Assembly (NCBI RefSeq): GCF_001458435.1
Contig: NZ_CYSF01000006.1
Coordinates: 310,001 to 374,000 of the forward strand
Length of the DNA stretch: 64,000 nt
Reading direction: 5' to 3'
From: Thalassovita mediterranea
Lineage (GTDB): Bacteria > Pseudomonadota > Alphaproteobacteria > Rhodobacterales > Rhodobacteraceae
Part shown: in pieces, positions 1 to 64,000 of the stretch
How the letters are laid out: every line of letters starts with the position of its first letter
Position numbering within the stretch: position 1 is the first letter of the stretch
Notes under the pieces: generated by a model
The model's input: the letters and a program-made list of their open reading frames with translations, nothing else
What the model was told of the DNA's origin: nothing
The model's database searches: none
Made by a program: the position numbers and the translations under genes

Positions 1-574
1 TGTTGATGGTCGCGGCACCGTCGTCACCACAATCGACGCGGTGGGCAGCTGTACCCGCGTCACGCTGGAAGACGGCATCGCCGCCGAGGTGGTCGGAACC
101 GATGCGGCACTAGGTCTGGCTGCGCTGAAACCCGTTGACGATCTGGCACCCTCTGAGATTGCCGAACTGCAGCGCGCGACACCGCGCCTGCAATCGGATG
201 TCGCGGTGTCGGGCTATTCCTACGGCGGCATTCTTGGGGCGCCGACCATGACCTTTGGTACACTGGCAGATGTGACCGGGCTGGCAGGCGAACAGGATCT
301 GTCCCGCCTGGCACTGGCCGCCCTGCCCGGCGATACCGGCGGTCCGGTCTTTGACGCTGGTGGCGCGGTTATGGGTATGCTGCTGCCGCGCGCCACTGGT
401 TCGCAACAGCTGCCCAAAGACGTCAGCTTTGCCGTCGATGCGGTCGCGATCGAGGGCTTCCTGACCAACCTCGGCATCACCCCAGCCGCGACAAACGCGC
501 TGGCCAACATGGCGCCCGAGGATCTGACCAGCAAAGCATCGCAACTGACTGTGCTGGTAAACTGCTGGGACTGA
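1..574 (+). CDS. Trypsin-like serine protease homologue, 5'-truncated, probable pseudoprotease
   Basis: The reading frame is open from the left edge, so the N-terminus and the segment with any catalytic His are missing. The visible 190 or so residues form the second half of a chymotrypsin/HtrA-like barrel. The segment VVGTDAALGLAALKP lines up with the HtrA segment VVGTDPSTDIALLKV of the DegP-like protein at 25509-26990, which puts Gly where the catalytic Asp should be. The nucleophile motif reads GDTGGPV instead of GDSGGP or GNSGGP, so Thr replaces Ser. The fold therefore looks kept while at least two triad residues are changed. No PDZ domain follows; the protein ends about 60 residues later with a Cys-Trp-Asp tail. 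A hairpin with a T-run follows the stop. The fold assignment is fairly sure, the loss of activity is inferred. Confidence 0.75.
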   Translation, partial: VDGRGTVVTTIDAVGSCTRVTLEDGIAAEVVGTDAALGLAALKPVDDLAPSEIAELQRATPRLQSDVAVSGYSYGGILGAPTMTFGTLADVTGLAGEQDLSRLALAALPGDTGGPVFDAGGAVMGMLLPRATGSQQLPKDVSFAVDAVAIEGFLTNLGITPAATNALANMAPEDLTSKASQLTVLVNCWD

Positions 575-603
575 TCAAACCCGCCACATGACCAACAAAA
601 GAA

Positions 604-626
604 AAGGGCCGGAAACGGCCCTTTTT
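604..626 (+). terminator. Rho-independent terminator after the trypsin-like gene
   Basis: An 8-bp perfect stem (AAGGGCCG / CGGCCCTT) with a GAAA tetraloop is followed by a T-run, about 30 bases after the stop codon. Confidence 0.85.
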
Positions 627-692
627 CTATGCTGAGATACCTCTGCCAAAATCACAGAAACGCATCAAACGCGCTGCTGGTGCTGCCCACCT

Positions 693-1280
693 TCACTTGC
701 CACCCTGTGCAATGGTCTGATCCACAAATCGGCGCGCTTCTGATTGTAGCAATGGGAAATCCGGCGTCTGCGAGGATTGCGACAGCTGCACCCAGACACC
801 ATCCATATACCCCTGAATGGCGTTCACCTTGATGTTCAGATCCTGTTCCGGAACCAACTGACGCAAGGCGTGAATCAGGTTACTGCGCACCCGCGCACGA
901 TTCAGTCGCTGCAAACGGGCTAAGCGCGGATGGAACGGAGCAAAGGCCCAAAACTGTGTCCATACACGGCAGGTTTCCAGACTGAGGAAGCTCTGATCAA
1001 AGTTGGCCTGCACCACAGCATGCAAACGATCCTGCGGTGTGGTTGCGGTTGCAATATGTTGCTGGTAGGCCGCTTTCAACAGGCCCAGCAGATGCACCAT
1101 CGTCGCCTCTAGCAAGGCCTCTTTGCCACCAAAGTAGTAATGAATACTGCCAGTTGACGCCTGAGCGTCCTGCGCAATCTGGGCGACGGTCAGATCCGCG
1201 AACCCGTGATCATGGATCGCAGTGATCGTTGCACGGATCAATTCTTCACGGCGGATAGAGCGAATTTTCTGCCGACCCAC
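693..1280 (-). CDS. TetR/BetI-type transcriptional repressor
   Basis: This 195-residue protein has a TetR helix-turn-helix at about residues 10-55, with the motif DLTVAQIAQDAQASTGSIHYYF and a GGKEALLEA continuation typical of BetI-like members. The C-terminal helical domain is ligand-binding in this family. The start is GTG, chosen because AGGAGG lies five bases upstream. The gene is divergent from a BCCT-type transporter gene, and a perfect 7+7 palindrome sits between them. The arrangement suggests that the protein represses the transporter, and possibly itself, and responds to the transported solute. BetI proper controls choline-to-betaine genes, but no betA or betB is adjacent, so the ligand is not assigned. 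Confidence 0.88.
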   Translation of the reverse strand: MGRQKIRSIRREELIRATITAIHDHGFADLTVAQIAQDAQASTGSIHYYFGGKEALLEATMVHLLGLLKAAYQQHIATATTPQDRLHAVVQANFDQSFLSLETCRVWTQFWAFAPFHPRLARLQRLNRARVRSNLIHALRQLVPEQDLNIKVNAIQGYMDGVWVQLSQSSQTPDFPLLQSEARRFVDQTIAQGGK

Positions 1281-1325
1281 GGGCGCCTCCTGATGACTGG
1301 GTCAGACATGCCTGAAAGAAAAAAG

Positions 1326-1341
1326 TAGCACAAGTGTGCTA
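1326..1341. promoter_or_regulatory. Palindromic operator between the TetR and BCCT genes
   Basis: TAGCACA-AG-TGTGCTA is a perfect 7-bp inverted repeat with a 2-bp spacer in the divergent intergenic region. It lies 45 bases from the TetR start and 88 bases from the BCCT start. Size and position fit a TetR-family operator. Binding is inferred. Confidence 0.7.
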
Positions 1342-1429
1342 ATTTTAATATCAACGACCAATAAAATTAACATGTCATCCAAATTGACAGACCAAAACAC
1401 ACGAAAGCTATGCCAACAGGGAGAGAGCA

Positions 1430-2650
1430 ATGGCTTCAACTTTGACAATGATCATCACATTCGGAATTTTACTGGCGCTAGCGCTGGTAGCGTTCTGCGT
1501 GGTGAAGTGGTGGAACCTGCGCGCCGTTGGCGTGACACCGGTGCCGCTGTTCACCTTTATCGCGATCCTGTTCACCTCCGGCCTTGATGTCGGACTGATC
1601 ATGTTTCCGCTAGGGGAATTTCCGACCTACGCAGATCCAGCCAATGCAGCTGACTATGGGTTCACCAATCCGCTGGCGATCGAGTTCGGTTTTTGGGGGT
1701 TTCTGATCTGGGGGTTCTATTTCCTGACCAGTTTCTACTTCTGTGTGGTTGAACCACGCGTGAAGTTCTTTGACATTCCGCTGGTGAAGCTGCTGAACAA
1801 CATCGTGATCATCGGCACCTGTGCCTTCACCGCCAGCCTGTTTCTTGTTTACCTGCCATTCTACATTCCTGAAATCGGCGACGGCGAAACCGTGATCACC
1901 ACTTTCTACGTGATCGTGTTCTGCGTCATTCTGGCCGCAGCCTATTCCAGCACCGACCTAAAATTTGTGCGCGTGCTGAGTGTTGGATCAACGCTGATGT
2001 TCCTGGGCCTGATCGTCTTTATGTTCGTATATGCGGGCATGGGGCTGGGCGCGATGACTAGCAACCTGACGGAGCTGACAACCGGCTATTTCGGCAACAT
2101 CCACAAGTTCATCACCCCGATCAACGACTACCACGAATTCTACCTGTTCTGGTGGTTCGCATGGTCGATCATGATCGGTCAGTTCACCGCGCGTTTTGTT
2201 GGTGGTCTGCGCACGCAACACCTGCTGCTGGCGCTGTTGGTGGTTCCATCGATCCCGCTGGCGATCTGGTTCTCGGTCCTCTACTACTACCACACTGCGG
2301 GTATCGACACGACCGGTGTGCTGAACATCGCGATGGTCATTGTGGGCATCACCTTTGTGATCAACTCGCTCGACAGTCTGATCCGGCTGTACTCGGACAA
2401 CCTGTCGATGACGCCTGACCGTCTGGGCCGCTGGGGCTACATTGCGGGCAACGTCGCGGTGCTGTTTGGTCTAACCCTCGCCTTCCAGAGTCAGTGGCTA
2501 CAGATCCAGTGGATTGGCGCGTTTGTGGTCGGCATTTATCTGGCCTGTGTGTTCTACATCCTGCTGAAAAAGCGCAAAGATGTCATGGCGATCAAGGCAT
2601 CGCCTGAAGAGAACATCCTCGACTTCCACAAGGTTGAAGCGGTCCACTAA
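1430..2650 (+). CDS. BCCT-family (betaine/carnitine/choline-type) transporter, short divergent form
   Basis: A 406-residue inner-membrane protein with about ten to eleven hydrophobic segments. The segment FYLFWWFAWSIMIGQFTARF at about residues 235-255 matches the aromatic-rich BCCT signature around TM8 (as in [20 protein letters not shown] of BetP), with FVGG after it. Well-known BCCT carriers are 500-700 residues long, so this one lacks the usual N- and C-terminal extensions and perhaps a helix. The start ATG has GGGAGAG seven bases upstream. It is divergent from a TetR/BetI-like gene with a shared operator. Likely substrates are quaternary ammonium or sulfonium compounds such as betaine, choline or DMSP, but the sequence does not decide which. 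The family call is good, the substrate is open. Confidence 0.8.
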   Translation: MASTLTMIITFGILLALALVAFCVVKWWNLRAVGVTPVPLFTFIAILFTSGLDVGLIMFPLGEFPTYADPANAADYGFTNPLAIEFGFWGFLIWGFYFLTSFYFCVVEPRVKFFDIPLVKLLNNIVIIGTCAFTASLFLVYLPFYIPEIGDGETVITTFYVIVFCVILAAAYSSTDLKFVRVLSVGSTLMFLGLIVFMFVYAGMGLGAMTSNLTELTTGYFGNIHKFITPINDYHEFYLFWWFAWSIMIGQFTARFVGGLRTQHLLLALLVVPSIPLAIWFSVLYYYHTAGIDTTGVLNIAMVIVGITFVINSLDSLIRLYSDNLSMTPDRLGRWGYIAGNVAVLFGLTLAFQSQWLQIQWIGAFVVGIYLACVFYILLKKRKDVMAIKASPEENILDFHKVEAVH

Positions 2651-2680
2651 GACCGCGCCACCTGAGAGAACAAAAACAAA

Positions 2681-2712
2681 CCCGCCCCCGTTTTCAGGGG
2701 CGGGTATTTTTA
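2681..2712. terminator. Rho-independent terminator between the convergent BCCT and trkH genes
   Basis: CCCGCCCC and GGGGCGGG form an 8-bp stem, followed on the plus strand by TATTTTTATT. An A-rich run on the other side may let it work for trkH too. Confidence 0.85.
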
Positions 2713-2777
2713 TTGCATCAACCGCGGCACAACAGCCCCAAGGGTAGTATGCAACCCAACATCACGATAGCGTACCC

Positions 2778-4226
2778 TCACGCCCGCCAGAAGGTCACCG
2801 TCAACATCGCGTAGACCGCCAAAAGTTCCAGCCGCCCGATCAGCATCGCAACAGACAGCAGCCACTTTGCCGGGTCATTAAGGCCCGCGAAATTGCCCGC
2901 GGGGCCAATTTCATCCCCCAGACCCGGCCCGATATTAGCCAGCGCCGATGCCGCACCAGACAGCGACGTGATGAAATCCAGCCCGGTCATTCCCAGCGCG
3001 ACCGAAAGGATCCCCATGGTAACAAGGAAAAACACGAAGAAGGACATAACCGAGTTCAGAACATCGTCGTCAATCTTGCGCCCATCAAATCTGGGCGGCA
3101 CCACGGCATTCGGGGAATGGGTCTTCATCAACTGCGATTTGATCGAGGCAAAGAGGATCTGATAGCGGAACACCTTGATCGAACACGCCGTCGATCCCGC
3201 GCAGCCACCAATCAAGCCAATGAAAAAGAACATCGCAATCAACAGATTGCCCCAGCCCATATAGTCGACCGACGCATATCCGGTGCCGGTCATGATAGAG
3301 GTCACGTTAAACACGACCTGCCGCAGGGATTGTTCCGCCTCGCGGTCTTGCATCAAAACCAAAACCGCGGTCGCAAAGGCAACCGTGATCACCAGCGCCA
3401 GCATGAAACCATAGACCTGACGGTCCACCAACAGCGCGCTATGGTGGCCGTTCAGCATCTGCACATAGCGCACGAATGGCAATGCGGACAGGATCATAAA
3501 GATCGAAGCCACATATTCCAACGGACCAGAGAACGCCCCGAACGAGGCATCATAAGTGGAAAAGCCGCCGGTTGAGATGGTGGTCAGCGCATGCACGCCA
3601 GCATCAAAGGCGTTCATGCCAAGGAACATATAGGATAGCGCGCAAACCGCGGTCAGCGCCACGTAGATAACGGAGATCTGGCTGGCAATCTCGGTCGCGC
3701 GGGGCAGGATCTTGCCCATGGTATCAAACCCTTCGGAGCGGAAGATTTGCATCCCCCCCACCCGCAGTTCGGGCAAAAACACCATTGCCACAACAATGAT
3801 CCCGATGCCCCCCAGCCATTGCAGAATGCCGCGCCACAACAGCAGCCCCTTGGCCATATCGTCCAGCCCCGAAAACACCGTTGCGCCTGTGGTTGTCAGC
3901 CCTGACATCGCCTCAAAAAACGCATCCACTGGCGCGGCTTGCGTCTGACCGTAGTAAAACGGCAGCGCGGCAAAGATCGGCAGCGCCAGCCAGACGCCAG
4001 TTGTCAGGATAAAGGTCTGCTGGATGTTCAGCCCGTCCTGATTGCCGTTCTGACAGGCAAGCGACACGGTGCCGCCAATAAAGAAGGTCAGCAGCGCACT
4101 TTGGGCAAAGCTGCGCCAGTTGGGATCGCCATGCCACAGGTCCACCACCAGCGGCCCCAGCATGGTCAGCCCCAGCACAGCCACCAATAGGCCAATCACA
4201 TATCCGACAGGTCTTAGATCCAACAT
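2778..4226 (-). CDS. trkH: TrkH-family potassium uptake channel subunit
   Basis: A 482-residue integral membrane protein of the Trk/Ktr/HKT superfamily. It forms the K+-conducting subunit of Trk, which works with the cytoplasmic NAD-binding TrkA gating ring; no trkA is in this window. Selectivity-loop segments are visible: MSGLTTTGATVFSGLD (first pore loop), TTISTGGFSTYDASF (second), TSIMTGTGYASVDY (third), and a final loop near GLGDEIGPAGNF, each keeping the central Gly. The start at MLDLRPVGYV was taken because the upstream in-frame residues are polar and unlike the family. The gene stands alone between a terminator and a small DUF1127 gene. Confidence 0.93.
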   Translation of the reverse strand: MLDLRPVGYVIGLLVAVLGLTMLGPLVVDLWHGDPNWRSFAQSALLTFFIGGTVSLACQNGNQDGLNIQQTFILTTGVWLALPIFAALPFYYGQTQAAPVDAFFEAMSGLTTTGATVFSGLDDMAKGLLLWRGILQWLGGIGIIVVAMVFLPELRVGGMQIFRSEGFDTMGKILPRATEIASQISVIYVALTAVCALSYMFLGMNAFDAGVHALTTISTGGFSTYDASFGAFSGPLEYVASIFMILSALPFVRYVQMLNGHHSALLVDRQVYGFMLALVITVAFATAVLVLMQDREAEQSLRQVVFNVTSIMTGTGYASVDYMGWGNLLIAMFFFIGLIGGCAGSTACSIKVFRYQILFASIKSQLMKTHSPNAVVPPRFDGRKIDDDVLNSVMSFFVFFLVTMGILSVALGMTGLDFITSLSGAASALANIGPGLGDEIGPAGNFAGLNDPAKWLLSVAMLIGRLELLAVYAMLTVTFWRA

Positions 4227-4384
4227 AGTACTGCGATGGACCGCCCCGCCTTCCGTGTCAAGTCCACCACGAAGCCGCCCAGAATAGAACAAAGCCCACC
4301 GCGTCTGATCAACGGCAGCGGGCTTTCATCTTGGGCAGAAGAGACGGCGTTTTCGGGCCAGAAAATCTGCTGTATCCCAGCGGA

Positions 4385-4621
4385 TCAGAGGTAAAACTGA
4401 CCGCGCAGCGCGTGACGCACGATGTTGTCGCGCTTCAGGCCCATGCCTGCCAGTTCAGCGTCGCTCAGACGTTCCAGCGCTTGAATTTCACGGTAATGCG
4501 AACGCGCCTCGCCGTAGGCCATCATGCGCTGTGCAATTGCGGACAGTGCCTGCGAAAACCGTGCCGACAGGGCAGCAAACAGGTTGGTGGATTGAGTGTG
4601 TTGTTCGACGTGCGAAGCCAT
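4385..4621 (-). CDS. DUF1127 domain small protein
   Basis: A 78-residue basic protein. The C-terminal half carries the DUF1127 pattern: an ExLERLSDAELAGMGL-type helix followed by KRDNIVRHALRGQ. Such short proteins are common in Rhodobacterales and Rhizobiales. Some have been linked to phosphate and carbon metabolism and to RNA-associated regulation, but no biochemical role follows from this sequence. The start at MASHVEQH was chosen because longer in-frame versions add a Cys-rich hydrophobic stretch foreign to the family. It is monocistronic, between trkH and folE2 on the same strand. Confidence 0.82.
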   Translation of the reverse strand: MASHVEQHTQSTNLFAALSARFSQALSAIAQRMMAYGEARSHYREIQALERLSDAELAGMGLKRDNIVRHALRGQFYL

Positions 4622-4799
4622 GAATTTGGAACCTTCTATTACTTTGGTTCCCCCCTGACACCCAAGATAGGGCAGCATCGCTGACCATACCAATGCCAAG
4701 ACTGAATGGCAGCCCTGCGCATGCCGCAACGCAGCATGCGATCCACTTCACCCTCTACTAGCGCAAACGCCCCTGCCCCGCCGCGCGAGGGCAGCGCGA

Positions 4800-5891
4800 T
4801 TATCCGGCGTGATGCAGGGTCGCAAACATTTTGGGATCGTAGCTTTCGGCGGCGAAAGTGTCGCCTTCGGTCAGGATCGACACGGCGTCATGGCTGTGCA
4901 GGCTTTCCTGATGGCTGGCCACAACGCGGAAATCACCAACCCGCGGGTCGTCTTCCAATGCTTTGGAAAACAGCCGCGCAGCATCTTCGACGAAAATGGG
5001 ATTGGCGGCGTTCAGCTCGGCAAAGGCCTGTTCATCTTCGCGCTTCACCATGACCTGCGTTTCGGTCGGTACAGCATCACGGGCCAGTTCCAGCAGATCC
5101 TCAAACCACAGACGGTTGGGTCCCACCAGTTCCACCGAAATCCGCGCAACAGAACGCTGCGAATGCGGCGTCGCCAACTGGCCGCGCATTTCACGAGCGT
5201 GTTCACTCAGTTCCAGCGAACAGGGGCATGTCGACGAATAGACGTAATCCAGATGCATAATCTTCTTACGCACGCCGTTGGTTTCATTCAATTCCAACGC
5301 GATATCGTAATACTGATAACCCCAAAGGCCAGACCGCAGCGATTGCACCTTCACCGGATAGGAAAAGCGCATCTGAATGCGCGCATCAAAGCTTTCCAGA
5401 TCGTTTTTGTAATCCTCCAGCGCGGCATTCACCACCTCAAAGCTGAAGGTCTTTTCCGCATGGCGGTAGAAGGAGCGCATAATGCGCGACATGTTGATGC
5501 CCTTCTTCTCCGCCTCAAGGCTCACGGTGCCGGTGACAGAGGTTTCAAGGGCAATGTCGCCGCCATCACGGGTATGGAACCGGATCGGCAGGCGGAAATT
5601 GGAAATACCGACATGCTGGATCGCCCGTTTGGCGCCACGGATCAGGCTAGAGGGACCGTTCTGTAGGTCCGGCAGCGTGTCCTTATAGGCCGCGTCCACG
5701 GTGAAATCGCTGGGATAATCGCGGCTAAACTCAGGATAGGCCTTGCCTGCCAGCAGGCCCGACAGATCTGCGCCGACCGCGGCCAGATCTGCTTCTGACG
5801 CGGTTTGCGCCCAAGCACGCAGACGGTTCAGCGCATCGCGCGCTTCCTCTGCCTGCATTTCGCGATCGATTTCTGAGGCATGAACGTTCAT
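4800..5891 (-). CDS. folE2: GTP cyclohydrolase I, type IB (FolE2)
   Basis: A 363-residue protein of the FolE2 (GCYH-IB, COG1469) family, which converts GTP to 7,8-dihydroneopterin triphosphate, the first step of folate synthesis. The family metal-ligand Cys lies in the YSSTCPCS motif. Other family blocks are RFHTRDGGD, EAEKKGINMSRIMRS near the centre, and SHQESLHSHDA near the C-terminus. The start MNVHASEID matches the family's usual N-terminus; an upstream in-frame ATG would add ten unrelated residues. FolE2 tolerates several divalent metals and often replaces zinc-dependent FolE in marine bacteria. It is followed by a DUF1127 gene and preceded by metZ, neither linked in function. Confidence 0.93.
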   Translation of the reverse strand: MNVHASEIDREMQAEEARDALNRLRAWAQTASEADLAAVGADLSGLLAGKAYPEFSRDYPSDFTVDAAYKDTLPDLQNGPSSLIRGAKRAIQHVGISNFRLPIRFHTRDGGDIALETSVTGTVSLEAEKKGINMSRIMRSFYRHAEKTFSFEVVNAALEDYKNDLESFDARIQMRFSYPVKVQSLRSGLWGYQYYDIALELNETNGVRKKIMHLDYVYSSTCPCSLELSEHAREMRGQLATPHSQRSVARISVELVGPNRLWFEDLLELARDAVPTETQVMVKREDEQAFAELNAANPIFVEDAARLFSKALEDDPRVGDFRVVASHQESLHSHDAVSILTEGDTFAAESYDPKMFATLHHAG

Positions 5892-6021
5892 TGCAAGCGA
5901 TCCCCAACCTGCTGTTGCCAAGGCAACCGATGAACCGACAATCTAATGCAGTTCCCGAAAATTGCCAAACTTAACCGTGAAGTAGTAGAGCCGTAGCAGT
6001 GGTGCAATGCCACTTACGGCA

Positions 6022-6046
6022 AAAGGAGGACGCAAAGCGTCCCTCT
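6022..6046 (-). terminator. Probable terminator downstream of metZ
   Basis: On the minus strand GGACGC-TTT-GCGTCC is followed by TCCTTTTGCC, about 35 bases after the metZ stop. The T-run is short, so efficiency is uncertain. Confidence 0.5.
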
Positions 6047-6076
6047 ACTGTATTTTTACGCATGTCGGCAGGTGGT

Positions 6077-7258
6077 TCAGGCCTGATCCAGCGCCTGCAC
6101 CAAATCCGCGATCAGATCATCCGCATCCTCAAGCCCGACGGAGAAGCGCACAAGCCCCGGGGTGATGCCCAGATCAACCTTCTGCTCTGCAGGCAGACGT
6201 TGGTGGGTGGTGGTTGCCGGATGGGTGGCGATGGATTTCGCGTCGCCCAAGTTGTTGGAAATCACTGCAATCTGGATCGCGTTCAGGAAACGGAAGCAGG
6301 CCTCTTGGCCGCCCTTCACCTCAATCGACAGGACGGTGCCGCCCTTTTCCATCTGTGCCACGGTCAGGTCATGCTGCGCGTGATCCTTGAGGCCCGGATA
6401 GATCACACGGTCCAGCTTGGGATGGCCTTGCAGCGCCTCGGCGATTTTCAGCGCGCTATCAGCCTGTGCCCGCACCCGCAGGTCAATGGTTTCCAGACCC
6501 TTCAGCATGATCCATGCGGAAAACGGGCTCATCGCGGCGCCGGTGTGTTTCAGGTAGGGTTCTACCGTGCCACGAATGAACTCTTTGCTGCCCAGAATCA
6601 CACCGCCCAGCGCACGGCCTTGACCATCAATATGCTTGGTCGCAGAATATACGATCACATCCGCGCCCAGTTCAGCCGCACGGCTGAATACAGGGGTGGA
6701 AAAGACGTTATCAACCACCACCAGCGCGCCAACGGCGTGGGCCAGATCTGAAACCGCCTTGATGTCAATCACCTCTAGTGTCGGGTTCGAGACAGACTCA
6801 AAGAACACCAGCTTGGTATCTTCGCGGATCGCGTCGCGCCATTCGTCCAGATTGGTGCCGTCAACCAGCGTCACCTCAACGCCAAAGCGCACCAGGATAT
6901 TTTCAAGGATATAGAGGCAAGAGCCAAACAGCGCTTTGGCGGCAACCACGTGATCGCCCGCCTTCAGCCCCGACATCAGCGCACCGTTGACTGCTGCCAT
7001 GCCTGAAGCGGTGGCAAAGGCATCTTCGGTCCCTTCCAACGCTGCAATACGGTCTTCGAACATGGCCACAGTCGGGTTGCCATAACGGGCATAGATAAAC
7101 TCATCCTCACCCGCCTTGAGGAACCGCTGTTCTGCTTGCTCGGCCGTGTCATACACAAAGCCCTGCGTGAGAAAGATCGCTTCGCTTACTTCGTTGTACT
7201 GCGAACGGCGCGTGCCGCCATGAACCAGTTTTGTGCGTTTGTTCCAGCTGTCGCTCAT
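6077..7258 (-). CDS. metZ: O-succinylhomoserine sulfhydrylase (PLP-dependent)
   Basis: A 393-residue Cys/Met-metabolism PLP enzyme (fold type I). It makes homocysteine from O-succinylhomoserine and sulfide. Visible blocks are YARYGNPT (phosphate/PLP contact), the ATASGMAAVNGAL segment, VVDNVFSTP with the pyridine-N Asp, and the PLP-Lys motif SATKHIDGQGR. The C-terminal THPATTTHQRL motif is family-typical. The start MSDSWNKRT has GGAGG nine bases upstream. The transcript leader holds a SAM-II riboswitch and a terminator hairpin (7285-7388), so expression should fall when S-adenosylmethionine is plentiful. Distinction from O-acetylhomoserine sulfhydrylase rests on overall similarity to alphaproteobacterial MetZ. 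Confidence 0.92.
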   Translation of the reverse strand: MSDSWNKRTKLVHGGTRRSQYNEVSEAIFLTQGFVYDTAEQAEQRFLKAGEDEFIYARYGNPTVAMFEDRIAALEGTEDAFATASGMAAVNGALMSGLKAGDHVVAAKALFGSCLYILENILVRFGVEVTLVDGTNLDEWRDAIREDTKLVFFESVSNPTLEVIDIKAVSDLAHAVGALVVVDNVFSTPVFSRAAELGADVIVYSATKHIDGQGRALGGVILGSKEFIRGTVEPYLKHTGAAMSPFSAWIMLKGLETIDLRVRAQADSALKIAEALQGHPKLDRVIYPGLKDHAQHDLTVAQMEKGGTVLSIEVKGGQEACFRFLNAIQIAVISNNLGDAKSIATHPATTTHQRLPAEQKVDLGITPGLVRFSVGLEDADDLIADLVQALDQA

Positions 7259-7284
7259 TTCCAAACCTCCGGGCCTGTGCCCAA

Positions 7285-7320
7285 AATAAAAAAGCCCCGT
7301 CGCGGTCAAGCGAAAGGGAC
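7285..7320 (-). terminator. Riboswitch-associated Rho-independent terminator in the metZ leader
   Basis: On the minus strand GTCCC-TTT-CGC...GCG-AC-GGGGC forms an imperfect hairpin that runs straight into six T residues and ATTTT. It starts about 11 bases after the SAM-II aptamer and ends about 20 bases before the metZ Shine-Dalgarno site, the expected place for ligand-controlled termination. Confidence 0.75.
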
Positions 7321-7330
7321 TCTTTCCTCC

Positions 7331-7388
7331 TGACCTCTTTAGCGGCATGTTTAACGTGGCCCGCAATCCGGTAACAAATCGCCACGCC
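7331..7388 (-). ncRNA. SAM-II riboswitch (metA-type leader element)
   Basis: Read on the minus strand, the leader contains stem P1 CGTGGC / GCCACG. The P1 loop GATTTGTTACCGGATTGC is next, and the 3' segment TTAAACATGCCGCTAAAGAGG follows P1. The blocks GATTT, ACCGnATTGC, TnAA and GCTAAAnAGG match the compact SAM-II aptamer, in which the P1 loop pairs with the 3' segment to form an H-type pseudoknot around S-adenosylmethionine (here ACC can pair with GGT). SAM-II elements are known in alphaproteobacteria upstream of metA, metX and metZ, and metZ follows here. A terminator lies between aptamer and gene. Confidence 0.9.
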
Positions 7389-7563
7389 TGTCTGATACGC
7401 CCCTGCCCCCTGCCGGTCAAGCGCCCAGCCTCAGGCGCCGAGGCGTGCCGCAGCGATCACCTGTTCACATCTGTTTGATCGCACAGGCGATGTGCATTCC
7501 ACCCCGCCCCCTTGCACGAATGGCCAAATAGGCCATCATTCCCCCATCACAGAGGAGCGTGAC

Positions 7564-8271
7564 ATGGCACAACCTATTGATCTTTATTATTGGCCGACCC
7601 CAAACGGATGGAAAATATCCATCGCGCTTGAAGAAATGGGCCTGCCTTACAATCTACATCTCGTCGACATCGGCGCAGGTGCGCAGTTTGAACCTGACTT
7701 TCTAAAAATCGCACCGAACAACCGGATGCCTGCGATTGTCGATCCAGACGGCCCCGATGGCGCACCGATCTCGCTGTTCGAAAGCGGTGCGATTCTGCAG
7801 TATCTGGCGCGCAAAACAGGCAAGTTCTATGGATCGAACGCCCGTGAACAGGCCGCGGTGGAACAGTGGCTGATGTGGCAAATGGGCGGCGTTGGCCCGA
7901 TGGCCGGTCAGGCGCACCACTTCCTGAAATACGCGCCGGCAATGGATCCGCCGCATGATCTGCCCTACGCCAAGGACCGCTACCGCAATGAGGTCAGCCG
8001 CCTGTACCGTGTGCTGGACACCCAACTGGCGGACAACGAATTTGTGGCCGGTGATTTCTATTCCATCGCCGACATGGCGATCTGGCCCTGGGCGCGCCTG
8101 TGGGAAGGCCAGCAACAGGATCTCAGCGACAAGCCGAACCTGAAACGCTGGCTGGAGCAGCTAGAGGCGCGCGATGCGGTGAAAACCGGGTTCAAACTGG
8201 CCAAGGACCAGCGTTCCAAACTGGAAGACGACAAAGAAGCGCAAAAACTGCTGTTCAAACAGAAAGGCTAA
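7564..8271 (+). CDS. Glutathione S-transferase, Nu/YfcG-like
   Basis: A 235-residue cytosolic GST. The N-terminal thioredoxin-like domain (about residues 1-85) starts LYYWPTPNGWKISIALEEM, with the TPN segment of Ure2p/YfcG-like (Nu-class) GSTs in place of a catalytic Tyr or Cys. The glutathione-binding NNRMPAIVDP and LFESGAILQYLA motifs (cis-Pro and ES pair) are intact. The C-terminal helical domain ends with FYSIADMAIWPWARLW, which holds the N-capping box. Nu-class members often show disulfide-reductase or peroxidase activity. Start ATG with GAGGAG upstream. It stands alone, divergent from metZ. Confidence 0.9.
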   Translation: MAQPIDLYYWPTPNGWKISIALEEMGLPYNLHLVDIGAGAQFEPDFLKIAPNNRMPAIVDPDGPDGAPISLFESGAILQYLARKTGKFYGSNAREQAAVEQWLMWQMGGVGPMAGQAHHFLKYAPAMDPPHDLPYAKDRYRNEVSRLYRVLDTQLADNEFVAGDFYSIADMAIWPWARLWEGQQQDLSDKPNLKRWLEQLEARDAVKTGFKLAKDQRSKLEDDKEAQKLLFKQKG

Positions 8272-8305
8272 GCGCCCTTAGGCGCTGCTAGCCACGTTGC
8301 GAAAA

Positions 8306-8331
8306 GATCAGGACGCTTCGGCGTCCTGATC
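8306..8331 (-). terminator. Terminator hairpin overlapping the 3' end of yciB
   Basis: GATCAGGACGC-TTCG-GCGTCCTGATC is a perfect 11-bp stem with a tetraloop. On the minus strand it is followed by TTTTCGC. The yciB stop codon and last codons lie inside the stem. Confidence 0.7.
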
Positions 8332-8955
8332 CCCCTCTTCTTCCAGCGCGTAAGTCTGGAACAGGCGCGCCTGTGTCATGAAGAAGACGAAGATCGCCGC
8401 CGTCAGACCAAAGGTTTTGAAATAAACCCAGGTTTCTTCGCTGAAGCCGCGCCAAACCACCTCATTCAGCGCTGCCAAACCGAAGAAGAAGAACATCAAA
8501 CGACGGGTCAGGATCATCCACCCTTCGGGTTTCAGCGACAAGGCCGCATCCATCAGCGTCGCCAGATAGCTGGTCCCGCGCAGCAACCCCACGCCCAGCG
8601 CAGAGCCGAAGAACAGGTAAAGAAGCGTTGGCTTCATCTTGAAGAAGCGGTCGTCATTCAGCCAAACCGTCAGCCCGCCGAAGAACACCACCAGAACCAG
8701 CGTGAAAATCTGCATTGTCGACAAATGGCCGGTCAACCGCCACAGGATCAGGGTCGAGGCGATCATCAACGGAATAAACCCAGCGGTGACCGCAATAAAG
8801 CCCTCATAGCTGTTACCGCCCACCATGAAGGTGTGATCCTTCAGCATAATATATGCCGCAAAAAACGCCGCAACGGGGCCGAATTCCAATGCGGATTTCA
8901 CCATCGGGTTCACGGTCTTGGCGGCAGTATCGGTGGCCGGGGTCGGCTGGGTCAT
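8308..8955 (-). CDS. yciB: Inner-membrane protein YciB/IspZ (septation protein A family)
   Basis: A 215-residue protein with five to six membrane helices. The family start KSALEFGPVAAFFAAYIM and the NDDRFFKMKPTLLYLFFG segment identify YciB (intracellular septation protein A, IspA/IspZ). NEVVWRGFSEETWVYFKTFG closes the family signature. The family influences envelope integrity and septation and contacts elongation and division proteins in E. coli; its molecular activity is unknown. The Glu/Asp-rich tail is cytoplasmic. A Shine-Dalgarno AAGGATAG precedes the ATG. It is the last gene of the strand run ftsY - unknown - EamA - yciB. Confidence 0.93.
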   Translation of the reverse strand: MTQPTPATDTAAKTVNPMVKSALEFGPVAAFFAAYIMLKDHTFMVGGNSYEGFIAVTAGFIPLMIASTLILWRLTGHLSTMQIFTLVLVVFFGGLTVWLNDDRFFKMKPTLLYLFFGSALGVGLLRGTSYLATLMDAALSLKPEGWMILTRRLMFFFFGLAALNEVVWRGFSEETWVYFKTFGLTAAIFVFFMTQARLFQTYALEEEGDQDAEAS

Positions 8956-9015
8956 TTTCTATCCTTGCAGGTCGCTATGATGCGCGGGTTCGGGCATTCA
9001 CTCCATATTGGCATT

Positions 9016-9918
9016 CTAACCGCCAAGTTCAACAATCACCGCCCCGAGCGCAATCAAAGCCATCAGTCCAATGCGGCGGGGACCAACGGTTTCTTTCAGA
9101 AACAGCCAGCCGATGAGGGCGGCAAAAACGGTGGATGTTTCGCGCAAAACCGCCGCCTCACCCACCTTGTCCAGACGGGTCGCCATCATCACAGAACCGA
9201 AGCTGGCAAAGGCCACAAGCCCCCCGATCACCCCACGCAGCATCAACGGGCCGGGCGCAGCTGGGTTGGGCAGATTGCGCCAGCGCAGGTAGGCAATCGG
9301 CGGCATCGCCAGCCCGTCGATTAGGAAAAACCATGCCAAAAATGTGAACGGATCTGCCGTCGCGCGAATGCCATAGGCGTCATAGGTGGTGTAAAGCGCC
9401 ACAAACAGCCCCGTCGCCGCCGCCAGTGCCATCGCCACGCCCAATGTGTCGCGCGATGAGGTGAGGAAGATCATATTGTAGATCGCCAGCCCAAAGATCC
9501 CGCTGAGCAGCACACCAACACCGCCCCATTGAATCCAGCTGAACGTTTCACCAAAGACCAGATAGGCACCCACCACAGTGAACAGCGGCCCCATGCCGCG
9601 CACCACGGGGTAAACGACGGTAAAATCACCCTTGGTGTAGGCAAAGCTTTGCAGCAGCTTGTAGCCGACGTGGATCAGAAACGCGCCCGCAAAAATCGGC
9701 CACATATGCGGTTCCGGCCACGGCACCACGAACAGCGCAAAGGGCGCGGCCATCACGGCATAGCTGAAATCAATGGCCCCACGGGACAGCCACGGGTCAT
9801 GGCGCCCCTTTTGCAGCGCCCCAAAGACGGCATGCAACAACGCCGCCGACAGTGCCAGCACCAAGGCCAGTTGGTGTCCTGCCTCTGTGCCCTCCAGCGA
9901 TGTCAGCCATGCGCTCAT
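9016..9918 (-). CDS. EamA/DMT-family transporter
   Basis: About 300 residues with ten hydrophobic segments in two repeated EamA halves, the drug/metabolite transporter fold. The first half contains LLQSFAYTKGDFTVVYPVVRG and the second LDKVGEAAVLRETSTVFAAL followed by FLKETVGPRRI; these are the matching end-of-repeat motifs. The substrate cannot be told. The start at MSAWLTSLEG is preferred; an in-frame GTG nine bases upstream would add MPD. It lies 31 bases after the 145-residue gene of the ftsY run. Confidence 0.86.
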   Translation of the reverse strand: MSAWLTSLEGTEAGHQLALVLALSAALLHAVFGALQKGRHDPWLSRGAIDFSYAVMAAPFALFVVPWPEPHMWPIFAGAFLIHVGYKLLQSFAYTKGDFTVVYPVVRGMGPLFTVVGAYLVFGETFSWIQWGGVGVLLSGIFGLAIYNMIFLTSSRDTLGVAMALAAATGLFVALYTTYDAYGIRATADPFTFLAWFFLIDGLAMPPIAYLRWRNLPNPAAPGPLMLRGVIGGLVAFASFGSVMMATRLDKVGEAAVLRETSTVFAALIGWLFLKETVGPRRIGLMALIALGAVIVELGG

Positions 9919-9949
9919 ATCAGGCACTCATATCCGTTAGATCAGGCGC

Positions 9950-10387
9950 TTAGATCACGCGGGGCTCAAACTGCCCCATCTCGATATCGCGCAGACGCTC
10001 CAACCGTTCCGAGATATCCATCTCACGCCCGTCATGGCCCAGCACCACCGCACCACCATCGGCGTGTTTGGCGTATTCATCAATCAGCGCCGAGACGATG
10101 GTTTCGATGGTAAACGGGTTGCGATAGCGGCGCAGCAGGCACAGATCGGTGATCCGCGGCAGCGCATCCTCTTGCGCGGAATCCCAGATCAGGCGACCTG
10201 CGCCAATCAGGATGTCACCATGGGTCACCACCACCTCTGCGTAGAGGATGCGGTCAGAACCCCAGGTGTCATCGCCCGGAAACGGATAGCTCAACCGGCA
10301 GCCGTCCAGCAGTTCATCCACCGCTTCGTGCAGCGCCACGATGTCCCAGCCGTGTTCGTTTTTCAGTGTGTCATGAATCTCAAGCAT
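9950..10387 (-). CDS. Conserved unknown protein overlapping ftsY
   Basis: A 145-residue soluble, acidic protein that I do not recognise. It starts MLEIHDTLKNEHGWDIV and has an alpha/beta look (VVVTHGDILIGAGRLI, GGAVVLGHDG) with several His and Asp residues but no known catalytic signature. Its start overlaps the last eight bases of ftsY, so the two are translationally coupled and probably co-transcribed. That suggests a role near membrane-protein targeting, or simply shared expression. No signal peptide or membrane segment is seen. Confidence 0.75.
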   Translation of the reverse strand: MLEIHDTLKNEHGWDIVALHEAVDELLDGCRLSYPFPGDDTWGSDRILYAEVVVTHGDILIGAGRLIWDSAQEDALPRITDLCLLRRYRNPFTIETIVSALIDEYAKHADGGAVVLGHDGREMDISERLERLRDIEMGQFEPRVI

Positions 10388-11489
10388 CGTGACCCGTCAG
10401 CGCCTTTGCAAAGTCTTCGGGATCAAAGGCTTGCAGATCGTCGATCTGCTCACCCACACCAATGGCGTGGATCGGCAGGCCGAACCGGTCGGCCAAGGCC
10501 ACCAGAACGCCGCCCTTTGCGGTCCCGTCCAGTTTCGTCATTACCAACCCGGACACGTCTGCCAACTCGCCAAAAGTGGCCACTTGGTTCAATGCGTTCT
10601 GTCCGGTGGTCGCGTCCAGCACCAACAGGGTGTTGTGCGGCGCGGTTTCATCTTTCTTGCGGATCACCCGCACGATCTTGGCCAGCTCTTCCATCAGGTC
10701 GGATCGGTTCTGCAACCGCCCTGCCGTGTCGATCAGCAACAGATCAGCGCCGTCCGCTTCGGCCCGCGTCATCGCATCAAAGGCAAGGCTTGCCGGATCC
10801 GACCCCTCAGGCGCGGTCAATACCGGCACGCCCGCGCGTTCGCCCCAGACCTGCAGTTGCTCTACCGCAGCGGCGCGGAAGGTATCACCGGCAGCGATGA
10901 CCACCGATTTGCCCGCCGCGCGGAACTGGCTGGCCAGTTTGCCGATGGTCGTGGTCTTGCCCGACCCGTTCACGCCCACCACCAACACGACCTGCGGTTT
11001 CTTGGCGTAGATCGGCAGCGGTTTCGCAACATTTTCCATGATGCGTGCAACCTCAGCAGCCAAGAGGCCCTTGATCTCGTCTGTCGACAGCTTCTTGCCA
11101 TAGCGGCCTTCGGCGATATTGGCAGTCACGCGGGTTGCGGTTTCCACCCCCATGTCAGAGGCGATCAGCAGCTCTTCGAGCTGTTCCAGCATGTCGTCAT
11201 CAAGCACACGGCGGGTGACCTCACGCGCGGCGGGCGCTGTATCGGTCCGACCCATAAGACGGCCAAAGAAACCGGGTTTGGCCGCCTCAGCCTCAGGCTC
11301 AGGCGCCTTTTCAGCAGCCGCTGGCGCCGCTTCCTGCGCGGGGGGCGAGGCTGGTGTTTGCGGCGCTTCAACCTCTGCGGGCTCTGTCGCTTCGACCTCA
11401 CCGCCATCTTCGACAATAGCATCCAGCCCATCCTCAATCCGAGAGGACGACTTGGTCAAACGTTGCTTCAATTTGCCGAAAAAAGACAT
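10380..11489 (-). CDS. ftsY: Signal recognition particle receptor FtsY
   Basis: A 369-residue SRP GTPase. An acidic, Ala/Glu/Pro-rich A-domain (about residues 25-75) precedes the N-domain four-helix bundle and the G domain. GTPase motifs are complete: GVNGSGKTTTIGKLA (G1), DTFRAAAVEQL (insertion-box start), DTAGR (G3), TKLDGTAKGG (G4) and a GxGExxDDL closing segment (GVGEQIDDLQAF). FtsY docks ribosome-SRP complexes at the inner membrane and hands them to SecYEG. The start MSFFGKLKQRL was chosen as the family N-terminus; the upstream in-frame extension is unrelated. It heads the run of four minus-strand genes down to yciB. Confidence 0.96.
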   Translation of the reverse strand: MSFFGKLKQRLTKSSSRIEDGLDAIVEDGGEVEATEPAEVEAPQTPASPPAQEAAPAAAEKAPEPEAEAAKPGFFGRLMGRTDTAPAAREVTRRVLDDDMLEQLEELLIASDMGVETATRVTANIAEGRYGKKLSTDEIKGLLAAEVARIMENVAKPLPIYAKKPQVVLVVGVNGSGKTTTIGKLASQFRAAGKSVVIAAGDTFRAAAVEQLQVWGERAGVPVLTAPEGSDPASLAFDAMTRAEADGADLLLIDTAGRLQNRSDLMEELAKIVRVIRKKDETAPHNTLLVLDATTGQNALNQVATFGELADVSGLVMTKLDGTAKGGVLVALADRFGLPIHAIGVGEQIDDLQAFDPEDFAKALTGHDA

Positions 11490-11605
11490 CGGGGACTCCG
11501 CCAGTGTTTGAAATGACGTAGCCAGTTCCCGCCCACTATGGAAGGCCAAGCCCTTGTTTTCTTGGGGATTAGCCTGTGGAAAACCCTGTGAGACTCAATG
11601 TATTT

Positions 11606-12259
11606 TCACGCGATGAATCCATAAAAAATAAGCACTTGAGCGATGTAGTAAAAGAACCAGATCGCATAGGCAGCAAGGCGCGCGAAAACAGGGCGCATTT
11701 GGCGAAAAATATGCACGGAAAGGATCAAATCGGACGAAATGAACGCCAAAGCGCCCCAAAACACCGTTGTTTGGGGAATCGGTTGCTGTGTAGCGACACA
11801 GCCCATGATCACGATCAGCACCACATAGATCCGCACCGGCCACGCCAGTTCACCAGTGTAGGGCTGCAACCACCGTTCCGTCGACAAGGCGAGCAGAACC
11901 AAAAGTGCGGGGATCCAAAGGGTATGCACCGTAACTTCTGGCGCGAAATGCACAACAAACGCAGCCACATAGAGGATATGTCCCACCGCAAAGGCCGCAA
12001 TGCCGCCCTGCAACATCCCCTGCCCGTCGCGAGACAGCAACAGATCCCCCAGCGCACAAAACCATAGCGCCAATAACGGCAGCGTGGGCGCTCCAACCAG
12101 TGATAGCCCGACCGCTGGCAGGGCCACCGCCCCTGTTTTCACTAACGTTTTCGCAACACTCGCCGGACGCCAGCAAAACCACAGCAGATACAGCAAGGAC
12201 AGCCCCATCCCGACCACCACGGGTGCCAGCAGCTGTGGTTCTGTCAGTGCAACAGACAT
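11606..12259 (-). CDS. Lysoplasmalogenase-family (YhhN/TMEM86) membrane protein
   Basis: A 217-residue protein with about eight membrane helices. The family blocks LWFCALGDLLLS, FAVGHILYVAAF and FWGALAFISSDLILS are the two Asp-containing motifs of the YhhN/TMEM86 family, whose characterised members hydrolyse the vinyl-ether bond of lysoplasmalogens. Whether this organism makes plasmalogens is unknown, so the substrate is inferred. The start MSVALTEP is favoured because GGGAGG sits eight bases upstream; an ATG 18 bases earlier contains that site. It is divergent from the AlkB-like gene. Confidence 0.88.
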   Translation of the reverse strand: MSVALTEPQLLAPVVVGMGLSLLYLLWFCWRPASVAKTLVKTGAVALPAVGLSLVGAPTLPLLALWFCALGDLLLSRDGQGMLQGGIAAFAVGHILYVAAFVVHFAPEVTVHTLWIPALLVLLALSTERWLQPYTGELAWPVRIYVVLIVIMGCVATQQPIPQTTVFWGALAFISSDLILSVHIFRQMRPVFARLAAYAIWFFYYIAQVLIFYGFIA

Positions 12260-12559
12260 TGTAAACGCCTCCCTCATCTGTGGGGAGCCAAACGGCTTTC
12301 GCAGTAATCAGCAAGCGTCAGAGGCAGGAAAATCTGCATGACCTTTGGTTAACATCCACGCACGGCCCAGCTTATCGGTTGCCGAATAGCACCTTCGATC
12401 ATGCTTTATGTTAAATTTTATCGGCTATGCTGGTCTAAAAGACTCCAATTCACAGGTTTATCCACATTCGTTGGGAAACCCCATATCGCAGCAGGTTTGC
12501 GCCCTTCATTCCAGACCGCTACAGTTTGTCGAATGCTTCAACGGCGGCAAGTTTTCATC
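12260..12559. other. Divergent intergenic region between lysoplasmalogenase and alkB-like genes
   Basis: 300 bases with locally lower G+C, including ATGTTAAATTTTATCGG around 12408-12424. One perfect match to a DnaA box, TTATCCACA, lies at 12458-12466. No convincing gene is seen. It must hold promoters for both genes, and I cannot place them with confidence. Confidence 0.5.
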
Positions 12560-13561
12560 ATGTGGCTCTTTACCTTTGCAACTCTCCTGCCAACTGCGTT
12601 GTTGATCGCCGCGGCTATCTTTGGGGGCGCGTGGGTTGCGATCGCCTTGCTGACCATCACCGTCTTCACTTGGATGGTTGATAAACTCACTCCCAGCGCC
12701 GCTGATCCCGGAGCAGAGTTTCCGAGTGGCGATACCCTCTCTGCCACGCTGGCGCTGCTGCATTTGCCGATGCTGACGCTGGCAGTTTGGGCGATTGGCG
12801 GCGGCAGTGGCTTGGGCATCATAGAACGGCTGGGCCTGCTGATCAGCTATGGCCTGTTCTTTGGCCAAGTCGGCCATCCCAACGCGCATGAGCTGATCCA
12901 CCGCCCAAACCGCTGGCTGCGGCGGTTGGGCAAGATGGTGTATGCGACGCTATTGATCGGCCATCACACCTCTGCCCATCCGCTGGTGCATCATGTGCAT
13001 GTGGCCACAGAGCGTGACCCCAGCTCTGCCCCCCGCGGGCAAGGGTTCTGGCGATTCGCGCCGCAGTGTTGGCTGGGTGGCTTTCGTGCAGGGCTGGATG
13101 CCGAGAATAAGCGCTATGCCAACCGCAGCCAGCTGGCCCATCCTTACCTGCATTACACCTTGATCGCGCTGATAACGCTTGGCTGCGCTGGATTGATGGG
13201 GCTTGGGCCGCTGCTCGCCCTTCTTGCCGTCGCGGGATATGCGCAGATCCAGATCATGCTGGCGGACTATGTACAGCATTACGGATTGCGCCGTGAGGTT
13301 CTGGAGAATGGCCGCATCGAACCTGTCGGCCCCCAACACAGCTGGAACACGCCGCATCGCTATTCATCGGCAATGATGCTGAACGCGCCGCGCCATTCGG
13401 ATCACCACCTGAACCCAACCCGCCCCTACCCCGGTCTGCGGCTGGATCATCAGATGCCCCTGTTGCCCTTTGCGCTGCCGACGATGGCGGTGATCGCCCT
13501 ATGGCCGCGCCTGTGGCGGCGCATCATGGATCCACGGCTGGACGCATTGACGCAACAGTAG
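12560..13561 (+). CDS. alkB: AlkB-like membrane fatty-acyl/alkane hydroxylase
   Basis: A 333-residue integral-membrane di-iron protein with about six helices. The histidine boxes of alkane 1-monooxygenase are present in order: HELIH (box 1, usually HELGH), AHPLVHH (box 2, usually EHNRGHH), DYVQHYGLRR (HYG motif), and RHSDHHLNP (box 3, RHSDHH). All metal-ligand His positions are kept, but box 2 lacks the usual Glu and Gly. Family members use O2 and electrons from rubredoxin; no rubredoxin gene is adjacent. The substrate is therefore open. The start ATG at MWLFTFATLL is chosen for family length; no strong Shine-Dalgarno site is seen, and an in-frame ATG lies 27 bases upstream. Confidence 0.83.
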   Translation: MWLFTFATLLPTALLIAAAIFGGAWVAIALLTITVFTWMVDKLTPSAADPGAEFPSGDTLSATLALLHLPMLTLAVWAIGGGSGLGIIERLGLLISYGLFFGQVGHPNAHELIHRPNRWLRRLGKMVYATLLIGHHTSAHPLVHHVHVATERDPSSAPRGQGFWRFAPQCWLGGFRAGLDAENKRYANRSQLAHPYLHYTLIALITLGCAGLMGLGPLLALLAVAGYAQIQIMLADYVQHYGLRREVLENGRIEPVGPQHSWNTPHRYSSAMMLNAPRHSDHHLNPTRPYPGLRLDHQMPLLPFALPTMAVIALWPRLWRRIMDPRLDALTQQ

Positions 13562-13596
13562 CGGCGGGCGAGGCGTTTTCTGCCCCAGAAAACGCA

Positions 13597-13620
13597 AACG
13601 GCGCCCCGTGGGGCGCCGTT
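13597..13620. terminator. Bidirectional hairpin between the convergent alkB-like and ABC ATPase genes
   Basis: AACGGCGCCC and GGGCGCCGTT form a 10-bp stem around a CGTG loop. Both flanks have only short T or A runs, so it may be a weak terminator for either gene. Confidence 0.6.
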
Positions 13621-13642
13621 CTAAACTGTCGAAACCTGTGGA

Positions 13643-15346
13643 TCACGCCCCTTCCGGCGCATCCCCCAGATCCTCTAGCCGTGGCATCAGATCCAACAGC
13701 GATTTGGTGTAATCGGTCTTCGGCGCATTAAACAGCGCCTCAGTCTCTTGCAGTTCCACCAGTTGGCCCGCCTTCATCACTGCCACGCGGTCACACATCT
13801 GGCGCACCACCGGCAGGTCATGACTGATGAACAGCATGGTCAGGCCCAGATGTTCCTGCAAATCCTTGAGGATGTTGAGGATCTGCGCCTGAATGGACAC
13901 ATCCAGCGCCGATGTCGGTTCATCACAGATCAGGAAGCGCGGCTGGGTCGCCAGTGCCCGCGCAATCGCGATCCGCTGACGCTGACCACCAGAGAATTCA
14001 TGCGGATACTTGAACGCAGCCTCTGCGCCTAGACCCACACGTTCCAGCAGCTCTGCCACCCGTTGATCAACGGCTTTGCCGTCCAGCAGGCGATGGTGAC
14101 GGATCGGTTCAGCGACGATCTGATCCACACGCATGCGCGGGTTAAGCGACGAGTATGGATCCTGGAAGATCATCTGGATCTCTTTGCGATATGCGGCCTG
14201 GCGGGCCTTATCGCTCAGATCGCTGACCAGTTTGCCGTCAAAATCGACCGACCCGCCGTCCAGTTGGTAAAGGCCGGAAATCATCCGCGCGATGGTGGAT
14301 TTGCCGGAACCGGATTCACCCACAACGCCGAACACCTCACCCGGACGGATGTCAAAGCTGACATTGTCCACCGCGGTGAAGTAATCGCGATCCCACGGCA
14401 GCAGCCCCTGACGTTTCACAAACGTCTTGGTCACGCCCTTCACCTCCAGCAGCGGACGCGAGGGATCATTTTCCACCTTCGGCCAAGAGCGCGCCAGATC
14501 CTCAATCGCAAAGCGTGTTTCACGGCCGCCATAGGACAGCTGCGGGAAACGGTGCAGGCGACGCTGCGGGCGCGGCACGGCGGCGATCAGGGATTGGGTG
14601 TATTCATGACGCGGCGCGCCAATCACCTGCGAGGTGTCGCCGGTTTCTACCACTTTACCGCCATACATCACCGTCACCTTGTCGGTGGTATCCGCAATCA
14701 CGCCCATGTCATGCGTAATCAGGATCACGCCCACCTGACGTTCATTCGCCAATTCGCGGATCAGATCTAGGATCTGCGCCTGCACGGACACATCCAGCGC
14801 CGTGGTGGGCTCATCTGCAATGATCACCTCTGGCTCTGAACACAGGGCCAGTGCAATCACCACCCGCTGACGCATGCCGCCAGAAAACTGGTGCGGATAC
14901 TGGTCCAAACGGCTGTCAGGATCGGGAATGCCCACGCGATCGATCAGATCGCGGGCGCGTTTGTTCGCCTCGGCCTCGGTCACGTCCAGATGGGCGCGGA
15001 TGGTTTCCACCAACTGCTGCCGCACAGTGAACAGCGGGTTGAGAGAGGTCAAAGGATCTTGAAAGATCATTGAGATACGACGCCCGCGCAACGCACGCAT
15101 CGCCGTCGCATCCAGACCGCTGATCGCATCGCCCTGCAGCTCAATCGCGCCTTGGGCAATGCGGCCGGGCCGTTCCAGCAGGCCCATGATCGCCGCACCG
15201 ATAGTGGATTTACCCGCGCCGGATTCCCCGACGAGGCCGTGGATTTGCCCCGGCTCCACCGACAGGTCGGCAGCATCTACAGCGGTGAAGACACCGCGGC
15301 GGGTTGGAAACTCAACCGTGAGGTTTTTGATATTCAACAAGCTCAT
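13643..15346 (-). CDS. Peptide-type ABC transporter, fused double ATPase (DppD-DppF type)
   Basis: A 567-residue protein made of two complete ABC ATPases. The first half has Walker A GESGAGKST, signature FSGGMRQRV and Walker [13 protein letters not shown]. The second half has [18 protein letters not shown] and FLICDEPTSALD. Each half ends with the oligopeptide-type C-terminal region, although the Cys cluster seen in some Opp ATPases is absent. One polypeptide can therefore supply both nucleotide-binding sites. It is the last gene of the operon with the permeases (15354-17273) and the binding protein (17660-19237), 7 bases after the upstream permease. Substrate: a peptide-like solute, not specified further. 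Confidence 0.94.
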   Translation of the reverse strand: MSLLNIKNLTVEFPTRRGVFTAVDAADLSVEPGQIHGLVGESGAGKSTIGAAIMGLLERPGRIAQGAIELQGDAISGLDATAMRALRGRRISMIFQDPLTSLNPLFTVRQQLVETIRAHLDVTEAEANKRARDLIDRVGIPDPDSRLDQYPHQFSGGMRQRVVIALALCSEPEVIIADEPTTALDVSVQAQILDLIRELANERQVGVILITHDMGVIADTTDKVTVMYGGKVVETGDTSQVIGAPRHEYTQSLIAAVPRPQRRLHRFPQLSYGGRETRFAIEDLARSWPKVENDPSRPLLEVKGVTKTFVKRQGLLPWDRDYFTAVDNVSFDIRPGEVFGVVGESGSGKSTIARMISGLYQLDGGSVDFDGKLVSDLSDKARQAAYRKEIQMIFQDPYSSLNPRMRVDQIVAEPIRHHRLLDGKAVDQRVAELLERVGLGAEAAFKYPHEFSGGQRQRIAIARALATQPRFLICDEPTSALDVSIQAQILNILKDLQEHLGLTMLFISHDLPVVRQMCDRVAVMKAGQLVELQETEALFNAPKTDYTKSLLDLMPRLEDLGDAPEGA

Positions 15347-15353
15347 GATTTCA

Positions 15354-16301
15354 TCACCGCAGTTTGGGGTTCAGCGCATCGCGCAGCCAGTCGCCCAGCA
15401 GGTTCACACTCAGGGCCAGTGCCAGAAGCGTGCAAGCAGGGAAGAACAAAATCCACCATTCCCCCGAGAAGAGGAAGCCCTGACCAACACGGATCAAGGT
15501 GCCAAGGCTCGGCTGCGTCGGCGGCGCGCCCACGCCAAGGAAGGACAGCGTTGCCTCTGCAATGATCGCCAGTGCCAGCGAAATGGTGGCGATCACCAGA
15601 ACTGGCGACAGGACGTTGGGCAGGATGTGGCGGAACATGATCGGAATGCTGCCACGCCCGATCAGACGGGCGGCTTGGACGTATTCCTTGTTCTTTTCCA
15701 CCATGGTGGCACCACGCACAACGCGGGCAAACTGCACCCAGTCGGACAGGCCAATCGCTAGGATCAGCACCCAGATCGCCATCTGATCGCGGTATTCCAC
15801 CGGCGTCACACCCTTGGCGATACCGAAGATCAGCATGGCAACAAGGATCGACGGGAAGGTCAGCTGCACATCGGCGGTCCGCATGATCAGCGTATCGGTC
15901 CAACCACCGTAGTAGCCAGACACCAGACCCGCGATCACACCAAGCGTCAGGCCCAGCATCACAGCGGCAAAGCCAACGAAGAGCGAAATGCGCAGACCAT
16001 AAAGAATGGTCGAAAACACATCGCGGCCCTGATCGTCGGTGCCCAACCAGAAGGTTTCACCGGTAAAGGCGTTCGGTTCATTCGGCGGGGTGAAACCGTT
16101 CATCAAGTTCAGCGTCGCCGGATCAAACGGATTGTAAGGCGCAATCAGCGGCGCAAAAACAGCCGCAAGGATCAGCGTCATCGCCACCGCGAGCGAGATC
16201 ATCGCAACAGGCGAACGACGGAAGGCATAGGCCAGATCGCTGTCCCAGGCCCGTGCAAGACGGGACTTGGGGCGCGCATTTGAGGTTGTTGTCTCAGTCA
16301 T
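15354..16301 (-). CDS. Peptide-type ABC transporter permease (DppC-like)
   Basis: A 315-residue inner-membrane permease. It opens with a cytoplasmic N-terminus followed by an OppC_N-type helix (SPVAMISLAVAMTLILAAVF). The characteristic WLGTDDQGRDVFSTILYG motif precedes the BPD_transp_1 core of about five helices. The EAA coupling loop to the ATPase is visible as YVQAARLIGRGSIPIMFRHI. Shine-Dalgarno AAGGAAAAG precedes the ATG. It lies nine bases downstream of the DppB-like gene. Confidence 0.94.
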   Translation of the reverse strand: MTETTTSNARPKSRLARAWDSDLAYAFRRSPVAMISLAVAMTLILAAVFAPLIAPYNPFDPATLNLMNGFTPPNEPNAFTGETFWLGTDDQGRDVFSTILYGLRISLFVGFAAVMLGLTLGVIAGLVSGYYGGWTDTLIMRTADVQLTFPSILVAMLIFGIAKGVTPVEYRDQMAIWVLILAIGLSDWVQFARVVRGATMVEKNKEYVQAARLIGRGSIPIMFRHILPNVLSPVLVIATISLALAIIAEATLSFLGVGAPPTQPSLGTLIRVGQGFLFSGEWWILFFPACTLLALALSVNLLGDWLRDALNPKLR

Positions 16302-16310
16302 CTCTTTTCC

Positions 16311-17273
16311 TTACCCGCGCAGACGTGGGTCAATCGCCACATAGAGCAGATCGACAATCAGGTTGATGCCCACGAACAGGACAGAAATCATCATCAGATA
16401 GGCGGCCATCACCGGCACATCGACAAACTGCACCGCGTTGATGAACAGCAGGCCAACGCCCGGCCACTGGAACACGGTTTCCGTGATGATCGCAAAGGCG
16501 ATGATCGACCCCAGCTGCAGGCCGGTCACTGTGATCACAGGAACCATCGTGTTTTTCAGCGCATGGCGGAAGTTGATCAGCCGCTCCGACAACCCGCGCG
16601 CACGGGCAAAACGGACGTAGTCCTGACGCAGGACCTCCATCATTTCAGACCGTACAAGGCGCATGATCAGTGTCATCTGGTAAAGCCCCAGCGTGATCGC
16701 GGGCAGGATCAGTGCCTTCAGCCCGCTGGCGGTCAGGAAGCCAGTGGTCCAATTGCCCACCTGCACCACCTCACCGCGGCCAAAGGACGGCAGCAGGTCC
16801 AATTCGACCGAGAAGATGTAGATCAGCAGAATACCGATCAGGAACGTCGGCAGCGACACGCCCACCAGTGATACAGTCATCACCGTGTTGGTCAGCCAGC
16901 CATCGCGGCGGATCGCAGTCAGAACCCCCATCACAATGCCAAAGAACAGCGCAAGGAAGCCCGAAACCAGCGCCAGTTCCAGCGTTGCAGGCAGGCGTTC
17001 AGCGATGATGTCGGTAACGGGACGGCCCTGACGGTAGGACACGCCCATGTTGCCATCGGCGGCGTTCATCAGGAATTTCCAGTATTGCACCGGAAACGGC
17101 TGATCCAAACCCAGTTGAGCGCGCAGACGATCGATGTCCTCCTGCGTGCGCTCCTGACCCAGCATGTTGTCGATCGGATCACCGACGAAATTGAACATCG
17201 CAAAGGCCACAAGCCCAACGACGAATAGAACGATGACGGATTGCAGAACCCGTCTGACGATATAGGAAAACAC
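16311..17273 (-). CDS. Peptide-type ABC transporter permease (DppB-like)
   Basis: A 320-residue permease with six helices. The N-terminus FSYIVRRVLQSVIVLFVVGL and the QLGLDQPFPVQYWKFL segment are DppB/OppB hallmarks, and the coupling loop is YVRFARARGLSERLINFRHA. The GTG start is chosen because GGGGA lies five bases upstream and the family begins at this Phe-Ser-Tyr-Ile; the in-frame ATG 30 bases earlier adds a polar tail. It is separated from the binding-protein gene upstream by a strong hairpin, so the binding protein may be made in excess. Confidence 0.92.
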   Translation of the reverse strand: MFSYIVRRVLQSVIVLFVVGLVAFAMFNFVGDPIDNMLGQERTQEDIDRLRAQLGLDQPFPVQYWKFLMNAADGNMGVSYRQGRPVTDIIAERLPATLELALVSGFLALFFGIVMGVLTAIRRDGWLTNTVMTVSLVGVSLPTFLIGILLIYIFSVELDLLPSFGRGEVVQVGNWTTGFLTASGLKALILPAITLGLYQMTLIMRLVRSEMMEVLRQDYVRFARARGLSERLINFRHALKNTMVPVITVTGLQLGSIIAFAIITETVFQWPGVGLLFINAVQFVDVPVMAAYLMMISVLFVGINLIVDLLYVAIDPRLRG

Positions 17274-17659
17274 GTTGTCCCCACTTTGATGATTTAGCCA
17301 CACCCACGGACGGCACGGCGCTACATTTCGATTTCTTTGGTGCCAGACTAGATCGCCGGATCAACTTGGGGTCCTGAGATCAGTCAACACTGTCTTCTGT
17401 CGTCGTGCCCGCGGCCTTGCCACATGGATACACGACCAGTCCCCCTTCCCCTGCCGGATCATTTCCCTGCACGTGGCAGCGATAACATGATCCCGGTTGG
17501 TCCCTCCCGAGGGCGACTCATGAAGAGGGTTGAAACTATAGACCACCGCGAGGTGCAAGCCCTTTGTCAGGGCGAAACGCAGCGTACGCGGCTGGAGAGT
17601 TCACAAAAAAGTGCCCTAAAGGAAACCCCGGCGCCATTTCTGGCGCCGGGGGCAGTATC
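17274..17659. other. Intergenic region inside the ABC operon
   Basis: 386 bases between the binding-protein stop and the DppB-like start. I see no gene. The only clear element is the hairpin at 17626-17651. The rest may hold a second promoter or leader for the permease genes. Confidence 0.5.
17626..17651 (-). terminator. Strong hairpin after the binding-protein gene (attenuating terminator)
   Basis: CCCCGGCGCCA and TGGCGCCGGGG form a perfect 11-bp stem directly after the stop of the binding-protein gene. On the minus strand it is followed by TTTCCTTTAG. Such hairpins often stabilise the upstream mRNA and reduce read-through into the permease genes. Confidence 0.75.
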
Positions 17660-19237
17660 TTACTTCATGGTGAAGTATTTGACCTTCGGCTGGTCTTCGG
17701 CGTCAACGTCGATGCCAACGCCATCTGCCATCGCCCAGTTCAGAACCTGGTGGTGGATCGGGATGTAGAGCTGCTGCTCTTGCACTTCGGTCCAGATCGC
17801 AGCGATATCCGCGTTACGGGCTGCCAGATCGGTGTTGGCGGCCAGCGATTTGATCTTGGCGTCGATCGCGTCGTTGTCGTAACCGGTGCCGTTCCAGGTG
17901 CCGATGTCGGATTCACGACCGTGAACCAGGAAGTTGAAGATGTATTCCGAATCGTAGGTCGGAACGCCCCAACCCAGCATGTAGAAATCGGTCTTGCTGT
18001 CGGTGATCAGCGGGAAGTGCTGCGCCTTGGGCTTGGCATCCAGGTTCACCTTCACACCGATCTGCGCCAGCATGCCGACAGAGGCCTGACAGATCGCTTC
18101 ATCGTTGATGTAACGGTCGTTCGGGCAGTCCAAACGGATCGAGAAACCGTCAGCGTAGCCTGCCTCAGCCATCAGCGCCTTGGCGCCTTCAATGTCGGTT
18201 TTGGACGACGCGTCCATGTCAGCGTTCCAGCCGTTCACGAACGGCGGCGAGATCATGCCAGCAGGCACCGACTGACCACGCATCACAACCTGACGGATTG
18301 CATCGCGGTTGATCGCCATCGACATCGCCTTGCGCACGCGCACGTCGGCCAGCGGGTTTTTACCCTCGACGTTGTCGGCCTCAATGTCGTCAGCGCCTTG
18401 GTTCATACCAAAGAAGATCACGCGGTTCTGCGGTGCTTGTTTCACACCGTAACCTGCGGCGCTATCAACGCGCTGCAAATCCTGAACCGGCATATCCTGA
18501 AGGAAGTTCACCTCACCCGACAGCAGGGCGGCCACACGGGTCGGCGCGTTCTGGATCGGGGTGTAGATGATTTCGGTTACTTCCATCGGGAACTGATCGA
18601 TGCCCCAATAGTTTTCGTTCTTGGCCATGACGGTTTTCACGTCCTGCTCACGGCTGACCAGCGTGTAGGGGCCGGTGCCGTTCACATTGGTGGTGGCATA
18701 GGTAATCTCACCACCTTCAAAGTCCTGAACGTTGACGGTGTTGTTCGCCTCGGCCCAGCCTTTGTCCATCATGAACAGGTTGGTCAGGTTGTTGGGCAGG
18801 ATCGGGTTCGGGCCTTCGGTGACCAGCTCAACGGTGTAATCATCCACCGCGCGTACTTCTTTGATCGAACCGATCAGTTCTTTCATGTCCGAGTTCGGCT
18901 GCTTCGCACGCTCAAAGCTGAACACCACGTCTTCGGCAGTGAAGTCCGCACCGTCGTGGAATTTCACGCCCTGACGCAGTTTGAACACCCAGACGTTCGG
19001 GTCAGATTCGCTGGGCGCCCATTCGGTCGCCAGCGCCGGTTCAAATGCGCCGGTCACGTCGCGGATGATCAGCGGTTCGTACATCTGGTGACGGATGGTG
19101 TGAGTCGGGCCCTCGTTCTGGGCGTGCGGATCCAATGTCAGTGCATCGCCAGCACGCGCCCAGCGCAGCGTTTCCGCCTGCGCCGCAATGGTGCCGCACA
19201 TCAACGCAGCAGACAGACCGATAATACGGGTAATCAT
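17660..19237 (-). CDS. Peptide-type ABC transporter substrate-binding protein (family 5)
   Basis: A 525-residue periplasmic solute-binding protein (SBP_bac_5). A signal peptide is visible (MITRIIGLSAALMCGTIAAQA, with the AQA cleavage motif), and mature ETLRWARAGDALTLDPHAQ is typical of dipeptide/oligopeptide binders. The family motifs YEPLI and WVFKLRQGVKFHDGADFTAEDVVFS are present. The start is supported by GGGAGA upstream. Family members bind di- and oligopeptides, nickel complexes or opines; the sequence does not decide. It is the first gene of the operon and is divided from the permeases by a hairpin. Confidence 0.93.
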   Translation of the reverse strand: MITRIIGLSAALMCGTIAAQAETLRWARAGDALTLDPHAQNEGPTHTIRHQMYEPLIIRDVTGAFEPALATEWAPSESDPNVWVFKLRQGVKFHDGADFTAEDVVFSFERAKQPNSDMKELIGSIKEVRAVDDYTVELVTEGPNPILPNNLTNLFMMDKGWAEANNTVNVQDFEGGEITYATTNVNGTGPYTLVSREQDVKTVMAKNENYWGIDQFPMEVTEIIYTPIQNAPTRVAALLSGEVNFLQDMPVQDLQRVDSAAGYGVKQAPQNRVIFFGMNQGADDIEADNVEGKNPLADVRVRKAMSMAINRDAIRQVVMRGQSVPAGMISPPFVNGWNADMDASSKTDIEGAKALMAEAGYADGFSIRLDCPNDRYINDEAICQASVGMLAQIGVKVNLDAKPKAQHFPLITDSKTDFYMLGWGVPTYDSEYIFNFLVHGRESDIGTWNGTGYDNDAIDAKIKSLAANTDLAARNADIAAIWTEVQEQQLYIPIHHQVLNWAMADGVGIDVDAEDQPKVKYFTMK

Positions 19238-19365
19238 GTCATTCTCCCTCGAATGGAATTGTGGGGAGAGATGAACATGAGTACCCGCCGTGTGCAAGTT
19301 TTAGCGGTAACTTTTTTGACCAATGGGAAAAGCAACGTCGTAAAGACGGTGCAAATGACCATATT

Positions 19366-20919
19366 TTAGAACAGTTTGCCTTGTTCTGGTGGTGTCGATT
19401 TACTGCTGGCTTTCGGTTTGGATTTAGGCGCGGATTTGGCCACAGGCTGGGTCGTGGTATCAGCACTGACAGGCCCAGCGCCCCCTTCACCATTCCCACC
19501 CGCACCAACCGCTAGGCGGCCATCAGCAAACTGAATCTCCAAATGCGCAGCACTTGCGGCGGCGGCAAGCGTTGTCACCACATCGCCGTCGCCGCGCACC
19601 ACCGCATAACCGCGTTCCAACGTTGCCTCATAGCCCAGCGTCTGGCGCAGGCGTTCCAATCCATCAAGGCGGGTGTGCCATCCCTCCACCTGACGCTGAC
19701 CAGCATCCGACAGGCGTTTGGACAGGCGGTCCAGAGTCTCACGGTTCTGGCGAACCTCGCGGCCTAGCGCGTTGGTCATGCGTGCCGCGTACGGCGCGAG
19801 TTGACGGCGATCCCCTTCGATCCGCTGGCTCAGGCTGGCAGGACGCAACGCGCCAGCCGCTTCACTCAAGCGGATCTGGTGTTGCTGCACCGTTTTCGTC
19901 AACGCCCGTGGCAGTTTATCGCCCCACGTGTCCAAACGCTGGCGTGGCCCATCCAAGAGCGCCTCTGCCCGTGGCAAGGCACGCGACAGGTCACGCAGAC
20001 GCTGGCCGCGTTGGCTGATCCCTTGGCTCAGCGCCGTGGACAAACGCGCGTTTTGCTGATCAACCCATGCCATCAGATCCATCCGCACCGGCACAGCCAG
20101 CTCTGCCGCCGCCGTGGGCGTCGGCGCGCGTTGATCGGACACGTAGTCGATCAAGGTCGTGTCCGTTTCATGCCCCACCGCCGAAATCAGCGGAATGTCT
20201 GAGGCTGCGGCGGCGCGCGCCACCACCTCTTCGTTAAAACCCCACAAATCCTCAACAGATCCACCGCCACGGGCCACAATCAACAGATCAGGGCGCGGCA
20301 ACGCCCCGCCCGGTGTCAGCGCATTAAACCCACGGATCGCATTCGCTACCTCTGGCGCACAGCGTTCGCCCTGCACGGCAACTGGCCAGATCAGCACCTT
20401 GCGCGGGAAACGGTCCCGCAGGCGGTGCAAAATATCACGGATCACCGCACCAGAGGGCGAGGTGACAACACCAATGATGCCCGGCAGATAGGGGATGGGT
20501 TTCTTGCGCGCGGGATCAAACAACCCCTCGGCCTGCAGCATCGCCTTGCGCTTTTCCAGCATCGCCATCAGCGCGCCCATGCCCGCAGGTTTCAGATCCT
20601 CGATCACCAGCTGATATTTCGACTGCCCGGGGAAGGTGGTCAGACGGCCCGTCGCCACCACTTCCAGACCCTCTTCTGGGCGGGTTTGCACACGGGCAGC
20701 AACGCCTTTCCACATCACGGCGGCAATGACAGAACGATCATCCTTCAGGTCCAGATAAACGTGGCCTGAGCGCGGGAAAGATACACGGCCAATCTCGCCC
20801 TTGATGCGCACATGGGAAAATTCGCCCTCGATCATCTTCTTGATCGCGCCGGACAGCTCGCTAACGCTGAATTCCGGGGCGTTTTCGCCCTCTCTGGGAT
20901 CATCAAAAAGGTCTGACAT
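19366..20919 (-). CDS. xseA: Exodeoxyribonuclease VII large subunit
   Basis: A 517-residue XseA. It has an N-terminal OB-fold (FSVSELSGAIKKMIEGEFSH, then GRVSFPRSGHVYLDLKD), the catalytic domain with TSPSGAVIRDILHRL, LIVARGGGSVEDLW and ISAVGHETDTTLIDYVSDQRAPTPTAAAE, then a long coiled-coil region and a Gly/Pro/Lys-rich tail. With XseB it degrades single-stranded DNA from both ends; no xseB is next to it here. It is divergent from purD, 83 bases apart, and upstream of the ABC operon on the same strand. Confidence 0.96.
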   Translation of the reverse strand: MSDLFDDPREGENAPEFSVSELSGAIKKMIEGEFSHVRIKGEIGRVSFPRSGHVYLDLKDDRSVIAAVMWKGVAARVQTRPEEGLEVVATGRLTTFPGQSKYQLVIEDLKPAGMGALMAMLEKRKAMLQAEGLFDPARKKPIPYLPGIIGVVTSPSGAVIRDILHRLRDRFPRKVLIWPVAVQGERCAPEVANAIRGFNALTPGGALPRPDLLIVARGGGSVEDLWGFNEEVVARAAAASDIPLISAVGHETDTTLIDYVSDQRAPTPTAAAELAVPVRMDLMAWVDQQNARLSTALSQGISQRGQRLRDLSRALPRAEALLDGPRQRLDTWGDKLPRALTKTVQQHQIRLSEAAGALRPASLSQRIEGDRRQLAPYAARMTNALGREVRQNRETLDRLSKRLSDAGQRQVEGWHTRLDGLERLRQTLGYEATLERGYAVVRGDGDVVTTLAAAASAAHLEIQFADGRLAVGAGGNGEGGAGPVSADTTTQPVAKSAPKSKPKASSKSTPPEQGKLF

Positions 20920-21002
20920 GCCTGTGTGCTGCTCTGTTCACTTGTTTCCTGTTGCCACCCACCTTAGAACGCCCCCAACAGAAGGCCAAGCGGAGAGAGC
21001 CG

Positions 21003-22265
21003 ATGAATATCCTCATCCTCGGAAGTGGCGGACGCGAACATGCCCTAGCCTGGGCAGTGATGCAGAACCCGAAATGCGACAAGCTGATCGTCGCCCCCGG
21101 CAACGCAGGCATCGCGCAGATCGCCGATTGTGCCAGCCTAGACATCCTGAGCGGTGCGGCGGTGGTGAATTTCTGCGAAGAAAACGCCATTGATTTTGTC
21201 ATCGTCGGCCCAGAGGCCCCGCTGGCCGAAGGTGTTGCTGACCGTCTGCGCGACGCGGGCGTTTTGGTCTTCGGCCCCTCCGCTGCAGCGGCAAAACTGG
21301 AAGCATCGAAAAGCTTCACCAAAGAGATCTGCGATGCGGCAAACGCCCCCACCGCAGGCTACGGCCATTTCACCGATGCCGAGGCCGCCAAGGCCCACAT
21401 CCGCGCAAACGGCGCGCCCATCGTGGTCAAGGCCGACGGTCTGGCTGCGGGCAAGGGCGTGATCGTTGCGATGGACGAACAGACCGCGCTGGACGCCATT
21501 GACGACATGTTCGGCGGTGAGTTTGGCGACGCGGGCGCCGAGGTGGTGATCGAAGAGTTCATGGAAGGCGAAGAGGCCTCCTACTTCATTCTGGTGGATG
21601 GCGAAGACTGCCTGGCCATCGGCACCGCGCAGGACCACAAACGCGTGGGCGAAGGGGACACTGGCCTCAACACCGGCGGCATGGGCGCCTACTCCCCTGC
21701 CCCTGTCCTGTCGGATGCCATCGCTGAAAAGGCGATGAATGAAATCATCAAACCCACGATGAAGGTCATGGCCGACCGTGGCATGCCCTATCAGGGCGTC
21801 CTCTACGCTGGTCTGATGATCAAGGACCGCCAGCCGCGTCTGGTGGAATACAACGTTCGCTTTGGCGATCCTGAATGTCAGGTGCTGATGCTGCGTCTGG
21901 GTGCCCAAGCGCTGGACCTGATGCAGGCCTGCGCCGAAGGTCGTCTGGCAGAGGCACAGGTGAACTGGGCCGATGATCACGCGATGACCGTGGTCCTGGC
22001 TGCGAAAGGCTATCCGGGTGCCTATGAAAAGGGGTCTGTGATCAACGGTCTGGATGCGCTGCCGGAAACCAGTTCGGAAATGTGCTTCCACGCGGGCACG
22101 GGATCGAAGGACGGTCAGATCATCGCCACCGGTGGCCGCGTTCTGAACGTCACCGCCCGCGGCGCATCGCTGAAAGAGGCGCAGGAAGGTGCCTATGCGA
22201 TGGTTGATCAGATCGACTGGCCCGAAGGATTCTGCCGCCGCGACATCGGTTGGCGCGCACTGTAA
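21003..22265 (+). CDS. purD: Phosphoribosylamine-glycine ligase
   Basis: A 420-residue ATP-grasp enzyme of purine synthesis that joins phosphoribosylamine and glycine. It starts MNILILGSGGREHALAW, the family N-terminus. Other motifs are GPEAPLAEGVADRLR, the ATP-grasp KADGLAAGKGV loop, DHKRVGEGDTGLNTGGMGAYSP and the metal-binding VEYNVRFGDPECQ. GGAGAG precedes the start. Length is normal. No other pur gene is adjacent. It is followed by an inverted repeat. Confidence 0.97.
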   Translation: MNILILGSGGREHALAWAVMQNPKCDKLIVAPGNAGIAQIADCASLDILSGAAVVNFCEENAIDFVIVGPEAPLAEGVADRLRDAGVLVFGPSAAAAKLEASKSFTKEICDAANAPTAGYGHFTDAEAAKAHIRANGAPIVVKADGLAAGKGVIVAMDEQTALDAIDDMFGGEFGDAGAEVVIEEFMEGEEASYFILVDGEDCLAIGTAQDHKRVGEGDTGLNTGGMGAYSPAPVLSDAIAEKAMNEIIKPTMKVMADRGMPYQGVLYAGLMIKDRQPRLVEYNVRFGDPECQVLMLRLGAQALDLMQACAEGRLAEAQVNWADDHAMTVVLAAKGYPGAYEKGSVINGLDALPETSSEMCFHAGTGSKDGQIIATGGRVLNVTARGASLKEAQEGAYAMVDQIDWPEGFCRRDIGWRAL

Positions 22266-22283
22266 GCCACACAAATCACGCGC

Positions 22284-22356
22284 CCCGGACTTGATCCGGG
22301 GCCTCCCTCTCTGCCCCATACAGATTTAGGGGCCGAGGCCCCGGATCAGGTCCGGG
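22284..22356. repeat. Paired 22-bp inverted repeat (REP-like) downstream of purD
   Basis: The arms at 22284-22305 and 22335-22356 are reverse complements with one mismatch, and each arm is itself a palindrome (CCGGACTTGATCCGG-like). The sequence CCCCGGA-TTGA-TCCGGGG is typical of dispersed intergenic palindromes in high-G+C alphaproteobacteria. It may also act as the purD transcript end. Confidence 0.75.
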
Positions 22357-22585
22357 ACGGGTATTCGGTACATTCCTCGTTTCAAACGACCATGCGCCTG
22401 CGCCACCCTCAGCGCCGCAGCTTGCGCAGCCAAGCGACCCGTCTGCAACACCCTCTCCCGAAGTTCACTAGACCTGCCCACCCTGCCTTGCCTGTGCGGG
22501 ATTGTAATCCTATGTCGAACCCACGCGCGCCGTACTTTCGCCGCGTGATGGAGATTTTATGCAAGAGACCCGGGCATAAGCCCGT

Positions 22586-22608
22586 CCCTGATCATCACTG
22601 ATCAAGGG
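22586..22608 (+). promoter_or_regulatory. Leader hairpin upstream of the TopAI-like gene
   Basis: CCCTGATCA-TCAC-TGATCAAGGG forms a 9-bp stem with one bulged A. It is directly preceded by a second hairpin CGGGC-ATAA-GCCCG at 22571-22584. Together they end 13 bases before an in-frame ATG (22621) and 76 bases before the likely TTG start. The regulatory role is inferred. Confidence 0.45.
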
Positions 22609-22683
22609 CAACGGAACCAAATGAACGCTCACGCGACGGCTGAGCGATCATTCCCTTGCGATCTCATAAAATCGAGACACCCA

Positions 22684-22941
22684 TTGAATATCTCAAAGCA
22701 CGAACAGCGTGTTTTGCATGAACTTGCCCTTGGTGGATCCATTCACCATGAACGTGGCGAGAACGGCAAAATCTACGCTGTCACCTGTTTCACCCGCGCG
22801 GGGCATGTCCTGGCGGACTGCACCCTCGACGTATTTCTACGGCTGCGTAAACGACGGCTGATCCGGTCCCAAAACGGCCAGCCCTATCGCGCCAGCGCAA
22901 AAGGCATCAAAGCCGTGCGCGCGCAGCTTAACCAACGATAA
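22684..22941 (+). CDS. yjhX: TopAI/YjhX family topoisomerase-inhibitor toxin homologue
   Basis: An 85-residue protein of the YjhX (UPF0386) family. The motifs NISKHEQRVLHELALGG, CFTRAGHVLADCTLDVF, and PYRASAKGIKAVRAQL follow E. coli YjhX through its whole length. E. coli YjhX (TopAI) binds topoisomerase I and blocks its action, and YjhQ counters it. The TTG start gives exactly the family length and N-terminus; an in-frame ATG at 22621 would add 21 unrelated residues, and neither start has a strong Shine-Dalgarno site. A GNAT gene of the YjhQ type begins 15 bases downstream, so the pair forms a toxin-antitoxin-like unit. Toxicity in this host is not shown. Confidence 0.87.
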   Translation: MNISKHEQRVLHELALGGSIHHERGENGKIYAVTCFTRAGHVLADCTLDVFLRLRKRRLIRSQNGQPYRASAKGIKAVRAQLNQR

Positions 22942-22956
22942 GAAGGGTCATATCTC

Positions 22957-23496
22957 ATGAACTTCACCACGCAATACACAGACAGGCAGCAAGAGGTCAT
23001 CGACCTCTTCGCCGCCACTTTCACCGCCTCCGAAGGCGCGGCAGAGGGCACATTGATCGGCAGTATGGTGACAACCATGCTGTCCAAAACGGCTGAGGAG
23101 GACTTGTTTGCCTTCCTTGCCGTCTCTGACACCGGCGTGCAGGCCGCCGCAATGTTCACGCGGATGACCTATGCAGACGACGCGCGATCCGTTTTCATCC
23201 TGTCGCCAATGGCAGTGTCGCCAGACCAACAGGGCAAGGGCGTTGGGCAGGAACTGCTGCGCTTTGCCCTGTCGCACCTGCGGGGCAACGGCGTTGATGT
23301 GGCGCTGACCTATGGCGATATCAACTTTTACAGCCGTGTTGGATTTGCACAGATTTATGAGGACACTGCCCGCGCCCCGCTACCGCTTAGCTATCCGCAT
23401 GGCTGGCTGGGGCAAAACCTGCGCGGCGGTCCATTAGAACCGCTGAAAGGCGCAGCAAGTTGCGTCAGCGCTTTGCGTGATCCATCGCTGTGGTAG
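22957..23496 (+). CDS. yjhQ: YjhQ-like GNAT N-acetyltransferase (putative antitoxin)
   Basis: A 179-residue GNAT-fold protein. The acetyl-CoA loop is PDQQGKGVGQELLRFAL (QxxGxG/A pattern) at about residues 90-106, preceded by ILSPMAVS (beta-4) and followed by NFYSRVGF, the usual C-terminal motif. It lies directly after the YjhX homologue with AGAAGGG as ribosome-binding site, the same order as in the E. coli topAI-yjhQ operon, where YjhQ acts as antitoxin. The acetylation target, if any, is unknown. A hairpin terminator follows the stop. Confidence 0.83.
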   Translation: MNFTTQYTDRQQEVIDLFAATFTASEGAAEGTLIGSMVTTMLSKTAEEDLFAFLAVSDTGVQAAAMFTRMTYADDARSVFILSPMAVSPDQQGKGVGQELLRFALSHLRGNGVDVALTYGDINFYSRVGFAQIYEDTARAPLPLSYPHGWLGQNLRGGPLEPLKGAASCVSALRDPSLW

Positions 23497-23507
23497 GTGC
23501 CGCCTAA

Positions 23508-23545
23508 AAAAAGCGGCATCCGCGCAATAGCCCGGATGCCGTTAA
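23508..23545. terminator. Bidirectional terminator between the YjhQ-like and FG-GAP-like genes
   Basis: CGGCATCCG and CGGATGCCG form a 9-bp stem with an A-run on the left and TTAAAATCT on the right. It lies between two convergent genes. Confidence 0.75.
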
Positions 23546-23569
23546 AATCTCTGCAAAGTCGACCAGCGC

Positions 23570-24282
23570 TCACTCACACTGTGTGGCGCGATCCAAACTC
23601 TCTGGCCCAGTGTAAGCGCCCAGATCACGGCTCATCAGCTGATCGCCCTCCAACCGTGTCGCCACGATCCGCGACCAGCGCGCATCAGCGGTGATCAGTT
23701 CCGGCATGTCATCACAGGCGCGCAGGCCACCGGCGATGAAATCCCAACCGATTTTGTGGTTGGTCAGGCCCTTGGCGCTGGCAATCTGGGTCAGATTGCC
23801 ATCCGCGTAGCGCCAGACGCGCAGGGTTTTCGCCAGATGCGGCCGGTCGATATAGGCCAGTTCCACATAACCGTCCCCATCCAGATCCGCCGCACCAATC
23901 GGGGCAAGCCATCGGTTGGTCGTGCCAATATGAGGTGTCTCTGCCAGTTTGCCATCGGCGTTGTAAATCGCCAGCGCTGCACCACGGGCGGCGTCGGATT
24001 CGATCACCACCACCTCTGGCGCGCCATTGCCAGTCACATCGACCAGACGCGGCGCCAGATCTTCGAACACATGGTCCTGTGGCAGGGTAATCGTCACGCG
24101 CTGGCGTGCATCACCCTCGGCAACCTCCAGCACCAGTTGGCCATATTCTACCGCATCGCCCAAAACACCGTGAGCATAGCGCGTTGTCGGCCCATCAAAA
24201 CGGGCCGACAGGATCAGCGGGTCCGCCGCAGCCATAGTCCCCGACAGGCACGTTAGCGCCGCTAAAAGACCCGCGCGCAGCA

Positions 24283-24283
<1 letters not shown>
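23570..24283 (-). CDS. Secreted VCBS/FG-GAP repeat-like protein
   Basis: A 237-residue exported protein. A signal peptide (LLAALTCLSGTMAAA) precedes a beta-rich region with two FG-GAP/VCBS-like calcium loops: LVDVTGNGAPEVVVIE and GAADLDGDGYVELAYID. Such loops occur in integrin-like beta-propellers, but only two or three blades' worth of sequence are present. Function unknown. Its ATG overlaps the stop of the ferredoxin gene upstream (TGATG), so the two are translationally coupled. Confidence 0.8.
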
Positions 24284-24645
<362 letters not shown>

Positions 24646-24873
24646 CTACCCGTCCTAGCGCTGCGCAAACCCTATTTCCAGCCCCATTCACGCCGCCCAA
24701 CGCTTTCGCAGCGACAGCACACAAAAATGTCAGCAACCACTGGTCAAACCAGAGCAATAGAGCGGGAAAAAATCGCGGCACTTTATCGATGCCGGGTTTA
24801 TCGCTATGCTGTAACGCAAAGATACGCCCACCGCAGATAAGCCAACAAAACCGGGCGACAAGAGGCAGAGCAG

Positions 24874-25416
24874 ATGCGCGCAGAAATCTTTCCCACAGTG
24901 CTGGGCCTGCTTGGCAGTGCCATGATGCTGACCGCCTGTGTCGACAGCCTACCTGTGCCGCATCTGGGGATAACGCCAGAGGTTGCCCAACTGGTGGATG
25001 ATGCGCCCCCGGGCGCGCCCGCTGGCAGCTGCTGGGGCAAGCGGATCCAACCCGGCATCTATGAAACGGTCACCGAACAAATCATGCTGCAACCCGCCGA
25101 AGTACTGGCAGATGGCACGGTCCTAAGCCCTGCGATCTACAAGACGGAAACCCGGCAGGCCGTCGTGAAGCATCGACAGGAAATCTGGTTCGAAGTGCCC
25201 TGTTCCAGCCTGATGACACCCAGTTTCATCGCATCGGTCCAGCGTGCGCTGCAGGCGCGCGATTTCTACCGTGGGCCTATCACTGGAGAGATGGACAATC
25301 GCACCCGGGCCGCGATCCGCCGCTACCAGCAACCCGAAGGGTTAGACAGCGGCATCCTGTCCCTCGCAGCGGCGCGGCGCTTGGGGCTGGCGGCCGTGCC
25401 ACGAAACGGGATCTAA
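24874..25416 (+). CDS. Putative lipoprotein with C-terminal peptidoglycan-binding domain
   Basis: A 180-residue protein. The N-terminal signal ends in the lipobox LTAC, so residue 22 should be lipidated. The central part (about 45-110) contains VTEQIMLQPAEVLADGTV and RQEIWFEVPC, a conserved roseobacterial region of unknown fold. The C-terminal 60 residues resemble a PG_binding_1 domain: SVQRALQARDFYRGPITGEM, then NRTRAAIRRYQ. A role as an envelope anchor is likely. It is monocistronic, followed by a bidirectional terminator. Confidence 0.82.
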   Translation: MRAEIFPTVLGLLGSAMMLTACVDSLPVPHLGITPEVAQLVDDAPPGAPAGSCWGKRIQPGIYETVTEQIMLQPAEVLADGTVLSPAIYKTETRQAVVKHRQEIWFEVPCSSLMTPSFIASVQRALQARDFYRGPITGEMDNRTRAAIRRYQQPEGLDSGILSLAAARRLGLAAVPRNGI

Positions 25417-25465
25417 ACCGGCTGTTTCAAACGGCAGCTTGACCAAACATCCGCCCAAAAGAAAA

Positions 25466-25490
25466 GCCGCCCCGAAGGGCGGCTTTATCG
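25466..25490. terminator. Bidirectional terminator between the lipoprotein and degP-like genes
   Basis: GCCGCCC-CGAA-GGGCGGC, a 7-bp stem with a stable tetraloop, has AAAAGAAAA on one side and TTTATCGTTTG on the other. Confidence 0.85.
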
Positions 25491-25508
25491 TTTGTCGATT
25501 TAGCGACA

Positions 25509-26990
25509 TCACTCTTCGCTGACAGATAGCGCGACGAAGCGGGGTTCACCACCGCGGCGCACAAGCAGCAGCAGGGATTTGCGCCCACCTTCGCGGGCCT
25601 CATCCACACGGTCTTGCAGATCGCCAACGCGCGACAGTTGCTGCTGCCCCGCCTCAGTGATCAGATCACCACGACGTAGACCTTTTTCAAAGGCCTCAGA
25701 GGCTTCATCAATCTGCATCACGACCAGACCCTCGGCGCTGTCCGACAGTTCCAGTTCTGCAGCCAGTTCCGGAGTAACCGGCGACAACATCATGCCCAAG
25801 AGCGACTGAGGCTCTACCGGTGCGTTGTCTTCTTCATTGCCAGCGGCAGGGATCGCTTCGGCGTCTTCGCGACGGCCCAGTTTGATTTTCAAAGTGACCG
25901 TTTTACCCTCGCGGAAAACGACAACGCGAACGGTTTTGCCCACTTCGGTGTTGCCGACCTGACGGACCAGCGCGCCGGTGTTTTCAACGTCAACACCGTC
26001 AAAGGTCACAATCACATCGCCCTGCAACACACCTGCGTCCTTGGCCGGACCTTCGGGCACACCAGCGACAATCGCGCCTTTGGTGTTGTCCAGACCCAGC
26101 GCTTCGGCCACGTCTTCGTCCAGATCCTGAATGCGTACTCCCAGCCAACCACGACGGGTTTCGCCAAACTCACGCAGCTGATCAACCACACGCGTCACAA
26201 CATTGGATGCCATCGAAAAGCCGATGCCAATCGACCCGCCATTGGGCGACAGGATCGCGGTATTCACACCGATCACTTCGCCATCCATGTTGAACAACGG
26301 GCCACCAGAGTTGCCACGGTTGATCGCAGCATCGGTCTGAATGTAGTCGTCATAGCTACCGGACAGGGCACGGTTTCGCGCCGACACGATACCTGCCGAA
26401 ACAGAAAAACCCTGCCCCAGCGGGTTACCCATGGCCAACACCCAATCGCCTACACGCGCCATGTCGCTGTCACCGAAATTAACGTATTCTAGTGGTTTGT
26501 CTGCCTCGACCTTCAAGAGCGCAATATCCGTGCTGGGATCGGTGCCAACAACCTTGGCCTCAAGTTCTTCGCCCGAGAAGAATTCGATAAAGATCTCATC
26601 GGCGCGTTCGATGACGTGGTTATTGGTGACGATATACCCGTCTTCAGAAATCACGAAGCCAGACCCCAGCGCCGAGGTACGACGCGGGCGATCGCCGGGG
26701 CTGCGATCTTGAAATTCACGGAAGAAATCTTCGAAAGGGCTGCCTTCGGGAATGTTAAAGTTCGGCCCTTGATTGCCCGCCACCACGGTTGAGGTCGTGA
26801 TGTTGACAACCGAATTACTGATTTCCTCGGCCAGATCCGCAAAGCTATCGGGACGGGCCTGTGACTGAATGGCCTGCAACAGGATCATTGCCGTTGCCAA
26901 AAGCCCCAGCCAGAACGCCCGGTGCGCCATATGCACCCGCTGCGGGAGGGTGGCGGCGACGACATTTGCACGTTTGTGGTTCACGCCCAT
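25509..26990 (-). CDS. degP: Periplasmic serine protease, Do/DegP family
   Basis: A 493-residue HtrA protease/chaperone. A membrane-spanning signal segment (FWLGLLATAMILLQAIQSQA) leads to the periplasm. The catalytic triad is complete: NNHVIERAD (His), TDIALLKV (Asp) and GNSGGPLFN (Ser). Two PDZ domains follow: GWLGVRIQDL onward, and the one starting near LLGMMLSPVTPELAAELEL. It degrades or refolds damaged envelope proteins. GGAG precedes the ATG, which starts MGVNHKRAN. It stands downstream of hflK-hflC-DUF2065 on the same strand, a common alphaproteobacterial arrangement that groups membrane and periplasmic quality control. Confidence 0.94.
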   Translation of the reverse strand: MGVNHKRANVVAATLPQRVHMAHRAFWLGLLATAMILLQAIQSQARPDSFADLAEEISNSVVNITTSTVVAGNQGPNFNIPEGSPFEDFFREFQDRSPGDRPRRTSALGSGFVISEDGYIVTNNHVIERADEIFIEFFSGEELEAKVVGTDPSTDIALLKVEADKPLEYVNFGDSDMARVGDWVLAMGNPLGQGFSVSAGIVSARNRALSGSYDDYIQTDAAINRGNSGGPLFNMDGEVIGVNTAILSPNGGSIGIGFSMASNVVTRVVDQLREFGETRRGWLGVRIQDLDEDVAEALGLDNTKGAIVAGVPEGPAKDAGVLQGDVIVTFDGVDVENTGALVRQVGNTEVGKTVRVVVFREGKTVTLKIKLGRREDAEAIPAAGNEEDNAPVEPQSLLGMMLSPVTPELAAELELSDSAEGLVVMQIDEASEAFEKGLRRGDLITEAGQQQLSRVGDLQDRVDEAREGGRKSLLLLVRRGGEPRFVALSVSEE

Positions 26991-27161
26991 AATCTCCTCT
27001 CTAAACATCCCGACGAAGATCGCCGGGTTTCTCAAGGTTAACATTGGCCGATCTGCGCCAATGTTCAACTCACTCGGACGAAAGAATTTTCAACTGCCCG
27101 TGAACAGGCAAAGCATCGCCGATGAAAACTGCCAGCCAAAAGGTCGCGCAGGATCAGGATG

Positions 27162-27356
27162 TTAGGCCCCCAATCCCTTGGCCAGCCAAACCAACGTCAC
27201 CCCAAGAGCCAACGCCGCCAGTCCCATATTGCGGCGTGTCGCCTCTGGCAGAGAACGCAGCATTTCCAGCAGGTCCTCAATAAACGAAGGGGCCAGCGCA
27301 TAGGCCAGCCCCTCCACAATCAACACCAGCCCAAGGGCCAGGATCACATGTTCCAT
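27162..27356 (-). CDS. DUF2065 small membrane protein
   Basis: A 64-residue protein with two hydrophobic helices (HVILALGLVLIVEGLAYAL and MGLAALALGVTLVWLA). The pattern EGLxYALAP and RRxMGLAALALGV is the DUF2065 signature. It is found next to hflC in many proteobacteria, and its function is unknown. The ATG overlaps the hflC stop (TGATG); a GTG one codon upstream is an alternative start. Co-expression with HflKC is very likely. Confidence 0.88.
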   Translation of the reverse strand: MEHVILALGLVLIVEGLAYALAPSFIEDLLEMLRSLPEATRRNMGLAALALGVTLVWLAKGLGA

Positions 27357-28234
27357 CACTGAGCCACTTGATCGGATTTCAGATAATCAAAAAACTCGCT
27401 GTCAGGTGTCATCACCATGGACGAATTGTTGCCCTTCAGTGCTTTTTCATAGGCCTGCAGCGACCGGTAGAATGCAAAGAACTCAGGATCTGCACCAAAC
27501 GCTTCGGCAAAGATAGCGTTCCGCTCTGCGTCCGCTTCACCGCGCACAACCTGAGCTTCACGCTCAGATTCCGACAGGGTTTCCACAACGGTACGATCCG
27601 CCTGCGCACGCACACGCTGCGCTGCTTCGTTACCGCGTGCCACCTCATCGGCCGCTTCACGTTCACGTTCGGCACGCATCCGTGCGAAGGTCGCGTTCAG
27701 GTTCTGCTCTGGCAGGTTGGTCTGCTTCAGACGCACATCCACAACATCCAGACCAAGGCTACGTGCTTCGGCGCGGGCCTGATCACGAATACGCACCATC
27801 AGCTGCGCACGGTTTTCCGACAGGATGGTGTCAGATGTGACCTGATCTGCACCCAGAACTTCACGGATTTTGGAGTTCAGGATCGAGGACAGACGGTCCT
27901 CGGCCAGACGTACACCACCGGCACCAACGGCCTGACGGAACTGCACTACATCACTGATCCGGTAGCGTGCAAACGCATCAACCACCAGACGGCGGTCATC
28001 GGAGGGTGTGACCTCGATGGTGTCTGTGTCCAGCGACAGGATGCGGTCGTCGTAACGCACCACTTCCTGAATGACCGGAATCTTGAAGCTCAGACCAGGT
28101 TCTTGCTTCACGGCCTTGATCTGACCGAACTGCAGCACCAGTGCTTTTTCACGTTCATCGACCACAAAAACCGACGACAGCACGCCCACAACCGCGATCA
28201 CCGCGACAGGGATAAGGAAAGTCATCTTACGCAT
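27356..28234 (-). CDS. hflC: HflC, FtsH protease modulator
   Basis: A 292-residue SPFH/prohibitin-family protein. One N-terminal membrane helix (MTFLIPVAVIAVVGVLSSVF) precedes the periplasmic SPFH domain, which opens VVDEREKALVLQFGQIK, and a long coiled coil (ERERE to EADAERNAI). The end (YRSLQAYEKAL) is typical of HflC. With HflK it forms a large cage around FtsH and shapes degradation of membrane proteins such as SecY. It starts four bases after the hflK stop, with a GGGGGAAC ribosome-binding site inside hflK. Confidence 0.95.
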   Translation of the reverse strand: MRKMTFLIPVAVIAVVGVLSSVFVVDEREKALVLQFGQIKAVKQEPGLSFKIPVIQEVVRYDDRILSLDTDTIEVTPSDDRRLVVDAFARYRISDVVQFRQAVGAGGVRLAEDRLSSILNSKIREVLGADQVTSDTILSENRAQLMVRIRDQARAEARSLGLDVVDVRLKQTNLPEQNLNATFARMRAEREREAADEVARGNEAAQRVRAQADRTVVETLSESEREAQVVRGEADAERNAIFAEAFGADPEFFAFYRSLQAYEKALKGNNSSMVMTPDSEFFDYLKSDQVAQ

Positions 28235-28237
28235 GGA

Positions 28238-29383
28238 TCAGTTCCCCCCCGTTTTGCGCAGCTCGTTGAGCGGCAGATAAGGCACAACGCCCTGACCGCC
28301 ATCGCTACCAGTCAAAGCACTGTCGAGGATGGTTTTGTCCACGCTGCCCAGCACTTTTTCCATAGTCTCAAGGTAAAGACGTTTGCGCGTCACTTCGGGT
28401 GCTTTTTCATATTCAGCACGCACGGCGGAGAAACGGCTGGCTTCACCCAACGCGTCGTTCACAACCTGCGCACGGTATGCTTCGGCTTCTTCTAGTTTCT
28501 GTGCTGCTTCACCACGGGCTTGCGCCAGAACACGGTTGGAATAGGCATCCGCCTCGCGCTGCAGACGGTCGCGTTCCTGTTCGGCGGCCTGCACTTCACG
28601 GAAGCTGTCGATTACCTCACGTGGCGGGTCCGCTTTTTCAAGGTTCACACGCACAATCGAGATACCGGATTCATACTCATCCAAAATGGCCTGAATACGT
28701 TCCTTGGCCCCATCCGCAATCACACCACGGTCACGGTTGAGGATCGGTGCCAGGGTCGATGCCGCGATAATCTCACGCATCACCGATTCCGACGCGGCCT
28801 GAACGGTCAGACGCGCATCACGAATGTTGAACAGCAGCTTGGCAGGGTCGTTGATATTCCAGACCACCTGAAAGTCGATGTCCACGATGTTGGCGTCCGT
28901 GGTCAACATCAGGCCAGTGTCCAGCGCACCGCGCGACAGACCGATGCTTTCAGTCCGTTCCGAGGTCACGTTAATCACCTCTGCGGTGACCAGCGGCCAA
29001 GGTGCAAAATTCAGACCCGGGTTGCCAGTTGCGGAATATTCGCCAAGGAACAATTCGACCGACTGTTCTTCGGGCTTAACGGTGTAGAAGCTGGAAAACG
29101 CCCAAAGCGCCACAGCCGCCAAACCACCAAGTACAAAGGCACCTTTGGGCAGACCCTGTGGGCCACCGGCACCACCGCCGCTACCGCGTTGATTACCGCC
29201 GCCATCGCGACCGCCCATCAACACTTTCAGCTGTTCCTGGCCTTTTTTGACCAGTTCATCCAGATCGGGGACCTGAGGACCTTCGTCCTGCGGGCCACGG
29301 CCACCGTTGTTGCGGCCCCCATCGTTGCGGCCGCCACCATTGTTTCCACCGCCGCCCCAAGGGCCGCCAGAATTGCCTGACAT
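28238..29383 (-). CDS. hflK: HflK, FtsH protease modulator
   Basis: A 381-residue SPFH protein. A Gly/Asn/Arg-rich cytoplasmic N-terminus (about 80 residues, GGNNGGGRNDGG-like runs) precedes one membrane helix (FVLGGLAAVALWAFSSFY). The periplasmic SPFH domain starts VKPEEQSVELFLGEY. PPREVIDSFREVQAAEQERD and the following coiled coil are HflK signatures. GAGAGG lies before the ATG. It is the first gene of hflK-hflC-DUF2065, with degP downstream. Confidence 0.95.
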   Translation of the reverse strand: MSGNSGGPWGGGGNNGGGRNDGGRNNGGRGPQDEGPQVPDLDELVKKGQEQLKVLMGGRDGGGNQRGSGGGAGGPQGLPKGAFVLGGLAAVALWAFSSFYTVKPEEQSVELFLGEYSATGNPGLNFAPWPLVTAEVINVTSERTESIGLSRGALDTGLMLTTDANIVDIDFQVVWNINDPAKLLFNIRDARLTVQAASESVMREIIAASTLAPILNRDRGVIADGAKERIQAILDEYESGISIVRVNLEKADPPREVIDSFREVQAAEQERDRLQREADAYSNRVLAQARGEAAQKLEEAEAYRAQVVNDALGEASRFSAVRAEYEKAPEVTRKRLYLETMEKVLGSVDKTILDSALTGSDGGQGVVPYLPLNELRKTGGN

Positions 29384-29493
29384 GGGCTATGTTACCTCTC
29401 TACGTTGACACCGAATGCACGGGTTATGACACAACCTGTGCAATCGGCGGAAAATTTCAAGCTCTTTGGCTTTTTTGACGCATTTAACGCGGC

Positions 29494-30858
29494 TTAACCA
29501 GCCGTGCGCGTGGGCGTCTTCATTGTCACCATTTCTTCGGACATCGTCGGGTGGACTGCTACAGTACGGTCGAAGTCCTCTTTGGTAGCGCCCATTTTAA
29601 CCGCGATACCGGCCAATTGGATCATTTCACCTGCACCAGGCGCGACGATGTGACAGCCAAGAACCACACGGGTGTTGGCATCCACGATCAGCTTCATCAT
29701 CACCTTGGCATCGCTGCCAGCAAAGAGCGACCGCATCGGACGGAAGCTGGTTGCATAGACCTCAATCGGACCTTTGGCAGCGGCTTCTTCCTCGCCCATG
29801 CCGACGGTGCCGATTTCAGGTTGGGTGAAGATCGCGGTCGGGATCAGTTCATGATCAACCTTGGTCGGCACGCCTTTGAACACGGTATCGACAAAGGCCA
29901 TGCCTTCGCGGATCGCAACTGGGGTCAGGTTCACACGGTCGGTTACGTCACCAACAGCATAGATCGAAGGCACGTCGGTCTGGCTGTAGTCATCAACCAC
30001 AACCTCACCCTTGCGGCCCAGTTTCACACCGGCCTCTTCCAGCCCCATGTCATCGGTGTTGGGGGAACGGCCAGTGGCGAACATCACCTGATCAAACAGA
30101 TGCTCGGCGCCATTGGTATCCACTACGCGGATGGCACCAGATGCGTCACGTTCCAGCGACACGACGTTGGTATTCAGCTGCAGGTCGATACCGCCACGGA
30201 TCATTTCATCCGCGACCAGATTGCGGGTTTCATTGTCAAAGCCGCGCAGGATCTGTTCACCGCGATAGAACTGGGTGGTTTTCACGCCCAGACCGTTCAT
30301 CACACCGGCAAATTCACTGGCGATGTAACCACCGCCAACGATCAGCATAGAACCGGGCAGTTGATCCAGATGGAAAATATCGTTCGAGGTGATCGCCAAT
30401 TCAGCGCCCGGAACATCCAGTTTGACAGGACGGCCGCCCATTGCCAGCAGGATGTGTTTGGCGGTTTTACGCTCACCCGTGGACAGCTCAACCGTATGGG
30501 CATCCACAACCTTGGCCCGCGCATCAAAGGTTTCGACGCCCGAATTGGCCAGCAGGCGGCGATAGATGCCTTCCAGACGGTCCAGTTCCGCGTGCAGCTT
30601 GCCCTTAAAGCTATCCCAGTTGAAATCACCGGTGGGCATGTCCCAACCATAGGCGCGTGCTTCGGCGGCCATTTCGGGGAACTCGCTGGCAAAAACCATC
30701 AACTTCTTCGGCACGCAGCCGCGAATAACGCAGGTGCCGCCATACCGGTCCTCTTCTGCCAAGGCCACCTTGGCACCAGTATCGCCAGCCGCAACGCGCG
30801 CTGCGCGCACACCGCCGGAACCACCACCAATTACGAAGAGGTCAAAGTCAAAGCTCAT
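29494..30858 (-). CDS. gor: Glutathione-disulfide reductase
   Basis: A 454-residue FAD/NAD(P)-disulfide oxidoreductase that reduces oxidised glutathione with NADPH. The FAD motif is VIGGGSGGVRAARVAA. The redox-active pair is in GGTCVIRGCVPKKLM, where CVIRGC varies slightly from the usual CVNVGC, a known bacterial/plant-type GR variant. The NADPH motif is IVGGGYIASEFAGVM, followed by the Tyr-Arg segment FYRGEQILRGFD. The C-terminal active-site base is in TVAVHPTMSEE. Length is normal. It lies 110 bases upstream of hflK on the same strand; rpiA lies beyond a single inserted gene. Confidence 0.95.
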   Translation of the reverse strand: MSFDFDLFVIGGGSGGVRAARVAAGDTGAKVALAEEDRYGGTCVIRGCVPKKLMVFASEFPEMAAEARAYGWDMPTGDFNWDSFKGKLHAELDRLEGIYRRLLANSGVETFDARAKVVDAHTVELSTGERKTAKHILLAMGGRPVKLDVPGAELAITSNDIFHLDQLPGSMLIVGGGYIASEFAGVMNGLGVKTTQFYRGEQILRGFDNETRNLVADEMIRGGIDLQLNTNVVSLERDASGAIRVVDTNGAEHLFDQVMFATGRSPNTDDMGLEEAGVKLGRKGEVVVDDYSQTDVPSIYAVGDVTDRVNLTPVAIREGMAFVDTVFKGVPTKVDHELIPTAIFTQPEIGTVGMGEEEAAAKGPIEVYATSFRPMRSLFAGSDAKVMMKLIVDANTRVVLGCHIVAPGAGEMIQLAGIAVKMGATKEDFDRTVAVHPTMSEEMVTMKTPTRTAG

Positions 30859-31128
30859 CAGGTCATTACCCTTATGTGAATCCCAAGTTTGCAGGCCAAA
30901 CTAATGGCGTTTAGGTCCGGTTGTAACCCAGCCCACACAGATATGTGATCAGCCCAAATGCCAGCACCGCATGTCTGGCAACGACATTAACAGCAAAAGA
31001 TGTAGATACCACTGCACATAGACGGCCCTATCCGATAAAAAGCTATTAAACTGCAGAAACCTCTCCTGCGTTTGGCAGGTCAATTCCTGCCCACCAGACA
31101 CCCATCCTTAACGACTTTTTGTAACATC

Positions 31129-31734
31129 ATGCGCAACATCATCGACGAAAGCGCCCATATCGGGCACCGCCCCCGTTTCGAAGCGCCCGTCAACATCGCC
31201 GCACAGGTTACAATTGGGTCCGACGTTACCATTGGCCGCTACAGCTATCTGCGCGATTTGACTGCGGTCGGAAAGGGTTGCGACATCGGCCGATTCTGCT
31301 CGATTGCGCGCGGCTGTGAAATCGGTGCGTTGGAACACCCTACCGACTACCTCTCCACCCATCCGTTCCAATTCGACACCCGCCATTTTCGCCGCACCAA
31401 AGGCTACAAAGATCTGCAACGTGTCGCCTTTCCAGACCCGCCAGCAACAAGAATTGGCCACGACGTTTGGATCGGCGCAAAGGCGGTGATCATGCGTGGT
31501 GTCACAATCGGACACGGCGCGATCGTGGCCGCAGGCGCGATCGTCACCAAGGACGTCGCGCCCTACACGATCGTCGCCGGGGTGCCTGCAAAACCGCTGC
31601 GCAGGCGTTTTACGCAGGATGTTATCGACCGTCTTTTGGCTGTCGCATGGTGGGATCGGGATATGGCAGATCTGGATGGCCTGCCCTTTGATGACATCGA
31701 AACCTGCCTGAAGATCTTGGAACAAACGGCTTAG
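31129..31734 (+). CDS. Hexapeptide-repeat (CatB/VatD-like) acetyltransferase
   Basis: A 201-residue left-handed beta-helix acyltransferase. Hexapeptide repeats ([40 protein letters not shown]) and the Dw-Ig block [18 protein letters not shown] match the CatB/xenobiotic acetyltransferase group. The catalytic His is in the loop [23 protein letters not shown] is the typical helix cap. Targets in this group include chloramphenicol, streptogramins and cell-surface sugars; none is implied here. The start MRNIIDES is taken for family fit; no good Shine-Dalgarno site is seen. It lies opposite to and between gor and rpiA, suggesting an insertion. Confidence 0.87.
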
Positions 31735-31744
31735 AAAACGCCGC

Positions 31745-32533
31745 TTAGTCCCCCAAATCAGCAAACAGGTTGTCGCTTTCAACGAATTCCAGACGATCTT
31801 CACGAATGGAATTGTCGTTCAGGTCACGTAGCTGCACCCGGCCATCACCGTAGCCAACAACAACGGTATCGCAGATATCCACAAACAGCCCGTTTTCCAC
31901 CACACCAGGGATCTGGTTCAGAACCATCGCCAACTGGCGCACATTGCCAATACGGTTGAGATGCAGATCGAGGATATGGTTACCTTCGTCGGTGAAGAGA
32001 GGCGCCGCACCGTTCATTCGTAGGCTGGTCGTACGCCCCATAACATCCAGACTATCCAGCATTTCTTCGACCAAGGCCTTTGTCGTTTGCCAACCAAAAG
32101 GGATCACCTCCAGTGGCAATGGAAACGCACCTAGCGTTTCCACCTCTTTCGAGGCGTCAGTAATCACAACCATTCGGTCGCTGGCAGTGGCGACGATCTT
32201 TTCCTGCAACAGGGCAGCGCCGCCGCCCTTGATCAGATTGAATTCGTGATCAACTTCATCCGCACCATCAATGGTCAGGTCAAGCCAGCGCGCCTCATCC
32301 AGAGAAATCACATCCAGCCCCACATCTCGCGCCAATGCTGCGGTACGGGCCGAAGTGGGGACCGCGCGGATGCGTAGACCTTCTTCGCGTACGACCTCGC
32401 CCAAGCAGCGCACCATCCACGCGGCGGTTGATCCAGTACCAAGCCCCACACGCATACCATCTTCGACAAATTCAACGGCCTTCTTCGCAGCTACGAATTT
32501 GGCTTTGTCGATCGGCGACAGCTCTCCGGTCAT
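31745..32533 (-). CDS. rpiA: Ribose-5-phosphate isomerase A
   Basis: A 262-residue RpiA, interconverting ribose-5-phosphate and ribulose-5-phosphate. Motifs are VGLGTGSTAAWMVRCLG (phosphate loop), DLTIDGADEVDHEFNLIKGGGAALLQEKI (catalytic Asp and Lys block) and the VVITDASK segment. The second in-frame ATG (MTGELSPID) is preferred because GAGAGG lies six bases upstream; the first ATG sits on that site. Convergent with the acetyltransferase gene by 10 bases. Confidence 0.95.
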   Translation of the reverse strand: MTGELSPIDKAKFVAAKKAVEFVEDGMRVGLGTGSTAAWMVRCLGEVVREEGLRIRAVPTSARTAALARDVGLDVISLDEARWLDLTIDGADEVDHEFNLIKGGGAALLQEKIVATASDRMVVITDASKEVETLGAFPLPLEVIPFGWQTTKALVEEMLDSLDVMGRTTSLRMNGAAPLFTDEGNHILDLHLNRIGNVRQLAMVLNQIPGVVENGLFVDICDTVVVGYGDGRVQLRDLNDNSIREDRLEFVESDNLFADLGD

Positions 32534-32701
32534 GGGCATCCTCTCAGGGCGACAGGGTGTTCAGTTTGCGACAGTTATACCGCTGTCATTGCCCACAAGC
32601 GAGAGGCAATTGGCGTCATTTTTACCCCCTGATTGCGCCTTTCAGGTTTTTTGCGTCGCATTCAGGCTGGCGGCGCCGCGCTGGCACAATAGCCTGAGGA
32701 C

Positions 32702-33403
32702 ATGGAACCGCGCTACATCCTTCACTATGCCCCCGACAACGCATCGGCGATCCTTCGGCTTGTGCTGGAGGAAATGAGCGTCACGTATCAAACCCAGCTG
32801 GTCGACCGTTCAGCGAACGCTCAGAACAGCGCCAGCTACAAGGCGCTGAATCCCTCCGGTAAAATTCCGACGCTGATCACCCCGCATGGCCCGATGTCCG
32901 AAGTGGGCGCCTGCCTGTTGTATCTGTCAGAACAGCACGCTGCCCTCGCGCCGACCAGCGATGATGCGGACCGCCCCGCGTTCCTGAAATGGTTGTTTTT
33001 CACCGCCAATACGCTGCACCCCGACCTGACCATGCACTTTTACCTGCATCGGTATGGTGATGACGCGGCGATGGGGTCAATGCGTCAGGCTGTGATTGAT
33101 CGCCTAAGGAACCACCTGACACTGTTGGACAACCACATCAACGACGCGACCCCGACCTATCTGGGCGCAGCTGCCCCCAGCGTTCTGGACTACTACGTCG
33201 GCTACATGCTGCGTTGGTGCGCCCTTTATCCGCGCACCCAGTCAGGCTGGTTCCGGCTGTCGGACTACCCGCGTCTTGCGCAACTGGCGGCAACACTCGA
33301 AACCCGACCAGCAATGGTCACCGTACAAAACGCCGAGGGCCTTGGCCCGACCCCGCTTTCCGCACCACGTCTAGCCACCCCCCTTGAAGGAGTGACGATT
33401 TAA
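32702..33403 (+). CDS. Glutathione S-transferase family protein
   Basis: A 233-residue GST. The N-terminal domain reads YILHYAPDNASAILRLVLEE, then NPSGKIPTLITP with the cis-Pro, and SEVGACLLYLSE, where a Glu-Val pair stands in place of the common Glu-Ser. The C-terminal helical domain contains APSVLDYYVGYMLRW, the N-cap box. It resembles beta/theta-like bacterial GSTs without a clear catalytic Cys. The sdaA gene starts one base after its stop, with its ribosome-binding site inside this gene, so the two are coupled. Confidence 0.88.
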   Translation: MEPRYILHYAPDNASAILRLVLEEMSVTYQTQLVDRSANAQNSASYKALNPSGKIPTLITPHGPMSEVGACLLYLSEQHAALAPTSDDADRPAFLKWLFFTANTLHPDLTMHFYLHRYGDDAAMGSMRQAVIDRLRNHLTLLDNHINDATPTYLGAAAPSVLDYYVGYMLRWCALYPRTQSGWFRLSDYPRLAQLAATLETRPAMVTVQNAEGLGPTPLSAPRLATPLEGVTI

Positions 33404-33404
33404 T

Positions 33405-34778
33405 ATGTTCCTGTCTGTCTTCGATATGTTCAAAGTGGGCGTTGGCCCTTCCTCGTCTCACACGATGGGACCGATGGTAGCAGCCGCGCGCTTCCTCGAC
33501 CTGATGCGGGCCGCGCCATTTGAACCGCATGGGGTTAAGGCATCGCTGCATGGCTCGCTTGCTTTCACCGGCGTTGGTCACGCGACCGACCGTGCGACCA
33601 TTCTGGGCCTCGCTGGTTTCCTGCCCGACACCTATGATCACGAGGCCGCAGAAGCCGCGCTGGAAGCGATCCACAAGGATCACCAAGTCCTGCCCGAAGG
33701 CCTGCCGCCCCTACATTTTGACCCCAAAGCAGACCTGAAGTTTGATTTCGGCCCCGCGCTGGAAGGTCACGCAAACGGCATGATCCTGATGGCCACCGAC
33801 GCCCAAGGTGACGCCATCCTGCAAGAAACCTATTATTCCATCGGCGGCGGTTTCGTGATGACAGAGGCCGAGCTGAAGTCGGGCAAAAACACCGACGAAG
33901 GTGCCCCCGTCCCCTACCCGTTCAAAACGGCGGACGAGATGATGGAAATGGCCCGCGATTCCGGCAAGAGCATCGCGCACATGAAAAAGGCCAACGAAAT
34001 CTCACGCGGTGGCGCGCAAAACCTGAAACAGGGCGTCGAACGCCTGTGGCAGGTGATGAACGACTGTATCGAACGCGGTTTGGTGAATGAGGGCGAACTG
34101 CCCGGCGGTCTGCAGGTGAAACGCCGCGCCAAGGGCATTCATGAGGCATTGCTGGCAGAACGCGGCATGAACCTGACCGCACCGCACACGATCAATGACT
34201 GGATCAGCACCTACGCCATGGCGGTGAACGAAGAAAACGCTGCTGGTGGTCAGGTGGTGACCGCGCCCACGAATGGCGCGGCGGGCGTTCTGCCTGCAGT
34301 GATGCGCTACTGGCTGGATCACGTTCCCGGCGCATCGCAAGGCAAGATCGAAGAGTTCCTGCTGACCGCCGCCGCCATCGGTGGGTTGATCAAACACAAC
34401 GCCTCCATCTCCGGCGCCGAAGCGGGCTGTCAGGCAGAGGTGGGATCGGCCGCCGCCATGGCTGCCGCCGGTCTGTGCGCCGTGATGGGCGGCACGGTTG
34501 AACAGGTGGAAAACGCTGCAGAAATTGCGCTGGAACACCATTTGGGCATGACCTGCGATCCGGTCAAAGGTCTGGTTCAGGTGCCCTGCATCGAACGCAA
34601 CGGTCTGGGCGCGATCAAGGCGGTTTCAGCGGCCTCGCTGGCGCTGCGCGGCACGGGCGACCACTTCGTGCCACTGGACGCAGCGATTGAAACCATGCGC
34701 CAGACGGGCCGTGACATGCACGAACACTACAAAGAAACCTCGCTGGGTGGTCTGGCCGTCAACGTGCCGAACTGCTGA
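33405..34778 (+). CDS. sdaA: L-serine ammonia-lyase (iron-sulfur type)
   Basis: A 457-residue single-chain L-serine dehydratase that converts serine to pyruvate and ammonia. The N-terminal beta domain starts MFLSVFDMFKVGVGPSSSHT with the SSSHT motif. The alpha domain holds the [4Fe-4S] ligands: EAGCQAEVGSAAAMAAAGL, CDPVKGLVQVPCIERN and a C-terminal Cys (NVPNC). Length is as expected. AAGGAG sits inside the end of the GST gene. Tandem hairpins follow. Confidence 0.96.
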   Translation: MFLSVFDMFKVGVGPSSSHTMGPMVAAARFLDLMRAAPFEPHGVKASLHGSLAFTGVGHATDRATILGLAGFLPDTYDHEAAEAALEAIHKDHQVLPEGLPPLHFDPKADLKFDFGPALEGHANGMILMATDAQGDAILQETYYSIGGGFVMTEAELKSGKNTDEGAPVPYPFKTADEMMEMARDSGKSIAHMKKANEISRGGAQNLKQGVERLWQVMNDCIERGLVNEGELPGGLQVKRRAKGIHEALLAERGMNLTAPHTINDWISTYAMAVNEENAAGGQVVTAPTNGAAGVLPAVMRYWLDHVPGASQGKIEEFLLTAAAIGGLIKHNASISGAEAGCQAEVGSAAAMAAAGLCAVMGGTVEQVENAAEIALEHHLGMTCDPVKGLVQVPCIERNGLGAIKAVSAASLALRGTGDHFVPLDAAIETMRQTGRDMHEHYKETSLGGLAVNVPNC

Positions 34779-34800
34779 TCCGATTGAGCTTGGGGCAACG

Positions 34801-34847
34801 CAAAAAGCGCCGCTTTTTGCCAAGGGCAATCTGACGCCAGATTGCCC
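34801..34847. terminator. Two tandem perfect hairpins between convergent genes
   Basis: CAAAAAGCG-C-CGCTTTTTG (34801-34819) is directly followed by GGGCAATCTG-ACGC-CAGATTGCCC (34824-34847, 10-bp stem). They separate sdaA from the convergent membrane-protein gene and probably terminate both. Confidence 0.7.
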
Positions 34848-34868
34848 GCCCACGCCCGTTCATTGGCC

Positions 34869-35714
34869 TTAGCTAAATAGCGTTTTTCCCGCGCGCCAAC
34901 AGGCCGCGCCCCCAAGCATCATGAGGAAAGCCGCGACTAAAGTCAGCGCAAAGCCCAATCCTGTCGCAGGTGTCACCAAGAGGTAAAGCACTGTCGTCAG
35001 CGTCATGAAGGTCCCGCCCGCAATCTGCAGTGCAGAGAGCACAATACGCCATACCGTGGCGCCCTCTCGTGCCCCGCGCCCTGCCAGCCATAGCACCAAT
35101 CGGCTCAGCGGGCGAAGGCACCACAGGACTAGGACACACCAAATGACAGACAGTACGAAGCCCATTGGCTCCTGCGCCAAACGCTGGGCGGTGAACGTCA
35201 ATGCCTCTGTCCAGCCTGCTGCGCGCAGTGAAAACCCATAGGCCTCTCCAAGGTGGTCAGGATACATCGTCGGGGCACCCCGCACTTCGATCACCCTCGC
35301 CTCTGCTCGCTGAGGCGTGCGCGCCAACCAGTCTAGTGACAGCGAATACACCTGCCTCTTCGATGCATCAAAGACGACGCACTCCGCCCCACCCTGCTGC
35401 GTCTTGCAATGCAAACTCAAGCTATCCGCCAAAGGCGAAATGGCCAGGGCCCGCCCGTCAGCATCAACAAGCACTGCGCGCACCGGATCGGCAGCGATGA
35501 TGCCATCGCCATACAGCAATTTAATCCACAGATCGCCAAGCTGCGGCACTGAAATCGCGGCTGTATCGCCATAATAGGGCGAATGCGCGAGCGCAGGGGC
35601 GGTGGGAATCAACGCCGCAATCCATAAGGCAAGAATGCATTCCAAAGCGACAGCTGCCCTACGCAGCAACCCGCGTAGACCAAGAGACACAGCCCCCTCG
35701 CGTCGTTCACACAT
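34869..35714 (-). CDS. Exported membrane protein of unknown function
   Basis: A 281-residue protein I do not recognise. The N-terminal signal/anchor ends ALIPTAPALAHS. The next 150 or so residues form a periplasmic domain (PQLGDLWIKLLYGDG, SLHCKTQQGGAECVVFD with a Cys pair that may form a disulfide). Three to four hydrophobic helices close the protein (FVLSVIWCVLVLWCLRPLS and two later segments). The layout recalls small envelope proteins linked to copper or HupE-like systems by the mature AHS start, but no signature supports that. It is alone between hairpins and an EamA gene. Confidence 0.7.
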   Translation of the reverse strand: MCERREGAVSLGLRGLLRRAAVALECILALWIAALIPTAPALAHSPYYGDTAAISVPQLGDLWIKLLYGDGIIAADPVRAVLVDADGRALAISPLADSLSLHCKTQQGGAECVVFDASKRQVYSLSLDWLARTPQRAEARVIEVRGAPTMYPDHLGEAYGFSLRAAGWTEALTFTAQRLAQEPMGFVLSVIWCVLVLWCLRPLSRLVLWLAGRGAREGATVWRIVLSALQIAGGTFMTLTTVLYLLVTPATGLGFALTLVAAFLMMLGGAACWRAGKTLFS

Positions 35715-35819
35715 ACCAGCAAAACCTCAATAAAATCCTAATACGTCAATCTGGATAAAACCAAACGTGCCGTATTCCCCCGCCATTGCCAAGCGGCGTG
35801 ATCCGTGAAAACTGGCCCA

Positions 35820-36767
35820 ATGAGCCAGACACAGATCCTTGACCGCCCCCTCCTCGGCATCGCTTTGATGCTGGGATTTTGCATTGCCGCCCCTTTGGGC
35901 GATGCGGTTGCAAAACTGCTCTATGGCGTGCTGCCACTTGGGGTTCTGGTGCTGGCGCGATTTCTGCTGCAAGCGCTGTTTTTGGCACCCATCATGATCG
36001 TCACAAAACGCCCCTGGCGCATACGCGGGCGTATGTTGTCTATCCTTATCTGGCGCACTGTTTTGCATATCACGGGCATCGCCATGATGTTCACTGCCCT
36101 TGGCTATCTGCCGCTGGCGGATGCAGTGGCGATTGCCTTTGTCATGCCGTTTATCATGTTGCTCTTGGGCAAATATGTGCTTCACGAACAGATTGGCTCG
36201 CGTCGTTTGATCGCCTGCATCGTGGGCTTTATCGGTACGCTTTTGGTGGTGCAGCCCAGCTTTGCCGCCGTGGGATGGCCCGCGCTGCTGCCGCTAGGGG
36301 TTGCCGTGAACTTTGCCCTGTTCATGCTATCAACACGCCAACTTGCGAAGGAGACAGACCCCATCGGTCTGCAGGTCGTCTCTGGCCTGATCGCCTGCGG
36401 AATACTCATCCCTGCACTGCTGATCGGCGCATCGACGGACATCCAACCGCTACAGATCGTCTGGCCGCAGGGACACACCGCACTGTTGGTTTTGGCCAGC
36501 GGTTTGATCGGTACGGTCGCACATTTGATGATGACGTGGTCACTACGCTATGCGCCCTCTGCCACATTGGCCCCAATGCAATATCTGGAGATCCCATTTG
36601 CCACCCTAATGGGCTGGCTGATCTTTGGTGATCTGCCCGGGCCGCTCGCCAGCCTTGGCATTCTGATCACGCTTGGCGCGGGGCTCTATATCATCTGGCG
36701 CGAACAGATCACTCAGCGCCAGATCACCGCCGAGGCCAATGCGCAGACTGCTGCCCCAATGCCGTAA
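35820..36767 (+). CDS. EamA/DMT-family transporter
   Basis: A 315-residue ten-helix drug/metabolite transporter. First-half motifs include FTALGYLPLADAVAIAFVMP, and the second half has WSLRYAPSATLAPMQYLEIP, both typical of RhaT/RarD-like EamA proteins. The C-terminal cytoplasmic tail is polar. The start MSQTQILDR is favoured; an in-frame ATG 15 bases upstream gives MKTGP. Its 3' end overlaps the convergent thiamine pyrophosphokinase gene by 44 bases. Substrate unknown. Confidence 0.85.
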   Translation: MSQTQILDRPLLGIALMLGFCIAAPLGDAVAKLLYGVLPLGVLVLARFLLQALFLAPIMIVTKRPWRIRGRMLSILIWRTVLHITGIAMMFTALGYLPLADAVAIAFVMPFIMLLLGKYVLHEQIGSRRLIACIVGFIGTLLVVQPSFAAVGWPALLPLGVAVNFALFMLSTRQLAKETDPIGLQVVSGLIACGILIPALLIGASTDIQPLQIVWPQGHTALLVLASGLIGTVAHLMMTWSLRYAPSATLAPMQYLEIPFATLMGWLIFGDLPGPLASLGILITLGAGLYIIWREQITQRQITAEANAQTAAPMP

Positions 36768-37407
36768 TCACCGACCCCAGCGCCGCACGCGGTAGAATCA
36801 AAAGCATCCCCGACTGATCCATTTCCAAGCGAACAGGGCCAGAAACCTCGTTCGAGGTACCAATCATACTGTCTGGTGCGAACTGCAATCCATCGATCGG
36901 CCAGCGCAGCCCCTCAGACCGTCCGGTCACCGCTGTCATCGGAAACAACGATACGAGAGAGCCCAAGGGCAACGCCACCTCCAATAGCGGCGGCGCAACC
37001 ATGATCAACTGATCCTCATTCAGCAAAATACAACGCTGGTCCGCCCGCCGCACCAACACATTCAGCGCCGCCAATTGATGATCCACGCGTGTGCCATCAA
37101 ACCCGACCCCCAACACCAGCGGCGCCGCAACACTGCGCAGGGCCTTATCAAAATCGGTGCTGTCCTGTTCGCCGATATGGTGCAGCGTATGCGCGGGCAA
37201 TATCGTGCGCGCCTCATCTGACAGGCTATCGAGATCACCAATCACTGCCTCGGGACGCAGACCAATCCCTAGCGCATGATCCGCGCCACCGTCTGCACAC
37301 ACCAACGTGGGAGCGATTCCTAGCGCCTCTTCCAGAACTGCCAGATCGACCCGTCCCGCCCCAAGTAGCGTCACTGGAAATTCAGACTGCACAATCTTGT
37401 TCAACAT
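36724..37407 (-). CDS. Thiamine pyrophosphokinase
   Basis: A 227-residue enzyme that transfers pyrophosphate from ATP to thiamine. Motifs are CADGGADHAL, VIGDLDSLSDEA, and QDSTDFDKAL, the three Asp-rich catalytic blocks. DGTRVDHQLAALNVL is the fourth family block and TSNEVSGPVRLE closes the thiamine-binding domain. The start MLNKIVQSE is taken for family fit; the longer in-frame version is unrelated. It is divergent from the acidic-protein gene, with a 44-base convergent overlap at the other end. Confidence 0.9.
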   Translation of the reverse strand: MLNKIVQSEFPVTLLGAGRVDLAVLEEALGIAPTLVCADGGADHALGIGLRPEAVIGDLDSLSDEARTILPAHTLHHIGEQDSTDFDKALRSVAAPLVLGVGFDGTRVDHQLAALNVLVRRADQRCILLNEDQLIMVAPPLLEVALPLGSLVSLFPMTAVTGRSEGLRWPIDGLQFAPDSMIGTSNEVSGPVRLEMDQSGMLLILPRAALGSVITALGQQSAHWPRR

Positions 37408-37586
37408 GTGGCAATTCCCGCCGTTTCTAAAAGGTGACCACAATTTAGCCATAAAATGATACCGTTCTTTTCTAAGAATCGTTCACCTTTCGGCGGGATA
37501 TAGTTGGTAAACAAAACCCTGAGACGCGACACGTGCCCCTTTTGTGCAGGGGTATGGCAGCCAGAGGCGAGAAAGGCGAGTTTACA

Positions 37587-39659
37587 ATGGTAACGAACAA
37601 CAAAGTTTTAACGGTTTCTTACGGGACCTTCTCTTGCACCCTGGAAGGGTTCGACGATTCTTTCGACACGATGAAGTCGATTGCAGAATATTTCCGCGAT
37701 CTGGCCGCAGATGACCGTTACTTTGGCGCCGAACCTCCGACGCCGGACGCCGAAATGCTGGCCCGCATCGCAGAACGCGAAATCGCCCGTCAGGTTGTGG
37801 CACGTCAGGACGATGGCACCATTCACCTGCGCGCAGCCGAAAACGCACAAGCGCAAACTCCGGCTGCCGTTGCTGCGCCGGCGCAAACTCCCGCCCAACC
37901 GGTCGCAGAACCCGCCCCTGTTGCAGCCCCAGTGGAAGCCCTGGTTCAGGAGGCCGCGCCCGAGGTAGCTCCGTCAGCAGAGGCACCCGCAGCGGAAGCC
38001 CCCGTAGCGGAACCTGAAATCATTGACGCCGACCCGCTGCCCGAGGAGGCCGCAGAGGCCGCGCCGGCCACCGACACTGACGAAGACAGTGTTGCAAACA
38101 AACTGCAACGCATCCGCGCCGTTGTCTCGCGCAATGCCGAAGCTGCGGCACCAATTGCCGAAGCTTTCGACGAGAACGTTGCCGAAGACGCGACGCCCAC
38201 AGACGCCGGTGAGGATGACTATCTCGAAGACGAACATGCCGAAGAGATGGACGTTGCTGCACCCGAAGTTGACGCCATCCTTGAAACCGCAGCACCAGCC
38301 GTTGAAGATCTGCCGGAACTGGCCGCAGATGAGGACGTCGATCCTGCCGTATTGGCCGCTATCGCCGAGTTGAACGCAACTGAAGAAGATGACGCTGAGG
38401 TCGACGCCGCTGAAGACGTAGCTTTGGAAACCCGCATTGAGGTCAGCGAAGAGATTGCAGAAGAGGCCGAGGATGATTTTGACGCCATCCTTGCCGCAGT
38501 TCGTGACGCCGAACCTGAACCGGTAGCCGAGCCCGAAGCCGTCGCCGACATGATCGAAGAGGACGCCGAAGACATCGCCACCAATGTGGCAGAGGTTGCA
38601 CCGGAAGAGGCCGCAAGCGAGACACCAGCCGAGGCAGCGCCTGAGCAGCCTGAAGAACTGCCGCAAGAGGCCGTTCTGGATCTGCCCGAAGATGCACCTG
38701 CGCCGGTTCGCCCTGTACGCCCTGTGCGCGTGGTCAAAATGAAGCGCGCCGACTACGAGGCTGGCATGCTGACCGACAGCACCGCGGAAGAAGCCCCTGC
38801 CCCCGCTGCAGAGCCGGTCGATCCAAGTGCGCTGAGCGCCGAGGAAGAGGCGGATCTGCTACGCGAACTGTCTGAAGTAGAGGCGGAATTTGGCGATGAG
38901 GCGGAACAACCTCTCGACGCTGGAGATGTGCGCTCGATCTTTGCGGACAAAGCCGAAGAAGCAGATGTCGAGCGCCTGATGGACAAGACCGCTTCGGAAA
39001 TGGACAACCCCGAGGGCGCGCATCGCCGCAACGCGATCGCCCATCTGCGCGCCGCCGTTCAGGCCAACCGTGCCGAAACCGATGCCGGCGGCGTTCTAAA
39101 CGCGCGCGAAACTGGATCGCACGCCTACCGCGCAGACCTGAACGACGTCGTCCGCCCAACCCGCGCCGATGCTGCAAAAGCGAGCGACACCGCAGCTGCC
39201 GCACCACTAAAGTTGGTTGCCGAACAACGCGTTGACACCGCGCCCGAAGTTGCCGAGGCACCTGCCGAGGCAGCACCAGCGGTGGCGCCTGTACGCCCGC
39301 GCCGTGTGCGTCGCATCCAACCCGATGTTGTTGCAGCCCCTGTTGAGCCCGCCGCAACTTCGCCTGCTGAATTCAGCAGCTTTGCGGAATTTGCCGAAAC
39401 CGTCGGCGCGCAGGAACTGCCTGATCTGCTGGAGGCAGCTGCGTCGTACATGTCGCATGTCGAAGGTCTGGATCAATTCTCGCGTCCGCAGCTGATGAAG
39501 AAAGCCCGCCAGATCGACAATATGTCCTTCAGCCGCGAAGATGGCCTGCGATCCTTTGGCCAGCTTCTTCGCGACGGCAAGATCGAAAAACTGCAAGGCG
39601 GCCGCTTTACCGTTTCGGACCAAATCGGTTTCAAACCCGAGGCCCGCGCCGCTGGCTAA
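37587..39659 (+). CDS. Large acidic Ala/Glu/Pro-rich protein of unknown function
   Basis: A 690-residue protein in three parts. Residues 1-75 form a compact, conserved-looking domain (KVLTVSYGTFSCTLEGFDDS, then DTMKSIAEYFRDLAADDRYF). Residues 85-400 are low-complexity, rich in Ala, Glu, Pro and Asp and strongly acidic, probably disordered. A short basic patch (RPVRPVRVVKMKR) leads to a mixed region. The last 90 residues look folded again (FAEFAETVGAQELPDLLEAA, then QLMKKARQIDNMSFSRED, DGKIEKLQGGRFTVSD). No signal peptide or membrane helix is seen, so it is cytoplasmic. The layout recalls polar organiser or scaffold proteins, but no signature supports a named family. A terminator follows. Confidence 0.8.
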   Translation: MVTNNKVLTVSYGTFSCTLEGFDDSFDTMKSIAEYFRDLAADDRYFGAEPPTPDAEMLARIAEREIARQVVARQDDGTIHLRAAENAQAQTPAAVAAPAQTPAQPVAEPAPVAAPVEALVQEAAPEVAPSAEAPAAEAPVAEPEIIDADPLPEEAAEAAPATDTDEDSVANKLQRIRAVVSRNAEAAAPIAEAFDENVAEDATPTDAGEDDYLEDEHAEEMDVAAPEVDAILETAAPAVEDLPELAADEDVDPAVLAAIAELNATEEDDAEVDAAEDVALETRIEVSEEIAEEAEDDFDAILAAVRDAEPEPVAEPEAVADMIEEDAEDIATNVAEVAPEEAASETPAEAAPEQPEELPQEAVLDLPEDAPAPVRPVRPVRVVKMKRADYEAGMLTDSTAEEAPAPAAEPVDPSALSAEEEADLLRELSEVEAEFGDEAEQPLDAGDVRSIFADKAEEADVERLMDKTASEMDNPEGAHRRNAIAHLRAAVQANRAETDAGGVLNARETGSHAYRADLNDVVRPTRADAAKASDTAAAAPLKLVAEQRVDTAPEVAEAPAEAAPAVAPVRPRRVRRIQPDVVAAPVEPAATSPAEFSSFAEFAETVGAQELPDLLEAAASYMSHVEGLDQFSRPQLMKKARQIDNMSFSREDGLRSFGQLLRDGKIEKLQGGRFTVSDQIGFKPEARAAG

Positions 39660-39685
39660 GCCAACCCAATGTCTAAATGCCATTT

Positions 39686-39718
39686 CCACCCGATCCTGTG
39701 TCGGGTGGTTTTGCGTTT
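39686..39718 (+). terminator. Rho-independent terminator after the acidic-protein gene
   Basis: CCACCCGA and TCGGGTGG form an 8-bp stem followed by TTTTGCGTTT. Confidence 0.85.
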
Positions 39719-39723
39719 CCGGA

Positions 39724-40827
39724 TCAGAGAGTGTTGCGATCTTTGGAGTTCGATGTCGTGGGAACACGTGCCTGGAAAAACCGAAAGCACCCCCGCCCCG
39801 CATGTTTTGCCGCGTAGAGCGCCGTATCCGCATCGTGCAAGATTTGCGCAGGATTTACCTTTTGGCCCGCGATTGCACGGGCGATCCCAAGGCTGGCTGA
39901 AACCTGGCAGACGTGACCCAAATACCGCATCGGCTTGGTAATCTCGACAATCAAACGGTTGGCAATGCCTGATAGTTCGTTCCGCCGCACGGCGTTACGC
40001 AGGATCAGCACGAATTCATCGCCGCCATAACGGATAATCGTATCCTCTGATCGCAGTTCACGGCGTATGATATTAGCCACCTCCTGCAGAACGAAATCCC
40101 CCGCAGCATGGCCAAGGCTGTCATTGACCCGCTTGAAGTAGTCCAGATCCAGATGGATCAGCGAAAAGGCGGTGCCCGTCTGGCAAAAACGGGCCAAGGT
40201 TTCATCCATGACGCGCCGATTTTGCAAACCGGTGAGCATATCCGTACTGGCCAGCATTTCCGCCTCGGTCTTGGCCCCCTGCAGTCGCCGGTTCAGGCGC
40301 ATACTGGCGGCGATGGCCGCCGATTTTGCCTCCGTCAGGTAGAGCATTTCAACGGCCATATCGGTTGGCGCAAAATCCGCCGCAGTCAATGTTCCCTGCC
40401 GCAAGAGATCAGGCATCGCAGGGCCACATGACAGGTTCAGCAACCACCCCGCATCGGCCGCGGCCTGATCCGGCGCTGCCAGGGCAGCTATAATACCGCG
40501 CAATGCGATATTAGGTTGCTGTACCAACCGTAGACGACATGCCTTTCCATCAGCAGTCTGTGCGATGTCGGCCAACGACCGCCCTTTTTCACGTTCAAAC
40601 CGCAATAGGTGCTGAACGTGCAACTGCCTGAGGTCTGATTGACCCAGCAGTTTGGCAATGGAGGGTCCGTGATCACAGACAACCCCATCCTGATCTACAA
40701 AAAGATGAAACGGCATCAATTGGCATAGCGCCTGATGGAGATGAACCGGCAACGTTGTCGGGCGCACCTTCGGCAAGGGATCGGCGGCTATCGCAGTATC
40801 ATCGCCGCTGGGGTGAACTGGGATCAT
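39724..40827 (-). CDS. Diguanylate cyclase with H-NOX-associated-like N-terminal domain
   Basis: A 367-residue cytoplasmic protein. Residues 30-175 fit the H-NOX-associated (HNOBA) pattern: LCQLMPFHLFVDQDGVVCDH, GPSIAKLLG, TLTAADFAPTDMAVEMLYL. A short coiled coil (about 170-190) leads to a GGDEF domain with intact DLDYFKRVND, GGDEF at 268-272 and an RSED inhibitory I-site (259-262) five residues before it. It should therefore make cyclic di-GMP with product inhibition. The start codon overlaps the stop of the H-NOX-like gene (ATGA), so sensor and cyclase are translated together. The enzyme call is firm; the HNOBA call is good. Confidence 0.9.
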   Translation of the reverse strand: MIPVHPSGDDTAIAADPLPKVRPTTLPVHLHQALCQLMPFHLFVDQDGVVCDHGPSIAKLLGQSDLRQLHVQHLLRFEREKGRSLADIAQTADGKACRLRLVQQPNIALRGIIAALAAPDQAAADAGWLLNLSCGPAMPDLLRQGTLTAADFAPTDMAVEMLYLTEAKSAAIAASMRLNRRLQGAKTEAEMLASTDMLTGLQNRRVMDETLARFCQTGTAFSLIHLDLDYFKRVNDSLGHAAGDFVLQEVANIIRRELRSEDTIIRYGGDEFVLILRNAVRRNELSGIANRLIVEITKPMRYLGHVCQVSASLGIARAIAGQKVNPAQILHDADTALYAAKHAGRGCFRFFQARVPTTSNSKDRNTL

Positions 40828-41504
40828 CTGCTAGCCCCCCGACGCACCGAGGGCAGTTGATCTGGGCGTCGCTGTGCCAGCCCCTGGTGGCGGTATATAC
40901 GACCAGGGAAAGCGGTAACGCCACCGGCACCGCCGCATGATTGCGATCGGACCAACAGATCCGTACGCGACACAGACGCAGCGCATCCTGACTGCATCAC
41001 AGGAACAACCTCAACCATCGCGTGACGACCATATTGAGGCGCCATCGCCTGTACGACGCCGCGCAGGGCCAGCGCGTATTCCGGCCACTGGCCAACACAT
41101 ACCACCCGAATGACATCATGCGACCTCTGAACCTCTATTTGGGGTAGGTTCAATCCCGGAATCGACAGCGCCACACGATCTGGCACGTCTTCGAGTGATC
41201 GCAAAAAACCATCAAAGTCGTCCGCACCAAAGCGCAACAACCGCTGGAATGCGATCATGTGGGGGTGCCCGCCCAAATATGCGCCAATGCAGCCCAGCAA
41301 ATCTTCACGGGGTTTTCCCGATATCTGCTGCATTTCAGACAGAACACGCTGCGTCAGCGCGACATCGTAGTGCAACATCGGTTCAAACCGAGGCGGAACC
41401 AAACCCAAATCGTCAGCGATCTGCCGCCACACATCCGCGCCGAAGCGGTCACGCACAAAACGCTGCAACACACGATTGATCAGTCCGTGATTTTGTTGCG
41501 CCAT
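40824..41504 (-). CDS. H-NOX/HNOB-like sensor lacking the haem-ligating His
   Basis: A 226-residue protein. Residues 5-165 follow the H-NOX (haem NO-binding) fold: HGLINRVLQRFVRDRFGADVW, HYDVALTQRVLSEMQQISGK, GAYLGGHPHMIAFQRLLRFG and FDGFLRSLEDVPDRVALSIP. The proximal haem His of known H-NOX proteins falls in the SLEDVPDR region (about 103-110), where no His exists. The YxSxR haem-propionate motif is not recognisable either. The last 55 residues are Arg/Gln/Ser-rich and unlike the family. The start MAQQNHG is taken because H-NOX domains begin here; a longer form would add a signal-like segment. It is coupled (ATGA) to the HNOBA-GGDEF gene, supporting a sensing role. Confidence 0.78.
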   Translation of the reverse strand: MAQQNHGLINRVLQRFVRDRFGADVWRQIADDLGLVPPRFEPMLHYDVALTQRVLSEMQQISGKPREDLLGCIGAYLGGHPHMIAFQRLLRFGADDFDGFLRSLEDVPDRVALSIPGLNLPQIEVQRSHDVIRVVCVGQWPEYALALRGVVQAMAPQYGRHAMVEVVPVMQSGCAASVSRTDLLVRSQSCGGAGGVTAFPGRIYRHQGLAQRRPDQLPSVRRGASR

Positions 41505-41766
41505 CCCGCCACACCCGTTTTCCTGCGCCACCGCTCCACTGGCAAAGGAAAGGAACAGGCACAGCCGCACTGCGCGTTCGTCCTCCCCATGCTGCTGGAA
41601 CTGGCGTCAAACCTGCCCATTCCTAGTTGCGCGCAGATTTCATCAAACGCACAACATCACTGCTGCACCACATTCACATGGAGAAGTTAAAAAGTCGTTT
41701 ACGTGGATTGCCCCACAGTCAAAATAGCTCTGCTAAGGCGTCAACACATCTGCGGCGGCTGCGCGA

Positions 41767-42468
41767 TCAGGTCGCCAGCCAATCAGGCAAGGCGCCGATA
41801 TCACGCAACACAACGTCTGCCAGTGGGGACAGGTCTGCCTCGGTCGCAATACCGGTCAATACGCCAATGGTCACCATTCCGGCCGCGCGTCCGGCGATCA
41901 GGTCATGCGCACTGTCACCAACCATTGCCACACGGGCTGGCGTCAACGACATACGGTCACAAAACGCCAGCAAAGGCGCGGCATCGGGTTTAGCGCCAAA
42001 CCCGCTGTCAAAGCCCGCGATGAAATCGAAATGGTCAGCCACGCCTGCCCCTTGCAGATGAGCGTGAGCGCCCATTTCGCTGTCATTGGTCATGACCCCC
42101 AATGCCAAACCGGACGCGGCCAGCCCCTTCAGCAATGGCGAAAGTGGGACCGCAGGCGTCAATGGCGCAGCTGCGGCGCTGGCATTCATGCGGGCTTCCA
42201 ATGCGTCCAGATCAACACCTGGCAATGCGCGTGCCGCGCATTCAGCGGCTTCGCGCCCCGTGCCCGCGATGACCGGGCTGTGTGGCAAAAATTGACCCAG
42301 TTCCAGATCAAACGCCATGTGATAGGCGATGTCGCCAGCGCGTGCGGCATCACCATCGGCCAATTCCAGAATCAATTCACCCGCCCAAGTGTCCCATGTC
42401 GCACGGAAATCAAACAGCGTGCCGTCCTTATCAAAAAGGATCCCATCCAGCTTACTGTTGCTTGCCAT
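41767..42468 (-). CDS. HAD-family hydrolase, phosphoglycolate-phosphatase-like
   Basis: A 233-residue HAD superfamily protein. Motif I is LFDKDGTLFDF, where Lys sits between the two usual Asp residues (DKDGT; the nucleophile is the first Asp). Motif II is GVMTNDS, motif III lies near GAKPD, and motif IV is VAMVGDSAHDLIAGRAAG. The helical cap lies after motif I, as in Gph-like enzymes. Substrate is probably a small phosphorylated metabolite. AGGAG before the ATG decides the start MASNSKLDG; a longer in-frame version is unsupported. It is divergent from the MarR gene. Confidence 0.88.
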   Translation of the reverse strand: MASNSKLDGILFDKDGTLFDFRATWDTWAGELILELADGDAARAGDIAYHMAFDLELGQFLPHSPVIAGTGREAAECAARALPGVDLDALEARMNASAAAAPLTPAVPLSPLLKGLAASGLALGVMTNDSEMGAHAHLQGAGVADHFDFIAGFDSGFGAKPDAAPLLAFCDRMSLTPARVAMVGDSAHDLIAGRAAGMVTIGVLTGIATEADLSPLADVVLRDIGALPDWLAT

Positions 42469-42673
42469 TGCGCCTCTCCTCCTTGGGGTGGACAAAACCA
42501 GTTGTGTCGCGCCGCACCCTGCGGGCAGTTTTCGACGGAGGCAAGCGCTAAAACCAAGGTTCCCCAAACACCACGGAAAATCATTGACCCGTGCTGTCGT
42601 CTCGCTTCCCACTACCCCGCAGACTGAACGCAGCGGCCTTGACACCGTGCGCGCCATGTTATCGTCTGCGCCC

Positions 42674-43147
42674 ATGCCAAACCCGCCCTCCACCGACCCA
42701 GACCGCCGTTACCGCCTGCATCAATCGTTGGGCTATCACCTGTCGATTGCGGCCCGCCAACAGGAACGCCGCTTGGATGAGGATCTAAAGACCGCGGGCC
42801 TTACGCGCACGACGTGGTGCATTTTACTGGCCATTGGCAACGAAGAGCTGAGCCAACCTTCTGATATCGCGGATTTCGTCGGCATTGATCGTACAGCGAC
42901 CTCACGGGCTTTGCGTCAAATGGAGCAAAAGGGGTGGCTCAAACGCAGCATGGGCACAGAAGACAAGCGCACACGGCAAGTGGTTCTGACCAAAAGCGGC
43001 GCCGCCCTGATCCCACGTTGCACGCCCTTTGCACAGGACAACGCCACGCAACTGCGCGCCGCCCTCAGCGCGGGCGAAGAAGCAGAACTGAAGCGGCTGT
43101 TGCAAAAGCTAAGAAGCAGCGGGACCATGCCACTGCCAACTCTGTAG
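42674..43147 (+). CDS. MarR-family transcriptional regulator
   Basis: A 157-residue winged-helix protein. The DNA-binding region is ELSQPSDIADFVGIDRTATS (recognition helix), then RALRQMEQKGWLKRSMG, with the wing EDKRTRQVVLTKSG, all canonical for MarR. The flanking helices form the dimer domain. The start is ATG at MPNPPSTDP; an ATG 18 bases upstream is possible, and neither has a clear Shine-Dalgarno site. The regulated gene may be the divergent HAD hydrolase, though no operator was identified. Confidence 0.88.
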   Translation: MPNPPSTDPDRRYRLHQSLGYHLSIAARQQERRLDEDLKTAGLTRTTWCILLAIGNEELSQPSDIADFVGIDRTATSRALRQMEQKGWLKRSMGTEDKRTRQVVLTKSGAALIPRCTPFAQDNATQLRAALSAGEEAELKRLLQKLRSSGTMPLPTL

Positions 43148-43156
43148 CCGTTCGGG

Positions 43157-43444
43157 TCAGGTCCAGTTGATCTGTGCCCCACCGGGCAATGCAGCGCGTG
43201 CGTGTATCAAGCTGTCATAGGGGCGATTGAGTGCATCACAGCAACTGATCACCCAGGCGTCATCCATCAACAGGAAATCCAACACTGATGCCAAAAACTC
43301 TGGGCTCCCTGCGTTTACCCGCAGATCGTCCTGAGATACGCCAGATGCCCCCATAAACACCGGCAGCAATTCGTCATTTCCAGCCAACCAGCCCAGTACC
43401 TGCAGGGCAAGCGTTTCAGCGGCGTCTGGCGACAGGTTGGACAT
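43157..43444 (-). CDS. DUF3572 family protein
   Basis: A 95-residue protein. The pattern ETLALQVLGWLAGNDELLPVF, then GVSQDDLR and PEFLASVLDFLLMDDAWV, is the DUF3572 signature of alphaproteobacteria. Function unknown. The start MSNLSPDAAE is taken because the longer in-frame version has a foreign hydrophobic N-terminus. It ends ten bases from the convergent MarR gene and lies just downstream of the sigma-factor cluster. Confidence 0.86.
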   Translation of the reverse strand: MSNLSPDAAETLALQVLGWLAGNDELLPVFMGASGVSQDDLRVNAGSPEFLASVLDFLLMDDAWVISCCDALNRPYDSLIHARAALPGGAQINWT

Positions 43445-43547
43445 AAGCGGCCTCATTAAGCTGGATGGCAGAACAGAGTTACCGTTGCTTTTCACGAAAA
43501 CCACAAACTGACAAGCGGTTCGCGACAGCAAAAGCGTTCCCGCGCGC

Positions 43548-44102
43548 TCAATCGGTTTGGCGTTTGTATTTCGCGCCGCGATCCTTGTGGTCGGGTTTGC
43601 GCTTTTTCAACGCATCTTCCAGCCGATCTGCATAAGCGGCACGGTCTGCCGCCGTCATGCCTGACAGGTGTTTGACCAGCAGCATCTGTCCCAGTTCGGC
43701 GCGGGCATGGCCAAATTCGATCTGACGCCCCAGCGCCGAAGCCAGCGCATCAGTATCAAGCGGGTCGGCACGCAACAGGGCCAGAACTTGTGCATGGGTC
43801 CGCCGCATTTCAGCCCGGCTGGGCATTTGTACGCTCTGCTTGCGCATATCGCGCCAGATCGAACGGCGATCCTCTGGGGCAAGAGCACGCGTATAAGCCC
43901 CTGCAATTTGATCCGTTCGTGCCGGACGTTTGTCACTGTCGGGTCCGCCAAAGCGGAAATAGGCCCCTGCGACCATACCCAAAACTGCGAGGTTCAGGGC
44001 CAGCGACAGCAACAACAGCCCGCGCACCCACGGTTTCATTGCGGCCTGTCTGGCCGTTTTCTGCTGGGGGGCGTTCGGGGTCATGTTTGGATCCTGTGAC
44101 AT
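43548..44102 (-). CDS. Periplasmic heavy-metal-sensor-like membrane protein
   Basis: A 184-residue single-pass protein. One membrane helix (GLLLLSLALNLAVLGMVAGA) is followed by a periplasmic helical domain of about 120 residues with EDRRSIWRDMRKQSVQMPSR, the pattern of the heavy-metal resistance/CnrR-like group related to CpxP/ZraP. The usual metal-binding His/Met cluster is not obvious. ATG at MSQDPNM is preferred because AAAGGCGAA sits before it; a GTG 15 bases upstream is in frame. It is the last gene of the EF-hand/ECF sigma cluster and probably senses envelope or metal state. Confidence 0.8.
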   Translation of the reverse strand: MSQDPNMTPNAPQQKTARQAAMKPWVRGLLLLSLALNLAVLGMVAGAYFRFGGPDSDKRPARTDQIAGAYTRALAPEDRRSIWRDMRKQSVQMPSRAEMRRTHAQVLALLRADPLDTDALASALGRQIEFGHARAELGQMLLVKHLSGMTAADRAAYADRLEDALKKRKPDHKDRGAKYKRQTD

Positions 44103-44117
44103 CAGTTCGCCTTTCAC

Positions 44118-44582
44118 TCAGCCTTCGAAAAAGGTGCTGTCGATTTCCGCCGAAAATCCCGGCAACACATCCACCAGATAATCGTCACTGTCCAGTGCCA
44201 GAACAGTTGCAGCACTGTCGCTCAACAGGCTGGGCGGGTTCATCCCGATCCAGATCCCGGCAACTGAAGCCGACACCAACCCCGCCATTGCCGGCCAACC
44301 GCCCAGCGCTGCCAAAGCGTTGCGCCAGAAGGCAGGTTGCAACGGGTGCGGTGCGCGCGGGGCGATGACCTCAGCCGCTGGCACCTGTGGCACAGCTTGC
44401 ACCGCTAAGGCATCAGACATAACGCGATCCATCAGCCCCATACTGGGCTGGAACGCATCGTCAGCACCGACGGTGCCGCGCGCCAGCGCAAACAGATCAT
44501 CCAGCGCGGCCAGTTCATCGGATTGCAGATCATCAAGCGGAAGATCGCCCTGCCCGCCGTTTTGCAAACTGTTCTTATCCAT
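44118..44582 (-). CDS. Putative anti-sigma-factor-like single-pass protein
   Basis: A 154-residue protein with an acidic N-terminus (LPLDDLQSDELAALDDLFAL) that could bind a sigma factor. One membrane segment follows (LGGWPAMAGLVSASVAGIWIG) and a short periplasmic tail ends in an acidic LPGFSAEIDSTFF motif. It overlaps the last eight bases of the ECF sigma gene, so the two are translationally coupled, the usual place for an anti-sigma factor. No known anti-sigma signature (zinc motif, ChrR, NrsF) is seen. The role is inferred from context. Confidence 0.7.
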   Translation of the reverse strand: MDKNSLQNGGQGDLPLDDLQSDELAALDDLFALARGTVGADDAFQPSMGLMDRVMSDALAVQAVPQVPAAEVIAPRAPHPLQPAFWRNALAALGGWPAMAGLVSASVAGIWIGMNPPSLLSDSAATVLALDSDDYLVDVLPGFSAEIDSTFFEG

Positions 44583-45159
44583 CGCTATACCCCAAATCCT
44601 CGCGCCGACCGGCGAGAGCCGCTGCCAGCGCGCGTTTGCCCCGTGCGGTCAAACTTTCGACTGCCTCGGTGCTAATGTCCATGATGGCGGCAATCTCGGG
44701 ATTTGCCAGCCCCTCAATATGGCGCAGTGTCACCGCCTGACGCTGCCGGTCCGGCAATGTGTCCAGTGCGCGATAAAGCGCGTCCAGACGGGCACGATCC
44801 TGCATTCCGTCAGCGACACTGGCGCTGTCATCAGCAGGTTCCGGAATAGCATCGATCCCAACACTGGGACGGCGCCGCAAACGATCCGTACACAGATTTG
44901 CCACCACGCGATATAGCCAGGTTGTTACCTTGGCCTCGCCTTGTCGCCAGTCCGGGGCGATTTTCCACAAACGCATCATCGCGTCCTGCGCGACATCTTC
45001 TGCCTCGGCACGATTGCCCAACATGCGCATCGCCTGTGCAAAAACACGCGGGGTCAGCCGCAGGTTCAGCGCCCGCGCAGCTGCCGCATCGCCATTGGCA
45101 AACAACACCAATAGCGCGTCATCAGGGATCTCACTCAATGTGTCGAGGGCCATATCCAT
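44575..45159 (-). CDS. ECF-type RNA polymerase sigma factor
   Basis: A 194-residue sigma-70 family member with region 2 (RMLGNRAEAEDVAQDAMMRL and TWLYRVVANLCTDRLRRR) and region 4 (LDTLPDRQRQAVTLRHIEGL, then NPEIAAIMDISTEAVESLTARGK). Regions 1 and 3 are absent, as in ECF (group 4) sigmas. It is coupled to a membrane-anchored acidic protein downstream and preceded by an EF-hand gene. Targets may include its own cluster; I could not identify a convincing promoter. The start is the first of two ATGs two codons apart. Confidence 0.92.
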   Translation of the reverse strand: MDMALDTLSEIPDDALLVLFANGDAAAARALNLRLTPRVFAQAMRMLGNRAEAEDVAQDAMMRLWKIAPDWRQGEAKVTTWLYRVVANLCTDRLRRRPSVGIDAIPEPADDSASVADGMQDRARLDALYRALDTLPDRQRQAVTLRHIEGLANPEIAAIMDISTEAVESLTARGKRALAAALAGRREDLGYSDG

Positions 45160-45300
45160 ACCGACTTAGGCGTAACCTGTTCCAACAAGCAGGGCAATTG
45201 CCCCGAGCCGCATATTCCCCTCTACGCGCCGATCCCGAAGGATCGACGCTGAGGCGGGACGCTGGGCACTGCTTGGGGACGCAACTGCCACAGTGACAGA

Positions 45301-45837
45301 TCAGTTCTGATCCTGACCACCGCCATTTTCACCACGCTGGCCGTGCTTGCCGCCCATGCGCTTCTTGCCAAAACGCTCTTTCATTGCCGCGAACTCTTCT
45401 TCGCTCAGCGCACCATCTTCGTTCTGGTCCAGTTTGGCGAAGAGCCGACCCTTGCGGTCATTGTTGCCGTTACCGCCTTGCATTTCTTCGGCGCTCAACA
45501 GGCCGTCGCCGTTGGTGTCACGCTTTTCGATCATCTTGGTAACACGCCGCTGCATCCGCTCGGCGCGTTCACCCTCGGCCTTGGCCAGCATTTCCTCAAC
45601 ACTCAAGGCGCCATCGCCATCGGTATCAGCCGCAGCGAAGCGCTTGGCCGCTTCTGCCTGCATGGCGCTGTGCATTTCATCCTGCGTAAGCAGCCCGTCA
45701 CCATCCAGATCCAACGCGCTGAACTCCAGCATTGGGCCCTTATGGCCACCTTTGCCTGGCCCCATCGCCGAAGCGGTCACTGCGGTGCCTGCAATGGCAA
45801 AAATGGTCAGGCCAGCGATCAATGCGGTGCGTTTCAT
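45301..45837 (-). CDS. Periplasmic four-EF-hand calcium-binding protein
   Basis: A 178-residue exported protein. A signal peptide ends in AVTASA. Four EF-hand loops follow: DLDGDGLLTQDE (43-54), DTDGDGALSVEE (71-82), DTNGDGLLSAEE (107-118) and DQNEDGALSEEE (137-148). All keep position-1 Asp and position-12 Glu, but the last has Glu in place of the loop Gly-preceding Asp/Asn pattern. The C-terminus is Gly/Lys/His-rich. AAGGA before ATG decides the start. It heads the minus-strand cluster with the ECF sigma, 141 bases upstream of it. Confidence 0.9.
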   Translation of the reverse strand: MKRTALIAGLTIFAIAGTAVTASAMGPGKGGHKGPMLEFSALDLDGDGLLTQDEMHSAMQAEAAKRFAAADTDGDGALSVEEMLAKAEGERAERMQRRVTKMIEKRDTNGDGLLSAEEMQGGNGNNDRKGRLFAKLDQNEDGALSEEEFAAMKERFGKKRMGGKHGQRGENGGGQDQN

Positions 45838-46126
45838 GGTGTGTTTCCTTTTCATCTGACGTTTGGGCCAGTCGTGGCCCGGGGAGGTTTTCACCGGTGT
45901 TTCATCCGGTTTGTGCAGACTGATACGCACCGCCAGAAAACTTCCGTCGCAGAAAAATGAAAAAGTTTTTCCCCGCCTCTTCGGCCCGTCGATCAACAGC
46001 GTTCCCCGATTAAAGATGCACATAAGACAAGCCTTTTGCGACAACACGACGCGGCGACATTTAGAGGGGTTTCATCTTATCTGTTTTGCTTCATTCTGTT
46101 CGGATCAATTTGTTAAGAGAGCCACG

Positions 46127-46513
46127 ATGACCGACGTCACCCTCGCCGAAGAGCGCCCGACCAAACCCGCCATCCTGCGCGGCTGGCGCCGCAAGTGCCC
46201 CAATTGCGGCACAGGCCCGATGCTGAAGAGCTATCTGAAGGTGCGCGACACCTGCCCGGTCTGCCGCGAAGAACTGCACCATCACCGTGCCGATGATGGT
46301 CCTGCCTACCTGACCATTCTGGTGGTTGGTCACCTGCTGGCCCCGCTGCTGCATGTCGTGTTTGAAACTTGGCGTCCCTCGCCAATTGTGATGATCGAAA
46401 TCTTCGGTGTTGGCACGGTGGTGCTATCGCTCTACCTTCTGCCCAGACTGAAGGGCGCGATGATCGGGTATCAATGGGCGCGGCGCATGTACGGGTTCGG
46501 CAAAACCGGCTAA
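46127..46513 (+). CDS. DUF983 zinc-ribbon membrane protein
   Basis: A 128-residue protein. A zinc-ribbon pair CPNCGTGPML and CPVCREEL (CxxC twice) near the N-terminus is followed by two membrane helices (YLTILVVGHLLAPLLHVVF and MIEIFGVGTVVLSLYLLP) and the basic RLKGAMIGYQWARRMYGF tail, which together define DUF983. Function is unknown. AAGAGAG lies before the ATG. The Nudix gene follows after a hairpin. Confidence 0.9.
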   Translation: MTDVTLAEERPTKPAILRGWRRKCPNCGTGPMLKSYLKVRDTCPVCREELHHHRADDGPAYLTILVVGHLLAPLLHVVFETWRPSPIVMIEIFGVGTVVLSLYLLPRLKGAMIGYQWARRMYGFGKTG

Positions 46514-46524
46514 TCCCTTCGGCA

Positions 46525-46549
46525 TCGACCTGACACTGTGTCAGGTCGA
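46525..46549 (+). repeat. Perfect 12-bp hairpin between DUF983 and Nudix genes
   Basis: TCGACCTGACAC-T-GTGTCAGGTCGA is a perfect inverted repeat with a 1-base centre, 11 bases after the DUF983 stop. No T-run follows, so it may stabilise mRNA or bind a protein rather than terminate. Confidence 0.6.
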
Positions 46550-46580
46550 AACGCGCGGCAGAGAGAAGGCAGGGAACGGC

Positions 46581-47300
46581 ATGACGACAAACGGCGTGGA
46601 CAAAACGGCAATTCGCGACGCGGCCACCATCATTGTGGTGCGCAACCGTCATACAGATCCCCAAATCCTGATGGGCCAACGTGGCGCCAAGGCTGCATTT
46701 TTCCCAAACAAGTTTGTCTTTCCCGGCGGCGCCGTTGATGCCGCCGACGCAGACGTGCCGCTGCTCACCGCCCTGCCAGAAGTTTGCCGCGCCCGCCTAC
46801 TGGAAGATGCGCCGCGCGATATGTCAAACGCCCTGGCGGCGGCGGCAATTCGTGAGTTGTGGGAAGAAACCGGTCTGATTTTGGGCAAACCCGGCGACTG
46901 GCCCGATGCCCCTGAGGATTGGGCTGGTTTCGCCGCCCAAGGGTACCGCCCCGACGCGGCAGCGCTGCAGTTTGTGTTCCGCGCCATCACCCCCACTGGC
47001 CGCCCGCGCCGGTTTGATGCGCGGTTCTTCCTGTTAGATGCCGATCACATTGTCAGTGATCTGGACGATTTCAGCGCCGCCTGCGATGAGCTGTCCCACC
47101 TGCAATGGATCCCGCTGCCCAAAGTGCGCGAATTCGATCTGCCCTTCATCACCGAGGTGGTGCTGGCAGAGGTCGCCGCGCGCCTTGATCAGGCAGAACC
47201 GCCGGTCTCCGTTCCGTTCTATAAGAACGATGAGGAACAGAACCTTTTCCTACGGCTGAAAGGCGTTGGCCCGCTTACTGGGCCTACTTACAGGGACTGA
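46581..47300 (+). CDS. Nudix hydrolase
   Basis: A 239-residue Nudix-fold protein. The box is split by an insertion: FPGGAVDAADADVPLLTALP at about 50-70, then AAIRELWEETGLILG near 94-108, matching GX5EX7REUXEEXGU only if the long insert is allowed. This layout resembles NUDT19/RNA-pyrophosphate-like and CoA-pyrophosphatase-like members rather than MutT. The substrate is a nucleoside-diphosphate-linked compound, unspecified. Its end overlaps the convergent EamA gene by 13 bases. Confidence 0.88.
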   Translation: MTTNGVDKTAIRDAATIIVVRNRHTDPQILMGQRGAKAAFFPNKFVFPGGAVDAADADVPLLTALPEVCRARLLEDAPRDMSNALAAAAIRELWEETGLILGKPGDWPDAPEDWAGFAAQGYRPDAAALQFVFRAITPTGRPRRFDARFFLLDADHIVSDLDDFSAACDELSHLQWIPLPKVREFDLPFITEVVLAEVAARLDQAEPPVSVPFYKNDEEQNLFLRLKGVGPLTGPTYRD

Positions 47301-48184
47301 ACCAACGTCATAACGCTAAGGGTGATCAAAACCATCCCCCAGACCTCGTTCTTGGTCAGCTTTTCGCGGAACACCAGCGTGGAAACAAAGATGGAAAAGA
47401 TCACCTCTACCTGCCCCACGGCAAACACATAGGCCGCGTTCTGCAGGGTGAAGGCCCAGAACCAGCACAGTGATCCACCAAGGCCCGACAGCCCGACCCA
47501 GATCGCCTGCCGCCAACTGGCCAAAACACGCCCCACTTCGCCCGGTTCGCGCCAGCGCAGGAACAGCGACAGGCCAACCGCCTGCGAGGCGGTGACAAAC
47601 ATCAGCGACACCATCGCACGCAGCAGCGGATCCTCACTGCCCACCTCCAGCGTTGCACCACGATAACCCACGGCAGAGATGGCAAAGAACGCGCCTGACA
47701 ACAGGCCCAGCGCCGCACCTTTGTTAAGGAAACCGCCCTTACCCTCTGGCCGGCCAGAGAGCACCAGAACACCACCCAGCCCGACAAAGATCGCCGCCAA
47801 GCCCAGCATCGAAATACGATCGCCCAGTACGAGGAAGCCGACCAAAGCGGTTTGCACCACCTCGGTCTTTTTAAACGTGATCCCAACGGCAAAGTTTCGG
47901 TGATGAAACAGCGCCACCACACACCACGTCGCCAAGATCTGCGCCAATGCCCCCACCAGTGCGAAGGGCCAGAACATCGCGCCCAAGGCGGGGAAAGCCA
48001 CGCCTTGAACGCCCAGATAGCCCAGCGTCAGCGCTGCAACAAAAGGCGCGGCATAGACAAACCGCGCCAATGTCGCGCCGCCACTGGACAGGGTGCCCAT
48101 GGACAATAGCTTTTGCACCATGAAGCGCAGGGTCTGAAACCCTGCCGCCATCATGGCGATGAAGATCCACAAATGCGCGTCCAT
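47288..48184 (-). CDS. EamA/DMT-family transporter
   Basis: A 298-residue, ten-helix EamA protein. It starts MDAHLWIFIAMMAAGFQTLR, and the paired repeat motifs are FAVGITFKKTEVVQTALVGF and YVFAVGQVEVIFSIFVSTLVF. GGGGAGGGG before the ATG decides the start; a longer in-frame version is unsupported. It starts 23 bases after the aldo-keto reductase stop on the same strand, so the two are probably co-transcribed. Substrate unknown. Confidence 0.87.
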   Translation of the reverse strand: MDAHLWIFIAMMAAGFQTLRFMVQKLLSMGTLSSGGATLARFVYAAPFVAALTLGYLGVQGVAFPALGAMFWPFALVGALAQILATWCVVALFHHRNFAVGITFKKTEVVQTALVGFLVLGDRISMLGLAAIFVGLGGVLVLSGRPEGKGGFLNKGAALGLLSGAFFAISAVGYRGATLEVGSEDPLLRAMVSLMFVTASQAVGLSLFLRWREPGEVGRVLASWRQAIWVGLSGLGGSLCWFWAFTLQNAAYVFAVGQVEVIFSIFVSTLVFREKLTKNEVWGMVLITLSVMTLVQSL

Positions 48185-48206
48185 CGGCCCCTCCCCTAAC
48201 CGCAGC

Positions 48207-49253
48207 TTAGAACGGCAGCGGGTGCTGTTTGTGGATCTCGTCAATTGCGGCCATCACTTCATCCGACAGGACCAGATCCTTGCCTTCCAGAATGTGCTGC
48301 AACTGCGCCTCGGTGGTGGCACCGAAAATGACCGAACACATAAAGGGCCGCTGACGCGCCCAGGCCAGCGACATGTTGGCCAGATCCAGACCATGTTCCG
48401 CCGCCAGCGCCGCATAGGCATCCACGGCGGCAAAGGCGCGGTCTGTTTTCCGCGCGCCCAGATCACCGTTGATGTCCATGCGCGATCCTTTGGGGACAAC
48501 ACCGTTTTGATATTTGCCGGTCAGCAGACCCGCTGCCAGCGGCGAATAGCAGATCAGCCCCACGTCTTCGTTCACCGACACCTCGGCCAGATCGGTGTCA
48601 TACATCCGGCACAGCAGCGAATATTCATTCTGAATGGTCGCCACCCGCGGCAGATCCAGACGATCAGCAGCATTGACCCACTGGGTGGTGCCCCATGCGC
48701 TCTCATTCGACAGGCCGAAGTGACGGATATTGCCCTTCTCCACCTCACGCTGCAGCGCGCCCAGCGTATCCTCGATGTTCGCGACAGTGTCAGCGCGGTT
48801 CTGCGAAGAGGGATCGTAGTTCCAATGTTTGCGGAACATGTAGCTGCCGCGGTTGGGCCAATGGAACTGATAGAGGTCGATGCAATCGGTCTTCAGCCGT
48901 TTCAGCGATCCCTCAACAGTGGCAGGAATGCTGTCAGCGGTGATCGGCGCGCCATCACGTACCGCCATCAGGCCAGCGCCGGAATGTTTAGTCGCCAGCA
49001 CAAATTCATCACGGCGACCGGGGTTGGCGGCGATCCAGTTGCCGATGATTTCCTCGGTGCGGCCAATGGTTTCTTTGGCCACGGGGTTCACCGGGTACAT
49101 TTCGGCGGTGTCCATAAAGTTCAGCCCGTGATCCAGCGCCATTTCGATCTGACGGTGCCCCTCAGCCTCACTGGTCTGGGTGCCGAAGGTCATGGTGCCA
49201 AGGCACATATCGGTGACCATCACGCCGGTGCGGCCCATCTCTTTCTTTTGCAT
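48207..49253 (-). CDS. Aldo-keto reductase (Tas/YghZ-like)
   Basis: A 348-residue AKR-family (beta/alpha)8 barrel. The catalytic Asp-Tyr pair is in NFMDTAEMYPVNPVA, Lys lies in ATKHSG and His in YQFHWPN, forming the expected tetrad. NADPH-binding residues lie in the PLAAGLLTGKYQNG to FGATTEAQL part. The Tas-like loop WGTTQWVNAADRLDLP is present. The natural carbonyl substrate is unknown. It is followed on the same strand by an EamA gene and divergent from metG. Confidence 0.91.
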   Translation of the reverse strand: MQKKEMGRTGVMVTDMCLGTMTFGTQTSEAEGHRQIEMALDHGLNFMDTAEMYPVNPVAKETIGRTEEIIGNWIAANPGRRDEFVLATKHSGAGLMAVRDGAPITADSIPATVEGSLKRLKTDCIDLYQFHWPNRGSYMFRKHWNYDPSSQNRADTVANIEDTLGALQREVEKGNIRHFGLSNESAWGTTQWVNAADRLDLPRVATIQNEYSLLCRMYDTDLAEVSVNEDVGLICYSPLAAGLLTGKYQNGVVPKGSRMDINGDLGARKTDRAFAAVDAYAALAAEHGLDLANMSLAWARQRPFMCSVIFGATTEAQLQHILEGKDLVLSDEVMAAIDEIHKQHPLPF

Positions 49254-49464
49254 TGCCTGTTCCTAAAGTCGAATTTCCGTTGCCGCGACCATAGCGCCCC
49301 GCCCGCCCAGTGCCAGCCCCCAACGCCGCCAATACCTCAAGAAACCGTGACTGCCCGCAAAATGCCCACGGACCCTGCACAAATCACAAACCGCATCTAG
49401 CGGTGGCACAGGCCGCGCCCTTGCGCTAAAGGGGAGGACAACACGTATATCTGGACTTGGGTTT

Positions 49465-51177
49465 ATGGCACGGCATCTGATCACCTCGGCACTTCCCTAT
49501 ATCAACGGGATCAAACACCTCGGCAACCTTGTGGGCTCTCAGCTGCCTGCGGACCTGTTTGCGCGCTACCAGCGCGGTCGCGGCAATGAGGTGATGTTCA
49601 TCTGCGCCACCGACGAACACGGCACCCCCGCCGAACTGGCCGCCGCAAAGGCCGGTCAGGACGTCGCCAGCTACTGCGCCGAATTGCACGAAAAACAGGC
49701 AGAGATTGCAGCTGGTTTCGGCCTCAGCTTCGATCACTTTGGCCGTTCGTCGTCCGAGGAAAACAAACAGCTGACCCAGCATTTCGCCGGTGTGCTGGCC
49801 GACAAGGGCCTAATCCGTGAAGTGTCTGAAAACCAGATGTATTCCAACGCCGATGGCCGCTACCTGCCGGATCGCTATATCGAAGGCACCTGCCCCAACT
49901 GCGGGTTTGACAGCGCGCGTGGTGATCAGTGTGACAACTGCACCAAGCAGCTGGATCCGGTGGATCTGATCAATCCTTATTCGACCATCTCCGGCTCCAC
50001 CGATCTGGAAATGCGCGCGACCAAGCACCTTTACTTGGGTCAAAGCCAGATGAAGGACCAGTTGAACGACTGGATCGACAGCAAGAGTGACTGGCCGGTG
50101 CTGACCACCTCGATCGCCAAGAAGTGGCTGAACGATGGTGACGGACTGCAGGATCGCGGCATCACCCGTGATCTGGATTGGGGCGTACCTGTGAAACGCG
50201 GCGAACAGGACTGGGAAGGCATGGAAGGCAAGGTCTTCTACGTCTGGTTCGACGCGCCGATCGAATATATCGCCTGCGCGCAGGAATGGGTTGCTGCGGG
50301 CAAAGGCAGTGACTGGGAACGCTGGTGGCGCACCGACAAGGGCGCGGATGATGTGACCTACACGCAGTTCATGGGCAAGGATAACGTGCCCTTCCATACG
50401 CTATCGTTCCCGTCGACCATCCTTGGGTCCGGTGAGCCGTGGAAGCTGGTGGACTACATCAAGTCCTTCAACTACCTGAACTATGATGGCGGCCAATTCT
50501 CCACCTCGCGCGGTCGCGGCGTGTTCCAGGATCAGGCGCTGGCAATCCTGCCCGCCGACTACTGGCGCTGGTGGCTGTTGAGCCACGCACCGGAAAGTTC
50601 GGACAGCGAGTTCACCTGGGAAAACTTCCAACAGTCGGTGAACAAGGATCTGGCGGACGTTCTGGGCAACTTTGTCAGCCGGATCACCAAATTCTGCCGC
50701 TCGAAGTTCTCCGAGGCGGTTCCGGAAGGTGGCACCTTTGGCGAACAGGAACAGGCGCTGATTGCCGACCTGACATCCAAGGTGCGCGCCTATGAAGGCT
50801 TCATGGAGGATAAAGAGGTCCGCAAAGCTGCGCAGGAATTGCGCAGCATCTGGGTTGCGGGCAACGAATACCTGCAGGCAGCAGCGCCATGGTCGACCTT
50901 CAAGACCGATCCCGAACAGGCAGCGGCGCAGGTGCGTCTGGGTCTGAACTTGATCCGCCTCTACGCGGTTCTGTCAGCGCCGTTTATCCCCTTCACCTCT
51001 GCCAAGATGCTGGAGGCGATGGGCGCAAGCGATGACAGCTGGCCCGGCGATGTGGCCGAGGCATTGAGCGCCCTGCCCGCCGGTCACGCCTTCACCGTGC
51101 CGGATGTTCTGTTTGCCAAGATCAGCGATGAGCAGCGCGAAGAGTGGCAAGAGAAATTCTCTGGCACCCGCGACTGA
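49465..51177 (+). CDS. metG: Methionyl-tRNA synthetase
   Basis: A 570-residue class I synthetase. The HIGH-type motif is [10 protein letters not shown]. The connective zinc region has [17 protein letters not shown], four Cys. The KMSKS-type loop reads QFSTSRGRG, with Thr in place of the second Lys, a variant common in alphaproteobacteria. Recognition of the tRNA anticodon falls in the helical C-domain ([18 protein letters not shown]). No C-terminal EMAP-type tRNA-binding domain is present, so this is the short form. A good terminator follows at 51202-51230. Confidence 0.96.
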
Positions 51178-51201
51178 GGCTTGCCTGAGAGAATGAAGAA
51201 A

Positions 51202-51230
51202 GCCCGCCGATTTGGCGGGCTTTTGTTTTT
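51202..51230 (+). terminator. Rho-independent terminator after metG
   Basis: AGCCCGCC-GATTT-GGCGGGCT is an 8-bp stem followed by TTTGTTTTT. Confidence 0.9.
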
Positions 51231-51274
51231 AGGCGCAACCTCTCAACCACTTAGCACGGGCGTCAGCCCGGGCC

Positions 51275-51396
51275 GCGCCCGACCCTCCCGCACGGGAGGG
51301 CGCGTTTGCGATGTCTTATATCACAATAAGGTCAGTCTGGTTTGAGCCGTCCCGCACAACACGATGGTTACATGCGCCCACCCGAGGGTCGGGCGC
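51275..51396. repeat. Separated 13-bp inverted repeat between metG and the PhnA-like gene
   Basis: GCGCCCGACCCTC (51275-51287) and GAGGGTCGGGCGC (51384-51396) are exact reverse complements 96 bases apart. A local hairpin CCCTCCCG-CA-CGGGAGGG lies at 51283-51300. The core resembles dispersed intergenic repeats in roseobacters. No gene is seen in between. Confidence 0.65.
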
Positions 51397-51411
51397 GACC
51401 CTCATCCGCAA

Positions 51412-51924
51412 TCAGCTCTTCTTCACAAACTGGGTCAGGATCACAATCCGCTGACCTTCGACACGGCCCTCAATATGCGTCTCGTTATCCGGCACGAGGG
51501 AGATGTTGCGCACAGCCGTGCCGCGTTTGGCGGTGAAGCCTGCGCCTTTCACCGGCAGATCCTTGATCAGAACCACGGTATCGCCCGCCGCCAGAACCGC
51601 GCCATTGCTGTCGCGGTGGATGACGTCTGGCGCTTCCTCCAGCCCAGCCTCTGCCCATACCAGAACATCTGGTTCCAGATAGGCAATATCCAACAGATCA
51701 CGTGCCCATGCGGCCTCTAGTCGGTTCAGTAGACGCCAAGCCAATACCTGCACCGCCGGTGTGGTGGACCAGATCGCGTCATTCAGACACTTCCAATGCG
51801 GCACGTCCTGTGGGCCATCCGTCAGGCCCTGCTGGCAGACATCACACAGCTGCACGCTGTCATCCCGCGGGGCAACGGGGATTGGGGCAACGGCACGGTC
51901 CGCACTACACAGATCACAGGTCAT
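51412..51924 (-). CDS. phnA: PhnA-like zinc-ribbon protein
   Basis: A 170-residue protein. It starts with a zinc-ribbon CDLCSADRA...CDVCQQG (two CxxC). The C-terminal SH3-like PhnA domain has LAAGDTVVLIKDLPVKGAGF and RGTAVRNISLVPDNETHIEG, the family signature. The name derives from E. coli phnA near the phosphonate operon, but the family is not required for phosphonate use and its function is unknown. AAAGGAT precedes the ATG. It stands next to the second ABC operon and is not clearly part of it. Confidence 0.88.
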   Translation of the reverse strand: MTCDLCSADRAVAPIPVAPRDDSVQLCDVCQQGLTDGPQDVPHWKCLNDAIWSTTPAVQVLAWRLLNRLEAAWARDLLDIAYLEPDVLVWAEAGLEEAPDVIHRDSNGAVLAAGDTVVLIKDLPVKGAGFTAKRGTAVRNISLVPDNETHIEGRVEGQRIVILTQFVKKS

Positions 51925-51993
51925 GGCATTTATCCTTTACTCAGTCATCGCGCAGCAATGCGCCGCGCGGTGACAAATGGCAAGGGCTTAGCT

Positions 51994-53070
51994 CTACTCC
52001 GCTTCATCAGCGAAATGGCAGGCGACAAAGTGTTCCGGTGCCAGTTCGCGCCATTCTGGGACCTTGGCCTTGCAGATGTCCTGCGCCATCGGGCAGCGGG
52101 TGTGGAACCGACAGCCAGAGGGCGCGGCAAGGGGATTTGGGATCTCCCCCTCCAGCCGCATGGGATTGAAGGTCGCATCAGGATCCGCCTGCGGGATCGC
52201 GGAGAGCAGCGCCTTGGTATAGGGATGGCGCGGTTTGAAAAACAGGCTGTCGGTCGGGGCGTATTCCACGAATTTGCCCACATACATCACCGCCACACGG
52301 TGGCTGATCTGCGCCACGACGGACAGGTCATGGGCGATAAACAAGAAGGCGACGCCCATTTCGTCCTGCAAATCCTTCAACAGGTTTACAATCTCGGCCT
52401 GAATGGACACATCAAGGGCCGAAACGCTTTCGTCACAAACCACAAAATCGGGCTTGGTCACCAAGGCGCGTGCGATACAAATCCGCTGACGCTGGCCACC
52501 GGAAAACGCATGTGGGAAGCGGCGCAGGTGTTCTAGGTTCAACTTGCACCGCGCAGCAATCTCGCGGACGCGCTGGTCGATCTGATCGCGGTCGCGCATC
52601 AGCCCACCGGCGATCAGCGGTTCGGCAATGATATCGCGCACCGTCATCCGCGGGTTAAGCGATGAATAGGGATCCTGAAACACCAGACTCATCCGCGGAC
52701 GGAAGGCGCGCAACAGATCATGCGCCATGTCGGAAATGGAATGCGCGCCCTCGCCCATCACCATGCCCATCTTCTTGCGCATCCCGCGCAGCTCTTTGGC
52801 ATCGGCATGGGCCAGATCCACGTCGCGTTTGCGGCTGTGGAAAATCACGTCCCCATCTGTGGGATCAATCGCGCGCAGAATGGCGCGGCCCACTGTGGTC
52901 TTGCCCGAGCCAGATTCGCCCACCAGCCCCACGGTTTCCCCACGGCGGATGTCAAAGCTGACGCCATCCACAGCGCGCAATTGCTGCACCTCGGTGCGGA
53001 AGAGCTTTTTGGTTTTGATGTCAAAACACACTTCCAGATCGCGGACCTCGATCAAAACATCCTGTGTCAT
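51994..53070 (-). CDS. Peptide-type ABC transporter ATPase (OppF-like) with insertion
   Basis: A 358-residue ABC ATPase. Motifs are Walker [10 protein letters not shown], a Q-loop in [14 protein letters not shown], signature FSGGQRQRI and Walker [13 protein letters not shown]. The oligopeptide-type C-terminal region has [14 protein letters not shown], a Cys cluster of OppD/F proteins. Compared with usual OppF proteins, about 25 residues ([19 protein letters not shown] and following) are inserted before the Q-loop. The ATG overlaps the upstream ATPase stop (ATGA). Last gene of the operon, pairing with the OppD-like ATPase. Confidence 0.92.
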
Positions 53071-54116
53071 TGCGCGGGTTCCTGCTGTTTGATCTGTTGT
53101 TGTGCATCCACCTCTGCGCCTGTGCGATGCTCTGGCGTTTCCAGCCAACAGGCGACGCTGCGATTTGGGCCCAAGGGAACGGTAGGCGGCAGTTGCTGAT
53201 CGCACAGCCCCTGCAGGCGCTGGCTACAACGGGTGTGGAACGGGCAACCGGTCGGGCGTTCGTTGGGGCTGGGAATGTCGCCGGGCACGGGGCTTAGACG
53301 ATCATGCAGCGCATCCAGACTAGGGATCGCCTTGAGCAGGCCCTGCGTATAGGGATGGCGCGGGTTGCGGATCACATCCGCCGTGGGGCCGCTTTCGACA
53401 ATCGTGCCCAGATACATCACCGCCACATCCTGCGCGACCTGTGCAATCACCCCCAGATCGTGGGTGATAAAGATCATCCCCATCCCCAGATCACGCTGCA
53501 GATCGGCCATCAGTTCCAGCACCTGCGCCTGAATGGTCACATCCAGCGCCGTGGTTGGCTCATCCGCGATCAACAACGCCGGACGCGCGGCCAAGGCCAG
53601 CGCGATCATCGCCCGTTGCCGCATCCCGCCGGACATTTCATGCGGGTATTGATCCACGCGCCCCACGGGGTTGGAAATTCCGACCTTGTCCAGCATAGCG
53701 ATTGCCTGCGCGCGGGCCTCTTTCTTGGTCACCTTCTGATGCAGGCGGATCGCTTCGATCATCTGGTTGCCGATGGTGTAAACCGGCGAAAACGACGCCA
53801 TCGGTTCCTGAAAGATCATCCCGATCTCACCGCCGCGCAGCCGGCGAATATCGCGACCCTTGGGCCTCAGCTGGTCGATACGCACCTCACGGCCTGCTTT
53901 GTCGGTGTAGGTCATCCGCGCCTCATCCGACACGCGGCTGTTGCCCGGCAGCAGTTTCATCAGCGCCTTGGTCGACACCGATTTGCCGGATCCAGATTCA
54001 CCCACAATGCCCAGCGTGCGCCCTGCCTGCACGGCGAAGCTGACGTTCTGTACCGGGGTGATCATGCCCTCATCCGTTTGAAACGAGATGGAGAGGTTTT
54101 CCACTTTCAACATCAC
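53067..54116 (-). CDS. Peptide-type ABC transporter ATPase (OppD-like)
   Basis: A 349-residue ABC ATPase. Motifs are GESGSGKSV (Walker A), [13 protein letters not shown] (signature) and [12 protein letters not shown] (Walker B). The C-terminal extension has [15 protein letters not shown], the [Fe-S]-like Cys cluster of OppD/DppD. The start could be either of two adjacent ATGs (MMLKVENLS). It sits nine bases after the OppC-like permease and is coupled to the OppF-like gene. Confidence 0.93.
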
Positions 54117-54125
54117 ATGTCCCCC

Positions 54126-55277
54126 TTAGTGGCTGTCGGAATAGGGATCGGCCGCATCACGCAGACCGTCGCCAATCACGGTGAACGCCAGCACGGCCAC
54201 CACCACAAAGATCGCAGGAATAAACAGCCAAGGCGTCTGTTCGATCACCCGAACCGACTGCGCCTGTTGCAAGAGCACGCCCCAACTGACCGTCGGCGGC
54301 CGCAGGCCCAACCCAACAAAGCTGAGCGCGGTTTCACTGAGGATCATGTAGGGAAAGGAAATCACCAGATCGACGATGATAAAGCTGGTGAAGCTGGGCA
54401 GCATATGCCGCCCGATGATCCGCGCCGGACGTGCACCTGCCAGACGGGCGGCGACCACGTAATCCTCATTCCTGATCGACAATAGCTGCGACCGGATCCG
54501 CCGTGCCAGCGTTGGCCAGCCGAACAGGCCAAGGATCAGCGTCATGGCGAAATAGACCTGTGTGGTTGACCATTCCTTCGGCATGGCGGCGGCAAGCCCC
54601 ATGTAAAGGGGGATGATCGGCACCACGCGGATCACCTCGGTCACCCGTTGGATCACGCTATCAAGCACACCGCCTGCGTAGCCCGCAACGCCGCCAATGA
54701 TCAGCGCCAGCACGAAGGAGATCATCACCCCCAACACCCCAATCGACAGCGACACCCGCGTCGCATAGATGGTGCGCGAAAACACATCGCGGCCCAGATC
54801 GTCGGTGCCCCAAAGGTGCAGCTTGGCCTTGGGATCATCCAGCAGGAACAGGTGGCGTGTGTTGGGGATCACCCCCAGAATATGGTTTGCCTCGCCTTTG
54901 GCGAAGAAGTGGACATAGACCCGTTTGTCAGGGTCCGGCACCGAAACGGCGCGCAGGGTGACAGGATCGCGTTTGGTGCTGACCCCATGCACGAAGGGCC
55001 GCATCGAACAGCCGTTTTGGTCGCAAAACATCGGGATCTGCGGCGCGCCGTCCAGATATTTGGCATCGCGCGTGGTGGGACCATAGGGCGCGACCACCTC
55101 GGCAAACAGGCCCGAGATTGCCATCACCGCCAAGATCATCGCCGCCACCATCGCCGCCTTGTGTCGGCGGAAGCGCCACCAGATCAGCGTCCATTGCGAG
55201 GCAGAGTAGAATTTCTGCCGGCGACGTTCTTCGGCGGTCAGTTTGGTCGGGGTCGTTTCAGGTGTCACATCTGTCAT
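54126..55277 (-). CDS. Peptide-type ABC transporter permease (OppC-like, long)
   Basis: A 383-residue permease. After the first helix (MVAAMILAVMAISGLFAEVV) comes an unusually long periplasmic segment of about 90 residues (CDQNGCSMRPFVHGVSTK and onward) before the usual HLWGTDDLGRDVFSRTIY motif and the BPD_transp_1 core. The coupling loop is YVVAARLAGARPARIIGRHM. The long loop is typical of the YejE/AgpC-like subgroup. It lies three bases after the OppB-like gene. Confidence 0.93.
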   Translation of the reverse strand: MTDVTPETTPTKLTAEERRRQKFYSASQWTLIWWRFRRHKAAMVAAMILAVMAISGLFAEVVAPYGPTTRDAKYLDGAPQIPMFCDQNGCSMRPFVHGVSTKRDPVTLRAVSVPDPDKRVYVHFFAKGEANHILGVIPNTRHLFLLDDPKAKLHLWGTDDLGRDVFSRTIYATRVSLSIGVLGVMISFVLALIIGGVAGYAGGVLDSVIQRVTEVIRVVPIIPLYMGLAAAMPKEWSTTQVYFAMTLILGLFGWPTLARRIRSQLLSIRNEDYVVAARLAGARPARIIGRHMLPSFTSFIIVDLVISFPYMILSETALSFVGLGLRPPTVSWGVLLQQAQSVRVIEQTPWLFIPAIFVVVAVLAFTVIGDGLRDAADPYSDSH

Positions 55278-55280
55278 CGC

Positions 55281-56273
55281 TCACGCCCCCAGTTTGATGC
55301 GCGGGTCCAGCCATGCCAGCAGCAGGTCAGACACAAAATTCATGAAAACAATGGTGAAGGTCAGCAGCAACAAGATCGCCCCAGCCACATACATGTCGAG
55401 GTCGAGGTAAGCGCGCAGCAACAGCTCCCCAAGCTCCGTCAGCCCCAGCACCACCGCCACAATCGGCAGTTCGGAAAAGATACGGTTCACGTCAAAGCCG
55501 ATGGTCGACACAATCGGGTTGATCGCCAGACGGGCCGGATATTTGATCAGCAGCTTGGTTTCCGGCACCCCACGGGCGCGGGCAACGGTGACTGATAGCT
55601 TGTTCAGCTCATCCGACATGGTCGCGCGCACGGTCTGGATCTGATAGGCCACCGCCGACCACGCCAGCACCACCGCAGGCAGCCATAGGTGTTTGATCAT
55701 GTCCCACACCTTGGCCAGCGACCACGGCGCATCCGCGTATTGATCGGAAAACAGCCCGCCAATATCGGCACCAAACCAGCGGTTGGCGAAATACAGTAAC
55801 ACCAGCGCCAGCAAAAAGTTCGGCAACGCCAGCCCAAGGTAGGAAAAGATCGTCAGCCCGTAATCCATCGCAGACGCACGGCGCACTGCGGCAAAGATCC
55901 CCACGGGGATCGACACCAGATAGGTCACCAAGAGCGTGGCAAACAGAATGCCCAGCGTCAGCCATCCCTTGTCGCCGATCACCTTCACCACCGAGGTTTC
56001 AAAGGCAAAGGCCTGCCCGAAATCCCCGCGCAACACGATGCCGCCGATCCAGTCGAAATAGCGCAACATCATCGGCTTATCTAGGCCGAGGTCCGCGCGG
56101 ATCGCCTGAATATCCGCCTCTGTCACATTGACGCCAGTGCCAGAGTATTTGCGAAACGCATAGCGGTCGGCGTAGTCACCGGGCGGAATTTCCATGATCA
56201 AAAAGACCATGACAGAGACCAGAGCCATGGTGATCACCATGCCTATCAATCGTTCAAGCGTGAAACGCAGCAT
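55281..56273 (-). CDS. Peptide-type ABC transporter permease (OppB-like)
   Basis: A 330-residue permease with about six helices. It starts MLRFTLERLIGMVITMALVS, with the long ADLGLDKPMMLRYFDWIGGI segment before the core. The coupling loop is VTVARARGVPETKLLIKYP. The start MLRFTLERL is the family N-terminus; an in-frame ATG 48 bases upstream has no support. It follows the binding-protein gene by 92 bases. Confidence 0.92.
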   Translation of the reverse strand: MLRFTLERLIGMVITMALVSVMVFLIMEIPPGDYADRYAFRKYSGTGVNVTEADIQAIRADLGLDKPMMLRYFDWIGGIVLRGDFGQAFAFETSVVKVIGDKGWLTLGILFATLLVTYLVSIPVGIFAAVRRASAMDYGLTIFSYLGLALPNFLLALVLLYFANRWFGADIGGLFSDQYADAPWSLAKVWDMIKHLWLPAVVLAWSAVAYQIQTVRATMSDELNKLSVTVARARGVPETKLLIKYPARLAINPIVSTIGFDVNRIFSELPIVAVVLGLTELGELLLRAYLDLDMYVAGAILLLLTFTIVFMNFVSDLLLAWLDPRIKLGA

Positions 56274-56365
56274 TGGGTTTTCCTTTGGTGGGCTGTCGCC
56301 TTCCGTCAGATCAGGGCACACGCCTGCGCATGCGCCCTGATCCAGATTTATCGACTATTGCGGGG

Positions 56366-58420
56366 TTACTTTTTCAGGAACCACTGCTGCGGACGGTACG
56401 GATAGGTCCAGTAGAAGTCGTAGGTCTTCGCCTTGATCGGCTTCACGTTGGTCAGGTCGTTGCGGTACATGAAGGGCGCAACGATGTCGCCAACGGTGCC
56501 GATTTTCAGGAAGTTGTCAGTGTGGATCTTGGTGATTTCGGCACCCAGACGGTTGCTTTCCTCCGATCCCATTTCCTGCTGCAGGAACTGTTCCGACAGA
56601 TCCCACAGTTTGGCGATGTCGGCGGGCGGTTCCACACCTTCGGCGCCGGCGGTGTCTTTCCACGCGGCCCAGCCAAAACCAGTGCCCGGGTTGAAGAAGT
56701 CACCAAACGGCGGGATGAACACGGTGGCATCCTGCGAAATGGTTGGGCCAGCGTTGCCGTCGTATTTCCAGGTGGTCAGGTCCAGATCGTTGTTGTTGCC
56801 CGACGCGCGGTATTCGTCCGATGTGGTTTCCTTCAGGTCCACACGCACGCCTACTGCGGTCCAGTAATCGCGTACCAGTTCCATCATTTTCACCGGCACA
56901 CCCTGCGACGAATACACCAGACGCACGACCAGCGGCTTGCCATCGGGACGTTCTACGGTGCCGTCGCCATCCGCATCCTTCAGACCCATTTCCGCCAGCA
57001 GCGATTTGGCCATTTCGGGATCGTAGTTGATATCCTTGTTCAGAACCTCATCGCTGACAAAGGCAACGGTTTTCGGTTCCGCCGGAACGCCCTGCATCGG
57101 GGTACCCTGACCCAGATAGACGATCTCGTTGATCTCATCCCGGTTCATCGCCACCGACATCGCTTTGTTAAAGCGCACGTCGTTGAAGATCGCCGCCAGA
57201 ACCGGATCCTTGTGGGTACGGTTGAACGAGAAGAAGACGTTTTCACCAAAGGTCGGCGCGAAGGACACAGTGTAGTTTCCGCCCGCTTCGTTTTCTTTCA
57301 GCAGCGGGAAATCTTCGAGGAAGACCGCCTGCTGTTTCCAAACCACATCGCCGTTCATGATCTTGAGGTTCTGGACCTCTTTGTCGGACACGTAGGTTTC
57401 AACGATTTCGTTGATGTAAGGCAGCTGGTTGCCGGCAGTATCAACCTGGTGGAAATAGGGGTTCGCGACCAGCTTACGGCCTTCGGCGCTTTCCTCGACA
57501 ACGATGTAGCTTTCCAGCGTCGGCACCACGGCACGGCCGATTTTGGCAGCTTTGTCCGCGTCTTTCAGCAGCGGCGAGGGCACGTCTTTCCAATCCGACC
57601 CACCGTAGTAGAAATCAACGGCAGCAGCAGCGTTTTCAAAGCCGTATTCCTGCGCCATTGCTTCGGCGTTTTCGTTATACTTCGGCATGAACTGGCTGAG
57701 GAAATGCTTGGGCTGGAACGGCTGGCCATAGTCCACCGCAAAGCGGTTCAGCAGACCGGGGGTCGGCACCGGCAGGGTGAATTTGACGGTCAGATCATCC
57801 AGCGCCTCAACCTTCACCGGTTCACCAGCGAACAGCCAACGGCTAGGGGTTTTTTCGTACACATCAGGGTTCAGGATGATGTCGTTCATCCAAAATTCAA
57901 CATCCGCCGCGGTAAAGGCGGCACCGTCGGACCATTTGTGACCCTCACGCAGGGTGATGGTCAGTTCGGTGTAAGCGTCGTTCCACGCCCAGGCCTTGGC
58001 GATGTTAGGCACGACGGTTTGCAGGTCATCGGCATAGCGGACGAAGTTCACATGACGTACCGACAACAGGTCAGAGGTACCGGATTCAGTTGCCTTGGAC
58101 AGGCCAGTGATGGCGCCGCCGTAGCTGCCGATTTCAGCGTAAGGGGCCACAACCAGCGCCTCTTTCGGCAGGCGATCCGCCACATCGGCCAGTGCTGCGT
58201 TGCCCAGGATGCGGGCGTTCAGATCCGCAATCGCCGGGTTCTGCGCAAATCCCAGATCACAGCTGGCTTTGCTTTCAAATTCCGCCAGTTCAAACTGCTG
58301 CGGATAGTCAGAAGACAGGCCCTGCATGTCGGCGACCGTCACCGCGGGGCAGCTGGCAGAGGCAGCGGTGGCAAAGGCGACCAGCGCAGCGCCGGACAGG
58401 AGAATGGATTTCGATGTCAT
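56366..58420 (-). CDS. ABC transporter substrate-binding protein (family 5, long form)
   Basis: A 684-residue periplasmic binding protein with a signal peptide (ILLSGAALVAFATAASA). SBP_bac_5 motifs include TLREGHKWSDGAAFTAADVEF and VRFNKAMSVAMNRDEINEIVY. At nearly 700 residues it is longer than DppA/OppA (about 530) and matches the long AgpA/YejA-like subgroup, whose members carry oligosaccharides or modified peptides. The gene downstream of it encodes a permease, and a hairpin lies upstream toward the phosphonate genes. GGAGCAAACC precedes the ATG. The cargo could be phosphonate esters by context only. Confidence 0.92.
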   Translation of the reverse strand: MTSKSILLSGAALVAFATAASASCPAVTVADMQGLSSDYPQQFELAEFESKASCDLGFAQNPAIADLNARILGNAALADVADRLPKEALVVAPYAEIGSYGGAITGLSKATESGTSDLLSVRHVNFVRYADDLQTVVPNIAKAWAWNDAYTELTITLREGHKWSDGAAFTAADVEFWMNDIILNPDVYEKTPSRWLFAGEPVKVEALDDLTVKFTLPVPTPGLLNRFAVDYGQPFQPKHFLSQFMPKYNENAEAMAQEYGFENAAAAVDFYYGGSDWKDVPSPLLKDADKAAKIGRAVVPTLESYIVVEESAEGRKLVANPYFHQVDTAGNQLPYINEIVETYVSDKEVQNLKIMNGDVVWKQQAVFLEDFPLLKENEAGGNYTVSFAPTFGENVFFSFNRTHKDPVLAAIFNDVRFNKAMSVAMNRDEINEIVYLGQGTPMQGVPAEPKTVAFVSDEVLNKDINYDPEMAKSLLAEMGLKDADGDGTVERPDGKPLVVRLVYSSQGVPVKMMELVRDYWTAVGVRVDLKETTSDEYRASGNNNDLDLTTWKYDGNAGPTISQDATVFIPPFGDFFNPGTGFGWAAWKDTAGAEGVEPPADIAKLWDLSEQFLQQEMGSEESNRLGAEITKIHTDNFLKIGTVGDIVAPFMYRNDLTNVKPIKAKTYDFYWTYPYRPQQWFLKK

Positions 58421-58580
58421 GGTTTGCTCCAAGCATAGATGAGACAACAAAGTTGCGACCGGGCCTTAAAACCCCGCTTATGTGACAAAACTGCAAATTC
58501 CCTGAAACTATAGGTTTTCGCTATCATTAAGAGTGCTTCATAAAACCGTCACATCACAACTTTGGCGCCCCAAACAGAAA

Positions 58581-58612
58581 CGGGCTGACAACGTTTCTGC
58601 GCTGTCAGCCCG
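58581..58612. terminator. Terminator-like hairpin between the PMH-like and binding-protein genes
   Basis: CGGGCTGACA and TGTCAGCCCG form a 10-bp stem with a 12-base loop. On the minus strand it is followed by TTTCTGTTT, on the plus strand by AATTTTTA. It lies 24 bases after the PMH-like stop codon and separates the phosphonate enzymes from the ABC operon. Confidence 0.75.
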
Positions 58613-58635
58613 AATTTTTAGCAACTGGTCAAACC

Positions 58636-60156
58636 TTAGGCCGTGTGCCAGTCCCAAACCATGTGCCGCGCCAGCGTTTGGTCTGCACAACGGGCACGTT
58701 CGGCCAGTAGAGATTCGGCCATACGGATGCGTATGTCTGGTGCGGTGTCGGCAATGTTGTGCATGCAGGCAGGATCATTTTCCAAATCAAACAGCAACGG
58801 AGCAAAGCCTGCGCTGTGCACATAGAGGTGTCGGTCGCTGCGATAGCACACCATCACACATTGGTCCGGCGCCAGATCGGGCCGATTGATACCGCCGGAC
58901 TGCACCGCATCGCGGAAATCATATTCCCAGATCACCCCATCCCGCCAAGCCTGCGGCGCGGTGTCTTTCAGGTATGGCAACAGCGAACGACCGTTCGGCA
59001 CATGCGCGCCCTCAATCCCCAGCGCATCCAACAGTGTGGGGAAGACATCAATGGCTGAGGTCAGTTTCTCCTGCACGCCCTGCGTGCCATGCCCCGGCAT
59101 CTTGATCATCAGCGGGATATGATAGCTCTGTTCATAATAGCCGCCCTTACCCAGCATATAGTGATCGCCCATCATCTCTGCATGGTCAGAGGTGAAGACA
59201 ACCAGCGTGTTGTCCCAATCCACGCGATCGCGCAAGGCATCCAGCAAACGCCCCATCTGCGCGTCCACCTCGGAAATCATGCCGTAGTACACCGCACGGA
59301 TACGATCGAAATCGGCCTCTTCCAACGCGCTATCATGCTGTTCAGCCCCTGCAACAAACCCCTGCAGGGTCAGACGGTTGCGCACATAGGATGCCAGCGG
59401 GTGCAGGTCCGGCTCCGCGTCCGCGCTGTCAGCACGAAGGTAGGGCAGATCCGCCTCGGGATCATACATATCGTTAAACGGCGCAGGCGCACTGAACGGC
59501 GGGTGCGGACGCAGGAAGGACAGATGCGCGAACCATCCGGCATCCTCTTGCCCCGCTTCCTGGGTTGGTAGCCAGTTCAAGAAGGCATCGGTCAGAAACG
59601 CGGTTTGGCTCTCTTCGGCGCTAAAGCGGGTGGGCTTCATCGACACACGCTGCCCCGGCTCTGGCGCAGCGGCCTGCATTGGCAGCGCGGTGTCTACGTC
59701 GTGACCACGTTCCGCCAGCCAATCGAGCCACGGTCCGTCATCTTCGGGCAGGCCCTGCCCCACCTCGAACCCGGGCAGCACGCCCTCATAGGTCTGCAAC
59801 GTCGGATCCGTTGCCACAAGGCCGCGCGGATCTGGCGAAGTATCCGTGTAGCCAAACAGCGTCGGGCGATACCCCGCCCGCCGCGCCGCCAGCGCGATAT
59901 TGTCAAACCGCGCATCCAGCGGCGTGCCGTTGCGCACCACACGATGCGACATCTGCTGCAAGCCAGTATAGAGCGAGGCGCGCGCCGGAGAGCATGGCGC
60001 GCACCCCGCATAATGGCGGGCGAACACAGTCGCTTCGTCCCGCGCGAAACGGTCCAAATGTGGGGTGCGGACCGTCGGGTGCCCCACCACCCCAAGACAG
60101 TCGCCGCGCCATTGGTCGGCGGTGATCAATAGGATGTTGGGACGTTTCAGGGCCAT
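58636..60156 (-). CDS. Phosphonate monoester hydrolase-like sulfatase
   Basis: A 506-residue alkaline-phosphatase/sulfatase-fold enzyme. The formylglycine motif is CSPAR at 55-59 (CxPxR), with metal ligands in ITADQWRGD and TSDHAEMMGDHYMLGKGGYY. Segments VRNGTPLDARFDN, FGYTDTSPDPRG, RPHPPFSAP and WEYDFRDAVQSG parallel rhizobial phosphonate monoester hydrolase more than arylsulfatases. PMH enzymes are promiscuous to phosphonate monoesters, phosphodiesters and sulfate esters. It sits one base after phnX in the same operon, supporting a phosphonate substrate. A maturase for formylglycine must be elsewhere. Confidence 0.84.
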   Translation of the reverse strand: MALKRPNILLITADQWRGDCLGVVGHPTVRTPHLDRFARDEATVFARHYAGCAPCSPARASLYTGLQQMSHRVVRNGTPLDARFDNIALAARRAGYRPTLFGYTDTSPDPRGLVATDPTLQTYEGVLPGFEVGQGLPEDDGPWLDWLAERGHDVDTALPMQAAAPEPGQRVSMKPTRFSAEESQTAFLTDAFLNWLPTQEAGQEDAGWFAHLSFLRPHPPFSAPAPFNDMYDPEADLPYLRADSADAEPDLHPLASYVRNRLTLQGFVAGAEQHDSALEEADFDRIRAVYYGMISEVDAQMGRLLDALRDRVDWDNTLVVFTSDHAEMMGDHYMLGKGGYYEQSYHIPLMIKMPGHGTQGVQEKLTSAIDVFPTLLDALGIEGAHVPNGRSLLPYLKDTAPQAWRDGVIWEYDFRDAVQSGGINRPDLAPDQCVMVCYRSDRHLYVHSAGFAPLLFDLENDPACMHNIADTAPDIRIRMAESLLAERARCADQTLARHMVWDWHTA

Positions 60157-60157
60157 G

Positions 60158-60940
60158 TTACTGCGCCTCTAACTGGTCGATCAGGGCGGGCAGATCGGCG
60201 ATGGTGTCGATCACATGATGCGCACCTGCCTCGACCAGAATGGCGGTGGCCTTCTGGCGCAGCACGTCCACCTCGGCGTCGCTCATCGCGGCCAATTCAT
60301 CAGGCGTTTTGCCCACTGCGTTGCCGGACAGCGCAACACCAACGGTGACACAGCCAGCGGCAACGCCTTCGCCAATACCCGGTGCTGTATCGTCCACCTT
60401 GATGATCGCAGAAGGCGGGTAGGCCACCAGATCGACCATGCACTGATACATGCACAAGGGACCGGGGCGGCCTTCGGGCAGGTCATCAGCGCAGATCAGG
60501 TTGTCGGGTTCATACCCATTTGCCTTGGCCACCGGCAGGACGTTTTCCATGATCGAACGGGTGTAACCGGTGGTGGATCCCACCTTCATCCCCTTGCCAC
60601 GTAGATAGGCCATGGTTTCCAAAGTGCCAGGGATCAGGTCAGCGTAGTCAGCTGCCACCTTTTCGTTCATCGGCACGAAGACCTCATAAACCTTATCAAC
60701 ATCCGCATCGGTGGGCGCGGCGCCATATTTGGCGGCCCATTGATCCGCAATCGCAGGCATGTCCATCATCGCGCGGATATGGTCCCATTTGGCACTGCCC
60801 ATAGGGCAGCGGGCCTCCGCGATGGTGGCGGTGATACCGAAGGTTTCAAACGCCTTCACAAACACGCCCATCGGCGCGAAAGACCCGAAATCAACGGTGG
60901 TGCCAGCCCAGTCAAATACGGCCGCTTTAAACTTGGTCAT
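60158..60940 (-). CDS. phnX: Phosphonoacetaldehyde hydrolase
   Basis: A 260-residue HAD-superfamily enzyme that cleaves phosphonoacetaldehyde to acetaldehyde and phosphate. The nucleophile is Asp10 in VFDWAGTTVDFG. The Schiff-base Lys51 is in the cap motif MGSAKWDHI. Other motifs are GSTTGYTRSIM (motif II) and VDDTAPGIGEGVAAG (motif IV). Length is normal. AAAGGAACC precedes the ATG. It lies 27 bases after phnW and one base before the PMH-like gene. Confidence 0.95.
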   Translation of the reverse strand: MTKFKAAVFDWAGTTVDFGSFAPMGVFVKAFETFGITATIAEARCPMGSAKWDHIRAMMDMPAIADQWAAKYGAAPTDADVDKVYEVFVPMNEKVAADYADLIPGTLETMAYLRGKGMKVGSTTGYTRSIMENVLPVAKANGYEPDNLICADDLPEGRPGPLCMYQCMVDLVAYPPSAIIKVDDTAPGIGEGVAAGCVTVGVALSGNAVGKTPDELAAMSDAEVDVLRQKATAILVEAGAHHVIDTIADLPALIDQLEAQ

Positions 60941-60967
60941 TTCTTAGGTTCCTTTCGTCGCGCGGGT

Positions 60968-62155
60968 TCAGGCGGCTTGTTGATTTTTACGCTCATCCAA
61001 AGCGCTTTGTGGCGGTGCGGCGGTGCCCACGCCCATTACGGCCAGGCTTTCACCGGCTGCAGTCACCACCTGGCGCATCACGGTTTCATCCATGCGACCG
61101 ATGCAGCCAACACGGAAACTGTCCGCAATGGTCAGCTTGCCCGGATAGATAATGAAGCCCTTGGACTTCATCAGATTGTAGAAGTCGTCAAAGCTGAACT
61201 TGGGGTCAGCAGGGCAGAAGAAGGTGACGATAATCGGCGACAGCCAATCGTCGGACAGCAGGGTTTCAAACCCCAGCTCCCGCATTCCCGCAACCATCAC
61301 GTCACGGTTATGCGTGTAACGGGCACCCCGGGCGGCAACGCCACCTTCGTCCTCATGTTCGCGCAGCGCCTGAAGGAAGGCGGCGACAACATGGGTCGGC
61401 GGGGTAAAACGCCATTGGCCGGATCTTTCCATGTTCACCCACTGCGCATGCAGGTCAAGACTGAGGGAATGACAGTTGCCTTTCGATGCCTCCAGCGCCT
61501 CTTTGCGCGCGAGGACGAAACCGAAACCAGGCACACCTTCAATACACTTGTTGGCTGAGGAGACTACCGCTTCGAACGGAAAATCGGCTGCCTGCAATTG
61601 CAAGGCGCCGAACGCCGACATGCTGTCGATCAACAGTTTGCGGCCCGCTTGCGCGGTGGCCTCGGCAATTTCGGCTAGCGGGTTGAGAATGCCTGAACTT
61701 GTTTCGCAGTGGATTGCAACCACATGGGTGATCTCAGGATCAGCGGCCAGAATATCCGCAACCTCTGCACCCCGCGGCGGCAGGTAGTCGCCTTTGTCCA
61801 GCAATACGCAGGCGCGGTCGATGTAGCGCAGGGTTTCTGCCGCGCGCTTGCCATAGGCGCCGTTCGCCAGAACCAGCGCCTTGCCATCGCGCGGGATGAA
61901 GGTGGACAGCATCGCCTCGACTGCGAAAGTGCCCGATCCCTGCATTGGAACGCAGTCATAGGCATCGCCACCTTCGCCCAGCATAGCAATCAGGCGTTGG
62001 CGCATTTCGCGGGTCATAGCGCGGAAATCGCCATCCCAGCTGCCCCAATCGCGCAGCATTGCCTCTTTCACAGTAACAGAGGTTGTCAGGGGGCCAGGGG
62101 TCAGCAGGTATGGATCCTGCGGGAGAGAAGAGGAATGAGGCACAGGAGTTTGCAT
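60968..62155 (-). CDS. phnW: 2-aminoethylphosphonate-pyruvate transaminase
   Basis: A 395-residue class V PLP aminotransferase that converts 2-aminoethylphosphonate and pyruvate to phosphonoacetaldehyde and alanine. The N-terminus is YLLTPGPLTTSVTVKEAMLR. PLP Lys203 is in SSANKCIEGVPGFGFV. HCETSSGILNP and LLIDSMSAFGAL give the other cofactor contacts. The start MQTPVPHSS is chosen by family length. It is the first gene of phnW-phnX-PMH and stands directly downstream of a LysR regulator gene on the same strand. Confidence 0.95.
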   Translation of the reverse strand: MQTPVPHSSSLPQDPYLLTPGPLTTSVTVKEAMLRDWGSWDGDFRAMTREMRQRLIAMLGEGGDAYDCVPMQGSGTFAVEAMLSTFIPRDGKALVLANGAYGKRAAETLRYIDRACVLLDKGDYLPPRGAEVADILAADPEITHVVAIHCETSSGILNPLAEIAEATAQAGRKLLIDSMSAFGALQLQAADFPFEAVVSSANKCIEGVPGFGFVLARKEALEASKGNCHSLSLDLHAQWVNMERSGQWRFTPPTHVVAAFLQALREHEDEGGVAARGARYTHNRDVMVAGMRELGFETLLSDDWLSPIIVTFFCPADPKFSFDDFYNLMKSKGFIIYPGKLTIADSFRVGCIGRMDETVMRQVVTAAGESLAVMGVGTAAPPQSALDERKNQQAA

Positions 62156-62196
62156 CGGGAACGCCTTTGAGTCTGAAGATCCCTTCCCGATTATAG

Positions 62197-62224
62197 TCAA
62201 TTAAGATCAATGATAATAATTGAT
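62197..62224. promoter_or_regulatory. Overlapping dyads in the phnW promoter region (LysR operator candidate)
   Basis: Two nested inverted repeats lie 40-70 bases upstream of phnW: TCAATTA-N13-TAATTGA (62197-62223) and ATCAAT-N7-ATTGAT (62206-62224). The A+T-rich dyad with conserved T and A ends fits a LysR-type binding region. The LysR gene ends 65 bases upstream. Confidence 0.6.
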
Positions 62225-62288
62225 AGTTTTTAGCTATAGATTGTATCCTGTCGCGAATTCGTCACCGATCCGTTGTCCAAATGTCAGA

Positions 62289-63164
62289 TCAACTGGACGC
62301 CTGCCGCGCCATTTCCAAGAAAGCCTGCACGGTGGACACCATACGCCGTTCGGGCAAATGCGCTACAAACTGCGCCACAGGGATCACCGGATCAGAAATT
62401 GGCACTGCGCTGATACCCGTTTCTTGCGTCACCTCGCAATCCAGGCCGATGCCCAGACCGATGCCGCCGCGCACCAGTTCCACAATAGATCCCCAAGACC
62501 CCACTGCGAGACTGGTGGTCATTTGCAACTGCAACAGGGACGCCTGTGCATCGAACATCCGGCGGGTGCTTGAACTGGCTTCGCGCTGGATCAACGGCTG
62601 ACCAACCAGATCGCGTAGCGCGACGCTATCGCGACCAGCAAATTCATGATCCTGCGGGACCGCCACAATCACCCGCATATCGCAAATTTTGGCCCCTGCC
62701 AGATGGGCAGGCAATTCCCGAGCGGTGACACAAATCGCATCCAAATCGCCATTTTCCAGCGCGACGATCAAATCGTGTGACGCCATAGCGCGGGCTTCGA
62801 CCTGAACAGCCGGATACCGGTGCATGAACCGCGTCAAAATAGGCATGGCCACCTGATAGGTCGAATAGCCGACCCGCAGCTGGCCTGTCTCCAATGACTT
62901 TTTACTGTTCAGGGTGCGTTCCAGTTCATCCACCAGCACGAGGATGGATCGAATCTTGGGCAAGATGGCAAGTAGGTCGGCGGTTGCTGACACCTCATGT
63001 CCGCGACGATCCAAAAGTTTGGTACGGAACCGGTTTTCAACAGCGGTGACATGGTTGGAAACCGAAGGCTGGGAAATGCCCAATCGTTTGGCAGCCCCTG
63101 AAAACGACCCACTTTCAGCAACTGCTTCGATCGCCCGCATTTGCGGCAGTGACAAACCCTTCAT
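62289..63164 (-). CDS. LysR-family regulator of the phosphonate operon
   Basis: A 291-residue LysR-type regulator. The helix-turn-helix is AIEAVAESGSFSGAAKRLGI then SQPSVSNHVTAVENRFRTKL, followed by a linker helix and a two-lobed inducer-binding domain (LRVGYSTYQVAMPILTRFM and ICDMRVIVAVPQDHEF). It lies immediately upstream of phnW in the same direction, with a dyad in between, so it probably activates phnW-phnX-PMH in response to 2-aminoethylphosphonate or a derived compound. The ligand is inferred. Confidence 0.88.
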   Translation of the reverse strand: MKGLSLPQMRAIEAVAESGSFSGAAKRLGISQPSVSNHVTAVENRFRTKLLDRRGHEVSATADLLAILPKIRSILVLVDELERTLNSKKSLETGQLRVGYSTYQVAMPILTRFMHRYPAVQVEARAMASHDLIVALENGDLDAICVTARELPAHLAGAKICDMRVIVAVPQDHEFAGRDSVALRDLVGQPLIQREASSSTRRMFDAQASLLQLQMTTSLAVGSWGSIVELVRGGIGLGIGLDCEVTQETGISAVPISDPVIPVAQFVAHLPERRMVSTVQAFLEMARQASS

Positions 63165-63243
63165 GTCTCGTCCCTATTGCTGTCCGCTGACATGCACCGA
63201 TGGCTTGATATTAGCCTATCAACCCCGTGTCACAACACGATAG

Positions 63244-63330
63244 TGGTACCCGCGGCCGGACTCGAACCGGCACGGCCTATACGGCCTAGAGATTTTAAGT
63301 CTCCTGTGTCTACCATTCCACCACGCGGGC
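63244..63330 (-). tRNA. tRNA-Leu (anticodon UAA)
   Basis: The minus strand folds as an 87-nt tRNA with CCA encoded. The acceptor stem is GCCCGCG / CGCGGGT. The anticodon stem-loop GGAGA-CTTAAAA-TCTCT places TAA at 63295-63297. A long variable arm (AGGCCGTATAGGCC region) marks class II, and the T loop GTTCGAGTC is normal. The anticodon reads UUA (and UUG) leucine codons. Confidence 0.97.
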
Positions 63331-63431
63331 AGCATTTTTGGGAACGCCCCAAAGAACGGTTTCGCGGCGACCATAACGAAAACATAGCAGGTGTAAAGAC
63401 GCCCTTTTGGAGCGTTATGCGTTGGAAACGT

Positions 63432-64000
63432 TCAAAGATCCGTGTCTTTATCGGGGGTGCCCTGCGGCAACAGCATGCTACGTTCCGGCAACCACGGGTT
63501 AAGCGCCAAGGCCTGACGCAACAACACCTGCCCCTCTGCCAGACGGTTCAACCCCATCAAGGTCAGCGCCTTACCAGCAAGAGCCGCGACATGGGTGGGT
63601 GAGCGTTCCAAGGCACGATCCAGATCTGCCAGCGCTGCTTCATAGTCCTGTGTTAGAAACAGAACAAAGGCGCGTTGATTATACCCCTCAGCATAGTCGG
63701 GACAGTAAGAGACAAGAGCATCGAAATCCGCTTTGGCCCCGATAAAATCATAGGATGCACGTTTGGACATCCCCCGATCCAAGATCGCCTGCGCGACCTC
63801 ATCCGGTGCCTTGGCCCAAAGCGCCCACATCTCATTGCTGATCAACTGACCCGATCGCGCGTCCGGTGCCACCCGTGCCTGATTAAGCAACGCCGCGATC
63901 TGATCACCGTGATCAGCCACAGGCGGGCAATCCGACGCATAAAGAGGACCGGATATGGTTGCAAAAAAGGCGACAGCGGAGAGGGACAAGGCGCGTTTCA
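63432..64000 (-). CDS. TPR-repeat exported protein, 5' end at the window edge
   Basis: About 190 residues visible. The minus strand begins TGAAACGCGCC at the window edge, so the true start is very probably an ATG whose first base is just outside (MKRALSLSAV...). A signal peptide ends near ISGPLYAS. At least two TPR units follow: AEGYNQRAFVLFLTQDYEAA and PTHVAALAGKALTLMGLNR. The N-terminal part (residues 35-70) is alpha-helical. A periplasmic scaffold role is likely, no partner is known. A tRNA gene lies downstream. Confidence 0.85.
   Translation of the reverse strand, partial: KRALSLSAVAFFATISGPLYASDCPPVADHGDQIAALLNQARVAPDARSGQLISNEMWALWAKAPDEVAQAILDRGMSKRASYDFIGAKADFDALVSYCPDYAEGYNQRAFVLFLTQDYEAALADLDRALERSPTHVAALAGKALTLMGLNRLAEGQVLLRQALALNPWLPERSMLLPQGTPDKDTDL

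Follow-up and report, generated by a model that had tools for sequence, protein, structure and literature searches.

An H-NOX-fold protein lacking the haem-ligand histidine, paired with a diguanylate cyclase in Thalassovita mediterranea and other Rhodobacteraceae

The gene pair at the locus and across the family

We analyzed a 64,000-nucleotide stretch of the Thalassovita mediterranea genome (hereafter, the window; contig NZ_CYSF01000006.1, positions 310,001 to 374,000) and focused on two reverse-strand genes, one for an H-NOX-fold protein and the other for a diguanylate cyclase (Table 1). The H-NOX gene reads from an ATG at 41504 to a TGA at 40824–40826 and the cyclase gene from an ATG at 40827 to a stop at 39724–39726, and the four bases at 40824–40827 are common to both, in agreement with the ATGA overlap and coordinates given in the original prediction. 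An alternative in-frame GTG start of the H-NOX gene lies at 41570 with a GGGGAGG stretch before it and would give a signal-peptide-like leader (41505–41570, reverse strand) beginning MRLCLFLSFASGAVAQ; we preferred the ATG at 41504 because aligned relatives begin at the HGLIN position. Convergent with the cyclase gene, positions 37533–39659 of the forward strand encode a 708-aa Ala/Glu/Pro-rich protein that is syntenic in congeners, and two of its versions (L173 and L174) contain a long Glu-Ala repeat. Three congeners (L156, L157, and L158) have a frame of approximately 600 aa between the H-NOX gene and a HAD gene, and the window has no such frame. There were three GGDEF matches in total in the window genome.

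Table 1. Features of the H-NOX/cyclase locus (positions are those of the window)
Feature	Position	Strand	Basis
H-NOX-fold protein, 226 aa, without haem-ligand His	40824..41504	-	HNOB 63 bits; AlphaFold2 and Foldseek
Pro108 codon, proximal haem-ligand position	41181..41183	-	alignment to ligand His of Alr2278
last 46 codons of H-NOX gene (C-terminal)	40827..40964	-	model confidence mostly low; codon-position GC atypical
diguanylate cyclase, 367 aa, HNOBA-like N-terminus and GGDEF	39724..40827	-	profile matches
HNOBA match, cyclase residues 32–79	40591..40734	-	profile match
GGDEF domain, cyclase residues 193–346	39790..40251	-	profile match
GGDEF catalytic motif, cyclase residues 268–272	40012..40026	-	sequence
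RxxD inhibitory (I-) site, RSED, cyclase residues 259–262	40042..40053	-	sequence
ATGA stop/start overlap of the H-NOX and cyclase genes	40824..40827	-	sequence
CtrA-like box GTAAA-N7-TTAAC upstream of the pair	41686..41702	-	seen in sequence

As had been predicted, the sensor keeps the H-NOX fold. It matched Pfam HNOB at 62.8 bits (gathering cut-off, 25.5), and its AlphaFold2 model, built from a 123-sequence alignment, had a mean pLDDT of 85, with block means of 90–97 over residues 11–170. The best Foldseek match of this model in the PDB was 4iae (E 2.2e-10, TMt 0.82), which its PDB title describes as a drug-bound H-NOX from Nostoc. A frameshift in the C-terminus was considered and rejected on a by-eye reading of the reverse strand only. 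The predicted absence of both haem-site hallmarks was also confirmed: Pro108 stands where Alr2278 has its ligand His, as judged from an alignment and a profile of the 123 family members described below, and the stretch corresponding to YxSxR reads CVGQW.

The cyclase matched the GGDEF profile at 141.1 bits, with the GGDEF and RxxD motifs intact as originally described. Its HNOBA score of 22.9 bits is just below the curated cut-off of 23.4; the AlphaFold2 model of residues 1–188 (88 sequences, mean pLDDT 87) had soluble guanylate cyclase chains as its closest matches (E 2.5e-5), with PAS domains next, in keeping with the proposal of an HNOBA-like N-terminus.

We surveyed the pair in 295 genomes of the same bacterial family, Rhodobacteraceae. 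HNOB was found in 220 of them, broadly in two score classes, and the N-terminus of the cyclase (A3) in 213; 210 genomes had both, 72 neither, 10 HNOB alone, and 3 A3 alone. Seven of the 10 HNOB-only genomes belong to a list of 27 high-scoring, canonical-type genomes, 20 of which also contained A3; here, "canonical-type" means the 27 genomes picked by score, and 24 such proteins were checked at the residue level. In a class-wide sample, 10 of 385 genomes matched at E 1e-10, and five of these were Rhodobacteraceae, including one canonical-type match (G294). The five matches outside the family scored 57–113 bits and had the ligand-site His, and matches above 120 bits were confined to Rhodobacteraceae.

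Our counts refer to 123 distinct members, namely the window copy, two and five members from two other searches, and 115 among the HNOB matches listed for the 295 genomes. Duplicates, a canonical-type protein (L035), and a member with a stop in its frame (L080) were excluded before counting, and the listed family-like matches of G168, G233, G025 C1, G292, G019, and G274 were left out. All 123 members matched HNOB at E 0.01. The cyclase gene lay directly downstream of the H-NOX gene in 123 of 123 members, with a 4-base overlap in 77, and the pairing is therefore not a matter of chance. RxxD and GGDEF occurred together in 120 of the 123 partner cyclases; two others had GGDEF but not that RxxD, and one was cut by a contig end. 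HNOBA was matched by 109 of 122 partner cyclases at E 0.01, which is the threshold here instead of the curated cut-off. One genome (G246) had two matches to the cyclase N-terminus (C73 and C79), possibly a duplication of the pair. Long open frames in L041 (586 aa) and G272 (496 aa) had suggested gene fusions as proof of contact. The L041 case was ruled out, as its cyclase sits in a different, overlapping frame, and no match to the cyclase profile was obtained with any H-NOX frame of the family.

We next compared pairwise divergences in 121 members, with the window left out. Divergence of H-NOX was more strongly correlated with divergence in the HNOBA region (r = 0.73; partial r = 0.66 given GGDEF) than in GGDEF (r = 0.52; partial r = 0.31 given HNOBA), and the partial correlation between HNOBA and GGDEF of the same protein was 0.12. 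The best of 300 label permutations reached 0.24, but permutation ignores relatedness, and the GGDEF half is thus the better control. Contact between H-NOX and the HNOBA region would give this pattern of co-divergence, which is correlative and no proof of it.

The upstream region holds TTAAC-type sites, including GTAAA-N7-TTAAC, which we take to be CtrA-like. A TTAAC/GTTAA half-site lay 45–75 nt upstream in 76 of the 123 members (3.3 expected from shuffles), and 26 members had a site scoring 8 or 9 against the full 9-base consensus (2.4 expected). The box of the window is further upstream than is usual in the family, and the best score at the Dinoroseobacter shibae (D. shibae) locus was only 6 of 9. 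Passages of PMC7232146 state that HNOX of D. shibae is under CtrA control, and the half-sites, as candidate sites, fit such control.

The pair is thus a real, widespread, and constrained variant of a known system. It is not the undescribed signalling system that the original prediction proposed, because the related operon of D. shibae H-NOX/Dgc1 has already been cited in print. In the partial texts of the PMC literature searched, we found no description of a His-less H-NOX family in Rhodobacteraceae, and the main text of PMC9756655 did not mention HNOB, HNOX, H-NOX, heme, or nitric oxide.

The haem site

The missing His, which had been presented as a feature of the window gene, is usual in the family. 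At the ligand position of the 123 members (window included), Pro was found 89 times, His 14 times, and other residues 20 times, so that the ligand His was missing in 109. YxSxR was complete in none of the 123, its Tyr being kept in one and its Arg in nine. As a control, His was present in 23 of the 24 canonical-type H-NOX proteins from Rhodobacteraceae, which had Tyr and Arg in 24 of 24 cases and Ser in 23. One of these 24 (L031, from G086) had Gln at the ligand position yet a complete YxSxR, the sole such case among those checked. In addition, a Trp found in all six haem-type outgroup rows was Leu in 122 of the 123 members.

Conversely, residues E71, D72, R87, R88, R91, D156, D157, and Y158 (window numbering) were near-invariant in the family and not usual in the six haem-type outgroup rows. 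This indicates that the family is constrained instead of drifting as a whole, and, together with the losses at the haem site, that the constraint is not for haem in the usual way. Without the proximal His and YxSxR, haem is not expected to be held in the usual manner in most members, including the window copy, and the window protein is probably not a haem NO sensor. However, the D. shibae member is reported to be active with haem and NO while lacking the Tyr and Ser of YxSxR, so that loss of the motif alone does not prove the absence of haem.

The family-specific residues might instead serve another input: most Pro-type members would sense another small molecule or a redox state through the emptied haem cavity or other residues. 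The near-invariant positions listed above agree with this explanation, as do the drug-bound Nostoc structure that was the best fold match and a report that haem-free Vibrio H-NOX responds to oxidation (passages of PMC7108781). Nevertheless, we consider it unlikely, given that the window copy lacks E71, D72, R87, D156, and D157 and that the family has no conserved Cys cluster: Cys was common at just two columns, in more than half of the 123 members at one and in more than 30% at the other. The original prediction had also pointed to conservation of His80 and His82; the former column had His in 91 of the 123 members, whereas the latter was not among the columns with more than 30% His.

One of the 14 His members, L072, comes from a genome in which the first 6,000 bases of a 190,506-bp contig are identical to the D. 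shibae DFL 12 plasmid NC_009955.1. We infer that L072 is Dshi_2815, because it is the sole HNOB match of a D. shibae genome and D. shibae has a single H-NOX gene, adjacent to dgc1 (as stated in PMC6473078, in part). Its ligand site reads DLHD. By comparison, L069 has Pro, and its genome matches plasmids of Cereibacter (Rhodobacter) sphaeroides, including 2.4.1 records, at 99.8%. The His members were scattered over the H-NOX tree, with at least 11 changes between His and not-His, outgroups included, in a quick tree with many weak branches; a group table from the same tree, in which the not-His rows were left out, counts one change. His is present in all six of the outgroup rows, but whether it was lost or regained within the family cannot be read from the tree.

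We also compared the nitrite reductase genes in the 116 members whose genomes belong to the 295. Post hoc and uncorrected, nirS was present in 7 of 14 genomes of His members and in 23 of 102 others (p = 0.046), and any nitrite reductase in 9 of 14 and 35 of 102 (p = 0.041); for nirK alone, the counts were 3 of 14 and 12 of 102 (p = 0.39). The association of His with nirS or nirK was not significant by independent pairs. A link of this kind is suggestive only and would fit NO sensing by the His members, not by the others.

These data bear on a further explanation, in which most Pro-type members still bind haem, weakly or through another axial ligand, and would sense NO in the way proposed for D. 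shibae and, by homology, for Rhodobacter capsulatus (R. capsulatus). The His in 14 of the 123 members and the more frequent nirS and nitrite reductases in their genomes speak for it, but the nirS contrast fits the His members only and has the statistical limits given above. Moreover, the side chain of Pro cannot ligate iron, and the window genome had neither nirS nor nirK at E 1e-60. Even though the D. shibae member of the same family is cited as an NO-bound inhibitor of Dgc1 (in passages of PMC7232146 and PMC8846402), we regard this explanation as improbable.

The window copy and its near relatives

The window H-NOX is the most derived of the 123 members. It keeps 39 of the 66 family-conserved columns (59%; family median, 95%), and its terminal branch was 2.83 against a median of 0.5 in a quick tree that gave long-branch warnings. 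This branch also spans the stem of its group, because the nearest relatives have no H-NOX; the comparable path for the neighboring HAD gene was 0.85 (0.67 for the stem plus 0.18). In the window cyclase, the N-terminal part retains 35 of 47 conserved columns (median 44), and the GGDEF half retains 55 of 57 (median 55). The N-terminal drift is not unique, as four or more members have retained fewer conserved columns and one or more an equal number, and the branch of the window cyclase (1.62, in a quick tree with the same warnings) was exceeded by three other cyclases.

Among nine genomes of the genus, including that of the window, the cyclase was present in nine and H-NOX in six. The remaining three (G076, G296, and G300) had no recognizable H-NOX; in each, the cyclase follows the HAD gene at the position that it has in the window, and the CtrA-like box is also present. 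Between the HAD gene and the cyclase of these three, a search of stop-delimited pieces of 15 aa or longer yielded no H-NOX relict (best E 1.2). Their cyclases keep 30–32 of the 47 N-terminal and 50–53 of the 57 GGDEF-half conserved columns. The HAD and cyclase trees both grouped the window with these three genomes, with support of 100/100 and 100/99, respectively. Within the group, the window and G076 form a pair in the cyclase tree (98/96); if this is right, H-NOX was lost twice.

A rival explanation is that the window H-NOX is already functionless, its frame being kept only by translational coupling of the cyclase start to the H-NOX stop. Its extreme divergence and atypical 46-codon tail, its absence in three relatives, and the drifted cyclase N-terminus would all agree with this, as would L080 (G271) elsewhere in the family, where a stop inside the H-NOX frame splits the match into two pieces and the cyclase is uninterrupted; the broken frame of L080 is either a sequencing error or a further case in which the sensor was lost and the cyclase retained. 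However, the fold of residues 11–170 is still predicted confidently, the HNOB score is well over the cut-off, and when neutral drift to 46% identity was simulated, indels not counted, few genes retained an open frame (18 of 500 and 8 of 500). Because stop-free frames were so rare, some selection has probably kept the window frame, whether for function or for translational coupling, and we consider complete loss of function somewhat doubtful.

The window H-NOX is an extreme and probably deteriorating example. The original prediction had ranked this gene pair as its strongest candidate, but the copy makes a poor type specimen, being the most derived of the 123 and possibly losing its role, as three near relatives without a recognizable H-NOX have kept the cyclase.

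Proposed role and known systems

Our preferred reading, to which we give a probability of roughly 55%, is that the H-NOX protein is a haem-independent allosteric or structural subunit of the cyclase and that the window copy is degenerating or being released. The Rhodobacteraceae operon would then encode a split guanylate-cyclase-like regulator, in which the H-NOX subunit, in most members (including that of the window) without the usual haem, may dock on the HNOBA/PAS N-terminus of the GGDEF diguanylate cyclase and set its activity. In the window genome, drift has been extensive in the H-NOX and has also affected the N-terminal half of the cyclase, and the catalytic GGDEF half has been kept, as if the cyclase were being released from H-NOX control, which apparently happened in the three near relatives.

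By analogy with the H105C variant of soluble guanylate cyclase beta, in which the ligand His is replaced, haem is absent, and the state resembles the activated one (PMC8196705, in part), Pro-type H-NOX may be fixed in a "His-released" signalling shape. The D. shibae protein is said to inhibit Dgc1 in its NO-bound form, and such a fixed shape might therefore hold the cyclase down; on this analogy, the effect might be either inhibition or activation.

More tentatively, the family might have switched repeatedly, by one residue, between a haem-ligated NO sensor and a haem-free cyclase subunit, with the cyclase having escaped in one group; the label "NO sensor" would then be wrong for most members, and c-di-GMP would be under a different input or a constitutive setting. 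In Rhodobacteraceae, motility, biofilm, and the production of gene-transfer agents are linked to c-di-GMP, and a single species is the basis on which these H-NOX proteins are called NO sensors (passages of PMC7232146 and PMC9143464). With His in 14 of the 123 members and a full YxSxR in none, the extension of NO sensing to homologues is doubtful for most of them, and if most cannot ligate haem, the NO-sensor model fails for most of the family. Thus, given the family counts, extending the D. shibae role to the R. capsulatus homologue, named as RCAP_rcc02630 in PMC7232146 (in part), needs a check of its ligand residue. The His members, the Pro members, a worn copy, and absences with the cyclase kept form a natural series, in which haem-free control of a cyclase by H-NOX is directly testable.

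The closest known system, and the only member of the family known to have been tested, is H-NOX/Dgc1 of D. shibae, in which H-NOX (Dshi_2815) is reported to inhibit Dgc1 when NO-bound; Bedrunka 2018 is the source cited for it in the passages of PMC7232146, PMC6473078, and PMC8846402. It resembles the window pair in protein family, gene order, and cyclase partner, but D. shibae has His at the ligand site; the window copy, with Pro there, is much more strongly derived. The Hnox1/Lpg1057 pair of Legionella and the H-NOX/DGC pair of Shewanella woodyi are similar in that H-NOX acts on a separate c-di-GMP enzyme (Table 4 of PMC8846402). Both are listed there as haem sensors, and they are likened here by description, not by sequence.

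The redox switch of Vibrio cholerae H-NOX provides a case in which the H-NOX fold is reported to be active without haem (passages of PMC7108781). However, the proximal His is present in this protein, which also carries a zinc-Cys site, unlike the present family with no conserved Cys cluster. According to the same partial text, a survey of 598 H-NOX proteins, collected with a Vibrio query at a BLAST threshold of 1e-20, found the proximal His in all.

Soluble guanylate cyclase is comparable at the level of domains. The H-NOX and PAS-like folds are common to it and the window pair, and its alpha-subunit H-NOX, which binds no haem (passages of PMC6839917), is a precedent for a haem-free subunit, as is the H105C variant. 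In soluble guanylate cyclase, H-NOX, PAS/HNOBA, a coiled coil, and the cyclase follow one another, whereas the system of the window is split over two genes, and its output domain, unlike that of soluble guanylate cyclase, is GGDEF, from which c-di-GMP is the expected product.
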